DNA from: Shewanella polaris
Lineage (GTDB): Bacteria; Pseudomonadota; Gammaproteobacteria; Enterobacterales; Shewanellaceae
DNA length: 64,000 bases
Assembly: GCF_006385555.1 (NCBI RefSeq)
Contig: NZ_CP041036.1
Location: forward strand, 1,736,001 to 1,800,000
Direction of reading: 5' to 3'
Shown here: positions 1 through 64,000 of the stretch, piece by piece
Layout: each line of letters begins with the position of its first letter
Numbering within the stretch: position 1 is the stretch's first letter
Notes under the pieces: generated by a model
Seen by the model: the letters and a program-made list of their open reading frames with translations, nothing else
The model's database searches: none
What the model was told of the DNA's origin: nothing
Translations under genes and position numbers: made by a program

Positions 1-842
1 ACAAAATTGCCGGTTGTTCAGTTGGGGCGTTAGTGGGGGCAGCTTATTCCAATAATCATTTGGCTGAGCTTGAAACCTGGGTGAGTGGCTTTTCAAGCTG
101 GGATGTGCTCGGGTTAATGGATTTAGGGTGGCGTAAAGGCGGTTTAATCAGTGGCGAAAAAGTATTTGATGTGTTGGCTAATCGCATTGGTGATCTTAAC
201 ATTGAACAACTGAAGCGTCCCTTTGCCGCAGTGGCAACAGATTTATATTCTGGTCAAGAAATTTGGTTTAAAGAAGGTGACTTACGCCATGCGGTTCGAG
301 CCTCGTGTTCAATGCCGGGTTTTTTGCCGCCTGTTCAGCAAGGAAACCGCTGGGTAGTTGATGGTGCCGTAGTTAACCCTGTGCCAGTGTCATTAGCGCG
401 TTCTATGGGAGTCGATATCGTTATTGCGGTGGATTTAAACGGTCATCGTCGTGGGCAAATGCATTTAATTCCAGAGCAAGTAAAAAGCCGAAAAGCGACT
501 AAGTCTGAGCCTATCGATGAAAAGCGCGAGCTTGAATCTGGCTTTATGGATTTATGGGGTAAAGGCAAAGATTACATGAATGGCTTATCTGATAAGTTTG
601 CTCTTGGCAGTTCAAAATCCCATCCAGGTATGTTGGCTGTTATGTCGCAATCAATGGATATTTTAGAGCAACGCCATAAACGCTCACGTTTAATGGGCGA
701 GCCACCTGATATTTGTATTGTTCCTGATGTCGGTGATATTGGCACTATGGAGTTTCATCGTGCCAAAGAAGCCATTATAGCTGGCGAACAAGCTGTAATG
801 GATATTCAACATTTACTTAAAGCGACATTAAATAACAAATAG
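1..842 (+). CDS. Patatin-like phospholipase (RssA type), 5' end missing
   Basis: The reading frame is already open at base 3, so the gene starts upstream of the window. The first visible residues include G-C-S-V-G, the GxSxG nucleophile elbow of patatin-like serine hydrolases (bases 12-26). About 110 residues later V-D-G-A supplies the catalytic Asp of the D-G-A/G motif. These two form the Ser-Asp dyad of the family. The rest resembles bacterial RssA-like cytoplasmic proteins, including a conserved N-P-V-P-V-S after the Asp motif. The C-terminal third is charged and less conserved. Substrate unknown; lipid acyl hydrolase activity is inferred from family only. Confidence 0.85.
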   Translation, partial: KIAGCSVGALVGAAYSNNHLAELETWVSGFSSWDVLGLMDLGWRKGGLISGEKVFDVLANRIGDLNIEQLKRPFAAVATDLYSGQEIWFKEGDLRHAVRASCSMPGFLPPVQQGNRWVVDGAVVNPVPVSLARSMGVDIVIAVDLNGHRRGQMHLIPEQVKSRKATKSEPIDEKRELESGFMDLWGKGKDYMNGLSDKFALGSSKSHPGMLAVMSQSMDILEQRHKRSRLMGEPPDICIVPDVGDIGTMEFHRAKEAIIAGEQAVMDIQHLLKATLNNK

Positions 843-1347
843 CGGTCTCCAATTCTGGTAGTGCTTGCATGTCTATGCGTGGCACTGCCTCTTGGTGTAA
901 ATGCTGCTTTATTAATGTATTAGGCCTTTTATACATAAAGTCTATTATTTAATGTACATCATTGTCCTAGATTATTAATATCTTGCGTCTTACTGTCGGG
1001 CAACTTATCTATCTTTTCTCTATAGGCATGTCGGTTCCGAGAATTGCATTGATTATGACTTTCCTAGTTAACTTCTTTTTTCTTCTTAACCTTTGCGTCT
1101 ATCGATAAAACCGCTATTAGTAATCAATTAGTTAGTCGATATCAATGGGTCATTATCCATTAATAGTGATTAATATGGTCTTAGGCTAACACACTAGGGA
1201 CGTTTGGACATGACAGGCTTTATAGCTAAAGACATCCTATTTCGTTAAACAATTTTAAATTTTTCTGTGGTATTTGTTCTCTGTAAATCCCTACATTATT
1301 TATGGCTAACAGCAAGGTATTTTTCACTATAAGTACTGCCGACAATT
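843..1347. other. Intergenic region between patatin-like gene and nrdD control region
   Basis: No convincing open reading frame or structured RNA was seen. The stretch is AT-rich and has no strong T-tailed hairpin after the patatin-like stop. The part beyond base 1348 carries the nrdD regulatory sites listed separately. Confidence 0.5.
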
Positions 1348-1361
1348 ATGATCTGGATCAA
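1348..1361 (+). promoter_or_regulatory. FNR/EtrA-type box upstream of nrdD
   Basis: ATGAT-CTGG-ATCAA matches the FNR consensus TTGAT-N4-ATCAA at 9 of 10 half-site positions. It lies 92 bp before the chosen nrdD start. Anaerobic activation of class III ribonucleotide reductase by FNR-family regulators is established in enterobacteria; EtrA is the Shewanella homologue. Its role here is inferred. Confidence 0.75.
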
Positions 1362-1389
1362 AGTAACGCTCAGGATTAGCGTGTCTAAT

Positions 1390-1436
1390 ACCCTCTATCT
1401 TGTGTTTATGTTGAATTTAAGCGCTATATGTAGTGC
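1390..1436 (+). promoter_or_regulatory. Two phased NrdR boxes upstream of nrdD
   Basis: Box 1 (1390-1405, ACCCTCTATCTTGTGT) and box 2 (1421-1436, GCGCTATATGTAGTGC) both fit the 16-bp NrdR consensus acaCwAtATaTwGtGt. Their starts are 31 bp apart, three helical turns, the spacing typical of NrdR operators in front of nrd genes. They end 17 bp before the chosen nrdD start, so they could block the promoter or initial transcription when deoxynucleotides are plentiful. Confidence 0.85.
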
Positions 1437-1452
1437 TTTCGAGGGTGGCCGT

Positions 1453-3570
1453 ATGCTAGTTGTAGTGAAAAGAGATGGATGTCGTACTGCATTTGATGGA
1501 TGTCGTATTAAAGAAGCTGTGGTGGCCGCTATGGACTCTGCGGGTCAAGCCGATGACCAATATGCATTGCAGTTAGCACAAACGGTTGAACAGCAAATGG
1601 CTGCGAAAACTGAAGTGGATATTCTCGAACTACAAGAAGCCGTTGAAAATTTACTGATGTCGGGGCCTTTTAAATCGGTAGCACGTCATTACATAGAATA
1701 CCGTCATGACAGAGACAAACACCGTGAAGCACAAAGTAAATTAAATTGTGCGATTCGAGGCTTAGTTGAGCAATCAGACAACTCAATTTTAAATGAAAAT
1801 GCCAATAAAGACGCCAAAGTTATTCCAACTCAACGTGATCTTCTCGCTGGTATTGTTGCTAAGCATTATGCTAAAACTCATTTGTTACCTAAAGATGTTG
1901 TCGAAGCACATGAAAAGGGTGAAATTCATTATCACGACTTAGATTACGCACCGTTTTTCCCAATGTTTAACTGCATGTTAATCGATTTGGCTGGCATGTT
2001 AACCCATGGCTTTAAAATGGGTAATGCTGAAATTGAGCCGCCAAAATCTATTTCTACCGCAACGGCGGTTACGGCACAAATTATTGCCCAGGTGGCCAGC
2101 CATATTTATGGTGGCACAACGATTAACCGTATTGATGAAGTGTTAGCTGAGTTTGTACAAATCAGCTATCAAAAACATCTTGTAGTGGCAAAAAAATGGC
2201 AAGTGGCTGACGTAGAAGGTTATGCGATGACGCAAACTGAAAAAGAATGTCATGACGCATTCCAGTCACTTGAATATGAAGTCAACACCTTGCATACCGC
2301 TAATGGCCAAACACCGTTTGTTACTTTCGGTTTTGGGTTAGGTGTGTCATGGGAGTGTCGCTTAATTCAAAAATCAATGCTAACTGTACGTATGGCTGGC
2401 CTAGGTAAAAACCGTAAAACCGCAGTATTTCCTAAATTGGTCTTTGCCATTAAAGACGGTGTTAATCATAAAGCAACAGACGCTAATTATGATATTAAAA
2501 AACTGGCGTTAACTTGTTCAACTATGCGCATGTACCCTGATATTTTAAATTATGACCAAGTAGTAGAAGTCACTGGTTCATTTAAAACCCCAATGGGTTG
2601 TCGATCCTTTTTAGGTACTTATGAAGAGGATGGTCAATTGGTGCACGAAGGTCGTAATAATTTAGGTGTTGTAAGCCTCAATTTACCGCGTATTGCTTTA
2701 GAAGCGGGTAAGGATGAAAAGCGTTTTTATCAATTACTCGATGAGCGTTTGTTAATCGCTCGTAAAGCATTAGATACTCGCATTGCACGTTTAGCGGGAG
2801 TCAAAGCCCGTGTTGCACCTATTTTGTATATGGAAGGTGCTTGTGGCGTGCGTTTAAATGCTGATGATGATGTTAGTGAAATCTTCAAAAATGGTCGAGC
2901 ATCAATTTCATTAGGCTTTATCGGCCTGCATGAGACCATAAATGCTTTGTATGGCAATGAAAAGCATGTGTTTGATAACACAGAATTACGTGAGAAAGCT
3001 GTCGCTATCATTAATCATTTAAAGCAAGCGACTGAATCTTGGAAGCAAGAAACGGGCTATGGTTTTAGTTTATACAGTACGCCAAGTGAAAATTTATGCA
3101 GTCGTTTTTGTCAGCTTGATACCGCGCAATTTGGTGTAGTGGCAGGGGTAACAGACAAAGGTTATTACACCAATAGTTTTCATCTTGATGTTGAAAAAAG
3201 TGTAAACCCTTATGACAAAATTGATTTTGAACAACCATATCCAGCTATAGCCAATGGTGGATTTATTTGCTACGGCGAATACCCTAACATGCAAAATAAT
3301 ATAGAAGCGCTTGAAAACGTTTGGGATTATAGCTACAGCCGAGTGCCATACTATGGCACTAACACGCCTATTGATGAGTGTTATGATTGTGGTTTTATTG
3401 GTGAGTTCAATTGTACAAGTAAGGGGTTTGTGTGCCCTAAATGTGGTAACCATGAGCCTAGCCGAGTATCCGTTATTCGTCGAGTGTGTGGTTATCTGGG
3501 CAGCCCAGATGCAAGACCATTCAACTTTGGCAAGCAAGAAGAAGTCAAACGCAGAGTGAAGCATTTATAA
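1453..3570 (+). CDS. nrdD: Anaerobic ribonucleoside-triphosphate reductase
   Basis: Class III reductase that makes dNTPs from NTPs without oxygen using a glycyl radical installed by NrdG. The 705-residue length is normal for the family. It opens with an ATP-cone domain (from about residue 3, V-K-R-D-G-C-R). The C-terminus carries two zinc-binding C-x2-C pairs (C-Y-D-C and C-P-K-C) and the R-V-C-G-Y-L-G glycyl-radical motif. I chose ATG 1453 because GAGGGTGG sits just before it; the open frame extends back to 1348, but that extension runs through the FNR and NrdR boxes and is not conserved protein. The stop overlaps the nrdG start by one base. Confidence 0.97.
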   Translation: MLVVVKRDGCRTAFDGCRIKEAVVAAMDSAGQADDQYALQLAQTVEQQMAAKTEVDILELQEAVENLLMSGPFKSVARHYIEYRHDRDKHREAQSKLNCAIRGLVEQSDNSILNENANKDAKVIPTQRDLLAGIVAKHYAKTHLLPKDVVEAHEKGEIHYHDLDYAPFFPMFNCMLIDLAGMLTHGFKMGNAEIEPPKSISTATAVTAQIIAQVASHIYGGTTINRIDEVLAEFVQISYQKHLVVAKKWQVADVEGYAMTQTEKECHDAFQSLEYEVNTLHTANGQTPFVTFGFGLGVSWECRLIQKSMLTVRMAGLGKNRKTAVFPKLVFAIKDGVNHKATDANYDIKKLALTCSTMRMYPDILNYDQVVEVTGSFKTPMGCRSFLGTYEEDGQLVHEGRNNLGVVSLNLPRIALEAGKDEKRFYQLLDERLLIARKALDTRIARLAGVKARVAPILYMEGACGVRLNADDDVSEIFKNGRASISLGFIGLHETINALYGNEKHVFDNTELREKAVAIINHLKQATESWKQETGYGFSLYSTPSENLCSRFCQLDTAQFGVVAGVTDKGYYTNSFHLDVEKSVNPYDKIDFEQPYPAIANGGFICYGEYPNMQNNIEALENVWDYSYSRVPYYGTNTPIDECYDCGFIGEFNCTSKGFVCPKCGNHEPSRVSVIRRVCGYLGSPDARPFNFGKQEEVKRRVKHL

Positions 3571-4049
3571 TGTATTACAGTGCTTACCATAGTATTGATG
3601 TAATCAACGGTGAGGGCACCCGCTGCACGTTATTTGTCAGTGGGTGCGAGCATGCTTGTAAGGGATGTTATAACCAAAGCACTTGGCGTGTGGATGCTGG
3701 GCATGAATTTAGCCAAGCGTTAGAAGATCAAATCATTAAGGATCTAACCGACAGTCGTATTTATCGCCGAGGCTTATCGTTAAGTGGTGGCGATCCACTG
3801 CATCCCGCTAATCTCGATGCTATATTAAAACTGGTTACGCGAGTAAAGAATGAATGCCCTGGTAAGGACATTTGGCTGTGGACCGGTTATCAATTGGCCG
3901 ATCTTAGTGTCGCACAGCAAAATATAATCAACTTAGTTGATGTGATGATTGACGGTAAGTTTGAACAAGATAAAGCTGACCCCGCGCTATTGTGGCGCGG
4001 AAGCAGCAATCAGGTGATTCATCGCTTTAATCATGACGATCCTAGTTAA
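3570..4049 (+). CDS. nrdG: Anaerobic ribonucleotide reductase-activating protein (radical SAM)
   Basis: Radical SAM activase that generates the glycyl radical on NrdD. The protein is 159 residues. The cluster motif is C-E-H-A-C-K-G-C (C-x3-C-x2-C) near residue 30, and S-G-G-D-P follows as the SAM-binding GGE-like motif. The start ATG shares its A with the nrdD stop (TAATG), indicating translational coupling. The open frame also extends upstream to 3486 inside nrdD, but that part overlaps real nrdD sequence and is rejected as coding. A terminator follows within 75 bp, so nrdDG is a two-gene operon. Confidence 0.96.
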   Translation: MYYSAYHSIDVINGEGTRCTLFVSGCEHACKGCYNQSTWRVDAGHEFSQALEDQIIKDLTDSRIYRRGLSLSGGDPLHPANLDAILKLVTRVKNECPGKDIWLWTGYQLADLSVAQQNIINLVDVMIDGKFEQDKADPALLWRGSSNQVIHRFNHDDPS

Positions 4050-4091
4050 TAGGGCTTTATTAAACGTTCGGGTCAGTCTTAGATTGGCATA

Positions 4092-4120
4092 AAAAAGCAC
4101 TGTCAAAGACAGTGCTTTTT
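4092..4120. terminator. Bidirectional terminator between nrdG and siderophore receptor
   Basis: A perfect 13-bp stem (arms 4092-4104 and 4108-4120, loop AAA) begins with A5 and ends with T5. It lies between the convergent nrdG and receptor genes and can stop transcription from both sides. Confidence 0.9.
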
Positions 4121-4140
4121 ATTACCTAATTGTCACGTTC

Positions 4141-6588
4141 TTAAATACGATACGTTACGGTTAACTTTGCATTACGCTCTTCGCCGGGTAGACCACCCAA
4201 AAACATTGCTTTTTCGTAGTATGACTTGTTAAATAAGTTATTAATATTCAGCTGAATTTTATAACGTTCAACATCATAACTAATGGCTGTGTCGACCACG
4301 GTATAACCAGGCACATAACCGTCGGGAATACCGAATGAGCTAGAGTTAGTGCTGCGTTCACCGACATGCTCGGCACCAAGACTAATCGATACCGGCGCTG
4401 GTAATCCCAATTCTGCCGCATAAGTCACCCAAGCACTTGCAGTAACATAAGGAACGCCTTTTTGGTGTTGACCATAGCTGCTGCTATTTGGGTTTTGGTT
4501 GTCTCTAGCATCTTGGTATACCGCGTTAAGATTCACTTTCCACTGTTCACTTAGGTAGGCATTAAGGTCTAACTCAACCCCTTTGGTGTCTTCGCTACCA
4601 TCATAAAAGTACGGGTCAATGTCAGGCGTGACCGCGCTACTGTCATAATCTGGATTCGCATAAGCAATATTAGTCCGTGATGATTTAAAGAACACCAATG
4701 ATGTTAATAGTTGATCATCAAACGCTTTGACACGAATACCTAAATCATTGCTAATTGATTGCGAATCTTCACGGTCAGCTTCATTACCTGTTACATCACC
4801 TAACACACTGTATGCCGTACGGCCTTTAGAGTGGTTAACGAAAATAGAGATATCGTCAGTAGGCATATAGGTTAGGCCTAAATTGTAAGTTATGCCGTTA
4901 TCAGTGGTATCTGCTTCTGGTTGTGGTGCAGCTAAACTGCTGCTGTAACGAGAATCAACGCCTAAGTGTTCATAACTTTGCTTTATTTCGTTAAAGGCTA
5001 CGCCAATACGGCTGGTGAAACCTGCTCCCAAGTAACCAACATGCTGCACTCCTAATCCCCATGCAGTAACAGACTTGTTATAGTTGCTGGTGAGTAATGG
5101 GTCGTAATCTTCAAATTCACCATCGGCCCAATTAGGATTACGGATGTCATAAATGTAGGGCAGGGTACCTTGATAAGACACATCACCATTGCTATCTTTC
5201 AGCGTATAGTCAGCATCCCAAATCGAATATTGTTTAAAGCTAATATCGCGATCTTCAAAGTTTGCATTGATCAATAATTCGTTTTCAATGTTACCTATAT
5301 CAAAGTCGTAGCGTAAATCAGCAAAGTACTGCCATGACTTTTCATCAGCTGAGACTTTACGGTATTCCTGACGTCGAGCGGCATAAGGATACAGCACATC
5401 GTTCTCAACAAGTGGTGCTCGTGGATTTTGGTTAATCACACCGTTACGTTCCGAATATACGTAGTTATAAGCTCCTGTTTGACGAGCAAAGCTAGTTTCA
5501 TAATTACGGTATTGTAACTGCTGGTTTAAGAAGAGGTTGTCGGTAAGGTAAATATTATGAGTTAGCTTAAAGCGAAGCTCTTCACCTTCATTGTCTTTTG
5601 CCATTGGTGAAATTAAACCATTATGGCCAAATGCATAAGGTGTTTGCCCATCACTGGCATCTAGTGAGTCTGCAAGTTGTTGGCGCTGTGCATCGGTGAG
5701 TTGTACACCATTGCTAGTGGGATCATTGACGAGATCTTGCCAATTAACTTCTCCTGCTGTTTTACCATCTGCTGACTCTGCATTGTAAATACGGATAGGG
5801 TGGCCAATAGAGTCAACGGGGATCGCATCGTTAATGTAAGCAGCAGACAGCATCAGATTTTGGTTATCGTCTAATACAAACTTCATTGAGGCATATACTT
5901 CATCTCTGTCGGTACCCAAATTGCGGTAGCCATCACTGCGCGCGCTTTTAGCTACTACACGATAGGCTATATCATCAGTGATCCCGCCCGTGCTGTCGGC
6001 CATTAATGAATAAGTATCCCATTGTCCCACTTCGGCTTCAAAAACGTGTTGGCTGTCAAACTCAGGTTTTTTCTCAATTAAGTTAATTACGCCGCCGGCG
6101 CTCCCCATGCCGTATAAGCCCGTTGCAGGGCCTTTTAATACTTCGACTGAGTTAACATTAGTTAACGAGCGTGTTGGGTTAAAAGTGTTGCCAAGGCCTG
6201 CGCCGCCGTACATGCCGTCATAGGTATAGTTAGCGCCTAATCCTCGGATCACTAAATTATCGCCAATACCATAATTGTTACCGGCTTGAGTCACACCACT
6301 GATATTTCGTACTAGGTCTTGCATATTGCTGACACCCTGGGCATCGATCAATGCTTCATCAACAATCACAACCGCAGCGGGTGTTTCCATTAGTGACATG
6401 TCTGATTTAGTGGCAAGGCCAGAATTTCTCACCACTTGGTTTTGTCGGCCATATACGGTAATGCGTTCATAATCGGTTGATGATGCTTGAGATTCTGCAG
6501 TATTAATTGGTGCTTGTGCTTGGGCATAAAAAGGAAACAAGACACTTTGGCATGCAATAGCAAGTAAAGAGAGGTGTAGTGGCTTCAT
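4141..6588 (-). CDS. TonB-dependent siderophore receptor
   Basis: Outer-membrane receptor of 815 residues for ferric-siderophore uptake powered by TonB-ExbBD. A Sec signal peptide (about residues 1-26, ending A-Q-A-Q-A) precedes a plug domain with the typical pattern of siderophore receptors (V-S-N-M-Q-D-L, V-L-K-G-P-A, G-G-V-I-N-L) and a C-terminal beta-barrel. The last residue is Ile rather than the common Phe. The Fur box 33 bp upstream indicates iron repression. There is no siderophore synthesis or periplasmic binding gene nearby, so it may take up a foreign siderophore. The ligand cannot be told from sequence. Confidence 0.93.
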   Translation of the reverse strand: MKPLHLSLLAIACQSVLFPFYAQAQAPINTAESQASSTDYERITVYGRQNQVVRNSGLATKSDMSLMETPAAVVIVDEALIDAQGVSNMQDLVRNISGVTQAGNNYGIGDNLVIRGLGANYTYDGMYGGAGLGNTFNPTRSLTNVNSVEVLKGPATGLYGMGSAGGVINLIEKKPEFDSQHVFEAEVGQWDTYSLMADSTGGITDDIAYRVVAKSARSDGYRNLGTDRDEVYASMKFVLDDNQNLMLSAAYINDAIPVDSIGHPIRIYNAESADGKTAGEVNWQDLVNDPTSNGVQLTDAQRQQLADSLDASDGQTPYAFGHNGLISPMAKDNEGEELRFKLTHNIYLTDNLFLNQQLQYRNYETSFARQTGAYNYVYSERNGVINQNPRAPLVENDVLYPYAARRQEYRKVSADEKSWQYFADLRYDFDIGNIENELLINANFEDRDISFKQYSIWDADYTLKDSNGDVSYQGTLPYIYDIRNPNWADGEFEDYDPLLTSNYNKSVTAWGLGVQHVGYLGAGFTSRIGVAFNEIKQSYEHLGVDSRYSSSLAAPQPEADTTDNGITYNLGLTYMPTDDISIFVNHSKGRTAYSVLGDVTGNEADREDSQSISNDLGIRVKAFDDQLLTSLVFFKSSRTNIAYANPDYDSSAVTPDIDPYFYDGSEDTKGVELDLNAYLSEQWKVNLNAVYQDARDNQNPNSSSYGQHQKGVPYVTASAWVTYAAELGLPAPVSISLGAEHVGERSTNSSSFGIPDGYVPGYTVVDTAISYDVERYKIQLNINNLFNKSYYEKAMFLGGLPGEERNAKLTVTYRI

Positions 6589-6620
6589 AATGTGTGGCCT
6601 TTGTTAATTGTATTGCGAAT

Positions 6621-6639
6621 GATAACGATTATTATAATC
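6621..6639 (-). promoter_or_regulatory. Fur box of the siderophore receptor
   Basis: GATAACGATTATTATAATC matches the 19-bp Fur consensus GATAATGATAATCATTATC at 15 of 19 positions, and ATT continues the hexamer pattern on the far side. It is 33-51 bp upstream of the receptor start, where a promoter would be. Confidence 0.85.
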
Positions 6640-7032
6640 ATTACAATAATTTCTAGCGCTATATGTAAAAAAAACAAGCGGAAATGATTTGAATGCTGTT
6701 AAATCAAGCGGATTGAGTAAGATTTAAACATGACTGTAGGTAGGTTCAAGGCTATAAACTCTGAGGTAACGTTCGGTACTGTGAATAAACACACATTGCT
6801 GCGATTAATGAATGAGATGTGCTGTAAGGTGGCATTGATTGTTTGATATAATGCAACGATACTTGGAATATATGTTCGAGATGAAATACTTTACCAGTAC
6901 ATTCATATATGAAGCGTTTGCTATTCGCATCTTAGGTGGTTTTGGGTATATAATCTGCCTCCGAAACGGTGTTGTGATAAACGTTTAAGTGTAACGATTC
7001 ACTAAACACACCAAAGCATTTAAGGTAATCAA
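6640..7032. other. Divergent intergenic region, siderophore receptor / yibL
   Basis: Apart from the Fur box at its edge I see only a plausible -10 hexamer TATAAT at 6949-6954 ahead of yibL, without a good -35. No open reading frame or structured RNA is supported. Confidence 0.4.
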
Positions 7033-7389
7033 ATGAATTTAAAGCTAGAACTGCAAACATTGAATGATAAATTAGACAAGTTTCGTCGCAAGTTGGCTGC
7101 GGCTGAACAACGTGGCGACGCCGCTGTTGTCGTGCAGTTTAAAAAAGAAGTGGCAGCTGTTACTAAGCGAATAGCAAGTATTAAAGGCCAACAAACTCGC
7201 CAATTTAGCCAAGAAGGCTCAGCATTAAAAGCGTTAGGGTTTAAACGTCCACTAACCAAAGCTGAACAAGCCGATATGGGAAAATTAAATAAATCAGTTA
7301 AAGGCTTAATTGTCGTTCACCCTTTGACGGCATTAGGCCGAGAAATGGGCATTAAAGAAGTCACTGGTTTTGCTCCTGCAAAGTTTTAA
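7033..7389 (+). CDS. yibL: YibL family ribosome-associated protein
   Basis: A 118-residue protein. The first half is a charged coiled-coil helix pair; the second half carries T-K-A-E-Q-A-D-M-G-K-L, G-L-I-V-V-H-P-L-T-A-L-G-R-E-M-G and T-G-F, closely matching E. coli YibL (DUF2810). YibL is known only as a ribosome-associated protein of unclear function. AAGGT precedes the ATG at normal distance. It is followed 37 bp later by ribA, possibly in the same transcript. Confidence 0.88.
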   Translation: MNLKLELQTLNDKLDKFRRKLAAAEQRGDAAVVVQFKKEVAAVTKRIASIKGQQTRQFSQEGSALKALGFKRPLTKAEQADMGKLNKSVKGLIVVHPLTALGREMGIKEVTGFAPAKF

Positions 7390-7426
7390 TATTATCTTTT
7401 ACAGTTAGTCGTCGTAAGGTTAATTC

Positions 7427-8035
7427 ATGTCGATAAAATATATCGCAACATCTAAGTTACCCACTCCTTGGGGTGTTTTTGCTATGCACGGTTTTGAAGA
7501 TACCGCCACAGGTAAAGAACACGTTGCGTTGACATTTGGTCAGCTGGATCCTACTCAACCTATGCTAGGTCGTATTCATTCTGAATGTTTGACTGGTGAT
7601 GCGTTATTTAGTTTACGTTGTGATTGTGGTTTTCAATTACAAGCGGCAATGCAAAATGTGGCAGAAAAAGGTCAAGGCTTTTTGTTGTACTTGCGTCAAG
7701 AAGGTCGAGGCATTGGCTTACTCAATAAAATTCGAGCCTATGAGTTACAAGATGCTGGTGCCAATACGGTCGAAGCCAATTTGCAGTTAGGTTTTGAAGC
7801 TGATATGCGTAAGTACGATATGATTTTACCAATGCTAGAGAAAATTGGTGTGACTAAAGTGAGGTTGATGACCAACAATCCTCGTAAAGTCACCGCTATG
7901 CAAGATGCTGGTATTGAAGTCGTTGAACGTATTCCATTGCAAGTGGGTAAAAACCGTTATAACGAATCATATTTAAAGACTAAGTCGACTGAACTAGGTC
8001 ATATGATGTCGGAATACCATTTTCACGATGAATAA
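7427..8035 (+). CDS. ribA: GTP cyclohydrolase II
   Basis: First committed step of riboflavin synthesis: opens GTP to a diaminopyrimidine phosphate, releasing formate and pyrophosphate. The 202 residues match stand-alone RibA, with no fused RibB domain. Zinc ligands are visible as [14 protein letters not shown] (C-x10-C-x-C). R-Q-E-G-R-G-I-G-L and the N-N-P-R-K motif are the substrate-binding and catalytic segments. No FMN riboswitch is apparent upstream. Confidence 0.95.
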
Positions 8036-8055
8036 ATTGACGAAATAATAACGGT

Positions 8056-9000
8056 ATGGTGATGGAGCAAGGGCAAATAATTGGGCTTTTAGGTTTATCA
8101 TCGTGTCGTTGTTTACGTTTGTTGCATTGCCAACCTTCCGCTGTATTTTCTTTGTTAACCTCCTTGTGTTTATCTGTGGCGACTATTTTATGCTTAAGTT
8201 GTCTAACACACTCTGCATTTGCTGATGAGCTTACCAGTGAACCCGATGCTTCCCATTATGCTTTTGCTAGTTATTTAGGCAGTGGTATTTACCGTACATC
8301 AGGCCAAAGTGCCGCGGTGATAAATGTGCCGTTAGGCTTTGAGCTAGAAAAATCTGCTGACCATTTATTAAAACTGCGATTTACCGCATCGTTTGGTTTT
8401 TTTGATTATTCATTTAATGATTTGCCCGGTGGCAGTTTACCGAAAAATGTTGGTACGATTACCTTAACACCAGGGATTGAATACCATTGGCTGGTGGACG
8501 ATAAATTAACGGTCGAATCCTATGTCGACTTAGGTTACGGGCATAATTTCTCCACTTATAGCCATGTGGGTATTTTTTCGACTGGCTTGTCGACCTTGTA
8601 TCGCTTTGGCTCAGCTGATTATAGCCCTGTATGGGTTAATCGAGTTTATTATGCAGGTTATAAAAGTAATCAAAACGACAGTACCGAAGGGTATTCTGTT
8701 TTGAAAAGTGGTGTCGACTTTGGCTTTAATTATGATTGGCAATGGGATGATATGCGGGTTGAACCACGGATGTTTGTTGCAGGACATTGGTATTTTAACC
8801 AACTTAAATTTGTAACCCCAGTTGGCAAAGATGTACTCACTTCATATACCTATGAAATAGGCGCCACTCTGGCATTTTCAAAACCGATTAATTTTGCTGC
8901 TATTGGCTTGGACAGTGTCGAAATAAAACACTTAGGCTTGAGTTATCAGGTTGGCGGTGGCTTGAAGGTGTGGCGAATTATTTTCGAATTTCCACTTTAA
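8056..9000 (+). CDS. Predicted outer-membrane beta-barrel protein
   Basis: A 314-residue open frame with a hydrophobic stretch and A-F-A|D-E cleavage site at about residue 56, followed by alternating aromatic/polar strands typical of a small beta-barrel. It resembles the solitary autotransporter-like barrels of marine gammaproteobacteria, but I cannot name a gene. The N-terminal 20-30 residues before the hydrophobic core are unusually long for a signal peptide and no clear ribosome-binding site precedes 8056, so the real start may be internal, for example a TTG between 8110 and 8125. The C-terminus ends in F-P-L. Confidence 0.6.
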   Translation: MVMEQGQIIGLLGLSSCRCLRLLHCQPSAVFSLLTSLCLSVATILCLSCLTHSAFADELTSEPDASHYAFASYLGSGIYRTSGQSAAVINVPLGFELEKSADHLLKLRFTASFGFFDYSFNDLPGGSLPKNVGTITLTPGIEYHWLVDDKLTVESYVDLGYGHNFSTYSHVGIFSTGLSTLYRFGSADYSPVWVNRVYYAGYKSNQNDSTEGYSVLKSGVDFGFNYDWQWDDMRVEPRMFVAGHWYFNQLKFVTPVGKDVLTSYTYEIGATLAFSKPINFAAIGLDSVEIKHLGLSYQVGGGLKVWRIIFEFPL

Positions 9001-9092
9001 CATTTCCGTTAGTAGCGCTTCGCGTTGACATCACTATAAAGGCTACATATAAGTGCTGCAACAACAACACTCATCGCATTGGTTATATGATG

Positions 9093-9449
9093 TTAACCAT
9101 TCCCCCAAATATCAGCATTAACGGGTTTGCTTGGCTTATCGCTTTGTTCACTGACTTTGGTTGTGGGTGTTTTTCTGGCAGTGACGGCTTTTGGACTAGC
9201 CGGTTTGCGAGAATTATCTTTTGGCGGCGGTAATGGTAATTTGTTGGCTTTAAGATACAAGTATTCAACTTTGTCACGAGCCCAAGGTGTTTTGCGTAAA
9301 AACTTCAAGCTTGATTTTACACTCGGATTGTCTTTGAAACATTGAATGTTGATTCTAGAGCCTAATTGCTCCCAACCGTACTTTTCAACGAGTTCGGTAA
9401 CAATGGTTTCCAGTTTAATGCCGTGAAGCGGGTTGTTTGCTTGTGTCAT
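9093..9449 (-). CDS. VF530 family DNA-binding protein (DUF2132)
   Basis: 118 residues. The first 65 match the VF530/DUF2132 fold: N-P-L-H-G-I near the start, then a Y-G-W-E-x-L-G segment, [12 protein letters not shown] and R-K-T-P-W-A-R. The family has a small structured DNA-binding domain of unknown physiological role. Here a Lys/Pro/Ser-rich, probably disordered tail of about 50 residues follows, ending W-G-N-G. Convergent with the barrel gene upstream. Confidence 0.85.
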
Positions 9450-9515
9450 GGACCGTGCGAGCTAATTGAGTTTGGTAATATTATACCCACATTGCTGTCA
9501 AAGTGATATCAACAC

Positions 9516-9545
9516 AAAAACGGCAGCTTAAGCTGCCGTTTTTTG
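9516..9545 (-). terminator. Terminator downstream of cstA-like gene
   Basis: A near-perfect palindrome built on ACGGCAGCTT/AAGCTGCCGT with A and T runs on both sides. It lies 15 bp past the transporter stop on the minus strand and upstream of the VF530 gene, so it mainly ends the transporter transcript. Confidence 0.85.
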
Positions 9546-9559
9546 TTCCACATTAATGG

Positions 9560-11023
9560 TTATAGCTCATTTGCTAATTCAATTTTCTCTTCGTCATCAT
9601 CAGTATCAATGTCACCTTTACCTTTGGTTTTAATAATAATCATTGCTGCAATAATGAATGTGGTGACCATTCCCGCTACCGTAGACACAACCATTGGTAA
9701 ACCTGCTCCTAATGTTGATGAATTCAACATGAAGCTAATAACAACACAGGTCATGAACATCGCTGGGACGGTACAAATCCAATGGAATTTATTATGGCGA
9801 AGTAAGTAAGCTGCCGCGGTCCATAGCATCAATACAGCAGTGGTTTGGTTTGCAACACCAAAGTAACGCCAGATAATGCCAAAGTCGACTTGGGTTAACA
9901 TTGCACCGATAGCAAATAATGGTAACGCTAGCAGTAACCGCTTAGGTAACGCGACTTGTTTGATGTTAAAGAACTCTGCCAAGATTAAGCGTGCTGAACG
10001 AAATGCGGTGTCGCCAGATGTGATAGGTAATACAATCACGCCAAGGATAGCTAAGAAACCACCAAAGGTACCAAGCAGACCGTTAGATGCTTCATATACT
10101 ACGTTAGCAGGGTTACCAGCCATACCGGCATTAAGACCTTCTATACCATCAAAGTATGACAATGCAATAGCACACCAGATTAAGGCGATAACGCCTTCGC
10201 CAATCATCGCGCCAAAAAACACAAAGCGACCATTTGATTCATTTTGAACACAACGGGCCATGAGTGGAGATTGTGTCGCATGAAAACCAGATACAGCACC
10301 ACAGGCAATCGTGATGAACAATGCCGGCCATAATGGCATATCGTTAGGGTTAAGGTTGGTAAAGAAGTCACCTATTTCAAAGCCCGGTAACATGGTATGT
10401 TCGCTTGAAAGCATTAATGCGATGGTTAAACCAAGTGACATAAATACTAACAACGCGCCAAAGAATGGATAGAAGCGACCGATGATTTTATCGATTGGCA
10501 CTATGGTCGCAATTAAGTAATAACAGAAAATAATGCCAACAAAAATAGCAACATCAAATCCGGTTAATTTGCTGAGTAAGCCTGCTGGAGCAGAGATAAA
10601 TACCACTCCGACTAACAATAGTAGAATAATCGCAAAAAAATTCATAAAGTGTTTGGCGTTTTTACCTAGGTATTTACCCGCCAAATTTGGTACTGATTGA
10701 CCATTGTTTCGTACCGATAGCATACCTGAGAAATAATCGTGAACGGCGCCAGCAAACACACATCCAAACACAATCCATAGCATGGCTGCTGGACCGTATA
10801 GAGCACCTAAAATAGGACCAAAAATTGGACCTACACCTGCAATATTGAGTAATTGAATTAAATACACTTTACCTTTAGACATAGGCACAAAGTCGACGCC
10901 GTCTGTATGAGTGTATGCGGGTGTTTGTCTTTGGGTGCTAATCCCAAATACTTTCTCGACGAAGGCCCCATAAATAAAATAGCCGCCAATGAGTAATCCA
11001 ACACAGAGTAGAAACCAAGTCAT
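9560..11023 (-). CDS. CstA/BtsT-family transporter (carbon starvation protein), probably pyruvate uptake
   Basis: A 487-residue inner-membrane protein with well over ten hydrophobic helices. It contains the CstA signatures L-N-I-A-G-V-G-P-I-F-G-P (about residue 60) and the H-D-Y-F-S-G motif. It is shorter than E. coli CstA and BtsT (about 700 residues), which is usual for this subgroup. E. coli BtsT is a pyruvate/H+ symporter and CstA is induced by carbon starvation. Because a LytS/LytTR pair resembling BtsSR lies directly upstream in the same orientation, pyruvate transport is the best guess; peptide or amino-acid transport is the alternative. Upstream control sites are listed separately. 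Confidence 0.88.
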   Translation of the reverse strand: MTWFLLCVGLLIGGYFIYGAFVEKVFGISTQRQTPAYTHTDGVDFVPMSKGKVYLIQLLNIAGVGPIFGPILGALYGPAAMLWIVFGCVFAGAVHDYFSGMLSVRNNGQSVPNLAGKYLGKNAKHFMNFFAIILLLLVGVVFISAPAGLLSKLTGFDVAIFVGIIFCYYLIATIVPIDKIIGRFYPFFGALLVFMSLGLTIALMLSSEHTMLPGFEIGDFFTNLNPNDMPLWPALFITIACGAVSGFHATQSPLMARCVQNESNGRFVFFGAMIGEGVIALIWCAIALSYFDGIEGLNAGMAGNPANVVYEASNGLLGTFGGFLAILGVIVLPITSGDTAFRSARLILAEFFNIKQVALPKRLLLALPLFAIGAMLTQVDFGIIWRYFGVANQTTAVLMLWTAAAYLLRHNKFHWICTVPAMFMTCVVISFMLNSSTLGAGLPMVVSTVAGMVTTFIIAAMIIIKTKGKGDIDTDDDEEKIELANEL

Positions 11024-11028
11024 TTTTT

Positions 11029-11055
11029 ATATCCCCATTTTTATATTGGGGATAT
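11029..11055 (-). promoter_or_regulatory. Hairpin covering the ribosome-binding site of the cstA-like gene
   Basis: Arms ATATCCCCA (11029-11037) and TGGGGATAT (11047-11055) form a perfect 9-bp stem. In the minus-strand mRNA the GGGGAU Shine-Dalgarno lies in the 3' arm, six bases before the AUG, so the stem would hide it. The G-G-G-G-A core would also suit CsrA binding; CsrA control of cstA translation is known in E. coli, but here it is inference. Confidence 0.6.
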
Positions 11056-11114
11056 TTTAAAACATCGGCAATATGAAAAGCAGGCTAACTGAGTAACAGG
11101 TTAAAAAGGCAAGG

Positions 11115-11142
11115 TAAGCGGTAAATAGCTGACTTGAGCGGT
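11115..11142 (-). promoter_or_regulatory. BtsR-like LytTR direct repeat upstream of cstA-like gene
   Basis: Read on the minus strand: ACCGCTCA (11142-11135), 12 bp, ACCGCTTA (11122-11115). Both fit the E. coli BtsR half-site ACC(G/A)CT(C/T)A, whose copies are, as I recall, 13 bp apart. The pair is 92-119 bp upstream of the transporter start, between it and the regulator gene. Confidence 0.7.
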
Positions 11143-11159
11143 GCTACATACTCGACAAG

Positions 11160-11175
11160 TGTGGTAGAAATCACG
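11160..11175 (-). promoter_or_regulatory. CRP-like site upstream of cstA-like gene
   Basis: TGTGG-N6-TCACG, 8 of 10 matches to the CRP core TGTGA-N6-TCACA, located just upstream of the BtsR-like repeat. E. coli btsT and cstA both need cAMP-CRP, so the placement fits. Moderate confidence because two positions differ. Confidence 0.5.
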
Positions 11176-11196
11176 CTGAGTTTATTTTGAACAGGG

Positions 11197-11907
11197 CTAT
11201 TGAAAGCCAAGCAACTGCTTTAATTCTTTGAGGTAACGACGTGAAACTGGCACATTAGCACCGCTATGGGTGGTGACTTTCGCGCCCGTGTCGGTTATTT
11301 CAATTTCACAAATTGCACTTGGGGCTAGTAAATATTGTTTATGGCAACGAAATAAAGCGGTTTTTTGTTCTAACACCTTAAGGGTTAATTGGGTGTGGCT
11401 GTTGCCTTTATTTGAATGTACATGAATACCGCCAACATCACTGACAACAAATTCGACATCCGCAGTGGCAATCACTTTGAGTTTATTGCCACTGTAACAG
11501 GGCAAATGAGCTAGTTGTGCGGGCAGTATTTGTGTCATTGGTTGCGGCGTCATATTTGCGCGTACTTTTTCTATCGTTTGGTTAAAGCGTTTTTCGTCTA
11601 TAGGTTTAAGTAAGTAATCGAAGGCATTGTTGTCGAATGCTTTTATTGCATACTCATCAAAAGCCGTAATAAACACCGCTCTTGGCACTTGTTCGGGATT
11701 AAGCATGGCAATGAGTTCCATGCCATTAATCCGCGGCATTTGAATATCAATAAAAATTAGATCAGGCTTTAACACGTTAATTTGTTGTAGGGCTTCAATG
11801 GCGTTACTGCATTGCCCTAATATTTTAATATCTGGATGTTTTTCGAGAAGGTCAGCCACTTCTTGGCGGGCAAAAGGTTCATCGTCAATAATTAAGCATG
11901 AAATCAT
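11197..11907 (-). CDS. LytTR-family response regulator (BtsR-like)
   Basis: 236 residues: an N-terminal receiver domain with acidic D-D-E (about residues 8-10), phospho-acceptor Asp in I-F-I-D-I-Q-M-P and the K-P-I-D-E Lys, then a C-terminal LytTR DNA-binding domain (from about residue 135, ending S-R-R-Y-L-K-E-L). I start at ATG 11907, which overlaps the kinase stop as ATGA; the open frame extends 13 residues further into the kinase gene. LytTR regulators bind tandem direct repeats about 21 bp apart, and such a repeat stands in front of the neighbouring transporter gene. Confidence 0.93.
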   Translation of the reverse strand: MISCLIIDDEPFARQEVADLLEKHPDIKILGQCSNAIEALQQINVLKPDLIFIDIQMPRINGMELIAMLNPEQVPRAVFITAFDEYAIKAFDNNAFDYLLKPIDEKRFNQTIEKVRANMTPQPMTQILPAQLAHLPCYSGNKLKVIATADVEFVVSDVGGIHVHSNKGNSHTQLTLKVLEQKTALFRCHKQYLLAPSAICEIEITDTGAKVTTHSGANVPVSRRYLKELKQLLGFQ

Positions 11908-13580
11908 GAGACTTGCTCCTCTAACGGTATGCGTACTTGTACGCAAGTAAACTCATCAGCTTGGCTTTGGACTTCAATGCCATATTGTTCACCAAATAAG
12001 TTTTGCAACCGTTTATGGACTAAGTTCATGCCTAATCCTTCAGTATTTTTTGAGGGGTGATACAACCCAGCATTGTCTGTGACACTCAGTAACAAATCAT
12101 CACCTTCTATTGAAGCCTCAACTCTAATCATACCGGCTTCAAGCATTCGTGAGGTGCCATGTTTAACCGCATTTTCAATAAGAGGTTGCAGGGTAAATGC
12201 TGGCATTTTTAGGTGATGATATATCTTTGGAATACTAATACTGACCTTTAGTTTGTCAATAAAACGTGCATGTTCAATGGCAAGGTATGCATCAATATGT
12301 TCCAACTCATCGGCTAAGGTAACTAGTCCAGTGGTTCGAGTAAGATTTATCCGTAGGAATTGAGACAATTGTTGTAATAACTTTTTAGACATCTGAGGAT
12401 CACGGTTAATGATTGCGCTGATAGTGTTTAGCGCATTAAACAGAAAGTGAGGATTGACTTGGGCTTGTAATAATTTGATTTCCGCCTGCATCAATAAACT
12501 CTTTTGTTGTTCAAACCGGCCAAACAAAATCTGGTTTGAAAGTAATCTTGCTATCCCTTCACCTAAGGTGCGATTAATATTCAAAAATAATTTATTTTTA
12601 GGTTCGTATAATTTAATGGTACCAATGACTTCATCATTACTGCGCAGTGGGATAACTAAGCTTGAACCTAATCTGCAATGAGCTGATATAGAGCAGGTAT
12701 AAGGGGTGTAGACGCCATCGGCAAACATCACCTTATTTTGTGCAATAGCATCAAGTGTGATTTGCGATGAAATGGGGGTATTAGTGAGATGATGATCGGC
12801 CCCAATACCGATAAATGCCAGTAGTTTATGTCTATCAGTAATAGCAACAGACCCGACTTGAGTTTCTTCGATAACGATTTGAGCGACCTTTTTACTCGAT
12901 TCGACATCAAATCCTTTTGAAAGTAAGCCTACACTGCGCTCTGCTATTTTTAGCGCTTTGGTTGAGAAGCTGGATGATAATTTATCAAACATGGCTTTTT
13001 GGTCGCGAAGGATGCTCATAAACATTGCTGCGCCCAGTGAGTTTATTAGAAGCATAGGCGGCGCGATTAATTTGACCAGTTCCCAAGCTTGGTCAAAGGG
13101 TTTAGCGACGAGTAAAATAATCGCCATCTGCATTATTTCAGCCATAAATGTCACCCCAAATACGACTATGGGCTGATAAGTCATTTCTGATTTTCCGGCT
13201 TTAGTAAAATAATAACTGATTATTCCAGCCGACAATCCTTCCAAGGCGGTTGATATGGCACAGGCTATATCTGTAAATCCGCCCATCGAATAACGATGTA
13301 ATCCACCCGTTAAACCAACCAATAATCCCGTGATTGGGCCGCCAAGCAACCCGCCTAACACAGCACCCATAGCGCGAGTATTGGCAATGGCTCCAGATGT
13401 TTGCTCACCAAAGTAAGTTGCCAAAATACAAAAGCAGGAAAAAACCAGATAGATAAAGACTTTATGAGGGAGGCGTTTTGATGTTTCAGCGAAAAGTTTA
13501 AACAATGGCGTTTTACTGACTAAGTAAACAATCACTAAGTAGACGCACATTTGTTGCGTTAGCAGTAATATTAACGACAT
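11904..13580 (-). CDS. LytS-family sensor histidine kinase (BtsS-like)
   Basis: 558 residues. Six or so hydrophobic helices at residues 1-190 form a 5TMR-LYT sensor (G-A-V-L-G-G-L-L-G-G-P is visible). A GAF-like domain follows at about 215-345, then the His-kinase domain with Q-V-N-P-H-F-L-F-N-A-L-N-T at about 375, the phospho-acceptor His motif of the LytS class, and an HATPase domain with P-L-I-E-N-A-V-K-H-G. This layout is that of BtsS, a high-affinity pyruvate sensor in E. coli. The gene overlaps the regulator by four bases. Confidence 0.92.
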   Translation of the reverse strand: MSLILLLTQQMCVYLVIVYLVSKTPLFKLFAETSKRLPHKVFIYLVFSCFCILATYFGEQTSGAIANTRAMGAVLGGLLGGPITGLLVGLTGGLHRYSMGGFTDIACAISTALEGLSAGIISYYFTKAGKSEMTYQPIVVFGVTFMAEIMQMAIILLVAKPFDQAWELVKLIAPPMLLINSLGAAMFMSILRDQKAMFDKLSSSFSTKALKIAERSVGLLSKGFDVESSKKVAQIVIEETQVGSVAITDRHKLLAFIGIGADHHLTNTPISSQITLDAIAQNKVMFADGVYTPYTCSISAHCRLGSSLVIPLRSNDEVIGTIKLYEPKNKLFLNINRTLGEGIARLLSNQILFGRFEQQKSLLMQAEIKLLQAQVNPHFLFNALNTISAIINRDPQMSKKLLQQLSQFLRINLTRTTGLVTLADELEHIDAYLAIEHARFIDKLKVSISIPKIYHHLKMPAFTLQPLIENAVKHGTSRMLEAGMIRVEASIEGDDLLLSVTDNAGLYHPSKNTEGLGMNLVHKRLQNLFGEQYGIEVQSQADEFTCVQVRIPLEEQVS

Positions 13581-13973
13581 ATATTCTCTTTGGATTACAT
13601 GGTAGATAAATGATTTTTTGACTATTGTTAGAGAGTAGTCATTGGCCCGTCAAGCCTCGTTAGTTGCATCTCGTTCACAGAGAAACCGTGTAATGAAAAA
13701 TCATATTACCTCAATTTTAGTATGATATAAAAAGCCATCAACAGTAGAAATCGATTATCAACGCAAGGCTATGAGGGAGCTGAGACTAATGTGTTTAGAT
13801 ACTCAGCTAACTTATCATTTTTTATCGATTGTAATAAGTCGACCATGATAAATTGTCAATATAACAAACTATATCAGTACCCCAAGAGGCCAGGCTTTAA
13901 AAGTAAATATCATGCATTATTGCATAGAGTTTATGTCGACATATCTGATGATTTTAATCGAAAAATGTTGTTG
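13581..13973. other. Intergenic region between kinase gene and ribbon-helix-helix gene
   Basis: Contains the promoter side of the kinase gene and the 3' side of the parA-linked gene. A 63-residue plus-strand open frame starting at 13791 has no recognisable protein character. I looked for centromere-like repeats for the adjacent ParA system and saw only two GTCGAC words, which is not evidence. Confidence 0.35.
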
Positions 13974-14324
13974 TTAACGTGACGCTTTACGCAATAAATC
14001 AGATTGTTTAGCGCCACTTTGCTGATAAAACTGATCAATGAGTATTCTAAGAATTTTGGATTTAGCCACTTTACTGGTTTTAGCTATTTCATCTAATTGT
14101 GAAATGCTTTTCTCGGTTAGTGTAAAAGTGGCATGACGATAAATTTTGGTACTTTTTTTATCGAGTCCTGATAAAAATTCTTGAGCCGTTGATGTGATAT
14201 CGGGTTGATCATGTGATGTTCCTATACCAAATGCATAATTATTAGCATCTTCAATAAAGTCGTCTACAGATACCTTGACTTGGGTATCTTTGCGTTTCTT
14301 ACGTTTAAGATCAGTTAAACTCAT
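13974..14324 (-). CDS. Ribbon-helix-helix partner of ParA
   Basis: 116 residues. A basic N-terminus (L-K-R-K-K-R-K) is followed by a linker and a C-terminal ribbon-helix-helix-like segment: H-A-T-F-T-L-T as the strand, then two helices around L-D-E-I-A and K-S-K-I-L-R-I-L-I. Small RHH proteins are the ParB-equivalents of type Ib plasmid partition systems, so a DNA-binding adaptor role is inferred. I start at the ATG overlapping the parA end by 14 bases; the longer open frame to 14441 lies inside parA. Confidence 0.7.
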   Translation of the reverse strand: MSLTDLKRKKRKDTQVKVSVDDFIEDANNYAFGIGTSHDQPDITSTAQEFLSGLDKKSTKIYRHATFTLTEKSISQLDEIAKTSKVAKSKILRILIDQFYQQSGAKQSDLLRKASR

Positions 14325-14979
14325 AACTATTTTCTGGTGGGATGGCAAAAAGCTCATCGGTAATGGCTCTAATTTCATCAGCCGCTTTACCGCTCGGATC
14401 GATTTCAAGCACAGAAGAGCCACTTTCTTCGCTATCATCATAGATATTGCGACTAAATGTTACTGAATTGAGTGCGCGTAAACCAAAAGACTCAACCACT
14501 TCTTTAGCTTCTAAAATACGTTTACCTTGAGACGGTAGTGCAGGGCATTGTGTTATCACGATGGCGGCAATCATTTTAGGATTGACCATCTTACAAGTAC
14601 TGAGCATGTCTTCCATATGAGGTAAGGTTTTAAGATCGCGTCGCTTAGGACGAAGTGGCAGCACAACATAGGTTGCGACAGACATGGCGGCGCGCATTGC
14701 TAGGTTATCTTGACCTCCACAATCAACAATAACATAGTCAAATCGATCATTTAGGCTTAGCAAATCGTTGCGAATTTTGCCATAAAGTTGAATACAATTG
14801 ATGGCTTTTAGATTGGGGTCATTATTGCGAGCTTGGATCCAGTCTGATGTGGTTCGTTGTGGATCACAATCAACCATGAGCACATTTGCATCATTTTTTT
14901 GACTAATATGCACAGCAATATTTTGTGCTAAACAGCTTTTGCCACTGCCACCTTTTTCTCCACCAACCAGCAATATCAT
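14311..14979 (-). CDS. ParA-family ATPase
   Basis: 222 residues. The deviant Walker A motif is K-G-G-S-G-K-S at residues 9-15, with the signature lysine; V-D-C-D-P-Q-R and Y-V-I-V-D-C-G-G are the A' and B motifs. There is no N-terminal HTH, so it is a small ParA of the type Ib/cargo-positioning class rather than the chromosomal Soj. AAGGAA precedes the ATG. Overlap with the downstream RHH gene suggests an operon. Could position a chromosomal locus, a protein cluster or be a domesticated plasmid module. Confidence 0.88.
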   Translation of the reverse strand: MILLVGGEKGGSGKSCLAQNIAVHISQKNDANVLMVDCDPQRTTSDWIQARNNDPNLKAINCIQLYGKIRNDLLSLNDRFDYVIVDCGGQDNLAMRAAMSVATYVVLPLRPKRRDLKTLPHMEDMLSTCKMVNPKMIAAIVITQCPALPSQGKRILEAKEVVESFGLRALNSVTFSRNIYDDSEESGSSVLEIDPSGKAADEIRAITDELFAIPPENSYEFN

Positions 14980-15078
14980 GTTGTATTCCTTGATTCTAGA
15001 AGCTTTATAGCACTGAAATATTGATTACTATTTTAGCTTGAGTATAGAGCAGTCATAGGGGACTGCAAAAATTATCAA

Positions 15079-15381
15079 TTAAATTAGCTGTAAAGCAATA
15101 TGGTAACTATGAGGTGAGCATTCGGTGCAACGGCAAACTTGACCTTTTATGGTATTTTGTTTGTCGGTATTTTCATTGAAGGTTAAGGCTATCAAATCAC
15201 CTAGTTTAAAAGACAATTTAAAATCAAATAATACCCCTTTGCGAGCAAGATCAATACAAATACCATGGTCGATACATGATTCACCATGTGCATTAATCCA
15301 ATCCAATCGGATCCGCTCGGCTTCCATATCAACACGTAACGAACCGCGTTTTTCTTCGAATCCAGCTGGTTCTTGGCTCAT
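15079..15381 (-). CDS. PilZ-domain protein
   Basis: 100 residues, essentially one PilZ domain, a cyclic-di-GMP receptor fold. The R-G-S-L-R sequence (residues 12-16) fits the R-x3-R ligand motif. The second motif (D/N)-x-S-x2-G appears as D-L-A-R-K-G, with Ala in place of Ser, so binding may be weakened. It lies 99 bp upstream of parA in the same direction and could share its transcript. AAGGAG is visible before the start. Confidence 0.8.
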   Translation of the reverse strand: MSQEPAGFEEKRGSLRVDMEAERIRLDWINAHGESCIDHGICIDLARKGVLFDFKLSFKLGDLIALTFNENTDKQNTIKGQVCRCTECSPHSYHIALQLI

Positions 15382-15621
15382 CGTATTTCTCCTTGAAATG
15401 ATCCGTCTATCGGCAACTTGAATTGTTGTTTAGCTCATTATTGCTGTCTTTAAAATTTAGTGTTGAGTGCTAACCTTTTATATTAACGTATAAATTTTTA
15501 ACCTCCAGTAATTTTCTACCCTATAATAATTTTTAGCATAACTATTTTGTTAAGCAAGATAAAATTACGATTATAATACTGAGTAATCGATACTTGGTAT
15601 TTTCAGTGGCAGTTAACGTGA

Positions 15622-16038
15622 TTAATTATCATAGTCTTGGTTTTTAGGGTAAGGCATTTTCAATTGGCCCCAGCGGATCACTATAACGGTACTGGCGAGC
15701 ACTATTGTTGAAAGTGAGATGGCTAAAATACGCCAATCTTCCATACCTTTCATGTCTAAAATCAAGTATCGAGCCAATGCAACAATCGCAATATAAAGTG
15801 GCATACGGATAGGTAATTTACCCGACTCAATATAATTGACGACCATGGCTAACACTTCAAGATATATGAACAGCAGGAGTAAATCTGCTAGTTCTACTGT
15901 GCGAATGTCAATCATATGAAAAATTTCTTCGCCAATGGCAAATATTGTCGCCAGTGCAATAATAAATAATACTAAGTGTTCGATACTTTTTAAGGATTTT
16001 AGGCCTAAACCGCGTAGTAATTGCATAGTCATCTTCAT
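15622..16038 (-). CDS. PsiE-like inner-membrane protein
   Basis: 138 residues with four hydrophobic helices. The Y-I-E-S-G-K-L-P-I-R-M-P-L-Y-I-A-I-V-A segment and E-I-F-H-M-I match the phosphate-starvation-inducible PsiE family (E. coli PsiE is 136 residues). The open frame continues to a TTG at 16107, but length comparison favours the ATG at 16038; ATGs at 16032 and 16026 are alternatives. Function of PsiE is unknown. Confidence 0.78.
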   Translation of the reverse strand: MKMTMQLLRGLGLKSLKSIEHLVLFIIALATIFAIGEEIFHMIDIRTVELADLLLLFIYLEVLAMVVNYIESGKLPIRMPLYIAIVALARYLILDMKGMEDWRILAISLSTIVLASTVIVIRWGQLKMPYPKNQDYDN

Positions 16039-16239
16039 TTGAAAAATTAAAAAACCATTATTGATGACTTTTGGATGTTTTCCCAGTGTTCTGATTCGAT
16101 TTTGCAAGATGTGTCATAGCTTATTTAGAGATTATGAATAGTAACGCTTGGGTATCACTGATATTTCAGTAACAACCTGGGTGCATAATGTTGGAAAATA
16201 TGAGAAGTATGGGGAGCTGTTACAATATAAAGGTATAAA

Positions 16240-16269
16240 AAAATCGCTAAAGTCTGCTTTAGCGATTTT
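16240..16269 (-). terminator. Terminator downstream of suhB
   Basis: Arms AAAATCGCTAAAG and CTTTAGCGATTTT with a TCTG loop, flanked by further A and T residues. It sits 58 bp past the suhB stop on the minus strand. Confidence 0.88.
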
Positions 16270-16326
16270 TATCAATTGTGATGGTAATTGTTAACATTAA
16301 CAATTACCTCAATGTGGATAAAACGA

Positions 16327-17130
16327 CTAACGTTTTAGGGCTTCATTAAGCAAAGGGCGCATGGTCTTAACCAATTGAGTTGTCACTTTTGGACTACCAG
16401 CCACAATGTTTCCTGAAACCATATAGTTGTGTCCGCCCATAAAGTCGGTAACAGTGCCGCCAGCTTCACGACAAATTAAGTCGCCCGCAGCAATGTCCCA
16501 TGGCTTAAGACCAATTTCAAAGAAACCATCTAAACGACCAGCAGCAACATAAGCTAAATCTAGAGCAGCTGAACCACCACGACGGATATCAGCACACAAC
16601 GGAAATACTTCCGCTAGAATAGCCATATAGGTTTCGGTGTGTTGACGTGCTTTGAATGGAAAACCAGTGCCAATCATAGTGCTAGTTAAATCATTTACGT
16701 TGGTTACGCGCATGCGGAAATCATTCAGCTTAGCGCCTTTACCACGAACCGCTGAAAATAACTCTTCACGGACAGGATCGTAAATAACAGCAACTTCAAT
16801 TTTGCCTTTATATTGAAGTGCGATAGATACTGCAAAATGAGGTATGCCACGAACGAAGTTGTTGGTGCCATCCAAAGGATCTACTATCCAAATGTAATCA
16901 TTATTATCGCCACGGTTTTCACCGTTTTCCTCACCAATGATAGTGTGGTCTGGGTACGATTTACGAATTTGGTAAGTAATAGTTGCTTCTGCTTCCTTAT
17001 CTACACTAGTCACGAAATCATTGATACCTTTACTGCTTACCTCAACACGGTCAAGTTCAGTATAGGCGCGCATAATAGTTTGGCCCGCAGCGCGTGCAGC
17101 GCGCGTGGCAATAGTCAGCATCGGATGCAT
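16327..17130 (-). CDS. suhB: Inositol-1-monophosphatase / Nus-factor SuhB
   Basis: 267 residues, the same length as E. coli SuhB, and beginning M-H-P-M-L like it. Metal-binding motifs are E-E-N-G-E, D-P-L-D-G-T-N-N-F and W-D-I-A-A-G. SuhB dephosphorylates inositol monophosphate in vitro; its main known role in E. coli is in rRNA antitermination complexes. The open frame extends 15 residues upstream without conserved sequence, so I use ATG 17130. Divergent from trmJ, an arrangement kept from E. coli. Confidence 0.95.
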   Translation of the reverse strand: MHPMLTIATRAARAAGQTIMRAYTELDRVEVSSKGINDFVTSVDKEAEATITYQIRKSYPDHTIIGEENGENRGDNNDYIWIVDPLDGTNNFVRGIPHFAVSIALQYKGKIEVAVIYDPVREELFSAVRGKGAKLNDFRMRVTNVNDLTSTMIGTGFPFKARQHTETYMAILAEVFPLCADIRRGGSAALDLAYVAAGRLDGFFEIGLKPWDIAAGDLICREAGGTVTDFMGGHNYMVSGNIVAGSPKVTTQLVKTMRPLLNEALKR

Positions 17131-17280
17131 TGCAATCCCCTGGATGTTAAAGAACGAGTAAAATAGCGCCCGCATTATACTTTATTTGAGGGTTATATCA
17201 AATGCAGATTTTCATATAACGTAATTTTTAATGATTGTGTTAACATGCGGATAATATTTTTAGTTAAAAGAAAGTGCTAC

Positions 17281-17997
17281 ATGCTCAGTAATATTCGTGT
17301 TGTTTTAGTTGGTACCTCGCACCCTGGTAATATTGGCTCTACAGCAAGAGCAATGAAAACTATGGGGTTATCTAATTTATATCTCGCTGAGCCAAGAACT
17401 GAGCCAGATGGACAATCGATAGCGCTTGCAGCAGGTGCGTCAGATATTCTTAAGAATCTAACTCGAGTTGACTCATTAGAAGAAGCCATTGCTGACTGTA
17501 GTTTAGTCATTGCAACCAGTGCACGCAGTCGTACATTAGATTGGCCTATGCTAGATCCCCGTGAGGCGGGTCAAAAATTGACTCAGGAAAGTTTAAACGG
17601 CCCTGTTGCCATCGTATTTGGACGTGAAAATCATGGTTTAAGCAATGAAGAGTTACAAAAGTGTACTTATCACGTGGCGATTCCTGCTAACCCTGAATAC
17701 AGTTCGTTAAATCTTGCTCAAGCTGTACAGATTATTTGTTATGAAACCCGAGTTGCCCATTTAGCACAAACTGAAACTCCGGCTGAAACAGAGGCATATC
17801 CATTGACTGATGAGCTAGAACGTTTCTTCATTCACCTAGAGTCTACTTTGTCTAAAACTGGTTTTGTGATTAAAAATCATCCAGGGCAAGTTATGACTAA
17901 ACTTCGTCGTTTGTATACTCGAGCACGTATTGAAGCGCAAGAGATGAATATTCTTCGGGGTATTTTGACCTCCATTGATAAGAAAATGGATAAATAG
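17281..17997 (+). CDS. trmJ: tRNA (cytidine/uridine-2'-O-)-methyltransferase TrmJ
   Basis: 238-residue SPOUT methyltransferase that modifies the 2'-OH of nucleotide 32 in tRNA anticodon loops. The knot motifs are F-G-R-E-N-H-G-L and N-L-A-Q-A-V-Q. The start ATG 17281 gives [12 protein letters not shown]; the 12 extra upstream residues available in the frame look non-conserved. It is the standard neighbour of suhB and the isc operon. Confidence 0.95.
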
Positions 17998-18018
17998 ATT
18001 AGTAGTAAGGAACACATC

Positions 18019-18840
18019 ATGGCCGTTATCGCTAGGTTAAAAGAAGATATAGAATCAATTTATCATCGTGATCCTGCTGCAAACAGTACTATCGAGATAT
18101 TGTTTAATTATCCTGGTATGCATGCTATTTGGATCCATCGTATAAGTCATAAACTTTGGCTCGCCAACTGGCGCTTTACTGCGCGCTGTTTATCGACATT
18201 TTCTCGTTGGTTAACTGGTGTTGAAATACATCCAGGCGCCACCATTGGTCGCCGTTTTTTCATTGACCATGGCATGGGTGTTGTTATCGGTGAAACCGCT
18301 GAAATAGGTGATGATTGCACGCTTTATCATAGTGTTACTTTGGGCGGTACAACCTGGCAGCCAGGCAAACGTCATCCAACTTTAGGTAATAATGTGGTCA
18401 TTGGTGCTGGGGCTAAGATACTTGGGCCGATCACTATGCATGATGGTGCGCGTGTGGGGTCAAATTCTGTCGTTGTTAAAGATGTTGCCAGTGATAATAC
18501 CGTGGTAGGTATCCCTGGACGAGTGGTGTCTTCGCCGACGAATCAATCAAAAGAGAAAACTGAGCGTCGCACTGAGATGGCTAAAAAATATGGCTTTGAT
18601 GCATATGCCGTATCGCCAGATAATCCTGATCCAGTAGCAAATGCTATTGGTCAAATGCTGGACCATATGCATTTAATGGACTCAAAAGTACAAGAAGTGT
18701 GTAGTGCCATTCAATCTATGGGTGGCGAGGTGTGTACCAAAAAATTACCAGAGTTGAACGTTGATGCATTTGATGATGCTTCTAGAAAAGCTGCCACTAT
18801 TCGTAAACAAGACATTAACAAGTTCGACCCTAGTATTTAG
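18019..18840 (+). CDS. cysE: Serine O-acetyltransferase
   Basis: Acetylates serine with acetyl-CoA, first step of cysteine synthesis. 273 residues with left-handed beta-helix hexapeptide repeats from about residue 70 to 170, including [13 protein letters not shown] and Y-H-S-V-T-L-G-G. The N-terminal helical domain is short compared with E. coli CysE; a C-terminal tail of about 80 residues with D-P-V-A-N-A-I follows the repeats instead. Located 20 bp after trmJ and just ahead of iscR, supplying cysteine, the sulfur source for IscS; this isc-linked copy may be a second cysE paralogue. Confidence 0.93.
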
Positions 18841-18983
18841 AAATAAATAAGTCATTGTAGATTCAAGTCAATAAATCGACCGATAATACGATTAATTATC
18901 CTGTTGGCATTGAATTTTATGACATAAAAAGGTTAAATACTCTCTGCGAAAATATGGACCTTTTTGTTATAAGCAAGACCATA

Positions 18984-19033
18984 ATACCCGAGTGTTTTAG
19001 TAGGATTAATACTTGACTAAATTACTAGGGTAT
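18984..19033 (+). promoter_or_regulatory. Two adjacent type-1 IscR operator sites
   Basis: Two 25-bp sites abut at 18984-19008 and 19009-19033. The second runs ATACTTGACT-N5-ACTAGGGTAT, a close fit to the type-1 IscR motif; the first begins ATACCCGAGTG and is weaker at its 3' end. They lie 40-89 bp before the iscR start, as in E. coli, where holo-IscR represses its own operon. They also show why the longer iscR frame from 19013 cannot be the true start. Confidence 0.85.
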
Positions 19034-19072
19034 GTTGAAATTACTGCATACTTTTTGGGAGCAGTACAAGTT

Positions 19073-19534
19073 ATGAAACTTACATCAAAAGGTCGCTATG
19101 CAGTGACAGCTATGCTGGATGTTGCGATTCACTCAGCTACTGGTCCCGTGCCCTTAGCCGATATTTCTGAAAGACAAGGTATCTCTTTGTCTTATCTTGA
19201 ACAACTCTTCGCAAAGTTACGTAAAAATGGTTTGGTGTCGAGTGTCCGCGGACCTGGTGGTGGTTATCGTTTAGGTTTAGATGCCGTCGATATCTCAGTT
19301 GGCATGGTCGTGCATGCTGTTGATGAATCTGTAGATGCCACTCGTTGTCAAGGACAAGGTAACTGCCAAAGCGGTACACGTTGCCTAACCCATTCTTTAT
19401 GGGGCGACTTAAGTAAACAAATTTCTGATTTTTTAAACAGTATTTCGCTTGCAGGTTTAATGCAAAAACGAGACGTTCAATTTATCTCGCTAAAGCAAGA
19501 CGAAATACAAAAGGAACATAGAGTGAGTTTGTAA
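19073..19534 (+). CDS. iscR: Fe-S cluster-sensing regulator IscR
   Basis: Rrf2-family repressor of 153 residues starting [13 protein letters not shown] winged helix domain covers about residues 1-80. The [2Fe-2S] ligands are in [16 protein letters not shown] (C-x5-C-x5-C plus His). Holo-IscR represses the isc operon, apo-IscR switches other promoters. First gene of a run iscR-S-U-A-hscB-A-fdx. Confidence 0.97.
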
Positions 19535-19616
19535 CTCAACTATGTTGATTGATATATAATAATTATTTGTACGTTGTATGTAGCCTCACCTGAGACTGCT
19601 AAGTACGGAGTGTGTT

Positions 19617-20831
19617 ATGAAGCTTCCTATCTATTTAGATTATGCCGCAACAACCCCTGTAGATCCGCGTGTCGCAGAAAAAATGATGCAACACATGACA
19701 ATGGACGGCGTGTTTGGTAATCCAGCATCGCGTTCACATCGTTATGGTTGGCAAGCTGAAGAGGCGGTTGATGTCGCCCGTAATCAAGTTGCCGATTTAA
19801 TTAATGCTGATCACCGTGAAATAGTTTTTACCTCAGGCGCTACAGAATCAAGTAACCTTGCTATTAAAGGTATTGCTCATTTTTACAGTAAAAAGGGCAA
19901 ACACATCATCACCAGCAAAACTGAGCATAAGGCAACGTTAGACACTTGCCGTCAGTTAGAGCGCGAAGGTTATGAAGTGACTTATCTGGTACCCGATGCT
20001 AACGGCCTTATTCCAATGGAACGTTTAGAAGCAGCAATGCGCGACGACACCATTTTGGTCAGTATTATGCACGTTAACAACGAAATAGGTGTGATTCAAG
20101 ATATCGATGCGATTGGTGAATTATGCCGCTCAAAAGGTATCTTCTTCCATATGGATGCTGCACAAAGTGCAGGTAAAATACCGATTGATGTACAAACCAC
20201 TAAAGTAGATTTGATTTCGATTTCTGGCCATAAAATGTATGGACCAAAAGGCATCGGCGCGTTATATGTTCGTCGTAAGCCACGTATTCGTCTTGAATCG
20301 CAAATGCACGGTGGCGGACACGAACGCGGTATGCGCAGTGGCACATTAGCAACCCATCAAATTGTTGGGTTAGGCGAAGCTGCTGCTATTGCTAAACAAG
20401 ATATGGCTGTAGACGGTGCACGTATTACTCGTTTACGCGATAAATTGTGGAATGGCATTAAACATATCGAAGAAACCTATATTAACGGTGATATGGAACA
20501 TCGCTACAGCGGCATCTTTAACGTAAGTTTCAACTTTGTTGAAGGCGAGTCGTTAATGATGGCCTTAAAAGACTTAGCCGTTTCTTCAGGTTCAGCCTGT
20601 ACTTCAGCAAGTTTAGAGCCAAGCTACGTATTACGTGCATTGGGTTTAAATGATGAAATGGCACATAGCTCAATTCGTTTCTCTTTAGGTCGTTTTACTA
20701 CCGATGAAGAAATTGACCACGCTATCGTAACGATAACTGAATCTATCGATAAGTTGCGCGAAATGTCTCCATTATGGGAGATGTTCAAAGATGGTATCGA
20801 CTTGAACGAAGTTCAATGGGCACATCACTAA
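19617..20831 (+). CDS. iscS: Cysteine desulfurase IscS
   Basis: 404-residue PLP enzyme that removes sulfur from cysteine for Fe-S clusters, tRNA thiolation and other uses. The PLP lysine is in [10 protein letters not shown], and the mobile-loop catalytic cysteine in S-S-G-S-A-C-T-S-A near residue 328. The C-terminal W-A-H-H matches the IscU/partner-binding end seen in E. coli IscS. Confidence 0.98.
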
Positions 20832-20903
20832 TTCGATTGAGTTGAATTAAGTGTAATACCATTAATCGTAAACGGACAACGACACAGAATTTGGAGCAGT
20901 ATC

Positions 20904-21287
20904 ATGGCTTATAGCGAAAAAGTAATCGATCATTATGAAAACCCACGTAACGTAGGTTCATTTGATAAAAACGATCCATCAGTAGTAACTGGTATGGTTG
21001 GTGCACCCGCTTGTGGTGACGTAATGAAGTTGCAACTTAAAATTAATGCTGATGGCATTATTGAAGATGCAAAATTCAAAACTTATGGTTGTGGCAGTGC
21101 AATTGCATCTAGCTCATTAGTTACTGAGTGGGTTAAAGGCAAAAGTGTTGATGAAGCCGCGACCATTAAAAATGCTGACATCGCTGAAGAATTAGCATTA
21201 CCACCGGTTAAAATTCATTGTTCAATTTTGGCTGAAGATGCCATTAAAGCAGCAATTGAAGAGTATAAAAGTAAACAAGCTAAGTAA
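20904..21287 (+). CDS. iscU: Fe-S cluster scaffold IscU
   Basis: 127 residues. Three conserved cysteines are visible in A-P-A-C-G-D, Y-G-C-G-S-A and I-H-C-S-I-L, with the modulating Asp in C-G-D. L-P-P-V-K just before the third cysteine is the HscA recognition motif. Receives sulfur from IscS and passes clusters on with HscA/HscB. Confidence 0.98.
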
Positions 21288-21301
21288 TACCTGGAGTTAA
21301 G

Positions 21302-21625
21302 ATGGCAATTTCAATGACCCCTGCAGCGGCTGATCGAGTAAGATCGTTTCTTGCTAATCGCGGGAAAGGCCTTGGCTTGCGCCTAGGATTGAGAACATCA
21401 GGTTGTTCAGGTATGGCATATGTCATTGAGTTCGTTGACGAACTCAATGACGATGATGAAGTTTATAATATCGATGGTATGAATATCATCATTGATGCTA
21501 AAAGCTTAATTTATTTGCAAGGTATTGAACTTGATTTTGTCAAAGAAGGCCTTAATGAAGGTTTTCAGTTCAATAATCCAAACGCAAAGGGTGAATGTGG
21601 TTGCGGTGAGAGTTTCACCGTTTAA
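21302..21625 (+). CDS. iscA: A-type Fe-S carrier IscA
   Basis: 107 residues with the invariant cysteines in S-G-C-S-G-M-A-Y and G-E-C-G-C-G-E. It begins 14 bp after iscU and carries clusters or iron to targets. The sequence is a standard IscA. Confidence 0.96.
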
Positions 21626-21680
21626 CTATTATTTAACTGTTAAGCCGTTTTATATCAAACAGTAAGCATGATGTCTGCCC

Positions 21681-22205
21681 ATGAATTATTTCAATCTGTT
21701 TAATGTTGTACCTGCCTTTGATATCGACACCGCCTTACTTGCAGAGCGCTATCGCGAACTGCAACGGGCGGTACATCCCGATAAATTCGCTAATGATACC
21801 GAACAACAAAAGTTGTTATCAGTTCAGCGTACTGCACAAGTTAATGATGGCTATCAAACGTTAAAAAATCCCTTACGTCGTGCTGAACATATGTTGAGCT
21901 TACGTGGTATTGAATTAAGCCACGAAACCACCACATTAAAAGATGGTGCATTTTTGATGCAACAAATGGAGTGGCGTGAAGCGCTGGAAGACATACAACA
22001 AAGTAGCGATCCGCAAGCATCCATTGATGAATTGTATGAATCATTTGCTGAATTTGAGTCGGTATTATTTGCTAAATTAGCGACTCTATTGGCAAGTGAA
22101 GATGTTGCTGATGCATTATTAGCGGCAGATCAAATTCGTAAGTTGAAGTTTATGGCAAAATTGCAAGATGAGTTGGCGCGAATAGAAGACCGCTTTCTTG
22201 ACTAA
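21681..22205 (+). CDS. hscB: J-domain co-chaperone HscB
   Basis: 174 residues. N-terminal J-domain with the H-P-D-K-F tripeptide HPD (about residue 32), then a helical IscU-binding domain. Stimulates HscA ATPase and delivers IscU. Similar in length to E. coli HscB (171). Confidence 0.95.
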
Positions 22206-22273
22206 ATAGACCTAAAATTTAACCTTATTTATGATTAGTTCAGCTAATCGATAACACAACAAGTTGGAACATT

Positions 22274-24133
22274 ATGGCACTGTTGCAAATTGCAGAACCT
22301 GGCCAAAGCGCCGCACCGCACCAGCATCGTCTTGCGGTAGGGATTGATCTTGGTACCACCAACTCACTTGTTGCCGCTGTAAGAAGTGCGCAAGCGTTGA
22401 CTTTACCTGATGGACAAGGTCGTCATTCGTTGCCTTCTGTGGTGCATTATGGCGATAGCGGAGTGCTTGTTGGCTATGAAGCTCAAGAAATATCTGCTTT
22501 AGATCCACAAAATACTATCGTATCTGTTAAGCGTTTTATGGGGCGTAGCCTGACTGATATTCAGTCTGGTGTACATCGGTTACCCTACGCATTGAATGCG
22601 AGTGAAAATGGCTTACCCGTGTTCTCTACTCCTATGGGGCCGGTTAATCCCATACAAGTGTCTGCCGAAATTTTAAAACCCTTGATAGCGCGTGCAGAAA
22701 CGACTTTAGGTGGTCAGTTAGAAGGTGTGGTGATTACCGTGCCAGCCTATTTTGATGATGCACAACGTCAAGGCACTAAAGATGCCGCTGAATTGTTGGG
22801 CGTTAAGGTATTACGTTTACTGAACGAACCTACCGCCGCTGCAATTGCTTATGGATTAGATTCAAAGCAAGAAGGTGTGATTGCCATTTATGATTTAGGC
22901 GGTGGCACATTTGATATCTCCGTTCTGCGTTTAAATCGTGGCGTGTTTGAAGTGTTAGCCACTGGCGGCGATTCTGCACTAGGTGGTGATGATTTCGATC
23001 ATCTGCTTGTTAGCCATTTACAAACAGTGTGGGGCATTACCGAGCCTAACAATCAACTGGCACGACAATTACTGATTGAAGCTCGTCGAGTTAAGGAAGC
23101 ATTAACCAATAATGACAATATTGAAGCATCAGTTGTTATAGGCGAAAAAATCTTAACGTGTACTGTTGATAAGAGCTTATTTAATCAGTTAATTAGCGCA
23201 TTAGTTAAAAAAACCATTGGCAGCTGTCGCCGCACATTACGCGACGCCGGTGTCAGTATAGATGAAGTCATTGAAACCGTGATGGTGGGTGGTTCAACTA
23301 GAGTGCCTTTAGTGCGTGAACAAGTTGAAGCCTTCTTCAAGAAAACACCGCTGACCTCAATTGATCCTGATCGAGTTGTTGCTATTGGTGCCGCTATTCA
23401 AGCTGATATTTTGGTGGGTAATAAACCTGAGTCAGATTTACTGCTGCTCGACGTAATTCCGTTATCACTTGGCGTTGAGACAATGGGCGGTTTGGTGGAA
23501 AAAGTCGTCACTCGTAATACCACTATTCCGGTAGCTCGAGCACAAGAATTCACGACGTTTAAAGATGGCCAAACGGCAATGGCATTTCACGTGGTGCAAG
23601 GTGAGCGCGAACTTGTTGAAGATTGTCGTTCATTGGCTCGTTTCACCTTACACGGTATTCCTCCACATGCTGCAGGTGCTGCACATATTCGGGTGACGTT
23701 TCAAGTTGATGCTGATGGTTTGTTAAGTGTCACCGCCATGGAGAAATCCACCAAGGTGAAAACGACCATTCAAGTTAAGCCTTCATTTGGTTTGTCTGAC
23801 ACTGAAATTGCCACCATGCTAAAAGATTCGATGAAGTATGCTAAAGAAGACATTACTCGTCGTATGTTGGCTGAGCAAAAAGTTGAAGCTGCACGGGTGA
23901 TAGAATCGCTTAATGCGGCTTTAGCTAAAGATTCTGATTTACTCGATGAGCAAGAGCGTGAACAATTAATGGTGGCGATTGGACATCTTGATGCCGTTGC
24001 ACAACAAGATGATGTAGATGCCATTGAGAAAGCGATTGCAAGTCTAGATGATAAAACCCAAGATTTTGCGTCACGACGCATGGATAATTCTATTAGAGCG
24101 GCGCTAAAAGGGCAGTCGGTCGATAACATATAG
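22274..24133 (+). CDS. hscA: Hsp70-type chaperone HscA
   Basis: 619-residue DnaK paralogue dedicated to Fe-S assembly. The actin-like ATPase has G-I-D-L-G-T-T-N-S (about residue 24), [10 protein letters not shown] and M-V-G-G-S-T-R. A substrate-binding domain follows and recognises the L-P-P-V-K segment of IscU. Normal length and position between hscB and fdx. Confidence 0.97.
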
Positions 24134-24141
24134 GTGAAATA

Positions 24142-24477
24142 ATGCCACAGTTAGTATTTTTACCCCATAAAGAGCTTTGTCCTGATGGCGCAGTTCTTGA
24201 GGCCGAAGTTGGCGAAACTATTTTAGACGTTGCACTGCGCAATGGAATCAATATTGAGCACGCGTGTGAAAAGTCATGTGCTTGTACCACGTGTCACGTT
24301 GTTGTACGTGAAGGCTTCAATAAGCTGGAAGAAAGTGATGAGCTAGAAGACGACATGCTTGATAAAGCGTGGGGCCTAGAGCCAGAAAGTCGTTTATCGT
24401 GCCAAGCCAAAGTGGTTGATTGTGATTTGGTTATCGATATTCCTAAATACACAGTCAATATGGTCAGCGAAGGCTAG
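24142..24477 (+). CDS. fdx: [2Fe-2S] ferredoxin, ISC type
   Basis: 111 residues. Cluster ligands are in C-E-K-S-C-A-C-T-T-C (C-x5-C-x2-C reading) with the last cysteine in L-S-C-Q-A. Supplies electrons during cluster assembly on IscU. It starts 8 bp after hscA and is the last gene of the operon; the usual enterobacterial iscX is not present between it and the terminator. Confidence 0.96.
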   Translation: MPQLVFLPHKELCPDGAVLEAEVGETILDVALRNGINIEHACEKSCACTTCHVVVREGFNKLEESDELEDDMLDKAWGLEPESRLSCQAKVVDCDLVIDIPKYTVNMVSEG

Positions 24478-24532
24478 TCTTTGTTGATTTATTAATGTCT
24501 CAATCACTCACTTCTAACGAGTAATTGATCAC

Positions 24533-24570
24533 AAAAAAAGAGTCAATCTGATCAGATTGACTCTTTTTTT
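24533..24570. terminator. Terminator of the isc operon
   Basis: Perfect 38-base palindrome: A7 followed by GAGTCAATCTGAT, its reverse complement and T7. No loop bases are unpaired on paper; the centre will open to form the loop. Confidence 0.93.
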
Positions 24571-24647
24571 ATTTGTGTTCATTCCAGTTATTGATTTAAA
24601 AAAAACTCAGAGTATGATGCCGGAAAATTACAATTTTGGAGCACTCT

Positions 24648-25544
24648 GTGCGCATCGCAATACTGTCTCAAGGCCCGCAATTATATTCTACTCGACGTTT
24701 AGTTGAGGCAGCCGTTGCCCGAGGACATGAAGTCAAGGTTATCAACCCACTAAAGTGTTATATGAATATCAATATGACCAAACCGAGTATTCATATGGCG
24801 GGTAAAAACTTAGGCCATTTTGATGCGGTGATCCCGCGAATTGGTGCCTCTGTGACTTTTTATGGTTCAGCTGTACTACGCCAATTTGAAATGATGGGTG
24901 TATATGCGGTTAATGGTTCAATTGGGATTGCGCGTTCACGAGACAAGTTACGTTCAATGCAACTTTTGTCACGACAAGGCATTGGTTTACCGATTACTGG
25001 TTTTGCCAACAAACCCAGTGATATTCCTGATTTGATTGATATGGTCGGCGGCGCGCCATTAGTGGTTAAATTGTTAGAAGGTACTCAAGGTATAGGCGTA
25101 GTATTAGCTGAAACTCGAAAAGCGGCAGAGAGCGTGCTTGAAGCCTTTATGGGCTTAAAAGCCAATATTATGGTGCAAGAGTATATTGCAGAAGCGCAAG
25201 GTGCGGATATTCGTTGTTTTGTGCTAGGGGATAAAGTAATTGCTGCGATGAAGCGCCAAGCTAAACCCGGTGAATTTCGCTCTAACTTACACCGTGGTGG
25301 TAGCGCAACGCTTGTTAAACTATCTCCAGAGGAGCGTTCAGTCGCGCTTCGTGCTGCAAAAACAATGGGATTAAATATCGCTGGGGTTGATTTATTACGA
25401 TCTAACCATGGTCCAGTTGTGATGGAAGTAAACTCATCCCCTGGTTTAGAAGGCATTGAAAAAGCCACTCAGAAGGATGTAGCCGACGCCATTATATGCT
25501 TCATGGAAAAGAATATAGATAAGGCTGTTAAGTCGAGACCTTAG
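24648..25544 (+). CDS. rimK: ATP-grasp ligase RimK
   Basis: 298 residues, close to E. coli RimK (300), which adds glutamates to the C-terminus of ribosomal protein S6. ATP-grasp features include [17 protein letters not shown] and the metal-binding [13 protein letters not shown] choose GTG 24648 because GGAG lies 8 bp upstream and M-R-I-A-I-L-S matches the family start; the frame opens slightly earlier at a TTG. Whether S6 is the substrate here cannot be seen: its C-terminal tail is outside the window. Confidence 0.93.
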
Positions 25545-25718
25545 GCAATAAGCTCTATCTTCAATCACATAAAGCATAAATTACGCCATATTAATAAATG
25601 TGACGCAATTAAATGATGAAATATACTGACGAGTGCGGATAAGGCTAGGAATATACACTTAAATTACGTATAATCCGCGCGAATTTTTTAAAACTTGCTC
25701 ACATTAAGGAAGCTAGTT

Positions 25719-26150
25719 ATGACCATCGAACGCACATTTTCTATTATCAAGCCAGATGCAGTTGCTAAAAACCACATTGGCGCTATCTACAACCGTTTTG
25801 AAACCGCTGGTCTTAAGATCATCGCGTCTAAAATGGTACACCTGTCTAAAGAGCAAGCTGAAGGTTTCTACGCTGAACATAGCGCACGTCCTTTCTTTGG
25901 TGCTTTAGTTTCTTTCATGACGTCTGGTCCAGTAATGGTTCAAGTGTTAGAAGGCGAAAACGCTGTTTTAGCTAATCGTGAAATCATGGGCGCAACTAAC
26001 CCTGCTGAAGCTGCTCGTGGCACTTTACGTGCTGACTATGCTGCAAGCATCGACGAAAACGCAGTTCACGGTTCTGATGCAGTTGAATCAGCAGCACGTG
26101 AAATAGCTTACTTCTTCAGCGCTGACGAAGTGTGCCCACGCACTCGTTAA
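25719..26150 (+). CDS. ndk: Nucleoside diphosphate kinase
   Basis: 143 residues. Transfers the gamma phosphate between nucleotides through a phosphohistidine; the active-site His is in N-A-V-H-G-S-D. The start is ATG 25719 ([13 protein letters not shown]), preceded by AAGGAAG. A TATAAT at 25669-25674 followed by a GC-rich run is a likely promoter with a stringent-type discriminator. Codon use looks highly adapted, as expected for an abundant enzyme. Confidence 0.97.
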
Positions 26151-26168
26151 TTATTGCTGTAAGTTGAT

Positions 26169-26195
26169 AAAAAAGGAGCCTCGGCTCCTTTTTTT
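26169..26195 (+). terminator. Terminator of ndk
   Basis: GGAGCC/GGCTCC stem preceded by A6 and followed by T7, beginning 19 bp past the ndk stop. Confidence 0.9.
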
Positions 26196-26784
26196 GTGCT
26201 TCTTTGTTCGGTGTTCATCTTTCTAAATTAGCTTACTAGCAATGTAGAAGTAACTCTCATCTGTTCAAATTATTTCTGCTTTGAAAGACATAGATTTAAC
26301 ATTATCTATCAAGCGCTTGTTGTTGAGGTTATGTTTTATCGTTAATCAAGCTAACTTTTATAATTCTTTGAAATGCCACTTGTGTAGTACGGAAAGTAAA
26401 CAATATTTTCAATTTTGTTAGATGTATCAGCTCCCATAAAAAAGTCTCAACTAGCGATTTGGAATAGCATTTGATGGTAAAAATCTATATTTAATAAATA
26501 AATAATCAAGTAAGTTGTGGTCTTATTCCGTATGTTTTTATGAATAAAATTAAAATTTTTTTAATATTATAATTTTATTAAATGTAAATTTTATGAGTAA
26601 TTGTTTTAAATTGTGAGTCTATTTAATCTTATGTTCTATTTATGATTTATTAATGTGTCTAATTATTAAAATATTTAACTGTATATGTTTAATATCTGTC
26701 TAATATTTTATCGTTGAAAGTAAAGTTAATTAAAGAATTGTCATTAAATTTGCTATGTTATTGATTGGTGTAGAGATAATTATT
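26196..26784. other. Long AT-rich non-coding region before first TonB receptor
   Basis: About 590 bp of strongly AT-rich DNA with no supported gene. A segment around 26545-26590 with T-runs and AATTTTATTA resembles 30685-30730 in front of the second receptor, so the duplication that produced the receptors probably included far upstream DNA. Purpose unknown; could bind nucleoid proteins. Confidence 0.5.
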
Positions 26785-26870
26785 GTCAAATTAATTATCT
26801 TTGTTTGGGATTGATGTGGTGTTGTTTACTTGTTGCCCTTATTGACTAAAGGTTTTTTTATCATTAATAA
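26785..26870 (+). promoter_or_regulatory. Promoter and upstream element of TonB receptor 1
   Basis: Sigma-70 hexamers TTGACT (26842-26847) and TAATAA (26865-26870) are separated by 17 bp. GTCAAATTAATT (26785-26796) begins 57 bp before the -35. TGTTGTTTAC-T-TGTTGCC lies directly upstream of the -35. All three elements recur at the same spacing before receptor 2. Confidence 0.8.
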
Positions 26871-26878
26871 TGTTTCCC

Positions 26879-26902
26879 AATAATTAGCGTTCAGCAATTA
26901 TT
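26879..26902 (+). other. Leader hairpin of TonB receptor 1 mRNA
   Basis: Arms AATAATT (26879-26885) and AATTATT (26896-26902) with a 10-base loop, right at the predicted transcript 5' end. A weak AU stem alone, but a stronger counterpart occupies the same place before receptor 2. Confidence 0.45.
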
Positions 26903-26960
26903 TATAATTAAAAAATATAACGACTTGTTTTATTTTATTCCAAGTTATAGGGAGTTATTC

Positions 26961-29480
26961 ATGATATCAGTAACATTAACCGCTAAGGCTGTTCGTCGCA
27001 GTTTATTGGTTGTAGCAGCAACAAGTGTAGTGACAACAGGTTTATTTTCTTCATTAGCATTTGCAGCAGATGACGAGAAAGTTGAAAGAATCGAAGTCAC
27101 CGGTTCTCGTATTCAACGTCAAGACATGGAAACAGCTTCTCCAGTAACCATCATTTCTGCTGAAGCCATTCGCGCTGAAGGTTTCACTTCAGTTGACCAA
27201 TTACTTCAAGCTCAAACGTCAATGGCTGGTGCCGCTCTAGGTTCAAGTTCCAATAATGGATCTGATGGTGTCGCACAGGTCGATTTACGCGGTATGGGTT
27301 CACAACGTACGTTAGTGTTGTTAAATGGCCGTCGTATGGTTAACTCTGGTTCAGGTGCTGATAGTTCTGTTGATTTGAACTCTATTCCTGTTGCGATGAT
27401 CTCTCGTGTTGAAATTTTAAAAGATGGTGCATCAGCAGTATACGGTTCTGATGCAATTGCTGGTGTTGTTAATATTATTACCAAGAAAGATTTCGATGGT
27501 TTTCAATTAGATCTTAACGGTAGTACCAGCAGCGAAAACGATGGTGAAACTGGCGAAATCAGTGGTTTATACGGTTTTAACACTGATGGCGGTAATTACA
27601 CATTTGGTGCAGCATATTCTAAACGTGAAAGTGTTATTCAATCAGATCGTAGCTGGACTGAACCTGGTTATAGTTCTTTTATACCTACAGGTTCTTTAGA
27701 TGGTATGGTTCAAAACGATGCTGGTGAGTGGGTTGATCGTACAACTGGATACGATTACACCACTAGCAGTTATTACCAAACACCTAATGAACGCTATAGT
27801 TTGTTTGCTAACATGGTTCAAGAGTTGGACAATAACTTAGTGTTAACTGCTGATGCACTTTACACTAAACGTAAATCTAACCAACAACTCGCGCCACAGC
27901 CTGCATCCGTAATGTTAGATGTATGTGACACTGATACTGACAGTTCTTGTGTAACACTTACCGATGCAATGACCGATGGTGGCATTGCTGCTGATGATAC
28001 TGGTCGTGTTGAATATCGTCGTCGTATAACGGATGCAGGTCCTCGAATCTATTCTCAAGACACCGACACATACCGTATATCAGCAGGCCTCGCAGGTGAG
28101 CTTGATATCAACACTGGCATGAATTGGGATATCAATTATACCTACGGTAAGAACAAAGCCGATTCGAGTATTGATAATTCAATCAATGCAACCCTTTTGT
28201 CTGAATCAGTTTATGCTAATCAAGATGCATGGTTCAGTGGTGATTCATTAACGGATGCCATTGTTAATGACATAAGTTATACCGATAATTCGAATGGAGG
28301 TAATGAATTAAATGTTGTTTCTGCAGGCTTAAATGGTGAATTATTTGACGTAAGTGCAGGTGCTGTAGCTTTTGCAATTGGTGCAGAATACCGTTATGAA
28401 AGTGGTTATTATAATCCAGATGAAATAACTATTGCTGGTGACAGTACGGCAGCACAACAAGATGCAACGAGCGGCAATTACGATGTATTTTCCGTGTTTG
28501 AAGAGGTTAGTGTACCTTTCACTGAAAAATTAACCGGAGAATTTGCTCTTCGTTATGATGATTACTCCACATTTGGTAAAGCGTCTACTTGGAAAGTGGG
28601 TTTAACATATGAAGCAACTGATGATTTAATGCTTCGTGCAGTTGCTGCAACAGGTTTCCGCGCGCCTAGCATTAGTGAGTTATTCGGTGGGGACTCAGGT
28701 TCTTACGATTATTTAACAGATCCTTGGGGTAATGAACAAGATCCTCAAATTCTAGTGCGTTATACCTCTGATGAAGACTTAGAAGCTGAAGAGTCAGACT
28801 CTTACACTGCAGGTTTAGTTTATTCGCCAAGTTATGTTGATGGTTTATCGTTAACACTTGATTACTGGCGTTTTAAAGTGAAAAATGCAATCACTTATTT
28901 AGACGTTCAAGCCGGACTTGATGCATGCTATGCCGATGCTTCTGACTCTGCTTGTGAAACCTTTAACATTGGTTCAAATGGTGATTTATCTGACTTAACA
29001 AGCACTTTAACGAACGTAGGTAGTCAAGATACTAGCGGTATAGACTTTAACTTAGCCTATCACTTTGCTGCTTTATCACTGGACTGGAAAATTAACAATG
29101 ATACCACTTACCTATTAAACTTCGAGCAAGAAGGTATCGATTATACCAATATGATTGATGGTAACTTTGGTGCTTACGCTGAAGTTCGTAATAACTTTAA
29201 TATCCAAGCCGGTCAAGACAGTTGGAATATTATCTACTCAAACCGTTATATTGGTCAAATGGAAGACTTGAGTACTGGTGATGACGTTGACGCCATTCTT
29301 TATCATAACTTAGCTGGTACTTATTATGTTACTGATATGATTACCTTAAGTGCTGGTGTTAAAAATATCACTGACGAAGAGCCATCAAGTGTATCTAATG
29401 GTAGTGACGGTGGTACTGTACCAGAAGTGTATGACACTATTGGTCGCCAGTATTACGGTGGCGTAACCGTTAAGTTCTAA
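26961..29480 (+). CDS. TonB-dependent receptor 1 of a tandem pair
   Basis: 839 residues from ATG 26961, preceded by AGGGAG. Signal peptide about residues 1-36 (A-F-A-A|D-D). Then the TonB-box/plug start V-E-R-I-E-V-T-G-S-R-I, plug motifs L-R-G-M-G-S-Q-R-T-L-V-L-L-N-G-R-R and V-E-I-L-K-D-G-A-S-A-V-Y-G-S-D-A-I-A-G-V-V-N-I, and a C-terminal barrel ending V-T-V-K-F. This class is common in Shewanella and related marine bacteria and often takes up carbohydrates, peptides or other organic ligands; no Fur box is seen, arguing against iron. The ligand is unknown. The frame opens at 26925, but the RBS favours 26961. Confidence 0.92.
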   Translation: MISVTLTAKAVRRSLLVVAATSVVTTGLFSSLAFAADDEKVERIEVTGSRIQRQDMETASPVTIISAEAIRAEGFTSVDQLLQAQTSMAGAALGSSSNNGSDGVAQVDLRGMGSQRTLVLLNGRRMVNSGSGADSSVDLNSIPVAMISRVEILKDGASAVYGSDAIAGVVNIITKKDFDGFQLDLNGSTSSENDGETGEISGLYGFNTDGGNYTFGAAYSKRESVIQSDRSWTEPGYSSFIPTGSLDGMVQNDAGEWVDRTTGYDYTTSSYYQTPNERYSLFANMVQELDNNLVLTADALYTKRKSNQQLAPQPASVMLDVCDTDTDSSCVTLTDAMTDGGIAADDTGRVEYRRRITDAGPRIYSQDTDTYRISAGLAGELDINTGMNWDINYTYGKNKADSSIDNSINATLLSESVYANQDAWFSGDSLTDAIVNDISYTDNSNGGNELNVVSAGLNGELFDVSAGAVAFAIGAEYRYESGYYNPDEITIAGDSTAAQQDATSGNYDVFSVFEEVSVPFTEKLTGEFALRYDDYSTFGKASTWKVGLTYEATDDLMLRAVAATGFRAPSISELFGGDSGSYDYLTDPWGNEQDPQILVRYTSDEDLEAEESDSYTAGLVYSPSYVDGLSLTLDYWRFKVKNAITYLDVQAGLDACYADASDSACETFNIGSNGDLSDLTSTLTNVGSQDTSGIDFNLAYHFAALSLDWKINNDTTYLLNFEQEGIDYTNMIDGNFGAYAEVRNNFNIQAGQDSWNIIYSNRYIGQMEDLSTGDDVDAILYHNLAGTYYVTDMITLSAGVKNITDEEPSSVSNGSDGGTVPEVYDTIGRQYYGGVTVKF

Positions 29481-29606
29481 ACTAAAGTGCAGTTGTATCT
29501 TAACAAATAAGGCAGTGTGATTAATTTGCGCAGTCTATTGCAGTAAATTTCTATCTGGCTGCTAACACAAATAGTCCTTATTCGTACAATTTTTTGATGT
29601 TTCATG

Positions 29607-29634
29607 ATAGGCCACAACAATTGTTGTGGCCTAT
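29607..29634 (+). terminator. Hairpin after TonB receptor 1
   Basis: Perfect 28-base palindrome (ATAGGCCACAACAA and its complement) 126 bp past the stop. The T-tract is weak (TTTCTAT), so termination is likely but not certain. Confidence 0.65.
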
Positions 29635-30910
29635 TTCTATGTCAGAAGATTATGACCGTTGTACATTACTGCTGGATCTCGTTATTACCACATATTGTTA
29701 TTTATGGTAAACACATCCCTTTGGAATAGGTTCAAAGGGTTTACAAACCGGTTTAGAGCCTCCATACGCAAGATCGTTTTTTGCAGAGCAACTAAGGACT
29801 ATAGCTTATTTTTGCTATTGAATTGTTGGAAGTTACTTTACCTTATATTTTACCTGATGCTAAATCTACATCCTTTAAGCGTTAATGATCTTTTAAAAAG
29901 TTTTACATCACAGTGTTAAGTTTAACAGCTAAGATGCTTATTCGAACATACTGCCGCGTAGTAGAAAAACAACATCATTTTTATGAGGTAATTGGGCTAG
30001 AAATGTTGAGTGTTGATTATATTTTATTAAAATACTCATTTACATTAGATCTCTAAATCAATAGAGACATAGTCCAGCCCCTCTGTTTGCTAAGATCTGC
30101 ACATACCCAATGAAAAGATATTTACTGTAATAGTGTACTTTATCGATACTTTTGTCTTTGGTGCCATTGTTCCTTCTGCTTTATAAATGCTTATTCCTAT
30201 GTTTATCATTGATTAATTTATACCCTGATTATCATCAATACAGAACTTCACACATTGTGGCTCCAGTTATCATGAAACAGGAATGATTATTACTTGATTC
30301 TGTTCTACAAAAAAGGGAATGCATAAGATATAGTTTGATAATTTATCTTTATATTCACAATGGTTAGTGAAATCTATTGTGGGGTGAGGGGGCATTGGTG
30401 AGATTCATTGGTCACTATCATAAGCTACATTTCATTAACATTGCTGCTGTAATGAGTGTTGTTAAGAATTTATGAAATATGACGCAGATCTCAGTCTGAA
30501 TAAGGCTAAATTTAAATGAAATAGAGCTGTATTAGTCGTTGTTTATGCACAAACATTGTGTTGAGAAAGTGAAATTACTACTTCATTACTGAATATATAT
30601 TGCTTTATTAATCTTATTTAGATAATTATTGAATAAATAATCAGTAATTTCGAAATGTGATTGTGGTTGTTTTTGCGACAATCAGATTTTTTTTTAAAAT
30701 ATTAAAATTTTATTAATGTTTTTATTTATAGGTTGTTGTTTTTATATTGCTTTACTTACGTTAACTTAAATCCTTGTATGTGATTTTTTTGTGTGTTTTT
30801 TGTTTTTATTTGGTGTATTATTCGTTTGTTTTAACATTTTGTTGAGTCTATTTATTCTTGCTTTCTTCGCCATTAATTGTAAGCCTTTGATTTATGGTGG
30901 TTATTTGCAA
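29635..30910. other. 1.3-kb region without recognisable genes between the two TonB receptors
   Basis: AT-rich, with only short open frames (one of 86 residues at 29659-29919, one of 72 at 30791-31009) that lack ribosome-binding sites and protein-like composition. No tRNA or transposase relic is evident. The distal end resembles the DNA before receptor 1. An unannotated small RNA cannot be excluded. Confidence 0.5.
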
Positions 30911-30996
30911 GTCAAATTAATTTTGCAACTAAGCTTTGTGTTATATGTTGTTTACATGTTGCCTATATTGACTAAATGTTTTTTATTCATTAATAA
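30911..30996 (+). promoter_or_regulatory. Promoter and upstream element of TonB receptor 2
   Basis: TTGACT (30968-30973), 17 bp, TAATAA (30991-30996). GTCAAATTAATT (30911-30922) again begins 57 bp before the -35, and TGTTGTTTAC-A-TGTTGCC lies just upstream of it. Identical layout to receptor 1 within otherwise diverged DNA. Confidence 0.8.
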
Positions 30997-31005
30997 TGGT
31001 GCTCG

Positions 31006-31026
31006 ATAATTGGTTTCACCAATTAT
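31006..31026 (+). other. Leader hairpin of TonB receptor 2 mRNA
   Basis: Arms ATAATTGG (31006-31013) and CCAATTAT (31019-31026), loop TTTCA, placed about 10 bp after the -10 as in receptor 1, with changed bases on both sides that preserve pairing. Confidence 0.5.
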
Positions 31027-31084
31027 CCATATAAAAATTATAATTACTTGTATGTGTTTTATATAAGTCATAGGGAGATTATCC

Positions 31085-33724
31085 ATGAGTTCAGTAACAT
31101 TAACCGCTAAGGCTATTCGTCGTAGTCTATTAGCTGTAGCAACAACAAGTGTCGTGACAACCGGCTTATTCGCTTCAGCTGCTGTTTCAGCAGAAGAACA
31201 AGTTCAGAAAGTTGAAAGAATAGAAGTAACAGGTTCACGTATTAAGCGTGCAGATATGGAAACCGCTAGCCCTGTAAGTGTAATTGATGCTTCAGCAATT
31301 CTTTCTTCTGGCGCAACGTCTATCGATGATATTTTACAGCAAATGACCTCTACTGGCGGCGCGATGACTAACGCAGCCGTAAACAATGGTTCTGGTGGTG
31401 ATACATCTATCAACCTTCGTGGTTTAGGTAGTAACCGTACACTAGTATTAGTCAACGGTCGCCGTATGATTGCATCTGGTACAGGTGCTGCATCAACAGT
31501 AGATTTGAATACAATTCCTGTATCAATGATCCAACGTGTTGAAATATTAAAAGACGGTGCTTCTGCTGTTTATGGTACAGATGCTATAGCTGGTGTGGTT
31601 AACATTATTCTAAAACGTGATTTTGACGGTTTAGAAATGAATGTTCAAACGGGTATGAGTGGACAAGGTGACGCAGACGAAACAAGTCTTGATTTCACTA
31701 TGGGTAACACGTTCGACAAAGGTAACGTTGTTATTAATGCCCAGTACACGAATCGTGGTGATGCAAGCCAAGCAGACCGTGATTTTTCTGACTGTCCTAT
31801 ATCTGAAACAGGTGACGCTGGCAGCATAGAATTATATTGTGGTGGTAGTTCATACAGTGAAGGTGGACATATTTGGGGTGAAACCGCTGAACTAAGTGGT
31901 CTCGGTGGTGAATATCACGAGTATACTAATGAAGATAAATATAACTATTCCAAAGACAGTTATTTATCTACACCAATGGAACGTATTAACTTAAGTCTTG
32001 CTGGTTCATATGAGTTGTCAGACAGCATGACATTCTTCTCTGAAGCAATGTACTCAAAGCGTTGGTCATCACAACAAATGGCACCGCAACCTATTTGGAA
32101 TAGTTCAACTTGGACATATGAACCAGAATCAGCTGGTGGATTTATGACTGATGATTTACTTCCTTGGATTGCAGCTGGTGAGGAAGTGAGTTATGGCCGT
32201 CGTATGGTTGAGTCTGGTACACGTAACTTTAGTCAAGTAGTTGATACTGTTCGTATTGTAATTGGTTTAGAAGGTGAGTTCGACAACGGTTGGACTTGGG
32301 ATGCTTCATATAACAAAGGTAAAAACGATTCTGTTGATACCCTTGCAAATCTTCACAACTTAGGTTCAATTGATGATGCAGTATTAGAGGGCACTTTTGA
32401 TCCATTCCTACAGTCTTCTTGGGAAGGTGATAGCATTGCTCCTTACATCTACACTGAAGTTAATAGTGGTGGTAGTGAACTAGACATCTTTGCTGCAACA
32501 CTTTCTGGTGATATTGCTGATTTACCGGCTGGTGTATTAGGTTTTGCTGCGGGTGTTGAGCACCGTGAAGAGTCTGCTCATTACACTCCTGATTCATTGA
32601 CAGCACAAGGTCTTGCTAATGACCCACGTGTTGAAGCTACGGCTGGTAGTTTTCAAGTTGATGAAGTATATGCAGAATTAGCTATTCCATTATTAAGTGA
32701 TTTACCATTTGCACAACAAGTTGATTTGAGCGCTGCAATGCGTTATTTCGATTACAATACATTTGGTGATGATACAACATGGAAATTGGGCTTAACATGG
32801 CGCATGACTGATGACTTAATGTTCCGTGGTGGTCGTTCTACTGCATTCCGAGCGCCAACAGTTAATGAATTATTCGGTGGTGCTTCTCCATCGTTCGATC
32901 AAATTGTTCATCCTGCAAGCGATCAAACTCAAGCTGAAGTGACTGTTGGTGGTAATGAATTGTTAACACCTGAAGAAGCTGATATTACAACACTTGGATT
33001 GGTTTACTCTCCTAGTTTTGTAGAGGGTTTATCGTTAACACTTGATTACTATAAAATTGATATTTCTAACACTATTACCGCGGTTGATTCTAATTATGTG
33101 GCTAATCAATGTTTAGATGCAAACGGTGCTAAAATCAACACTGATACTGCATTGTGTCAAGCCTCAAATATTGAAATTGATGCTACTGGACGTATCAGTT
33201 TTGATAACGGTTTACAAAATATTGGTGAAACTAATACAGCTGGTTATGATATCAACATAGCGTATGTATTTGATGCTGCAGGACTTAGCTGGAAAGCAAA
33301 CTTAGATACTTCAATTTTAGATAAGTATGAAGAGTTTGATCAAGACGGCAATGTAACTGATTATCGTGGCTATGTAACGGGTAATGTTGGTGCCTATGCT
33401 AAAATCAAAACAAACCTTGACCTAACAGCCAGTGGTGATGATTGGAGTGCTACCTACGAAATTCGTTATATTGATGGCATGGATTCATTAGCTTGTAAGG
33501 ATGATCCTTCAGAGTGCTATGCTCCTTCAGTAGATAGTATCGTGTATCATGACCTTTCAGGTTCTTATGATTTAACCGAAACTGTTCGTCTATCTGGTGG
33601 TGTTAACAATATCTTTGATAAAGAACCTCCTTACTACACTGGTAACTTAGATTCAAATACCGATCCTTATACTTATGATGTATTAGGTCGTTACTTCTTC
33701 GTTCGTGCAAGTGTGAAGTTCTAA
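31085..33724 (+). CDS. TonB-dependent receptor 2 of a tandem pair
   Basis: 879 residues from ATG 31085 with AGGGAG upstream. It shares with receptor 1 the start S-V-T-L-T-A-K-A, the signal peptide body, V-E-R-I-E-V-T-G-S-R-I, the M-E-T-A-S-P-V segment, plug motifs and a C-terminal V-K-F, so the two are paralogues. Distinct features are paired cysteines in likely extracellular loops (D-C-P...Y-C-G; Q-C-L...L-C-Q; A-C-K...E-C-Y), which may form disulfides and point to a different ligand. A strong terminator follows. Confidence 0.92.
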   Translation: MSSVTLTAKAIRRSLLAVATTSVVTTGLFASAAVSAEEQVQKVERIEVTGSRIKRADMETASPVSVIDASAILSSGATSIDDILQQMTSTGGAMTNAAVNNGSGGDTSINLRGLGSNRTLVLVNGRRMIASGTGAASTVDLNTIPVSMIQRVEILKDGASAVYGTDAIAGVVNIILKRDFDGLEMNVQTGMSGQGDADETSLDFTMGNTFDKGNVVINAQYTNRGDASQADRDFSDCPISETGDAGSIELYCGGSSYSEGGHIWGETAELSGLGGEYHEYTNEDKYNYSKDSYLSTPMERINLSLAGSYELSDSMTFFSEAMYSKRWSSQQMAPQPIWNSSTWTYEPESAGGFMTDDLLPWIAAGEEVSYGRRMVESGTRNFSQVVDTVRIVIGLEGEFDNGWTWDASYNKGKNDSVDTLANLHNLGSIDDAVLEGTFDPFLQSSWEGDSIAPYIYTEVNSGGSELDIFAATLSGDIADLPAGVLGFAAGVEHREESAHYTPDSLTAQGLANDPRVEATAGSFQVDEVYAELAIPLLSDLPFAQQVDLSAAMRYFDYNTFGDDTTWKLGLTWRMTDDLMFRGGRSTAFRAPTVNELFGGASPSFDQIVHPASDQTQAEVTVGGNELLTPEEADITTLGLVYSPSFVEGLSLTLDYYKIDISNTITAVDSNYVANQCLDANGAKINTDTALCQASNIEIDATGRISFDNGLQNIGETNTAGYDINIAYVFDAAGLSWKANLDTSILDKYEEFDQDGNVTDYRGYVTGNVGAYAKIKTNLDLTASGDDWSATYEIRYIDGMDSLACKDDPSECYAPSVDSIVYHDLSGSYDLTETVRLSGGVNNIFDKEPPYYTGNLDSNTDPYTYDVLGRYFFVRASVKF

Positions 33725-33743
33725 TCTAACATTTGTTGTTAAT

Positions 33744-33777
33744 AAAAAAGCCGGCTAATTAATTAGCCGGCTTTTTT
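33744..33777. terminator. Terminator of TonB receptor 2
   Basis: Perfect 34-base palindrome: A6 plus GCCGGCTAATT and its complement ending in T6-7, beginning 20 bp past the stop. Confidence 0.93.
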
Positions 33778-33785
33778 TATCGATG

Positions 33786-33990
33786 TGTCCCGTCCTGAGA
33801 TAAGTTGACACATTGGAGACTTATCTATGAAACCTTCAGTATCAATCAATATAAAACGTACTCAACGAGATTACACATTAGGCTTTAAATTAGCGGTTGT
33901 TAGTCAAGTAGAAAAAGGCGAGCTAACGTATAAGCAAGCTCAAGACCACTATGGAATTCAAGGGAGAAGTACCGTCCTAACATGGTTACG
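33786..33990 (+). mobile_element. Truncated left end of the IS3-family element
   Basis: These 205 bp match the left end of the intact copy at 43234-44535 (read from 44535 backwards) with only two differences seen. They include the terminal inverted repeat TGTCCCGTCCTGAGATAAG and the first 54 or so codons of orfA (M-K-P-S-V-S-I-N-I-K). The copy stops after CATGGTTACG where a second IS end begins. Near-identity means the truncation is recent. Confidence 0.93.
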
Positions 33991-34043
33991 TGTCCCGTAC
34001 TGAGATAAGTTGACACATTGGAGACTTATCTCAGGACTAGACA
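33991..34043 (+). mobile_element. 53-bp mini-element with both IS ends
   Basis: Begins TGTCCCGTACTGAGATAAG, continues through the left end to about base 34031, then passes straight to AGGACTAGACA, the complement of the intact IS right end TGTCTAGTCCT. So it is an internally deleted copy retaining both tips. Flanking triplets (ATG before 33786, ATT after 34043) are not a duplication. Confidence 0.8.
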
Positions 34044-34136
34044 ATTAAATGAATTTACTTCTGAGTAATAAAAATTGAATAAAATATGAGTTGAATAAAT
34101 TAGCAGTTGGGTGAGTAGTATTATGATGAAATCTCG

Positions 34137-34508
34137 CTAGTGATTTAAACGTAACTCATGTCTATGTTCACTAAGGAATTTTTGTTCACATTGAGCACAA
34201 CGTTGCTCGGTGGGATCGGCGATTAAGCGTGACGGTTCTATGTCCATCTCACAATCGGAACAAATGCCATAGAGACCGAGTTCAAGTTGACAATAAGCCG
34301 CTTCGAGCCGCATTAGCTTAGAGAAAGTATCGGTATTGGATAGTTTGATTTGTGACAAGTAGTCAATAACGTTCCCAAGAGGCGTTTTCATAGAGATATG
34401 AGCAACATCAGTGGCTTGTAATGGCTTCTTGATAAGTTGCATTAATTCACATCTCAAAATACGTTCGAGTTGTTCAAGTTCATGCAATGTGTCTTGAGTA
34501 TTGTGCAA
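34137..34508 (-). CDS. DksA/TraR-type C4 zinc-finger protein
   Basis: 123 residues. A helical N-terminal half is followed by C-S-D-C ... C-A-Q-C (C-x2-C-x17-C-x2-C), the zinc finger of the DksA/TraR family that binds the RNA polymerase secondary channel. E-L-G-L-Y-G-I-C-S-D-C matches the Y-G-x-C-x-x-C family signature. It begins with TTG (34508) with GAAGG upstream. Whether the coiled-coil tip has the acidic residues needed to act like DksA is unclear, so it may be a DksA2-like modulator or an unrelated user of the fold. Confidence 0.8.
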   Translation of the reverse strand: MHNTQDTLHELEQLERILRCELMQLIKKPLQATDVAHISMKTPLGNVIDYLSQIKLSNTDTFSKLMRLEAAYCQLELGLYGICSDCEMDIEPSRLIADPTEQRCAQCEQKFLSEHRHELRLNH

Positions 34509-34885
34509 CTGAGATAACCTTCAACTGTCTAAACCAATGTATAAATTCTATTCTAGGCACAAAAAAGTCAGACGTTATGATGAAGATCAATTCTCAATAA
34601 GATTTCTGCGATAAAAAGATAAATAATAATTTATGGTTTATTCAACCCTGACAAGGTTAACCATGTTAATTTCATTTTAGTTAGACCTTATTTCAGCTAA
34701 AAGTTTAGTTTAGCATTGTGTTCTAACCATCCTGACACAGGGGGAGATTGAGTATTTCTAAGCTAAAAAAACACAATGAAACTGTTGCTGTGTATGGCTA
34801 GCATTAATCACAGCGCAGCAAAAAGTTGATGGTTTATTTTATATCAGCCTTAATCGGATTCTAAGGCTGTTACGTTAACAGAATG
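34509..34885. other. Intergenic region between DksA-like gene and dusC
   Basis: AT-rich, no supported gene. It contains the promoter side of the DksA-like gene and the 3' flank of dusC; no clear hairpin terminator was seen. Confidence 0.4.
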
Positions 34886-35836
34886 TTAGCCTTCGTTTAT
34901 TGTTCGGTGGGCGTGCTGTATTACTTTAACTATCTCTTCAGTGGTTTTAAATACTCTTAACTCTCTAAATAATGTATCTGCTTCTGGATATTGGCGGTTC
35001 AAGTAACTAAACCACTGTTTAATCCGTGAGGGGTAATAGTCAGACTTACGTCCATTCAGTTCTTTGTCGGTGTAGTCGATTAGTAAGCTTAGGGTTTGTT
35101 GCCAACTGAATGGGGTTGCTCCTGTTTTAATGGTATCCCCTAAATTAGGTAGCGATATGGCGCCGCGACCAATCATCACACTGTCACAACCGGTAATATC
35201 GATACAACGCTGTGCATCAGCCACATTCCAGATCTCTCCATTAGCAATAACAGGGATCGGTAATCGTTGTCTCACTTCAGTAATGTACTCCCAATAAGCC
35301 GGTGGTTTGTAACCGTCGGTTTTACTGCGCGCATGGATCGCAAGTTCAGTTGCGCCAGCTTCGTACACTGCTAAGGCATTTTCCATAAATAATGACTTAT
35401 CTTCGTAGCCTAAACGGATTTTGGCGGTAACAGGGTGTTCAGATGGCACGGCATCGCGCATGGCTTTGACGATATTGTAAATATTATCTGGATACTGCAG
35501 CAATACGGCGCCGCCTTTGCTTTTATTGACGGTTTTGGCTGGACAGCCAAAGTTTGCATCAACGCCATTTGAACCTAGCTCTACAGCTCTTACGGCATTT
35601 TGTGCCATCCATTCAGGTTCTTGGCCTAATAACTGTACTCGTACTGGAGTTCCAGATGCGGTTAAGCCTTGATGATGTAACTCAGGACATAATTTGTAGA
35701 ATACTTTGTCTGGTATGAGTTGATTGACTACCCTGACAAATTCAGTCACAACCAGGTCAAATGGGTTGATGGCAGATAATATTTCACGCATATGGTCATC
35801 AACCACACCTTCCATTGGAGCTAAAATAACGCGCAC
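34886..35836 (-). CDS. dusC: tRNA-dihydrouridine(16) synthase
   Basis: 316-residue flavin enzyme that reduces uridine in the tRNA D-loop. It opens with V-I-L-A-P-M-E-G-V-V-D; N-F-G-C-P-A-K-T-V carries the catalytic Cys, and H-A-R-S-K-T-D-G-Y-K-P-P-A and M-I-G-R-G-A are FMN-binding segments. DusC is favoured over DusA/B by the start and the A-R-S-K-T-D-G-Y segment. GTG 35836 with AAGG at -11 is the best start; the frame opens 21 bp earlier at a TTG. Confidence 0.92.
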   Translation of the reverse strand: MRVILAPMEGVVDDHMREILSAINPFDLVVTEFVRVVNQLIPDKVFYKLCPELHHQGLTASGTPVRVQLLGQEPEWMAQNAVRAVELGSNGVDANFGCPAKTVNKSKGGAVLLQYPDNIYNIVKAMRDAVPSEHPVTAKIRLGYEDKSLFMENALAVYEAGATELAIHARSKTDGYKPPAYWEYITEVRQRLPIPVIANGEIWNVADAQRCIDITGCDSVMIGRGAISLPNLGDTIKTGATPFSWQQTLSLLIDYTDKELNGRKSDYYPSRIKQWFSYLNRQYPEADTLFRELRVFKTTEEIVKVIQHAHRTINEG

Positions 35837-36163
35837 AGTACACCTTGTTGAAGTCAAAAGTGGGCCATTTTAGCGTGTTTATTATCTGATATCAGTACTA
35901 AATGACAATGCGAGTTATTTTGTCGATTAACTAAACAAATTATTAATAATAATCATATCGATAGCACTTATGTTGTAATTGTGTTAAATATATGTGGCGT
36001 CAGTTTTGGGGCTTATCTAGCAAGTATTTATGTTAAATAAATAGATTTTTTTCACATTTTTTAAATTTATTTGCAATAAAATTTACTTATTGCGGGTCTC
36101 TTTAACCAAGCCGGCAATGATGTTGGTCACCATACACAATCAAGATATAGGAAGATAATTATT
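35837..36163. promoter_or_regulatory. Divergent control region, dusC / hvfA-like precursor
   Basis: About 330 bp of AT-rich DNA. The inverted repeat GCAATAA-N7-TTATTGC (36073-36093) is 71 bp before the precursor start and is a candidate operator. A tract TATTAATAATAATCATAT near 35940 weakly resembles a Fur site but I do not call it. AGGAAG precedes the precursor ATG. Confidence 0.4.
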
Positions 36164-36592
36164 ATGAATTCAATCAAACAAACTACTTTAGCGGTTGCAT
36201 TAGGTTCTGTTGTAATGACTGCTGGTTTTTCTGCTCAAGTAGAAGCTAACCCATTTGGTTTTCAACAATTAACTTCTGGTTATCAAATTGATGGCGGAGA
36301 AGGTAAGTGTGGCGAAGGCAAATGTGGCGGCGACATGAAAAAGTCTGCTGAAAAAGCGGCAGAAGGTAAGTGTGGCGAAGGCAAATGCGGCGGCGACATG
36401 AAAAAGTCTGCAGAGAAAGCGGTTGAAGGTAAGTGTGGCGAAGGCAAGTGCGGCGGCGACATGAAAAAGTCTGCAGAGAAAGCGGTTGAAGGTAAGTGTG
36501 GCGAAGGCAAGTGCGGCGGCGACATGAAAAAGTCTGCAGAGAAAGTTAAAGAAGGCAAGTGTGGTGAAGGTAAATGTGGCGGCAATAAATAA
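36164..36592 (+). CDS. hvfA: HvfA-type RiPP precursor with ten EGKCG motifs
   Basis: 142 residues. A Sec signal peptide (about residues 1-28, ending V-E-A|N) leads into a short spacer and then E-G-K-C-G-E-G-K-C-G-G five times, separated by D-M-K-K-S-A-E-K and three variable residues. All ten cysteines lie in EGKCG motifs. HvfA/bufferin-type peptides carry such motifs; the MNIO enzyme converts their cysteines to oxazolone- or thiooxazole-type groups that bind copper in the periplasm. The genes for that enzyme and its partner follow directly. Modification and metal binding here are inferred from family. The number of motifs is high. Confidence 0.9.
   Translation: MNSIKQTTLAVALGSVVMTAGFSAQVEANPFGFQQLTSGYQIDGGEGKCGEGKCGGDMKKSAEKAAEGKCGEGKCGGDMKKSAEKAVEGKCGEGKCGGDMKKSAEKAVEGKCGEGKCGGDMKKSAEKVKEGKCGEGKCGGNK
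36299..36583 (+). repeat. 63-bp tandem repeats inside the RiPP precursor
   Basis: Full units start at 36299, 36362, 36425 and 36488, with a final 33-bp partial unit at 36551-36583. Units 2-4 differ by only a few bases, so the array has been recently homogenised or amplified. The repeats stay in frame (21 codons). Confidence 0.95.
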
Positions 36593-36633
36593 TTGGCTGC
36601 ATCTATTTGATAATGCCTAGGCTTATCTGACAC

Positions 36634-36662
36634 AATTAAGGCCTGAGATTCAGGCCTTAATT
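36634..36662 (+). terminator. Hairpin between precursor and maturation genes
   Basis: Arms AATTAAGGCCTGA and TCAGGCCTTAATT, loop GAT, followed by TTATC. It lies 42 bp past the precursor stop and 56 bp before the DUF692 gene. The weak T-tract suggests partial termination, which would give more precursor than enzyme, or protection of the precursor mRNA. Confidence 0.7.
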
Positions 36663-36717
36663 TTATCTGCCTTTTAGCTAATTTTTAGCATTACTGATTA
36701 ATTCAAGGATACACATT

Positions 36718-37575
36718 ATGACGACAAATCATGTTCATGGCTTAGCCAATGTTGGATTAGGGCTTCGGCGTGAAATGCTCGATGAATTTTGTCAGCAGGT
36801 GCCATCGGCCATTGAATTTTTCGAAGTTGCACCTGAAAATTGGATGACATTAGGCGGTAAGTTTGGCCGTCAATTTAAGCAATTAACTGAACAACATACT
36901 TTTTTCTGCCATGGGCTTTCGTTATCCATTGGCAGTCCAGAGACGCTCGATACTCAATTTGTACAAAACGTAAAACGCTTTTTGGATGAGCACAATATTG
37001 ATGTTTATTCAGAGCATTTAAGTTATTGTTCGGGCGCTGGCCATATGTATGATTTGATGCCTATCCCATTTACTGACGATGCGGTTATCCATACTGCTAA
37101 GCGGATAAAACTAGTTGAAGATATACTTGAACGACCATTTATTTTAGAGAATGTGTCATTTTATGCAGCGCCAGGCGCACAAATGACGGAACAAGAATTT
37201 GTCAATGCCGTGCTGCAAGAGGCTAACTGCAAATTATTGCTTGATGTGAATAACATTTACGTTAATTCAATTAACCATCAATACGATGCCAAAGCTTTCT
37301 TAACCGCTATGCCTACCAAACGAATCGCTTATCTGCATATTGCAGGGCACTATGAAGAAGAGGTTGACTTAATGGTCGATACTCACGGTGCGGATATTAT
37401 CGATCCAGTATGGGATTTATTGCAGCAGTGTTATCAATTACATGGGGTGCATCCGACATTGCTTGAGCGTGATTTTAATATTCCTAAAACTGAAATACTC
37501 CTTAATGAGATTAATCAAATTCATCAATATCAACAAAATGCTCTAGCATCGCAGTCTGTATTGAGGAAAGCATAA
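36718..37575 (+). CDS. hvfB: DUF692 (MNIO) multinuclear iron oxidase, RiPP maturation enzyme
   Basis: 285-residue TIM-barrel enzyme of the MNIO family, which oxidises precursor cysteines with a two- or three-iron centre. Conserved ligand-type segments are visible in order: F-E-V-A-P-E-N-W, H-G-L-S-L-S-I-G, Y-S-E-H-L-S-Y, L-E-N-V, L-L-D-V-N-N-I-Y-V-N-S, H-I-A-G-H, D-T-H-G and L-L-E-R-D. These match HvfB/BufB proteins. AAGGA precedes the ATG. Its stop overlaps the next start by one base. Confidence 0.94.
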   Translation: MTTNHVHGLANVGLGLRREMLDEFCQQVPSAIEFFEVAPENWMTLGGKFGRQFKQLTEQHTFFCHGLSLSIGSPETLDTQFVQNVKRFLDEHNIDVYSEHLSYCSGAGHMYDLMPIPFTDDAVIHTAKRIKLVEDILERPFILENVSFYAAPGAQMTEQEFVNAVLQEANCKLLLDVNNIYVNSINHQYDAKAFLTAMPTKRIAYLHIAGHYEEEVDLMVDTHGADIIDPVWDLLQQCYQLHGVHPTLLERDFNIPKTEILLNEINQIHQYQQNALASQSVLRKA

Positions 37576-38336
37576 TGGGTTTCATTGAAGTACAACAACA
37601 ATTCATGGACTACATCCGTGATCCTAGTTTGCCATTACCTGAGGGTATTGAGTCTAGACGGATGAAAATCTATCGCGAATTGTTTTTTAATAATATCGCA
37701 GGTTTTGTATCGAGTGCATTTCCTGTACTGAAAAGTTTGTATCAAGACGAACAGTGGCAGGCCTTAGTACAACAATTTTTTGTAACGCATGATTGTAAGA
37801 CACCAATATTTGTTGAAATTGCCGGTGAGTTTTTAGGTTTTTTACAACACGAATATCAAGTAACTGAACATGATCCAGTTTTTATGTTGCAGTTAGCACA
37901 TTATGAATGGTTAGAGTTGTGTGTGGCAGTCGCGCCAGATACGCCAACGTCTCAGATAATTCATATTGATGATCTAAATAACCATCAGCTATGCCTCGCC
38001 GCTTGTGCTAAGGTGGCGCAATATGCCTTTGATGTTCAGCATATTAGTGTTGACTACCAACCTATAGAGCCGACAGCACAAGCGAACTTTTTTTGTGTCT
38101 ATCGAGATCTTGATGACGAAGTGGCGTTTTTACAACTCACACCGTTAAGTGCGCAAGTGTTGGCTTATATTGAACAAATGAGTGATTCACCACAAGGCGT
38201 AAAGGTAGATGCTATTATCGAATGGTTAGCTGAACACTATCCGCAAATGTCCCGTGAGACATTATTGGCTGGTTGTATACCTTTATTGCAGCAATTTGCC
38301 CAAAAGGGAATTGTGATCTCATCTGTCTTTGAATAA
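37575..38336 (+). CDS. hvfC: DUF2063 maturation partner (HvfC/BufC)
   Basis: 253 residues, starting at a TAATG overlap with the enzyme gene. The N-terminal domain has the DUF2063 pattern Y-R-E-L-F-F-N-N-I-A and S-A-F-P-V-L-K. A second domain occupies the C-terminal half. In characterised systems this partner binds the precursor and delivers it to the MNIO enzyme. No DoxX-type membrane gene (hvfD) follows, so this is the three-gene form. Confidence 0.92.
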   Translation: MGFIEVQQQFMDYIRDPSLPLPEGIESRRMKIYRELFFNNIAGFVSSAFPVLKSLYQDEQWQALVQQFFVTHDCKTPIFVEIAGEFLGFLQHEYQVTEHDPVFMLQLAHYEWLELCVAVAPDTPTSQIIHIDDLNNHQLCLAACAKVAQYAFDVQHISVDYQPIEPTAQANFFCVYRDLDDEVAFLQLTPLSAQVLAYIEQMSDSPQGVKVDAIIEWLAEHYPQMSRETLLAGCIPLLQQFAQKGIVISSVFE

Positions 38337-38396
38337 TAAGCTTACTTAATTTAGGGTTTTTATTTTGTGTAGATGTGACTAAAATAAGCCGCTTTT

Positions 38397-38412
38397 TGTG
38401 ATCTGCTTCACA
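38397..38412 (+). promoter_or_regulatory. Perfect CRP site
   Basis: TGTGA-TCTGCT-TCACA has both half-sites identical to the CRP consensus. It lies about 84 bp before the 39-residue gene at 38496. TTGACC (38419-38424) and GATACA (38442-38447), 17 bp apart, could be its promoter. Confidence 0.85.
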
Positions 38413-38495
38413 TTGGGCTTGACCCATTTCTGTGTACAGTTGATACAGAGGAACGCAGGTATACCGTAGTCGCATAACCTTAACTAGGAATAATC

Positions 38496-38615
38496 ATGAG
38501 TCAGCCGTTTAAAGACCCGTTCAACATTTTTTATCTTTTTGGTTTTATTTTGGTGTTATTAATTCCAACATTACCCGCGACGCTAGCATGGTTGAAATTT
38601 GCAGGGTTAATTTAA
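38496..38615 (+). CDS. Small membrane protein, 39 residues
   Basis: M-S-Q-P-F-K-D-P-F-N-I-F-Y then a hydrophobic segment F-G-F-I-L-V-L-L-I-P-T-L-P and a short tail: one predicted membrane helix. AGGAA lies about 7 bp before the ATG, a perfect CRP site lies upstream, and a terminator follows 40 bp later, giving a complete small transcription unit. I do not recognise the family. Small single-helix proteins often adjust larger membrane complexes, but no partner is shown here. Confidence 0.72.
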   Translation: MSQPFKDPFNIFYLFGFILVLLIPTLPATLAWLKFAGLI

Positions 38616-38654
38616 CATTTATTTCAGGTTAACGTGCAAATATGACGTATGATG

Positions 38655-38679
38655 AAACCACTCAAACAGAGTGGTTTTT
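38655..38679 (+). terminator. Terminator of the small membrane protein gene
   Basis: Arms AAACCACTC and GAGTGGTTT, loop AAACA, followed by T residues. Supports the 39-residue gene as its own transcript and argues against the longer start of the following gene. Confidence 0.82.
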
Positions 38680-38698
38680 GTTTTATATAGGGTCCCAC

Positions 38699-39064
38699 AT
38701 GGCTGTAAAACGTGGTTTTTTTCTGATTATAGGGTTATGTAGCCTAGTATTAGGCTTAATTGGCATTGCTCTGCCTTTATTACCTACAGTGCCATTTATT
38801 TTATTGGCAGCGTTTTGCTTTGCCCGTTCAAATGATCGTCTTCATCAATGGTTAGTCAATCACCCATGGTTTGCCGAAGGGATTCATCAGTGGCAATCCA
38901 AACGTGCCCTAAGCCGAACTTTAAAACGCAAAGCCATGATAATGAGTAGCTTAAGTTTTGCTATCAGTATTGTGATAGTGCCGATTATATGGGTGAAGTT
39001 TATGTTGCTGTGCATGATGCTTATATTATTGTTTTTTTTGTGGCGGATCCCAGAGTTAGAATAA
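38699..39064 (+). CDS. ybaN: YbaN/DUF454 family inner-membrane protein
   Basis: 121 residues with hydrophobic helices at about 5-40 and 80-115, and the conserved G-I-A-L-P-L-L-P-T-V-P-F-I-L-L-A-A-F-C-F-A-R-S plus H-P-W-F. Matches DUF454 (E. coli YbaN). Function unknown. I start at ATG 38699; a start at 38642 would put coding sequence through the preceding terminator. First gene of the ybaN-apt-dnaX-ybaB block kept from E. coli. Confidence 0.88.
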   Translation: MAVKRGFFLIIGLCSLVLGLIGIALPLLPTVPFILLAAFCFARSNDRLHQWLVNHPWFAEGIHQWQSKRALSRTLKRKAMIMSSLSFAISIVIVPIIWVKFMLLCMMLILLFFLWRIPELE

Positions 39065-39142
39065 TAAACGGCCAGTTAAAGTAAGCTAGTTGCAACTGAG
39101 ATTAAACGGGCATAAGATCCCCCCCCAGTATTTTTTTATCAG

Positions 39143-39168
39143 AGTCCACCCATAACGTGGACTTTTTT
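39143..39168 (+). terminator. Terminator between ybaN and apt
   Basis: Arms AGTCCAC and GTGGACT with a 7-base loop, followed by a T-run. Located 79 bp past the ybaN stop. Confidence 0.85.
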
Positions 39169-39204
39169 ATTGCGTAATCACTTTCAGACAGAGTTAACTA
39201 CATT

Positions 39205-39753
39205 ATGATGAACCAAGACAGTTTAGCGCTTATTAAGCAGAGCATTAAAACCATTCCTGACTATCCAATCCCAGGCATCATGTTCCGTGACGTCACCAGC
39301 TTACTTGAAAATGCCGAAGCATATAAAGCGACTATTGCGATTCTAGTGGCTCATTATCAATCAAAAGGTTTCACCAAAGTGGTGGGTACTGAAGCGCGTG
39401 GTTTTTTATTTGGCGCACCACTCGCGTTAGAGTTAGGCGTTGGTTTTGTCCCTGTGCGTAAACCGGGTAAATTACCCCGTAAAACCATTAGCGAAACCTA
39501 TGATTTAGAATACGGTAAAGATACTTTAGAAATTCATGTCGACGCGATAAATGCCAATGATAAAGTGCTCGTTATTGATGATTTATTAGCAACAGGTGGC
39601 ACGATTGAAGCGACTGTAAAACTTATTCGTCAATTAGGCGGTGAAGTGAGTCATGCTGCATTTGTTATCTCATTACCAGAAATTGGTGGCGAGAAGCGCT
39701 TACAAAATTTGGGAATTGAAGTGTTAAGTTTATGCGAGTTTGAAGGCGAGTAA
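39205..39753 (+). CDS. apt: Adenine phosphoribosyltransferase
   Basis: 182 residues. Salvages adenine to AMP with PRPP. The PRPP-binding motif is [21 protein letters not shown] and R-K-P-G-K-L-P are typical APT segments. Start could be the first or second Met (39205 or 39208). Confidence 0.96.
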
Positions 39754-39820
39754 TTAATGTAAAATAAACTGCTATTTTATTAAGCAGTTAACTATATTTT
39801 ACGCTATCAAATGCTTGCTC

Positions 39821-39855
39821 AACAATAGCATGCCAGCCTTTGGCATGTTATTGTT
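39821..39855 (+). other. Hairpin between apt and dnaX
   Basis: Arms AACAATAGCATGCC and GGCATGTTATTGTT, loop AGCCTTT, one G-T wobble pair, followed by AACCCC rather than a T-tract. It may shield the apt 3' end or act in the dnaX leader; not a classic terminator. Confidence 0.5.
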
Positions 39856-39903
39856 AACCCCTTTAAAGGGATTGACTCCCGATAGCTCTCTGTGGGGAAT
39901 TTC

Positions 39904-42741
39904 ATGTCTTACCAAGTACTCGCCCGCAAATGGCGCCCAGCTAAATTTGAACAAATGGTTGGTCAGTCCCATGTATTAATGGCATTAACCAATGCATTGA
40001 GTCAACAACGTTTACATCATGCTTATTTGTTTACTGGAACCCGCGGTGTGGGTAAAACAAGTTTGGCGCGTTTATTTGCTAAAGGCCTCAATTGTGAAAC
40101 GGGTATAACGGCTAATCCATGCGGTAAATGTTCTAGTTGCATTGAAATTGCCCAAGGTCGCTTTGTCGATTTAATTGAAGTTGACGCGGCGTCGCGTACC
40201 AAAGTCGACGATACTCGTGAACTTCTCGACAATGTACAGTACCGTCCATCCCGTGGTCGTTTTAAGGTGTACTTAATTGATGAAGTACATATGTTGTCGC
40301 GTAGCAGTTTTAACGCACTGCTAAAGACATTAGAAGAACCTCCAGAGCATGTTAAGTTTTTATTAGCGACTACCGATCCGCACAAACTGCCTGTTACTGT
40401 GTTATCTCGTTGCTTACAGTTCAATTTAAAAAGTTTGTCGCAAGATGAAATCAGCAAGCAACTTGAATATGTCATCACCCAAGAACAATTACCCTTTGAG
40501 CAGCAAGCACTGAGTTTATTAGCTAAAGCGGCTAATGGCAGTATGCGTGATGCGCTCAGTTTAACGGATCAAGCGATAGCATTTGGCAGTGGTCAAGTGA
40601 TGCTTACACAAGTGCAAACCATGTTGGGCAGTATTGATGAACAACATGTGTTAGCGTTATTAAAAGCCTTGTGTGACGCCGAGGTTGGGCCATTGATGCA
40701 GACGGTGGCCAAAGTATTGGCATTTGGTGCAGATGCAGAAGAAGTACTGCGCAGCTTATTAGAGCTATTACATCAAATCACCTTAACGCAATTTGCGCCA
40801 GCTACTGCACAACAATCGTTGTTTAGTGAACAAATTTTGGCGTTCGCGCAGCAATTAGCGCCGGAACAAGTCCAGCTTTATTACCAAATGTTACTTAACG
40901 GTCGTAAAGATTTACCCTTTGCTCCCGATCCTAAATCTGGCTTGGAAATGGCGTTACTTCGAGCTGTAGCCTTTACCCCAGAAAAACAAGTGAAGCGTTG
41001 GGTAACAACGACACCCGCTAATATTGATTTAAGCGTTATTGATCATTCATCACCTCCAGGGCAAGAGGTCAATGAAACAGGCCCAAAGTCAGCTCTTCAA
41101 TCTAAAGTAGACACTCTTCCATCTTCTTCGAGCACAGCGCCGGTGAAAATTGTTTCAACGGTAGATCTTGAGAAACAAGATAGTGATATTGTCGACGATG
41201 AATCTGTTATCGCCTCACTGGTAGCCGAACAAACTTTGGTCATGAGTCAAGCACAAAGCTTAGGCTTTAACAGCTCATCGCCACAAAGCGATGTAGTGCA
41301 GGCTGAACCCGCTACTGCAGTAGAGGCTAATCATGTCATTGAGCAAGCCGAGCATCAAGAGACTAGCGATGCGAAAGATGTAGATGCCAAGACTGAAGCT
41401 AATCTTGATGTAACGGCTTCGGCGAACCTCAGCACTGAACATGGTAACCAGCCAACCTCTGATCAAAATAGTGAACAACAATCTGCAGTGAGTACTGCAA
41501 ACACCAATGACGCAGAAAAAAGTGACAATGTTGATGATTCGCTAAGTGCATATGCTTTTATGGATTATGACACCTCAGGTGATGCATCAATGGAATATGA
41601 GCCACTAGATCATGACGAGTATATGGCTTTTTCGGCTTTAAATGAGGCAACTGAAGCTAACAATATTGGTAACGTTACTGATGCTGTACAAAAGCCACAA
41701 CGGATAAGTGATGACATTGACAATATCAACGATGATAGTCGTGATATTGTGAATAAACAAAACTCTGACATTATTGACCATGGGACTAATCAAGAACTCA
41801 CTCGTTCTGAGGATACTGCAGACGACTTTCTTGATGAGGTGTTAGCTAGCCGTGATTTACTCATAGCGGATGTAGGGGCATTGCATTTAAAAGAAGAACT
41901 TGCCAAAAAAGAGCCCGCAAAAGTCATTACACCTAGAAAAGTAAAACCGGTATCGACACCCGTTACTGCGGCTAATGAATCATCTGTTGGATCTGTAGAG
42001 GCAAAGCCAAGCTCTGTAACGGAAGAGCAGGCAATAGTCGATTATGATAGACCGCCTTGGGTTAAGCCTAAGGAGGATGAGCAAGTTAACACGTTTGCCG
42101 ATATCAATGAGGATATCAAACCTGCTGTTGAAGCAACTATTCAACAACCGAGTACAAACAGTCATCCAATCGATAATCAGCATCAAAAGCCTGCTAGCAC
42201 TCTCACTACAAGTTCGTTGGCGGCTAATCCGCTGAACATGAGTGCTGAACCTGCAACAACTCAATCCCATGAGGTTACTGCATTTGAACCACACAGTATT
42301 CAAGGTGATGAGGTTGATTTGCATTGGTATAAAGTGATGACGAATGTGTCTGTTGGCGGTAGGGTTAGACAACTAGGTGTAAACTCAGTGTGCTCAGCAT
42401 TGTCAAATCCCATGGTGTTGGTATTGAAACCCAATCAAAAACATTTGTCAGCTCAAACGGCGATCGAACAATTGCAACAGGCGTTATCGGAATATCTCGA
42501 GCAACCGACAGAAGTACAAATTCAGATAGGGGTAGTGCCTGAACGCGAAACGCCGCTAGAGTTACGTAAACGTTTTCATCGTGAGCTTATTGCACAAGCA
42601 CAACAGGCTATTTTGATAGATGATAACGTTAAGTGGATGGTTCAGCGTTTATCCGCTCAATTAGACAGTGACAGTATTGAATATCCGGCAGAACAATTGG
42701 GGCAAATAGCACAAGAAATTGCCCTCATTAATGCTTCATAA
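39904..42741 (+). CDS. dnaX: DNA polymerase III tau subunit
   Basis: 945 residues, much longer than E. coli tau (643). Clamp-loader AAA+ module at about 1-370 with Walker A G-T-R-G-V-G-K-T-S, four zinc cysteines (C-E...C-G-K-C-S-S-C), L-I-D-E-V-H-M-L and the arginine-finger region S-R-C. From about 375 to 800 is an acidic, Ser/Thr/Asp/Glu-rich, low-complexity linker; the last 140 residues form the alpha-binding domain (W-Y-K-V-M). Start ATG 39904 follows GGGGAA. No gamma-type frameshift heptamer is in the correct phase. Confidence 0.95.
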   Translation: MSYQVLARKWRPAKFEQMVGQSHVLMALTNALSQQRLHHAYLFTGTRGVGKTSLARLFAKGLNCETGITANPCGKCSSCIEIAQGRFVDLIEVDAASRTKVDDTRELLDNVQYRPSRGRFKVYLIDEVHMLSRSSFNALLKTLEEPPEHVKFLLATTDPHKLPVTVLSRCLQFNLKSLSQDEISKQLEYVITQEQLPFEQQALSLLAKAANGSMRDALSLTDQAIAFGSGQVMLTQVQTMLGSIDEQHVLALLKALCDAEVGPLMQTVAKVLAFGADAEEVLRSLLELLHQITLTQFAPATAQQSLFSEQILAFAQQLAPEQVQLYYQMLLNGRKDLPFAPDPKSGLEMALLRAVAFTPEKQVKRWVTTTPANIDLSVIDHSSPPGQEVNETGPKSALQSKVDTLPSSSSTAPVKIVSTVDLEKQDSDIVDDESVIASLVAEQTLVMSQAQSLGFNSSSPQSDVVQAEPATAVEANHVIEQAEHQETSDAKDVDAKTEANLDVTASANLSTEHGNQPTSDQNSEQQSAVSTANTNDAEKSDNVDDSLSAYAFMDYDTSGDASMEYEPLDHDEYMAFSALNEATEANNIGNVTDAVQKPQRISDDIDNINDDSRDIVNKQNSDIIDHGTNQELTRSEDTADDFLDEVLASRDLLIADVGALHLKEELAKKEPAKVITPRKVKPVSTPVTAANESSVGSVEAKPSSVTEEQAIVDYDRPPWVKPKEDEQVNTFADINEDIKPAVEATIQQPSTNSHPIDNQHQKPASTLTTSSLAANPLNMSAEPATTQSHEVTAFEPHSIQGDEVDLHWYKVMTNVSVGGRVRQLGVNSVCSALSNPMVLVLKPNQKHLSAQTAIEQLQQALSEYLEQPTEVQIQIGVVPERETPLELRKRFHRELIAQAQQAILIDDNVKWMVQRLSAQLDSDSIEYPAEQLGQIAQEIALINAS

Positions 42742-42884
42742 ATGAACAAATTCGGTAATTTAGCTTAAGATGAATATATCTTCATCCCAAAAATGTATTT
42801 GCAAGATTGCCAATCGATTTTATTTCAGTAATATTAGCGCCATTAAGGCGACTTGCTAACAACCTAAATTAGAGAGATATGACT

Positions 42885-43217
42885 ATGTTTGGTGGAAAAG
42901 GCGGTATGGGCAATTTAATGAAACAAGCCCAGATGATGCAAGATAAAATGGCTAAAGTGCAGGAAGAAATAGCGCGCACCGAAATGACGGGTGAAGCGGG
43001 TGCTGGCTTGGTTAAAGTAACCATGACAGGTAATCACAATGTGCGTAAAGTTGAAATTGATCCAAGCTTGATGGAAGACGATAAAGAGATGTTAGAAGAT
43101 CTCATCGCTGCAGCGTGCAATGACGCCGCTCGTCGCATTGAAGAAAATCAAAAAACTAAAATGGCCGAAGTTACGGGGGGTATGCAATTACCACCTGGAA
43201 TGAAAATGCCGTTTTAA
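42885..43217 (+). CDS. ybaB: YbaB/EbfC nucleoid-associated protein
   Basis: 110 residues beginning [15 protein letters not shown], matching E. coli YbaB, a small DNA-binding dimer. The M-Q-L-P-P-G-x-K-M-P-F C-terminus is fully conserved. I use ATG 42885, since GAGAG is only one base before the earlier ATG at 42879 but seven before this one. An IS insertion begins 17 bp after the stop and cuts the gene off from its terminator. Confidence 0.94.
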
Positions 43218-43265
43218 TGGTTGTCTGATACAATGTCTAGTCCTAAAATAGGTTGACGGTTTTTA

Positions 43266-44108
43266 TTAAGCCAGTTGGAACTCCCGACTGGCTTTTTCAT
43301 GCACTTCGTTTGGGGTTTTCATTCCTAAACTAAGGTGCGGTCTTAACTCGTTATAAATCCTAATAGATTCTTTGATGAGTATTGCCAGCTCCTTCATCGT
43401 ACGACAGCGGTAAAGTAAAAACTCTTGCTTCAAAATACCATTCACTCGCTCAGCTAACGCATTCTGATAACAATCATACCCATCTGTCATCGATGGCCTT
43501 ATCGCATTCGCAGCCAATTTATGTTGATATTCTGCTGAGCAGTACTGTATCCCTCTATCTGAATGATGAATGACATCACTGGTTGTCTGACGATTCTTTA
43601 TCGTCATCTCCAATGCTTTAACAACATCACTGGCTTTCATTTCATCACTTAATTCATAACCCATTATTTTTCTTGAATATGCATCTGTGACTAATGATAA
43701 ATAGTGAGTTCCTTCGTCTGATTTTACGTAGGTTATGTCACTGACAAATACCTCTTCAACGCTCTTCACCACTCTGTCTTTGAGTAAGTTTGGGTGTTTT
43801 CTCAACCAATGGTGGCTATGGGTTGTCTTGGTGTAATTCTTCCTAGGCTTTACTAACATATTGTGTTGTTTTAAATACTGAAATAGGCCGTCCCTACCTA
43901 GCTTTATGCCTTGTTCAAGTAACTGTGGCTTGATGAGTTGATAAAGCTTACGCGTACCCACTCTGGGCATGAACTGACGCCAATACATAACCATAGTCAT
44001 CACCGGTTTTAACATGTCAGCTCTTGCTGCTAAGCGCTGCTTCCATTGATAAACAGCTTGTCTTGATAGGTTAAACTGCCGACTCGCTGTCGCTAGCTTT
44101 ACAGTGCC
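43266..44108 (-). CDS. IS3-family transposase OrfB (expressed by -1 frameshift)
   Basis: 280 residues open from the frameshift point. The DDE catalytic residues are visible: Asp in V-S-D-I-T-Y, Asp in H-H-S-D-R-G-I-Q-Y, Glu in A-L-A-E-R-V-N-G-I-L-K. An HTH_21-like segment lies at the N-terminus. The orfA end AAG-AAA-AAG allows a -1 slip onto this frame, giving an OrfAB fusion of about 409 residues. A stand-alone start at 44015 would lose the first 31 residues. Confidence 0.92.
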   Translation of the reverse strand, partial: GTVKLATASRQFNLSRQAVYQWKQRLAARADMLKPVMTMVMYWRQFMPRVGTRKLYQLIKPQLLEQGIKLGRDGLFQYLKQHNMLVKPRKNYTKTTHSHHWLRKHPNLLKDRVVKSVEEVFVSDITYVKSDEGTHYLSLVTDAYSRKIMGYELSDEMKASDVVKALEMTIKNRQTTSDVIHHSDRGIQYCSAEYQHKLAANAIRPSMTDGYDCYQNALAERVNGILKQEFLLYRCRTMKELAILIKESIRIYNELRPHLSLGMKTPNEVHEKASREFQLA

Positions 44109-44494
44109 TTTTTCTTTGGCAAGCCAGAGCGTTCGGCTAAGTACTTTTTTTCTAAATCAATACCGTACTCATTTTTAAGTAACTCGACCATATCGCCATA
44201 AATCATATTTTTCATTTCGAGATTGGAGACTTGTTTCTCTAATCGTTTGATTTTCTGGGCGGGTGTTTCTGTAGATTTGGACATAGGTGAATGCTCAATC
44301 GGCTGGGACCAATCTAATCTACCATGTTTTCGTAACCATGTTAGGACGGTACTTCTCCCTTGAATGCCATAGTGGTTTTGAGCTTGCTTATACGTTAGCT
44401 CGCCTTTTTCTACTTGACTAACAACCGCTAATTTAAAGCCTAATGTGTAATCTCGTTGAGTACGTTTTATATTGATTGATACTGAAGGTTTCAT
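44099..44494 (-). CDS. IS3-family OrfA (DNA-binding subunit)
   Basis: 131 residues. Helix-turn-helix region Y-T-L-G-F-K-L-A-V-V ... Y-K-Q-A-Q-N-H-Y-G-I with R-S-T-V-L-T-W-L-R-K-H-G, then a leucine-zipper-like helix (I-K-R-L-E-K-Q-V-S-N-L-E-M-K-N). Its end carries the A-rich slippery stretch used to make the OrfAB transposase. Confidence 0.92.
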   Translation of the reverse strand: MKPSVSINIKRTQRDYTLGFKLAVVSQVEKGELTYKQAQNHYGIQGRSTVLTWLRKHGRLDWSQPIEHSPMSKSTETPAQKIKRLEKQVSNLEMKNMIYGDMVELLKNEYGIDLEKKYLAERSGLPKKKAL

Positions 44495-44544
44495 AGATAA
44501 GTCTCCAATGTGTCAACTTATCTCAGGACGGGACACAACAACTT

Positions 44545-44577
44545 AAAAAGGCTCAAGCATTATGCTTGAGCCTTTTT
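44545..44577. terminator. Terminator, originally of ybaB
   Basis: 15-bp perfect stem (AAAAAGGCTCAAGCA and complement), loop TTA, ending T5. Without the IS and one CAA it would lie 22 bp past the ybaB stop, so it is the ancestral ybaB terminator, now separated by 1.3 kb. Confidence 0.92.
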
Positions 44578-44780
44578 CGTTATAGTGTAGAAGAATTAAC
44601 TAGTATTGATCTTTTACACAATAGGTATTCGATACAGTTATTCCATTATATTAATGTAAATTCTCCATCAACATAAAGTACTTAATTATTAACTCCGAGT
44701 TAAAAATATTTGACATCTCTTTTCCTGTCGATATGATTGTTAAGTTAAATATTTTTTACATAAAGTTGATTGGAGTTAAC

Positions 44781-45278
44781 ATGGTAGATAAGCATAAAGT
44801 ACATCAATGGTTACAAGAAACCAGTTTTCGAGAGCTAATGTTATCGGTTGATTTTTTAATCACAGGTTATATTTTTTACCATTATATTAGTCAGTTAGCG
44901 AGTGCGTCGCCGGAGCAATTAGCCTCTATTGAATGGTTATCGTCCTTGTTATTGCAAATTATTATTTACTCCATTGTATTGATGGTAGTGAGTTATATAT
45001 TACTTGCCCTGATCAGTGATGATGAACTGTCACAACCGATGGATGTCAGAGAGAAACAAATTAATTTGGTAGGCTATAAGTATGCCGCTATCATTTTGCA
45101 AGTTGGAGTGGTTTTTGCCATGGTTCAATATAATATTGATGCGCAAGGTTTTACCCTTATGCCGCAATATGTTCCCCACTTGCCGCTGCATATATTATTG
45201 GTGGCATTTTTACTGGCAGAACTAGCCTATTATGGTGTGCAGTTGTACAAGGGCCGAACCGGTGAGATTTATGAGTAA
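44781..45278 (+). CDS. Four-helix membrane protein paired with an XRE regulator
   Basis: 165 residues with hydrophobic helices around residues 20-40, 50-80, 95-115 and 125-150. GGAG precedes ATG 44781. I do not recognise a named family with certainty; similar proteins (DUF2178-like) are often encoded next to a small XRE regulator. The last codons overlap the regulator gene by eight bases. Confidence 0.7.
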   Translation: MVDKHKVHQWLQETSFRELMLSVDFLITGYIFYHYISQLASASPEQLASIEWLSSLLLQIIIYSIVLMVVSYILLALISDDELSQPMDVREKQINLVGYKYAAIILQVGVVFAMVQYNIDAQGFTLMPQYVPHLPLHILLVAFLLAELAYYGVQLYKGRTGEIYE

Positions 45279-45504
45279 CCTTGATGACAGTAAAATAGGC
45301 ATTTCAAATTCTATCCGTACTTTACGTTTTTTACATAATGAAATGACCCAAAAACAGCTCGCCGAACAAATCGGTGTGACGCGCCAAACTGTGATGGCCA
45401 TTGAGTCAAATAAATACTCACCAACACTTGAAGTCGCATTTAAAATTGCAGAGGTGTTTAATTTACCGCTTGATAACGTCTTTAGCTATCGTTCAGATAA
45501 GTAG
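45271..45504 (+). CDS. Small XRE-family regulator
   Basis: 77 residues, a single helix-turn-helix: I-R-T-L-R, T-Q-K-Q-L-A-E-Q-I-G-V-T-R-Q-T-V-M-A-I-E then Y-S-P-T-L-E-V-A-F-K-I-A. This class (YozG-like) is usually coupled with a membrane protein. The start ATG 45271 overlaps the preceding gene. Confidence 0.88.
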   Translation: MSNLDDSKIGISNSIRTLRFLHNEMTQKQLAEQIGVTRQTVMAIESNKYSPTLEVAFKIAEVFNLPLDNVFSYRSDK

Positions 45505-45716
45505 CGAAACTTTGCATCATATAACTCATACCCCCCTTTAATCTGTCATTCGGGTGTTGTCAGTGAGTTAAGTTATTCGTTAGTCGACTGTATATCGAAA
45601 CCGAATTTGAATGAAATGTCATTCTGAAACGCTTGGGTTATCGTTGACTATTACAATGAGAGTACTGTGACGGTTTACTAGATAAAGGCAGTTTATTAAC
45701 GCAGCGTTTATAGCGC

Positions 45717-46553
45717 TTACGCCATACGGACTTGGTTTCGGCCATTTTGTTTTGCTTGATAGAGTGCTGTATCAGCATTTTTAATCAGGCATTGGTAGTC
45801 TTTACATTCAGACGTAAGTCCTGCTATACCAATACTTACTGTAACTCCAATTGAAATAATATCTATGCCAGTATCGCTAGGGATTGCCAATTTTGAGTTT
45901 TCCACAACCGTTCGGAGTCGTTCAGCAAGAGTATAAGATGTGAATACTTGAGTTAGAGGGAGGATGACAATAAACTCTTCACCACCATAACGAGCAATTA
46001 TATCTGACTCTCTTAACGACATTTTAATATTTTGGGCTATATTTTTCAAAACTAAGTCACCAATCTGATGACCATAATTATCATTAATAATCTTGAAATG
46101 ATCTATATCGATAAGGAAGATGGATAGTGGGTTAGAATAACTTTGTGCCTTTTGTGTTTCTTCTTTGAGGCGACGTTCTAAGTATCTCCGGTTAAATATA
46201 TCTGTTAGTGGGTCGGTGATATTTTCCTGCTTGAGTGCGTTCATCTGCATGATGTCACTGGTGGTTTTGAGGGACAGGGTACAAACAACCAATACAAAAA
46301 TAGCACCGCAAAAAAATATAACCGGCACCACTAGATCAAGTGGTTGAGAAAATGTCATCAAGTTAAATTGTGCATATACAATATAACCTACAATGAAGAA
46401 CAATATCAGCAGAATAAGAAATCCCCAGCTATAGCGTAATCCGCCTGTTGGTAGTTGGCTAAATAGCTTCCAAACTGGTGCGATTGCCATTGCCAGTAAT
46501 ATCGCGCCGCAAATAACGAATCCACTGCCTAATAATGGTAAAGTATCGAGCAT
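45717..46553 (-). CDS. Membrane-anchored diguanylate cyclase (GGDEF)
   Basis: 278 residues. Hydrophobic helices at about 8-28, 38-60 and 72-95 are followed by a GGDEF domain at about 115-275. The active site is Y-G-G-E-E-F with a complete R-E-S-D inhibitory (RxxD) site five residues upstream, so the enzyme should make c-di-GMP and be feedback-inhibited. I start at ATG 46553, which follows AAGGA; the frame opens earlier at a GTG. The membrane sensor is not a named domain. Confidence 0.9.
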   Translation of the reverse strand: MLDTLPLLGSGFVICGAILLAMAIAPVWKLFSQLPTGGLRYSWGFLILLILFFIVGYIVYAQFNLMTFSQPLDLVVPVIFFCGAIFVLVVCTLSLKTTSDIMQMNALKQENITDPLTDIFNRRYLERRLKEETQKAQSYSNPLSIFLIDIDHFKIINDNYGHQIGDLVLKNIAQNIKMSLRESDIIARYGGEEFIVILPLTQVFTSYTLAERLRTVVENSKLAIPSDTGIDIISIGVTVSIGIAGLTSECKDYQCLIKNADTALYQAKQNGRNQVRMA

Positions 46554-47093
46554 TTTGAGTCCTTGCATTGGTGACACTTTAATTTGGAAATGTCTCTTTT
46601 TGAGATGTTTTCAATATCGTTGTGAATCTCTTTCTCGGGTCAACCGAAAATGTTAAATACTTGTTTAATAGAATATCAGATGAGCCAGACAGAAAGGTGA
46701 TGGCTTTCAAAACTTGAGCATTCTCTTATTTAGCTGGTTATGTTGCTTGCCATTAAAGTGAGTGCATATTGTTGTCATTCGGTTGGTTAGTTATTCTTTG
46801 CTGTGTGAAGATAACCTATTTACCCGCATCGGACGTTCACCTTTAAGCCCGCTATAACATGTCACTCGTCTTCGATGAGGGGTTTTTACCTAAGCATTAA
46901 ACAAAAAATACTGCGTAATTTAAAAATTGTTGGCTTCATTTCTTACTACAAAAGCATTAATCTTTGCATTCGAGCCCTGCACAGACAATAATCGCACTGC
47001 TTTGGTGTTTCCGCATTTTGGCTTAGCTGATCACAAGACGGCTTCATCCGTGACATCACAATGAGTTTAGTTATTTAAGGTATTCGCAATTTT
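46554..47093. other. Intergenic region before recR
   Basis: 540 bp without a supported gene. It marks the right end of the islet between ybaB and recR. I see no terminator or regulatory site I would defend. Confidence 0.4.
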
Positions 47094-47693
47094 ATGAAAT
47101 TTAGTCCTTTGGTTGATGAATTAATTCAATCTTTACGTGCTTTGCCAGGTGTCGGCCCTAAGTCTGCACAGCGCATGGCTTTTCAATTACTTGAACGTGA
47201 GCGTAAAGCAGGTCTTAAGCTTGCCGATTCATTGCAAAAAGCCATGTCTGAAGTTGGTCATTGCCAAAGTTGCCGGACATTTACCGAACAAGACCTATGC
47301 CCGATATGCAGTAGTCACCGTCGAATTAATTCAGGGATTATTTGTGTGGTGGAAACACCTGCCGATGTGCTTGCTATTGAAGCCGGTGGACATTTTAATG
47401 GTCGTTATTTTGTGTTGTTAGGGCATTTGTCACCGTTAGACGGTGTTGGTCCTGAAGAGTTGGGTTTAGCGTTACTTGAGCGCCACTTAACCTCTGATGA
47501 GGTGAGTGAGCTTATTTTGGCGACTAATCCGACCGTTGAGGGTGATGCTACTGCACATTTCATTGCTGATATGGCTAGAAGACACAATGTTGTGATCAGT
47601 CGTATTGCTCATGGTGTTCCGGTAGGTGGGGAGCTTGAATACGTCGATAGCACCACCTTAGCATTATCTTTCAATGGCCGTATTCCTTTGTAA
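47094..47693 (+). CDS. recR: Recombination mediator RecR
   Basis: 199 residues. Helix-hairpin-helix L-P-G-V-G-P-K-S-A, a four-cysteine zinc finger (C-Q-S-C...C-P-I-C) and a Toprim domain with V-V-E-T-P-A-D. Acts with RecF and RecO to load RecA on gapped DNA. In E. coli recR follows ybaB directly; here 3.9 kb intervene. Confidence 0.96.
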
Positions 47694-47723
47694 CAAAGCT
47701 ATTATTCATTGAGAACAACATTG

Positions 47724-47760
47724 TGCCAGCAGACCCTTAATAAGGTTTGTTGGCATTTTT
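47724..47760 (+). terminator. Terminator of recR
   Basis: An imperfect stem formed by GCCAGCAGACCTT-like and AAGGTTTGTTGGC arms, followed by T6, begins 31 bp past the stop. Confidence 0.8.
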
Positions 47761-47866
47761 TATCTCATTTTAGGTGAATTATGAGGAGTATATGTTGTAA
47801 AAATGCCCATATAGAGCGGATGTGGGCTTAACTGACGATTTATTATTCAACAAGGTAACCTTGGCC

Positions 47867-47895
47867 CTTGAAAAGGTTGTAATGTCCCCCCATCT
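47867..47895 (+). promoter_or_regulatory. Sigma-32 (heat-shock) promoter of htpG
   Basis: CTTGAAA (47867-47873), 14 bp, CCCCATCT (47888-47895): a full match to the RpoH consensus CTTGAAA/CCCCATNT with accepted spacing, 79 bp before the htpG start. Confidence 0.93.
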
Positions 47896-47973
47896 CTTGG
47901 TTAACACAGATTTTTAAGGCGAGTAGATTTTTCGACTCGTGATCGTTTTAACGTAACACCAAGGGAAATACTC

Positions 47974-49887
47974 ATGTCACAACAAGAAACTCATGGCTTT
48001 CAAACCGAAGTCAAACAACTTCTGCAATTGATGATCCACTCTCTGTATTCAAATAAAGAGATTTTCTTACGTGAGCTGGTTTCAAATGCAGCCGATGCAG
48101 CAGATAAATTACGATATTTAGCGTTAACTGATGATGCTTTATATGAAGGTAACGGCGATTTACGCGTTCGAGTCAGTGCCAATAAAGAAAAAGGCACTGT
48201 CACCATTTCTGATAATGGTATTGGTATGACGCGCGATAGCGTTATTGAACATTTAGGAACTATCGCTAAATCTGGCACTAAAGAATTTTTTAACAACCTT
48301 TCCGGCGAAGCATCAAAAGATTCTCAATTAATTGGTCAGTTTGGTGTTGGCTTTTATTCTGCTTTTATCGTAGCCAAAAAAGTTACTGTACGAACCCGTG
48401 CTGCAGGGCATCCTGCTAGCGAAGGTGTATTGTGGGAGTCTGAAGGCGAAGGTTCATTTAACGTAGAAAGTATTACTAAAAATGAACGCGGTACTGAAAT
48501 TACTTTGCAACTACGCGATGACGAACTCGAGTTTGCAGATGATCACCGTCTACGCTCAATTATTACCAAGTACTCCGATCATATCTCTGTTCCGGTACAA
48601 ATGTGGAATGAAGGTACTCCTGAGTCTGAAGGTCCTGATGGCGAAAAAATTGCTGCGACCGAAGGTGAATGGAAAGTGATGAACAAAGCCACTGCGCTTT
48701 GGACTCGTAATAAATCAGATATTACAGACGAAGAATATCAAGAATTTTATAAGCACATTTCTCATGATTTTAATGATGCTCTGAAATGGTCTCATAATCG
48801 GGTTGAAGGTAAGCAAGAATACACTAGCTTGTTGTATATTCCAGCCAAAGCACCTTGGGATATGTGGAACCGTGATCATAAACATGGCTTGAAACTATTT
48901 GTTCAACGTGTCTTTATTATGGATGATGCAGAACAGTTTTTACCGACATACTTGCGCTTCGTTCGAGGATTAATCGATTCGAATGATTTGCCACTAAACG
49001 TTTCTCGTGAAATTTTACAAGATAACCATGTCACAACGGCAATGCGTGTGGGTATTACTAAACGCGTATTAGGCATGCTTGAAAAATTAGCTAAAGATGA
49101 GCCTGAACAATATCAATCTTTCTGGGCTGAGTTTGGTCAAGTATTAAAAGAAGGTCCTGCAGAGGACTTTGCTAACAAAGAACGTATTGCTGGACTGCTG
49201 CGTTTTGCCTCTACTCATAACAACTCAGCAGCAACGACCGTATCTTTGGAAGATTACATTGGGCGCATGAAAGAAGGCCAAGACAAGATTTACTATATAG
49301 TTGCCGACAGTTATGAAGCCGCAGCTAACAGCCCACATCTTGAGTTATTGCGTAAAAAAGGCATTGAAGTACTATTAATGTCTGAGCGTATCGATGAATG
49401 GTTAGTGAATCACTTAACTGAATTTAAAGGTAAAAAATTACATTCAGTTACTCGTGGTGATTTAGAATTAGGTGAGCTAGAAGATGCGGCTGATAAAGAA
49501 GCTCACGACAAAGTAGCCGAAGAATCTAAAGATCTTGTTGAACGCGTTAAAGCTGCTTTAGCAGACAAAGTCTCAGATGTTTGTGTTACTTCGCGTTTAA
49601 CTGACACTCCTGCATGTGTGGTAGCCGGTGAAGGTGAAATGTCGACTCAGATGATTAAATTGATGGAAGCAGCTGGTCAGCCAGTACCAGAGTCTAAACC
49701 GATATTTGAGATTAATCCAACCCATCCTTTGGTTGAACATCTTAATAAAGAAACAGACGAGAAATTGTTTGCTGATTGGGCTAACTTGTTATTACAACAA
49801 GCGTTATTATCAGAAAAAGGCAGTTTGGCTGATCCATCAGCGTTTATTAAGCTAACCAATCAAATGTTATTGGCGAGCGTAAAATAA
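47974..49887 (+). CDS. htpG: Hsp90 chaperone HtpG
   Basis: 637 residues. GHKL ATPase at the N-terminus with [15 protein letters not shown] and G-Q-F-G-V-G-F-Y, then middle and C-terminal domains; lacks the eukaryotic M-E-E-V-D tail as usual for bacteria. Controlled by the sigma-32 promoter just upstream. Confidence 0.98.
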
Positions 49888-49903
49888 ACTCGATTTAAAC
49901 CAT

Positions 49904-49928
49904 AAAAGCGGACTGTATGTCCGCTTTT
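49904..49928. terminator. Terminator of htpG
   Basis: Arms AAAAGCGGAC and GTCCGCTTTT, loop TGTAT, followed by GTTTTTG. It begins 17 bp past the htpG stop. Confidence 0.9.
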
Positions 49929-49953
49929 GTTTTTGTCATGCTGCGGAGGCTTT

Positions 49954-50817
49954 ATGGACTACCTCATTAATCTTACTAAAGACAATATTCAACAAGTTGT
50001 TGATACCTCAATGAAAAAAATGGTGGTATTGGCATTTTGGACTCAACAGCAACCAGAAAGCGTACAGATGTTGCAAACGTTGGAACAGTTAGCGTCGGCT
50101 CAAGCTGGGCGATTTATTCTCGCTAAAGTTAATTGCGAAACTGAATTAGAAATTGCTAATTATTTTCAAATCCAAGATTTACCGACCACATTAATTTTGG
50201 ACCAAGGTCGTCCTATTGACGGTTTTGCCGGGCTTCAAAGCCAAGAGCAAGTTAGCGACTTATTGAATAAGCATTTGCCACCGATGTGGATACAAGAATT
50301 TGATGATGTTAAGCAACAATTAGCCCAAGACGAGTTATCGCCAGAAGACTTAACTAAAATTTCTGATCAGTTAAAAACAATTTTTATCGATGCACAGCAG
50401 TCCGCTGAAGTGGGATTGGTGATGGCAGATGTGGCATTACAGCAAGGTTTATTAGCGGATGCCAAAAGTTTATTAGCCAGTATTGGTTTAGCGGATCAAG
50501 ATAGTTATTATCAGAATTTAAAGGCTAAATTGGCACTTGCCGAAGATGCCGCTGATACTCCAGAAATTCGTCAACTACAGCAAAATGTTGCCGAACAACC
50601 AGACAATCTTGATGCAGTGGTGTTATTAGCTAAAGCACTCAATGCGGCTCAACGTAACGAAGAAGCACTTGAGTTATTGTTCACTATTTTACAAAAAGAC
50701 TTGAACGCCGCAGATGGCAAAGTTAAACAAGTCTTCATGGAGATTTTGACTGCAATAGGCCAGGGTAACGCGTTAGCGAATCAATATCGTCGTAAATTAT
50801 ATACTTTGCTGTATTAA
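49954..50817 (+). CDS. cnoX: Chaperedoxin CnoX/YbbN
   Basis: 287 residues. Thioredoxin-like domain at about 1-105 and TPR repeats in the rest, the layout of CnoX, which protects proteins from oxidation and hands them to GroEL. The redox position reads A-F-W-T-Q-Q-Q-P, with neither cysteine of a C-x2-C motif, so it should be redox-inactive and act as a holdase. ATG 49954 follows GGAGG; the longer frame from 49927 starts in the htpG terminator. Confidence 0.9.
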
Positions 50818-50938
50818 ACAAATTGAAGCCTTTTTGTTACAAGCCTTATTAGATTTAGGTCTAATGTCATAACAAAAGCGCTATTAAAAGAGTGGCAGAT
50901 GTGCGAAAATCGCCGCCCTAAAAAGAACATAAACTTAA

Positions 50939-51598
<660 letters not shown>

Positions 51599-51619
51599 TC
51601 GTTGATGAGTTACACATTT

Positions 51620-51644
51620 AAAAGCCTGCCTAGCAGGCTTTTTT
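51620..51644. terminator. Terminator of adk
   Basis: AAAGCCTGC/GCAGGCTTT stem with CTA loop and following T residues, about 20 bp past the stop. Confidence 0.9.
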
Positions 51645-51895
51645 CGTATCTAGCCAGTGAGCATTCACGTCACTACTCTGGTATCAACAAAACCACGGAT
51701 AATCATAGAACTGTGATGTGAATTAAGATAAGTCCGTAATTAAGCTGGCTAGTTGATAAAAGTAATATAGAAATAATACTGACCTATGATAAAATCTGCC
51801 GCCATTTTCGCAGATAATCATTTTTTCAACGTTGAAAGAGTGCCAGTGGTAATTATTTCCACACTTGCATGGATGCCAAGCTATGAGAGCCCAAT

Positions 51896-53200
51896 ATGAA
51901 GTTTCCTGGTCAACGTAAGTCTAAACACTATTTCCCTGTAAACCGTCGTGATCCTTTATTGGCTCAACTTACTCAACAACCACAACCTATTTCAACCTAT
52001 ATTTGTGGGATCGATCAGACGCTGGTGGATATTGAAGCAAAAGTTGAGGATGACCTACTTCAGCGCTACGGATTACCTAAGGGTAACTCGACTCTTATCA
52101 ATGATGAACTTGCCCACAATCTATACAATGAACTAAAGTCCAATGACATGATCAGTGACGAGTTTGCTGGTGGCACTATTGGCAACACAGTACATAATTA
52201 TTCTATTTTAGCCGACGATCGCTCAGTGCTTTTTGGGGTCATGAGTCAACACATTATGGTGGGTAGCTACGCATACTGCTATTTATGTCATACTTCATCT
52301 AAAGTTGACCTTAACTTTTTACAACCTGTTGATGGCCCTATCGGTCGCTGCTTTACACTGATTTCAGACTGTGGCGAACGCACATTTGCTATTAGTAAAG
52401 GCTCTATGGATAAGCTGACACCTGAGTATATTGATAAAGAGGTGGTGCAGGGCAGTTCTGCGTTAGTGTTAACCGCTTACCTGATGCGAGCAAGCGAAGG
52501 TGATGGTATTACCGATGCGGCAATGACGGCGATTAATTACGCTAAAGAAGCAGATGTGCCAGTGGTATTAACTTTAGGCACGCGTTTTTTGATTCAAGAA
52601 GATCCGCAATGGTGGCAAAACTTTATTAATGATCACGTCACTATTTTAGCGATGAATGAAGACGAAGGTGAAGCATTAACCGGTTTTAAAGATCCATTAC
52701 TGGCCAGCGAAGCTGCGCTTGAATGGTGTGATATGGTATTAACTACGGCAGGACCTATTGGGCTTTATACCGCAGGCTATACCGATGATAATGAAAAACG
52801 CGAAACAAGTCATACTTTGTTACCTGGTACCATTCCTGAGTTTAATCGCTATGAGTTTTCGCGACCTAAATTACAAGCAGATTGCGACATTCCGATAAAA
52901 GTGTATGCTCATATTGCGCCATATATGGGCGGGCCGGAATTAATCCGTAATACTAATGGCGCTGGAGATGGAGCCTTGTCTGCGCTGTTGCATGATTTAT
53001 CAGCTAATACTTTTCATAAAACCAATATACCCGGCTCAAGTAAGCACAAACGAGACGGTTTATGTTATTCGTCATTTTCACAGTTGTGCAAATACGCTAA
53101 TCGCGTTGCATACGAGGTGTTAGCTCAACACAGCCCGCGTCTGTCTCGCGGTTTACCTGAGCGGGAAGACAGTTTAGAAGAGTCATATTGGGAACGATAA
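51896..53200 (+). CDS. gsk: Inosine-guanosine kinase
   Basis: 434 residues, identical in length to E. coli Gsk and matching its start (M-K-F-P-G), G-G-T-I-G-N-T, N-T-N-G-A-G-D-G-A (PfkB catalytic motif) and the end G-L-P-E-R-E-D-S-L-E-E-S-Y-W. Phosphorylates purine nucleosides for salvage. No hemH between adk and gsk, unlike E. coli. A palindrome TTTCAACGTTGAAA (51824-51837) lies upstream; its role is unknown. Confidence 0.97.
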   Translation: MKFPGQRKSKHYFPVNRRDPLLAQLTQQPQPISTYICGIDQTLVDIEAKVEDDLLQRYGLPKGNSTLINDELAHNLYNELKSNDMISDEFAGGTIGNTVHNYSILADDRSVLFGVMSQHIMVGSYAYCYLCHTSSKVDLNFLQPVDGPIGRCFTLISDCGERTFAISKGSMDKLTPEYIDKEVVQGSSALVLTAYLMRASEGDGITDAAMTAINYAKEADVPVVLTLGTRFLIQEDPQWWQNFINDHVTILAMNEDEGEALTGFKDPLLASEAALEWCDMVLTTAGPIGLYTAGYTDDNEKRETSHTLLPGTIPEFNRYEFSRPKLQADCDIPIKVYAHIAPYMGGPELIRNTNGAGDGALSALLHDLSANTFHKTNIPGSSKHKRDGLCYSSFSQLCKYANRVAYEVLAQHSPRLSRGLPEREDSLEESYWER

Positions 53201-53212
53201 TCTATCGTCGAT

Positions 53213-53251
53213 AAAAAAAAACGATAATGAAGCATCATTATCGTTTTTTTT
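53213..53251. terminator. Terminator of gsk
   Basis: A-run plus ACGATAATGA, a four-base loop, its complement and a T-run; 13 bp past the gsk stop. Confidence 0.92.
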
Positions 53252-53315
53252 TGTGTAGATTTTTATAGAATAGGCATCGAAAGTCAGAATATTAATAAGC
53301 AATCAGGAGCGAAAC

Positions 53316-54146
53316 GTGAAAGGACAAATCTTAAGAGAGATGCATGTACTCAAAGCCATTGAGCCTGAGTTTGAAATTCAGCGCCGTGTTGCTTTTATTA
53401 AAGCTAAATTATCTGAGGCTCACAGTAAAACCTTAGTATTGGGGATTAGTGGTGGTGTTGATTCATCTCTTGCCGGACGTTTATGCCAACTAGCAGTCAA
53501 TAGCCTTAATCAAGAAAAAGCCAGTGATGAGTATCAGTTTATTGCGGTGCGCTTACCTTATCATGTTCAGCAAGATGAAGCTGAAGCTCAGCTAGCCTGT
53601 CAGTTTATTCAGCCTTCAAAACAGGTGACTGTAAATGTTCATGATGGTGTTATTGGTATTCATAATGCCACGCTAGCGGGCCTCAATGATGTAGGATTGG
53701 CATCAACGGATACTGCCAAGATTGATTTTCTCAAGGGTAATGTAAAAGCCAGAATGCGCATGATAGTCCAATATGATATTGCTGGTGCTATGGGTGGCCT
53801 TGTTGTGGGAACCGATCATAGTGCAGAAAGTATCACTGGGTTCTTTACTAAATGGGGTGATGGGGCTTGCGATTTAGCACCGTTATTTGGTTTGAATAAA
53901 CGTCAAGTTCGCCAGTTAGCAGCGTATTTGGGCGCTCCCGATTTATTAGTAAAAAAAGCTCCAACAGCCGATTTAGAAGACAATAAGCCACAACTTGAAG
54001 ACGAAGTCGCGTTAGGACTGACCTATGATCAAATTGATGACTTCTTAGAAGGTAAAGATGTCGCTAAGTTTGTTGAAGATAAACTGGTGAGTATCTATAA
54101 ACGCACTCAGCATAAACGTGAACCTATTCCGACGATTTACGATTAA
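53316..54146 (+). CDS. nadE: Ammonia-dependent NAD synthetase
   Basis: 276 residues, starting at GTG 53316 after AGGAG. P-loop-like S-G-G-V-D-S-S (about residue 46), and G-T-D-H-S-A-E-S and T-K-W-G-D-G-A-C-D downstream. Converts nicotinate adenine dinucleotide to NAD with ammonia; no glutaminase domain is present. Confidence 0.96.
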
Positions 54147-54150
54147 CACA

Positions 54151-54717
54151 TTACACTTTGCTTGAAGCGATGTGTTGCCGGGTTAGTTCTATTAACGTAT
54201 TAGCATATTGTCGATAATCTAAATATGGCGTCAGTAGCACAGTGTGCTGGTGACGTATTTTTTGCTTTTCATCTAGTGATGTATACTGCTGAGGCTCCGT
54301 TATGCCCATTAGTTGCTGGACTTCTTTGCCACATAAAATATGCCAAGATTCAGGAGTAAATACAACCTCGTTATGATGATAAACATTTGAATTAACAATA
54401 CGTAATTGGCAATGCAAGCGTGATGGAATGTTGATGTGTTTATCGGTTTGTTGATCATGAGGCTCATTAAATAATTGGTCACGGATCTGTTTCCAACCAA
54501 TCCCTTTGTTGGCATTCATATCGTGATCTAAACAACAAACCTTTGCCATAATGGTGACAATTTTACGCCAGTGATTACCATTCAATGTGACCAGTTGGGT
54601 GATGGCATCGGGATGACTGGCTTGCCAATGTGTTGATAGTTCTGGAGGCGTAGGTAAATAAAAAATGATATCGGGATTCATTGGTCCCCATATATGGCTA
54701 AATAAATCAGATGACAT
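54151..54717 (-). CDS. Hypothetical protein, 188 residues
   Basis: Starts at ATG 54717 preceded by GGAAG and ends four bases from the convergent nadE stop. Cytoplasmic, His- and Gln-rich, with no signal peptide, membrane helix or motif I recognise. A C-C-L-D-H-D-x-N sequence and W-x-W-type residues (W-R-K, G-W-K, S-W-H) are visible. Real gene judged by RBS and length; function unknown. Confidence 0.72.
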   Translation of the reverse strand: MSSDLFSHIWGPMNPDIIFYLPTPPELSTHWQASHPDAITQLVTLNGNHWRKIVTIMAKVCCLDHDMNANKGIGWKQIRDQLFNEPHDQQTDKHINIPSRLHCQLRIVNSNVYHHNEVVFTPESWHILCGKEVQQLMGITEPQQYTSLDEKQKIRHQHTVLLTPYLDYRQYANTLIELTRQHIASSKV

Positions 54718-54819
54718 GTTACTTCCAGTATCATTATGAATGGTGAATACCTAGCGGTTCGGCGGTAAATGTTACCCTATGTTCTTTGTTTATATTTGAT
54801 CTCTATTTCTAAGGTTATT

Positions 54820-56289
54820 ATGCGCGCAATTGTGATTGGGTCGACTAAACATTTTTTATTTGCCGCATTTTATGGTGCCTTGGGTATCGCTTTAGCGTTG
54901 ATTATCACCGCCGTTTGGCTGCTTAATGCACGGCCTAATTTATCATTGTGGCACACAACACATCTTACCTCTGAATATCATCAACAGTCAGGCTTAACTG
55001 ATTTTAATCAATATTTACAATTAGAAGATAAACTATTTGCTGAAGTAGAGCAGCAAATTTACCGTCAATATCAACCTGAAATAGCATCTCCTATTAATCG
55101 TTATGAACGTAATAGCCTGTCTGATCCAGGGTTATGGCAGCAAAATTGGAACCGTTCATTCGAATGGCCAAACCCACAAGCAGAGTTTGGCTTATTATTA
55201 CTGCACGGTATGTCTGACTCACCTTATATGTTATCGCATATAGCTCAACATTATCAGCACCAGGCGCATGTATTAGGGTTACGTTTACCTGGACATGGAA
55301 CTATTCCTTCAGGATTAACCGATATTAACTGGCCTGATCTTGCTGGGGCGGTATCACTTGCTGTAGCGCATCTCTCTGCACAACTACCTAATAAACCGAT
55401 TTATGTGGTGGGATTTTCTACTGGAGCGGCATTAGCGTTAAATCATGAGCTAGAGAATATCAGCTTAGATAAACCTACGAGCTTTGATGGCATAATAATG
55501 TTATCGCCAGCCATTGGTCTAGCGCCTATTGCTGCAGGCGCTTACTGGCAAGCACAGTTAGGTAAGCTACTTGGACAAGATAAGTTGTATTGGAATAGCA
55601 TTCAAACTGAATACGATCCTTTCAAATATCAATCTTTTGCAGTTAATGCTGGCGATGTTGTTTACCAATTAACACAACGTAATCAGACTCTATTAGCATC
55701 ATTAACAGCACAACAATTTAATGCTATACCTGCAATATTAACGTTTCAGTCTGTCGTCGATGATACTGTTTCATCGCTGGCTGTGGTCGATTTGTTATAT
55801 CAAAGATTACCAGTAAAAAAAGATCATCAATTAGTGTTATTTGACGTGAATCGGACACGGAGTAACAACCAACTGCTGTTTCAGGATCCTTTGGCATCTT
55901 TTGCTCCCTTTTGGTTACCTGAACTGTTGCCGTACCGCTTAAGCTTAGTTGAGAATGATCCACAACATGATAATCAGGTGCAGGTGAGGGAGCTAACTGA
56001 TAAGTCGAAAACGGATGATGTATTAGCATTAAATTTAAATTGGCCTAAAGATGTGTATTCTTTATCCCATGTGGCGTTAAACTTTCCGATTGAAGATACG
56101 CTTTATGGGCCATTGCTCGATGATAATTCCGAAAAAATCCAAATAGGTAGAGCTATTTATCAAGGCGAACGAGGTATATTTAGTATATCGGGGAATGACA
56201 TGCTGCGTCAGAAATGGAATCCATTTTATCCATATATGATGTCTCGAATTGATGAGTTTACTCTTGGACATCAATCTGAGACACCATGA
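54820..56289 (+). CDS. Membrane-anchored alpha/beta hydrolase
   Basis: 489 residues. One transmembrane helix at about 12-35, then a periplasmic alpha/beta hydrolase: L-L-L-H-G-M-S-D-S-P-Y (oxyanion region), G-L-R-L-P-G-H-G-T and nucleophile elbow V-G-F-S-T-G-A-A. Likely acts on lipid or ester substrates in the periplasm; substrate unknown. ATG 54820 follows AAGG. Longer than simple hydrolases, with a C-terminal region of about 150 residues lacking clear homology. Confidence 0.85.
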   Translation: MRAIVIGSTKHFLFAAFYGALGIALALIITAVWLLNARPNLSLWHTTHLTSEYHQQSGLTDFNQYLQLEDKLFAEVEQQIYRQYQPEIASPINRYERNSLSDPGLWQQNWNRSFEWPNPQAEFGLLLLHGMSDSPYMLSHIAQHYQHQAHVLGLRLPGHGTIPSGLTDINWPDLAGAVSLAVAHLSAQLPNKPIYVVGFSTGAALALNHELENISLDKPTSFDGIIMLSPAIGLAPIAAGAYWQAQLGKLLGQDKLYWNSIQTEYDPFKYQSFAVNAGDVVYQLTQRNQTLLASLTAQQFNAIPAILTFQSVVDDTVSSLAVVDLLYQRLPVKKDHQLVLFDVNRTRSNNQLLFQDPLASFAPFWLPELLPYRLSLVENDPQHDNQVQVRELTDKSKTDDVLALNLNWPKDVYSLSHVALNFPIEDTLYGPLLDDNSEKIQIGRAIYQGERGIFSISGNDMLRQKWNPFYPYMMSRIDEFTLGHQSETP

Positions 56290-56334
56290 GACAGTAAACC
56301 ACTCAATATTAGTCGCTAATGGTATTAATAATAG

Positions 56335-57091
56335 TTTGGTTATGTCCTTGTTGCTTTGCTTTGCTTGGTAGAGGTTCTCATCCGCGACTTTAATTCACTT
56401 ATCGAGTTCAGCTTCATAATCAGCTTTTGCCGTAATAACACCAATACTGACAGTTACATTAAATGACTGTTTATCTTCGGGTGATGTGAATGTCAATTGT
56501 GACAGTGTTTCTCTAAAGCCATCGAGATGATGTTCAATATGTAAGATGTTGGACAAAGGCAGAATAAGCAAAAATTCCTCACCGCTGTAACGGGCCGCAA
56601 TATCAATGTCACGTTTAAAATATTTCTGTAATAATTGCGACACGTTCCGTAAACACTCATCTCCAGCTAAATGACCATAATTGTCATTCACCTTTTTAAA
56701 GAAATCTAAATCAAGCAATACAACCGTTATGCTCTGTTTGCTGCGCAAACAAAAATCCACTAATTCACCAAATTTACGTTCAGCAAAACGACGATTATAT
56801 AAGCCAGTTCAGTGAGCTTCTTATTAGCATAACCTAAAAATAATGCTTCAATCCCCAAAAACAAATACACATGCGGGCTATCTTATATCAACATTAATTC
56901 TGTAGATGCCATCATGGCTGTCAAAAATGCGTACCAAGGATCCAAACGGCTGCAATGACAGTGACCGTGTTACCTAATACAAATTGGATGTTGGCGAAAA
57001 ATTGTATTGGATGACAATTGATGATAAATCCGATTACTCCTAAAAGAATCGAGAATAATAGGTGTTGTTGATTAATCCGTGGCAACGTCAA
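56335..57091 (-). pseudogene. Decayed membrane-anchored diguanylate cyclase
   Basis: Several fragments in the minus direction make one former gene. From TTG 57091 with AAGGA upstream: L-P-R-I-N-Q-Q-H and helices of a membrane sensor domain up to a stop near 56925. In another frame: L-T-A-M-M-A-S-T-E-L, an in-frame stop, then V-Y-L-F-L-G-I-E-A-L-F-L-G-Y-A-N-K-K. Then T-G-L-Y-N-R-R-F and a GGDEF core with S-G-E-E-F (56395-56812), cut by a TGA at 56395-56397; the frame beyond it still reads V-A-D-E-N-L-Y-Q-A-K. At least two frameshifts and two stops, so no product is expected. Confidence 0.85.
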
Positions 57092-57214
57092 AAAATATCC
57101 TTAATTATTTGTATTCTAAAAAATTTACTTCTATCTAAGTACTTATCTCTGGAAATAGTACAGATTTCAACGCAAACGGAAATTTTTTACTCGCAAATAT
57201 CCCTTTTTATCTTT
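57092..57214. other. Gap between decayed cyclase and symporter promoter region
   Basis: No supported gene; the 68-residue plus-strand frame at 57062-57268 overlaps the pseudogene end and has no coding character. Confidence 0.4.
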
Positions 57215-57230
57215 TGTGATGCAGATCCCA
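57215..57230 (+). promoter_or_regulatory. CRP-like site upstream of symporter operon
   Basis: TGTGA-N6-TCCCA, 9 of 10 core matches, about 220 bp before the DUF4212 gene. Acetate uptake operons are CRP-dependent in related bacteria; here inferred. Confidence 0.5.
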
Positions 57231-57251
57231 ATCTTTTAATGGCGAAATCTT

Positions 57252-57379
57252 GTTCGACCTTGGTCTAATTCAATTGAAGAAACAACAAGTTATTTTTAAT
57301 TTGTTATTTTTAACATCCTGTTTTATATAGTATTTTATGTTTTACGTTAACGTTTGTTAATTAAGTACGACTAAGGTCT
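57252..57379 (+). promoter_or_regulatory. Two copies of a GAC-N4-GTC operator-like word
   Basis: GTTCGACCTTGGTCT (57252-57266) and GTACGACTAAGGTCT (57365-57379) agree at 11 of 15 positions and each contains the inverted repeat GAC-N4-GTC. They start 113 bp apart before the symporter genes. Candidate sites for a LuxR-type regulator; the regulator is not in the window. Confidence 0.45.
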
Positions 57380-57449
57380 TGATTGTGGTGCCCCCCTGAG
57401 TTGCTAAATTAACTATGACTTTAGAAAAAATAACTTATGGGGAGTCACA

Positions 57450-57716
57450 ATGAGTTTTGAAAATAACGATAAGGCAGCGGGTTACTGGCGTGAGAATTTA
57501 CGTTTAGTACTTAGCTTGCTTGCAATTTGGGCTGCAGTGTCATTTGGCTGCGGTATTTTATTAGTAGATGTGTTAAACGAAATTACCTTTATGGGATTCA
57601 AACTGGGTTTCTGGTTTGCGCAGCAGGGTGCAATGTATGTATTCGTGGCGCTGATTTTTGTTTATGTAGCGAAAGCTAATACATTAGACAAAAAATACAA
57701 TGTTCAGGAAGACTAA
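57450..57716 (+). CDS. DUF4212 small subunit of a sodium:solute symporter
   Basis: 88 residues with two membrane helices. W-x-E-N-L-R and F-W-F-A-Q-Q-G are characteristic of DUF4212, always encoded just ahead of the matching symporter. GGGGAG precedes the ATG. Gap to the symporter is 12 bp. Confidence 0.9.
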   Translation: MSFENNDKAAGYWRENLRLVLSLLAIWAAVSFGCGILLVDVLNEITFMGFKLGFWFAQQGAMYVFVALIFVYVAKANTLDKKYNVQED

Positions 57717-57728
57717 GGAGCACTAAAA

Positions 57729-59447
57729 ATGGATGTTCAAACATTAACATATATAATTGTCGGCGCGACTTTTGCGCTGTACATCGGGATCGCCATTTGG
57801 TCTCGTGCAGGTTCAACTAAAGAGTTTTACGTTGCAGGTGGTGGCGTTCACCCTGTTTTGAACGGTATGGCAACTGCAGCCGACTGGATGTCAGCAGCTT
57901 CGTTTATATCATTAGCCGGTATTGTATCTTTTACCGGTTATGATGGCTCAGTTTATCTAATGGGTTGGACGGGCGGTTACGTACTATTAGCCTTATGTAT
58001 GGCACCTTATTTACGCAAATTTGGTAAATTTACGGTACCAGATTTTATTGGTGATCGTTACTACTCACAGACAGCACGAACTGTAGCTGTTATTTGTGCC
58101 ATCTTTATTTGTTTTACTTACATTGCAGGGCAAATGCGTGGTGTTGGCGTGGTATTTTCTCGCTTCTTAGAAGTTGACGTTGAAACAGGCGTGTACATTG
58201 GTATGGCAGTGGTGTTCTTTTATGCTGTATTAGGTGGCATGAAAGGGATTACTTACACACAGGTAGCACAATACTGCGTACTTATTTTTGCATTTATGGT
58301 TCCTGCTATCTTCATCTCTGTAATGATGACGGGTCATATATTACCGCAAATTGGTTTTGGCGCTGAGATGATTGATGCCGCAGGTAATGGTACGGGAGTG
58401 TTCTTACTCGATAAACTCGATGGGTTATCGGCAGAGCTTGGGTTCTCCCAATATACCGAAGGCTCCAAATCGATGATTGATGTGTTCTTTATTACCGGTG
58501 CTTTAATGTTTGGTACAGCGGGCTTGCCTCATGTAATTGTACGTTTCTTTACTGTTCCTAGAGTAAAAGATGCACGTATTTCAGCGGGCTGGGCATTAGT
58601 GTTTATTGCTATTATGTATACCACTATTCCTGCATTGTCTGCATTCTCTCGCGTTAATATGATTGAAACCATCAATGGACCAGAATCGACTGGCGTGCCT
58701 TATGAAACTGCGCCAACTTGGATTAAAAACTGGGAAAAAACAGGGTTAATTAAGTGGGAAGATAAGAACAACGATGGCAAGATTTTTTACACCAATGGTG
58801 ATAAAAATGAGATGAACATTGACCGAGATATTATGGTTCTTGCTACGCCTGAAATTGCTAACCTTCCAGCATGGGTTATTGCATTAGTGGCTGCGGGTGG
58901 TTTAGCCGCTGCACTGTCTACATCAGCTGGTCTACTATTGGTTATTTCAACGTCTGTGTCGCATGATTTACTCAAGAAAAATCTTATGCCGGATATTTCG
59001 GATAAGAAAGAGTTAATGTATGCACGAATAGCCGCAGGTTTTGGGGTTGTTATGGCGGGTTACTTTGGTATTAATCCTCCTGGATTTGTAGCGGCGGTGG
59101 TGGCCATTGCATTTGGTCTTGCTGCAGCCTCGTTATTCCCTGCTATTATTATGGGCATTTTCTCTAGAACCATGAATAAAGAAGGTGCTATTTCGGGCAT
59201 GGTGATCGGGTTATTATTTACTGCTAGTTATATTATGTACTTCAAGTTTATTAATCCGGCAGCCAACTCAGCTGAAAATTGGTTCTTCGGTATTTCACCT
59301 GAAGGTATTGGTATGGTGGGAATGATGGTTAACTTTGGTGTCGCTTTTGCTGTCAGTAAAGTCACTACTAAAATTCCTGACGAAATAGTCGCGATGGTTG
59401 AGTCGATTCGTTTCCCTAAAGGGTCAGGTGAAGCACACGATCATTAA
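57729..59447 (+). CDS. Sodium:solute symporter (acetate/ActP-like, VC_2705 subfamily)
   Basis: 572 residues with about 13 membrane helices. Conserved segments include Y-V-A-G-G-G-V-H, A-A-D-W-M-S-A-A-S-F, G-T-A-G-L-P-H-V and A-L-S-T-S-A-G-L. The DUF4212-linked SSS subfamily transports acetate or similar short carboxylates; the substrate here is inferred. A hairpin-type terminator follows. Confidence 0.9.
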   Translation: MDVQTLTYIIVGATFALYIGIAIWSRAGSTKEFYVAGGGVHPVLNGMATAADWMSAASFISLAGIVSFTGYDGSVYLMGWTGGYVLLALCMAPYLRKFGKFTVPDFIGDRYYSQTARTVAVICAIFICFTYIAGQMRGVGVVFSRFLEVDVETGVYIGMAVVFFYAVLGGMKGITYTQVAQYCVLIFAFMVPAIFISVMMTGHILPQIGFGAEMIDAAGNGTGVFLLDKLDGLSAELGFSQYTEGSKSMIDVFFITGALMFGTAGLPHVIVRFFTVPRVKDARISAGWALVFIAIMYTTIPALSAFSRVNMIETINGPESTGVPYETAPTWIKNWEKTGLIKWEDKNNDGKIFYTNGDKNEMNIDRDIMVLATPEIANLPAWVIALVAAGGLAAALSTSAGLLLVISTSVSHDLLKKNLMPDISDKKELMYARIAAGFGVVMAGYFGINPPGFVAAVVAIAFGLAAASLFPAIIMGIFSRTMNKEGAISGMVIGLLFTASYIMYFKFINPAANSAENWFFGISPEGIGMVGMMVNFGVAFAVSKVTTKIPDEIVAMVESIRFPKGSGEAHDH

Positions 59448-59469
59448 ACTGCTGTAATCAACACTGTTT

Positions 59470-59495
59470 AAAAAGAGCGCTTAGGCGCTCTTTTT
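59470..59495. terminator. Terminator after symporter
   Basis: GAGCGC-TTAG-GCGCTC stem with flanking A5 and T5, 23 bp past the symporter stop. Confidence 0.88.
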
Positions 59496-59578
59496 GTTGG
59501 GCTTTAGTCCTATAGCAGATAAGCGAAACGCTTTGCTATAGTGATATTGTTCGCTTATGCACAATAGGGAAATGATTA

Positions 59579-61426
59579 ATGGATGCCAGCGAGTTACAAC
59601 CAGTAGAGCAGTTTTTAGCGGCTCATTCACCGTTTGATTCATTACCCGTTGATGTGATCCAACGGTGCGCAAAATTGATTACAGTTGGTTATTACAGTAA
59701 AGCCTCTGCATTTGTTGAGTTTGATAAAGACAATCCTAAATTATACATTGTACGTAGTGGCGCATTTGAAGTGCGCGATCCCGAAGGGGTGCTGGTTGAT
59801 AGAGTCGCAGAAGGCGAATGTTTTGGATTTTCCACCTTATTATCTGGTGAGAAAGTGGTTAATAAAGTAGCCATTCTTGAAGACAGTTTAGTTTATCATT
59901 TACCACAATCCGTGTTTGCCAAATTGCGTTCCGAGCATCGAAGCTTTGATCAGTTTTTTGCCCGTGCTTTTGCTAAACGCTTGCGCAATGAAGCTAAATT
60001 TACTGCTAAAGACTTGACTGCAACTAGTCGTATTACTTCAATTATGTCATCTCAGCCCATTATGATTGATGCGCATGCCAGTGTGATGGATGCAGCTAAA
60101 ATGATGCGTGAGCACAGAGTGTCATCGGTGTTAGTTACCGATAACCGAAAATTAACCGGTATATTGACTGACCGGGACTTACGTAATCGTGTCATTGCTG
60201 AAGGATTAGATGTTAATACACTGGTGAGTCAAGCTATGACAATCAATCCAGTGACAACTCACGCTAATGCGTTAGTGTTCGAAACAATGTTGGCGATGAG
60301 CGAGCATAATATTCACCACTTACCAGTAGTTGATGGTAGTCATGCGTTAGGGATGATCACTAGCACTGATATATTACGCTCTCAAAGCTCTCAGCCACTT
60401 TTGCTTATTGGCGAAATAGGGCGACAAGGTAACATAGAAAAACTTATTCAAGTGAGTAAACAGATCCCATTACTATTACAAAACCTAATTAGTGCCGATG
60501 CCAGAGCAGAAGAGATTGGTCGGGTATTAACCTCAGTAACCGATGCATTAACTCGTCGTCTTATTGAGCTGAACCAACAGATTTTAGGACAGGCTCCGAT
60601 GGCGTTTTGTTGGTTGGCTTTTGGTTCCCAAGGTCGCCAAGATCAAGTGGCCTGTTCGGATCAAGACAATGGTTTATTACTTGCTCACGAGCCTGATGAA
60701 TTCGCTGCTGCTTATTTTGAAACCTTAACCAAAGCAGTCTGTAAGGGATTAGATGAATGTGGTTATATTTATTGTCCCGGCGACATTATGGCGCAAAATC
60801 CTAAATGGCGATTATCACTGGTGAAATGGAAAGGGCTGTTTTCAAAATGGGTTAATACCCCAGAACCAAAAGCCTTAATGCATGCCAGTATTTTTTTCGA
60901 TATGCGATCAGTATTTGGGCCACAGAATTTATTTAGTGAACTTCAAGATGATGTTTTAGCCTCAACAAAAAATAACGATATCTTTCTGGCTGGCATGGCG
61001 GGTAATTCGCTTACAGAATCTCCACCACTGGGATTTTTTAGAAAGTTTGTTCTTGAGCGTGATGGAACAGAAGTTAAAGGCATGGATTTAAAGCATAAGG
61101 GCAGTGCGTTAATTAATGACATTGCTAGAGTGTATGCGTTAAGTGCAGGGATAAAAGAGGTGAATACTGCCAAACGAATTAGAGTATTGATGGACTCGAA
61201 TATTATGAATCGTAAAGATGCCCTTAACTTGGCGGATGCCCATGAGTTTATTGCGCATATGCGTTTAGCTAATCAAGGTTACCAAGCGACCAATAATTTA
61301 CCTGTTAATAATTTTTTAAAACCACAACATCTTTCTTCATTAATGCGTCATCAACTGCGTGATGCTTTTAAAGTGGTCCATGATGCACAAGCTGGTATAA
61401 AACTTAAGTTTATGAGGAGTTTTTAG
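59579..61426 (+). CDS. cNMP-binding / CBS / DUF294 nucleotidyltransferase-like protein
   Basis: 615 residues: a cyclic-nucleotide-binding domain at about 15-130, two CBS domains at about 150-275, then a DUF294 nucleotidyltransferase domain with A-F-G-S-Q-G-R-Q-D-Q and the metal motif S-D-Q-D-N, and a DUF294 C-terminal helical domain. GlnD-like architecture suggests regulated nucleotidyl transfer, but target and ligand are unknown. In Vibrio, Shewanella and Pseudomonas this gene sits between an acetate symporter and a DnaQ-like exonuclease, as here. Confidence 0.9.
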   Translation: MDASELQPVEQFLAAHSPFDSLPVDVIQRCAKLITVGYYSKASAFVEFDKDNPKLYIVRSGAFEVRDPEGVLVDRVAEGECFGFSTLLSGEKVVNKVAILEDSLVYHLPQSVFAKLRSEHRSFDQFFARAFAKRLRNEAKFTAKDLTATSRITSIMSSQPIMIDAHASVMDAAKMMREHRVSSVLVTDNRKLTGILTDRDLRNRVIAEGLDVNTLVSQAMTINPVTTHANALVFETMLAMSEHNIHHLPVVDGSHALGMITSTDILRSQSSQPLLLIGEIGRQGNIEKLIQVSKQIPLLLQNLISADARAEEIGRVLTSVTDALTRRLIELNQQILGQAPMAFCWLAFGSQGRQDQVACSDQDNGLLLAHEPDEFAAAYFETLTKAVCKGLDECGYIYCPGDIMAQNPKWRLSLVKWKGLFSKWVNTPEPKALMHASIFFDMRSVFGPQNLFSELQDDVLASTKNNDIFLAGMAGNSLTESPPLGFFRKFVLERDGTEVKGMDLKHKGSALINDIARVYALSAGIKEVNTAKRIRVLMDSNIMNRKDALNLADAHEFIAHMRLANQGYQATNNLPVNNFLKPQHLSSLMRHQLRDAFKVVHDAQAGIKLKFMRSF

Positions 61427-62115
61427 TGTCTAATTTGTGGTGGATAAAAGTCGTGTTGTGGCGTAACAAAATTACCACTTTACCTTCGTCACTCAATTCT
61501 TATTTAGAAGCAATCACTCCAGCATTAACAAAACCATTTTTCGATGCGCCACTCATGGCAATCGATTTAGAAATGACAGGATTGGATCCCATCAATGATC
61601 AAGTCATTAGTATTGGCATGGTACCGATTATCAAGGGCGTTATTCCACTAGAGAAAGCACAACATATGATGATTGCAATTAACGGTAGTGTCGGTCATAG
61701 CGCGACGGTTCACGGTATTGTTGATAATCAATTGAATATGGCATTAACGTTAGACGAGGCCATTGACTGGTTTTTATCACAAACTAAAGGCTATATTTTG
61801 GTGGCTCATCATGCACCGTTAGATATACAGTTTATTCAACAGCAGTTAATACGCTGCTTTGGTCAATCTATTCCGTTAGTGTTTATTGATACGCTAGCAA
61901 TAGAAAAGAAACGTTGTTTAATGCAACAACCTGTATTAAAGGAAGGTTCGCTACGATTAGGGGCGAGTCGAGAACGATATCATTTACCTGTTTATTCGGC
62001 GCACAATGCGCTTGTCGATGCACTATCATGTGCTGAATTATTGTTGGCTCAAGTGGCAGCGATGGGCGATATTAAAAAATTATATGTTAAAGACTTAATC
62101 AAGGTGTCTGCTTAG
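61426..62115 (+). CDS. DnaQ-like 3'-5' exonuclease (DEDDh)
   Basis: 229 residues. Starts at GTG 61426 sharing a base with the preceding TAG. Exonuclease motifs: A-I-D-L-E-M-T-G-L (DxE), H-H-A-P-L-D and H-N-A-L-V-D (His and Asp of DEDDh). No polymerase partner domain. Probably a stand-alone nuclease co-expressed with the DUF294 protein; substrate unknown. Confidence 0.9.
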   Translation: MSNLWWIKVVLWRNKITTLPSSLNSYLEAITPALTKPFFDAPLMAIDLEMTGLDPINDQVISIGMVPIIKGVIPLEKAQHMMIAINGSVGHSATVHGIVDNQLNMALTLDEAIDWFLSQTKGYILVAHHAPLDIQFIQQQLIRCFGQSIPLVFIDTLAIEKKRCLMQQPVLKEGSLRLGASRERYHLPVYSAHNALVDALSCAELLLAQVAAMGDIKKLYVKDLIKVSA

Positions 62116-62120
62116 CAAAT

Positions 62121-62150
62121 AAAAAAGCCAATCATCGAGACTGGCTTTTT
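62121..62150. terminator. Bidirectional terminator between exonuclease and FabH-like gene
   Basis: AAAAAGCCA and TGGCTTTTT arms with an 11-base loop that can pair further (TC/GA), between convergent genes. Confidence 0.85.
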
Positions 62151-62169
62151 ATTAGATACTGAATAAAGC

Positions 62170-63252
62170 TTATTTTGGGTTATTAGCTTTATTGAAAAAA
62201 TAGTCAACTGCAGGTTTAATCAATTCAAGTGCGGTTTTATCACAAGGTGGTAAATTTGCATCACTTACTGAGATAGGGGTTATTCTTTCTCCCCATTTAA
62301 ATAGTACAGCTGCAGAGGTTAATCCTGCACCAAATGCACATGATAAAATCGTTTGTCCAGGGACAATTTTACCCTGTGATAATGCATCACAAATCGCAAT
62401 CGGGATAGTTGCAGCAGATGTATTGCCATAGTCAGCGATATTAACGAAAGCTTTTTCTTTCGGAATTTTCATCCGGCTTATTAATGTATCAATAATTCGT
62501 TCATTTGCTTGGTGCGGTATAACAAAATCGACATCATCGATACTCATTCCGCATTTTTCTAATACTGTATTGCTTAAACTACCCATGCCATGAATAGCAC
62601 GTTTAAACACATCTTGACCATTAATGTGGATATAAAAATCTAATGAGTCTGTATCCAATCTATCCATCTTGGAACCAAAGTCAGACTTTAAAATGTCACG
62701 ACCTTCTGGATCATTATTTATCTCATAACCTAATACGCCACCAGGTTGATTGCTAGCTTCAAGGACCACTGCACCCGCTCCGTCACCAAATAAAACAGCT
62801 GTTTCGCGGCGGGACCAGTCTAAGTAAAACGATAAACGTTCAGCACCAATAATGAGAATTTTTTTACTTTGACCACTTTTAATCATTGAACTGGCTAAAC
62901 CAACGCCATACAAAAATCCACTGCAAGCGGCGTTAATGTCAAATGCACCACATGTTGCACCAATATCGGCTTGTACTTTTGATGCAATATTGGGGATTAA
63001 AGTATCAGGACTAGCGGTTGCTAAAATAATTAAATCCAGTTCACAGCCATCAATCCCTGCAGCAGCAAGTGCATGCTTAGCGGCTACCGATGCCATTTCA
63101 GAAGTATTAACATGACTAATATTACGCTTACTGATGCCAGTACGTGTCTTAATCCATTCATCGGTTGTTTCCATGAATGTGGCTAAATCTTCATTGGTTA
63201 ATGTTGCGGGTGGAACAGACTTACCCCAACCGGTAATATGTGCATACTGCAT
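62170..63252 (-). CDS. FabH-like 3-oxoacyl-ACP synthase III
   Basis: 360 residues, a condensing enzyme with catalytic triad Cys in A-A-C-S-G-F, His in I-P-H-Q-A-N and Asn in Y-G-N-T-S-A. I choose ATG 63252 (M-Q-Y-A-H-I-T-G-W-G). It lies alone rather than in a plsX-fabH-fabD cluster, and carries about 35 extra C-terminal residues, so it is probably a second paralogue with a special starter unit. Possible roles: branched or long-chain acyl start, or a polyketide-like product. Preceded by the GntR gene in the same direction. Confidence 0.88.
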   Translation of the reverse strand: MQYAHITGWGKSVPPATLTNEDLATFMETTDEWIKTRTGISKRNISHVNTSEMASVAAKHALAAAGIDGCELDLIILATASPDTLIPNIASKVQADIGATCGAFDINAACSGFLYGVGLASSMIKSGQSKKILIIGAERLSFYLDWSRRETAVLFGDGAGAVVLEASNQPGGVLGYEINNDPEGRDILKSDFGSKMDRLDTDSLDFYIHINGQDVFKRAIHGMGSLSNTVLEKCGMSIDDVDFVIPHQANERIIDTLISRMKIPKEKAFVNIADYGNTSAATIPIAICDALSQGKIVPGQTILSCAFGAGLTSAAVLFKWGERITPISVSDANLPPCDKTALELIKPAVDYFFNKANNPK

Positions 63253-63401
63253 AAGAATTCTCTCAATACGTTTCAATAGTTAATAAAATTTAATTTCAAC
63301 ATCAATAGTTTGGCTTTCAAATTAAACTGAGAAGCTCTTGATGGCAAGTTTTTGAAAATATGGACTTAAATAGTCGTTACTAAGATTTGCTATTGTTTTT
63401 A

Positions 63402-64000
63402 TTACTTAACTTTTTGTTCTACCAGTTTTTTTATCGAAGCTGAGGCATGCAATATATGCTCACGCAACAATTGCGTTGCTTTTTCGATATCTCGATTTTT
63501 ACACAATTCGAGCAACACTCTATGCTCTCTTTCTGCGACAGGGATCCCGCCAGTAAAAAGGAGCTGTAGACGAATATATCTATCGCAATTAGTGTTTAAA
63601 CCGTTAACAACATCCATTGTATGGGGGCGATTAGCCGCTGCATATAAACGAGTATGGAAGCGAGTATTCAGTTCACTCCAACTGGCAACGGATTCTTTCA
63701 GTTTAAACGCTAATTCAAGTTGAACCAAAATTGCTTCTGCTTCAATAAGAGCATCATCAGTTAAATTTGGAATAGCTTTAGCCAATAAATCTGATTCAAT
63801 CATTGCGCGTAATTCAAATAACTCGGTAACTTGTTCAACAGACAACAAGGTTGCAGTTGCACCTTTATGTGGCTCGAAATTGATCAGGCCTTCAGCTTCT
63901 AATTGTACTAAAGCCTCACGGACAGGAATGCGACTTACATTCAATTGTTCTGCAATTGCAGATTGTCTTAGCGGTTCTCCTCCTTGTATGTCACCAGAAA
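63402..64000 (-). CDS. GntR/FCD-family regulator, 5' end beyond window
   Basis: The frame is open to base 64000, so only part is present. Visible HTH: S-A-I-A-E-Q-L-N-V-S-R-I-P-V-R-E-A-L, followed by the FCD effector domain with R-A-M-I-E-S-D and H-T-R-L-Y (metal/ligand residues). About 200 residues are seen. FadR-subfamily regulators sense organic acids; it may control the FabH-like gene 149 bp downstream. Confidence 0.9.
   Translation of the reverse strand, partial: SGDIQGGEPLRQSAIAEQLNVSRIPVREALVQLEAEGLINFEPHKGATATLLSVEQVTELFELRAMIESDLLAKAIPNLTDDALIEAEAILVQLELAFKLKESVASWSELNTRFHTRLYAAANRPHTMDVVNGLNTNCDRYIRLQLLFTGGIPVAEREHRVLLELCKNRDIEKATQLLREHILHASASIKKLVEQKVK

Follow-up and report, generated by a model that had tools for sequence, protein, structure and literature searches.

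An HvfABC captophorin locus of Shewanella polaris and a putative ECF-type promoter motif common to hvfABC and a detached hvfX

The window, a stretch of 64,000 nucleotides from the Shewanella polaris genome (NZ_CP041036.1, positions 1,736,001 to 1,800,000), carries three consecutive genes on its + strand. The first, hvfA (36164-36592, +), encodes a precursor peptide of 142 aa with ten EGKCG motifs that scores 96.8 bits against the HvfA-family domain NF050137 (cut-off 19.5); a probable ribosome-binding site, AGGAAG, can be read directly at 36149-36154 (+). hvfB (36718-37575, +) encodes an MNIO (DUF692) of 285 aa (NF003818, 436.5 bits, cut-off 360; PF05114, 346.8, cut-off 25), and hvfC (37575-38336, +) a DUF2063/RRE partner of 253 aa (NF050145, 293.7 bits, cut-off 142; PF09836, 96.9, cut-off 27.2). 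The scores for these five models far exceed chance, while the full-length HvfA model NF050188 gives the window precursor 92.1 against a cut-off of 95, 3 bits short. These open + strand reading frames and their above-threshold family scores bear out the original prediction of an HvfABC-type locus with a ten-EGKCG precursor, as well as its claim that the DUF692 gene and its DUF2063 partner overlap by one base: hvfB ends and hvfC begins at 37575, within TAATG. Across the genus, hvfA and hvfC were each found in 127 of 129 genomes, and the order hvfA-hvfB-hvfC is kept in 127 of 128 loci.

Repeated EGKCG motifs with an adjoining HvfB-type MNIO and an adjoining PME1 (DUF2063 with RRE) are the marks of the HvfA/EGKCG (Lys-Cys) captophorins, a class also defined by a 5-thiooxazole at each Cys (a loss of 4 Da), and all three genetic marks are present here. 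Judged by sequence, the locus belongs to the known HvfABC captophorins (Buf_EGKCG/oxazolin) and is their normal Shewanella version. The precursor gives no PF10048 and no BufA2 match (E up to 1) that would place it with Buf1 or Buf2, the methanobactin MbnB model reaches 36.4 bits against a cut-off of 325, and Rfam has no match at E up to 1 between 35800 and 39300. HvfB carries the segments HGLSLS, EHLSY, ENVS, LLDVNNIY, HIAGH, DTHG and ERDF, which we take to be its iron ligands; all seven fall within the alignment to the solved structure 3bww. The full ligand-type set ascribed to this enzyme from the letters alone is there. Like MNIOs of the Lys-Cys type, HvfB also has Arg17-Arg18 and, within ERDF, Asp-Phe; among the 127 genus copies, pattern reading finds RR in 124 and DF in 126 (locus L159 left out of hvfB-based counts). 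HvfC matches structure 3dee (E 1.1e-11). In fontiphorin, oxazolin and gonophorin the cysteines become 5-thiooxazoles and the peptides bind copper (PMC13097082). This chemistry of close relatives, together with the family scores, supports the predicted cysteine modification by the MNIO and its DUF2063 partner, and by analogy with those peptides HvfA may bind and buffer copper (PMC13097082).

The precursor opens with a probable Sec signal peptide (residues 1-28; 36164-36247, +), recognized by eye from a basic N-terminus, a hydrophobic core and small residues before NPF. Directly after it, at 36248-36289 (+), lies a conserved segment, NPFGFQQLTSGYQI: the pattern ..F.[FYM]..[ML]..G[YF]Q[LIVM] occurs in 125 of 125 genus precursors with F, G and Q invariant, and a related pattern occurs in 85 of 120 database homologues (best 120 of 4859). 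The repeat array follows at 36299-36589 (+) as five EGKCGEGKCG pairs with a constant 63-nt (21-residue) step, units 1-4 being identical at 55-62 of 63 nt. A count from the translation confirms the predicted ten cysteines of the repeat peptide, every one inside EGKCG. How unusual is this number? A search of other genomes, as had been proposed, found 2-14 motifs in 125 intact genus precursors (median 10), with exactly ten in 25 and more than ten in 47; three loci were left out of the counts for a run of N (L148) or contig ends (L159 and L191). The precursor of locus L186, at 65 aa with two motifs, may reflect assembly collapse of the repeat. Ten is therefore no outlier within the genus, being its median. 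The suggestion of an unusual number survives only against oxazolin (six), fontiphorin (seven) and the database homologues, whose median is seven, with at least ten in 7 of the best 120 of 4859, many of them short or partial. The lysine-rich spacers, also put forward as unusual, are present throughout the genus, in which 17 residues is the commonest repeat spacing, against 21 in the window precursor. Natural precursors with 2-14 motifs in one genus make the question of repeat number testable.

Upstream of hvfA, at 36072-36099 (+), lies TGCAAT-N17-GGTCT, a motif of ECF-sigma type that could serve as a promoter. Counting as a match a spacing of 17 and at least 5 of 6 positions in TGAAAT, TGAAAT-N17-GGTC precedes hvfA in 120 of 127 genus loci (L191 left out), against 1 of 1143 control windows taken from these loci. 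When spacings of 10-21 were allowed, with 17 preferred only among equal scores, 120 of the 122 matches found had exactly 17. Three genus loci lack the motif even at 4 of 6, and these are the three in which an HvfX-like DoxX gene follows hvfC. Outside the genus, none of 14 fetched loci with hvfB near hvfX has the motif at hvfX or at hvfA; at hvfA the scan took in 500 nt ahead of the first KCG, and the one locus whose first KCG is doubtful (L380) was covered by a separate scan based on start codons. Since none of these 14 non-Shewanella operons carries it at hvfA, the motif is lineage-specific. Exact CRP sites (TGTGA-N6-TCACA; 1 of 128) and FNR-like sites (TTGAT-N4-ATCAA; 0 of 128) were ruled out as common features upstream of hvfA.

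No DoxX gene lies between hvfC and the next open reading frames, so the cluster has no hvfX of the HvfABCX kind. The original prediction was right that the locus lacks the DoxX gene (hvfD/hvfX), yet the genome has one: an HvfX-family gene (NF050144, 232.1 bits, cut-off 80) lies about 0.97 Mb from hvfABC on the same chromosome, which rules out loss of DoxX. This hvfX has an exact TGAAAT-N17-GGTCT ending 34 nt before its start codon. Among 47 Shewanella hvfX loci the motif is found in 43 and the other four match at 4 of 6, against 5 of 633 control windows, and in none of the 47 does hvfB lie nearby (within up to 3 kb each side). The fixed-spacing elements of -35/-10 type expected of an ECF regulon are thus seen at both hvfA and Shewanella hvfX. 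From sequence, the position of the detached hvfX behind the same motif argues for its membership of the pathway. Of 33 hvfX loci fetched from other genera, 14 have hvfB nearby and seven have neither the motif nor hvfB nearby.

A peroxiredoxin-like gene whose N-terminus resembles a signal sequence is likewise preceded by the motif, in 12 of 17 species (control, 0 of 295 windows). For trxA the motif is present in just 2 of 30 genomes, which ruled it out as a conserved member of the regulon, and for a cupredoxin-like gene in just 3 of 12 matches. Searching the whole genome with the pattern yielded five matches and the reversed control four; this pattern, being stricter, did not pick up the hvfX site, and individual genome-wide matches therefore mean little. 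A response regulator gene was noted at locus L199. No sigma gene was seen in the window's hvf locus; in its genome four ECF sigma genes were found, none of which has the motif in the 400 nt preceding its region-2 match. The published S. oneidensis elements of RpoE (GAACTT/TCTACA) and RpoE2 (TGATCC/CGTAAT) (PMC4336711) differ from TGAAAT-N17-GGTC, which fits neither. Two genomes without hvfA and hvfC (G025 and G030) retain an RpoE relative but gave no relative of the other three ECF genes of the window's genome, so gene loss cannot single out one sigma. One divergent hvf locus, L189, adjoins an ECF gene that shares only about 18-24% identity with the ECF genes it matched in the window's genome; relatives of this ECF gene lie near hvfX in L374-L376.

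Two stem-loops accompany the motif at the RNA level. The leader stem-loop (36110-36127, +; arms 36110-36116 and 36121-36127) sits at a constant position in 100 distinct leaders, drawn from 122 after omitting five loci where no motif was found, L191 and duplicates. Its stem pairs in 476 of 500 cells against a mean of 461 and a maximum of 468 in 1000 column shuffles, a small excess, and slid versions of the stem pair at 17-53%. RNAalifold assigns the alignment only -0.25 kcal/mol, and taken by itself the folding of the window leader does not stand out from that of shuffles (z 0.10). Between hvfA and hvfB, at 36634-36662 (+), stands a perfect 13-bp hairpin with loop GAT, and TTATCTGC comes next. 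Of 127 loci, 72 have a perfect stem of 8 bp or more between these genes, where 1.6 would be expected (mononucleotide shuffles here and for the leader stem). Because both structures are kept while their sequence has changed, they suggest that more precursor than enzyme is produced.

Could TGAAAT-N17-GGTC be a repressor or activator site in a plain hvfABC cluster driven by some other promoter? An inverted repeat, the leader stem, lies just downstream of the motif and could be an operator, and the promoter role of the motif is itself inferential. Yet two blocks at a spacing of 17 in 120 of 122 matches, with short leaders, have the geometry of a promoter, and a consensus scan of the + strand from 35860 to hvfA found no promoter of sigma-70 type, which leaves this account quite improbable. 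It is also unlikely that the stand-alone hvfX serves a second MNIO pathway, or has an unrelated role, in place of hvfABC. Genes of BufA2 and BufB type do exist in the same genome, at 3.575-3.578 Mb, and in this one genome a TGAAAG-N17-GGTC match lies upstream of the BufA2 locus. The HvfX family score, the motif common to hvfX and hvfABC, the closeness of hvfB to HvfX relatives in 14 of the 33 loci fetched from other genera and the HvfX-like DoxX gene after hvfC in three genus loci all point back to hvfABC, although service to both pathways is possible.

A further question is whether the modified peptide deals mainly with another stress or metal (gold, hypochlorite, peroxide or chromate) rather than copper. 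The peroxiredoxin-like gene behind the same motif would suit such a role, as would the reported hypochlorite response of a Haemophilus ECF factor, and Caulobacter MNIO-DUF2063-DoxX genes under a chromium- and cadmium-responsive sigma factor (PMC3511200). Against this, 5-thiooxazole peptides of the same class bind copper (PMC13097082), and we regard the proposal as doubtful.

The reading we hold to be highly probable is a captophorin locus under putative ECF-type control, with hvfX detached and probably co-regulated. A stress-responsive ECF-type sigma would start transcription from the motif at 36072-36099; the peroxiredoxin-like gene with the same motif suggests periplasmic copper or oxidant stress as the trigger. 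The leader stem-loop, together with a hairpin downstream of hvfA acting as a leaky terminator, might yield more precursor than enzyme mRNA. HvfC would bind the precursor before export and hand it to HvfB, which, as shown for close relatives, would turn as many as ten EGKCG cysteines in each peptide into 5-thiooxazoles. Sec would then export the peptide, to bind Cu(I) in the periplasm as its relatives suggest, and HvfX (DoxX family), the fourth component, would be supplied from about 0.97 Mb away. As hvfX is distant yet behind the same motif, the pathway in this genus seems split into two probably co-regulated pieces. The broader proposal, of a trans-encoded regulon of hvfABC, hvfX and the peroxiredoxin-like gene under one putative ECF sigma in Shewanella and its kin, with the hairpin setting the precursor:enzyme ratio, we favour with some reserve. 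Of these copper-peptide systems, HvfX/DoxX is the member yet to be characterised, and clusters of three genes lacking it have been called minimal; if the proposal is true, minimal hvfABC clusters seemingly without DoxX would still use HvfX. The motif also offers a route to further partners and to the stress signal, in a genus whose genetics are easy to work with.

New here are the detached hvfX, the motif common to hvfABC and hvfX, and the two conserved RNA-level hairpins. Titles and abstract openings of the matches listed report neither a detached hvfX nor the TGAAAT-N17-GGTC motif, and the word "promoter" is absent from the main texts of PMC12452194 and PMC13097082. The oxazolin system HvfABCX of Haemophilus influenzae is alike in its EGKCG precursor with Sec signal, HvfB, HvfC and DoxX-like HvfX, but has hvfX inside the operon and six modified cysteines in three AEGKCGEGKCG motifs (PMC13419390), against ten in the window precursor. 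Fontiphorin (FonABC, Fontimonas thermophila) shares the three-gene cluster without DoxX, the repeated EGKCG and an MNIO with Arg-Arg and Asp-Phe, and differs in having seven sites (PMC13097082). The Buf_EGKCG/oxazolin survey (PMC12452194) describes precursors of 31-506 residues with up to 58 Cys and, as here, two EGKCG in each repeat, though the repeat is 17 residues rather than 21. It models a beta-helix, which is neither confirmed nor excluded for HvfA, as AlphaFold with a 22-row alignment gave a mean pLDDT of only 37.8 and no usable fold. BufA2/Buf2 bufferins resemble the locus in combining an MNIO, a DUF2063 partner and a Cys-rich exported peptide; the second locus of the same genome encodes a BufA2-type precursor (NF050166, 139.6, cut-off 60) and an MNIO with Arg-Thr and Asp-Ala where the window HvfB has Arg-Arg and Asp-Phe. 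A regulatory parallel is the Caulobacter sigma-F bufferin regulon, in which an ECF sigma controls DUF2282-MNIO-DUF2063-DoxX genes from GTAACC-N16-CGAA (PMC3511200), whereas the putative ECF control of the window would act through TGAAAT-N17-GGTC.

The three reading frames of the hvf locus (hvfA, 36164-36592; hvfB, 36718-37575; hvfC, 37575-38336; all on the forward strand) lie on re-reading exactly where the original prediction placed them. The HvfA precursor holds ten cysteines, every one within an EGKCG motif. These motifs form five EGKCGEGKCG pairs that recur every 21 residues, and units 1-4 of this array (63 nt each) share 55-62 of 63 bases with one another. It scores 96.8 bits with the NCBIfam HvfA-family model NF050137 (cut-off 19.5) and narrowly misses the full-length HvfA equivalog NF050188 (92.1 bits, cut-off 95). 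HvfB reaches 436.5 bits (NF003818, cut-off 360) and can be aligned to structure 3bww; HvfC reaches 293.7 bits (NF050145, cut-off 142) and matches 3dee (E 1.1e-11). Judged by sequence, the peptide and its enzymes truly belong to the EGKCG captophorins and are ordinary among them. Directly past the probable cleavage site lies the segment NPFGF..M..GYQ, a candidate recognition element; all 125 genus precursors keep its F, G and Q. Poor modification is reported for HvfA that lacks the signal peptide (PMC13419390).

Precursor and HvfC matches each occur in 127 of 129 Shewanella genomes, the same two genomes having neither, and 127 loci fetched from 126 other genomes form the comparison set (128 with the window). 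The EGKCG count in 125 intact genus precursors ranges from 2 to 14 with a median of 10, 72 having at least ten and 47 more than ten; of the 114 that carry two or more paired motifs, 89 have 17, 21, 22 or 16 residues as their commonest motif spacing. Among the best-listed 120 of 4859 database homologues, many of them short, the range is 3-13 and the median 7, with at least ten motifs in 7, and published family members are reported at 31-506 residues with up to 58 cysteines (PMC12452194). By these counts ten motifs are ordinary in the genus, above the described members and far below the extreme.

The DoxX-family gene hvfX, held to be lacking, is indeed absent from the hvfABC locus, but the S. 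polaris genome has two DoxX-domain genes, and one of them (genome positions 2742569-2743162, reverse strand, about 0.97 Mb from hvfABC) belongs to the HvfX family (NF050144, 232.1 bits, cut-off 80); the other stays under the cut-off at 69.3 bits. An exact TGAAAT-N17-GGTCT lies upstream of this detached hvfX, ending 34 bases before the start codon, and the consensus 5' of hvfA is TGMAAT, 17 bases and GGTC. Requiring at least five of six matches to TGAAAT at a spacing of exactly 17, the hvfA motif is found at 120 of 127 loci, with a 4/6 match at that spacing in four more and absence in three; 170-base control windows from the same loci gave 1 in 1143. For hvfX, the best 80 of 336 related loci in named genomes were compared (control windows, 5/633). 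The motif is present in 43 of the 47 labelled Shewanella, the other four matching at 4/6, and none of the 47 has an hvfB match in up to 3 kb per side. The 33 loci from other genera comprise 12 with the motif and no nearby hvfB, 14 with a nearby hvfB and the motif absent at both hvfX and hvfA, and 7 with neither. A DoxX-like gene was found in only 3 of 128 genus hvf loci, each time after hvfC, and these are exactly the three without the hvfA motif. The hvfX and hvfA counts show that the split pathway and the shared motif go together. To judge from the titles and abstract openings searched, what is new is this arrangement: the pathway is split, its two parts are tied together by the same promoter-like motif, and conserved hairpins stand on either side of hvfA.

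The motif upstream of hvfA (36072-36099) looks like an ECF-sigma promoter. Five ECF-like sigma factors are reported in S. oneidensis, and the elements given for RpoE (GAACTT/TCTACA) and RpoE2 (TGATCC/CGTAAT) differ from it (PMC4336711); the Caulobacter sigma-F element, as reported, does not fit (PMC3511200). In fetched locus L267 (519-1782, reverse) an ECF sigma gene, with the gene of a DUF3379 protein (311 bits) next after it, is a candidate hvf regulator; no relative of this sigma was found among the sigma genes of the two genus genomes without hvf. In a divergent relative (locus L189, 192-964, forward) hvfABC and a DoxX gene are adjoined by an ECF-like sigma gene and by a short gene possibly encoding an anti-sigma factor, and relatives of that sigma sit near hvfX in three further loci (L374-L376). 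When the whole genome was searched with a somewhat stricter pattern, 5 places matched, versus 4 for the reversed control, and the hvfX site was not among them; single matches therefore carry little weight beside conservation of the motif. It precedes an AhpC/TSA-family gene, with an N-terminus signal-like by eye, in 12 of 17 genomes holding the gene (30 searched; control 0/295 windows), trxA in 2 of 30 genomes, and a cupredoxin-like gene (Pfam match under cut-off) in 3 of 12 matches. In locus L199, an exact TGAAAT-N17-GGTCT lies about 42 nt upstream of response regulator and sensor kinase look-alikes, identified by eye (724-1458, reverse), with two secreted repeat-like proteins on the side opposite these genes.

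The order hvfA-hvfB-hvfC is kept in 127 of 128 loci, the remaining one stopping at a contig edge, and dusC upstream, a 39-aa ORF downstream and DUF454 downstream each occur in 123 of 128. The hydrophobic 39-aa ORF (38496-38615, forward), between hvfC and DUF454, has no above-cut-off match in Pfam or NCBIfam; upstream of it is a perfect CRP-like palindrome, TGTGA-N6-TCACA (38397-38412), exact in 12 of 123 loci. A DksA/TraR-type zinc-finger protein, under the DksA family cut-offs in NCBIfam, is encoded nearby (34137-34508, reverse). The hvfA-hvfB gap forms a perfect 13-bp hairpin in the window, and perfect stems of at least 8 bp occur there in 72 of 127 loci versus 1.6 expected from shuffles, their sequences varying by locus; in 88 of 127 the longest stem is followed by eight bases with at least four T, a raw count without control. 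The simplest reading would be a leaky terminator raising precursor over enzyme. The hvfA leader also has a stem-loop at a fixed position: 72 of 100 distinct leaders have a stem of 7 or more without interruption, versus about 20 in shuffles. For its five aligned pairs, 476 of 500 cells remain paired, where 1000 column shuffles gave a mean of 461 and at most 468; both sides have changed in 15 cells across three pairs (slid controls 17-53%). The kinship of the sequences inflates such values. Against a conserved leader stem, however, the RNAalifold energy is just -0.25 kcal/mol and the window's own leader folds at a z of 0.10.

The 5-thiooxazole is reported as demonstrated in fontiphorin, oxazolin and gonophorin, MBP-fused, modified FonA binding up to four Cu, and the same source pairs two N-terminal-region arginines and an Asp-Phe of the MNIO with Lys-Cys motifs (PMC13097082). 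Window HvfB has Arg17-Arg18 and ERDF, and by pattern reading RR is present in 124 and DF in 126 of 127 genus copies. The same genome holds a second MNIO pathway (locus L003, 903-3215; genome 3.575-3.578 Mb) of a BufA2-family precursor (NF050166, 139.6 over 60), a BufB-type MNIO and a DUF2063 partner; a single TGAAAG-N17-GGTC match lies about 110 nt upstream. Where window HvfB has RR and DF, this second MNIO, adjoining the BufA2 precursor, has RT and DA.
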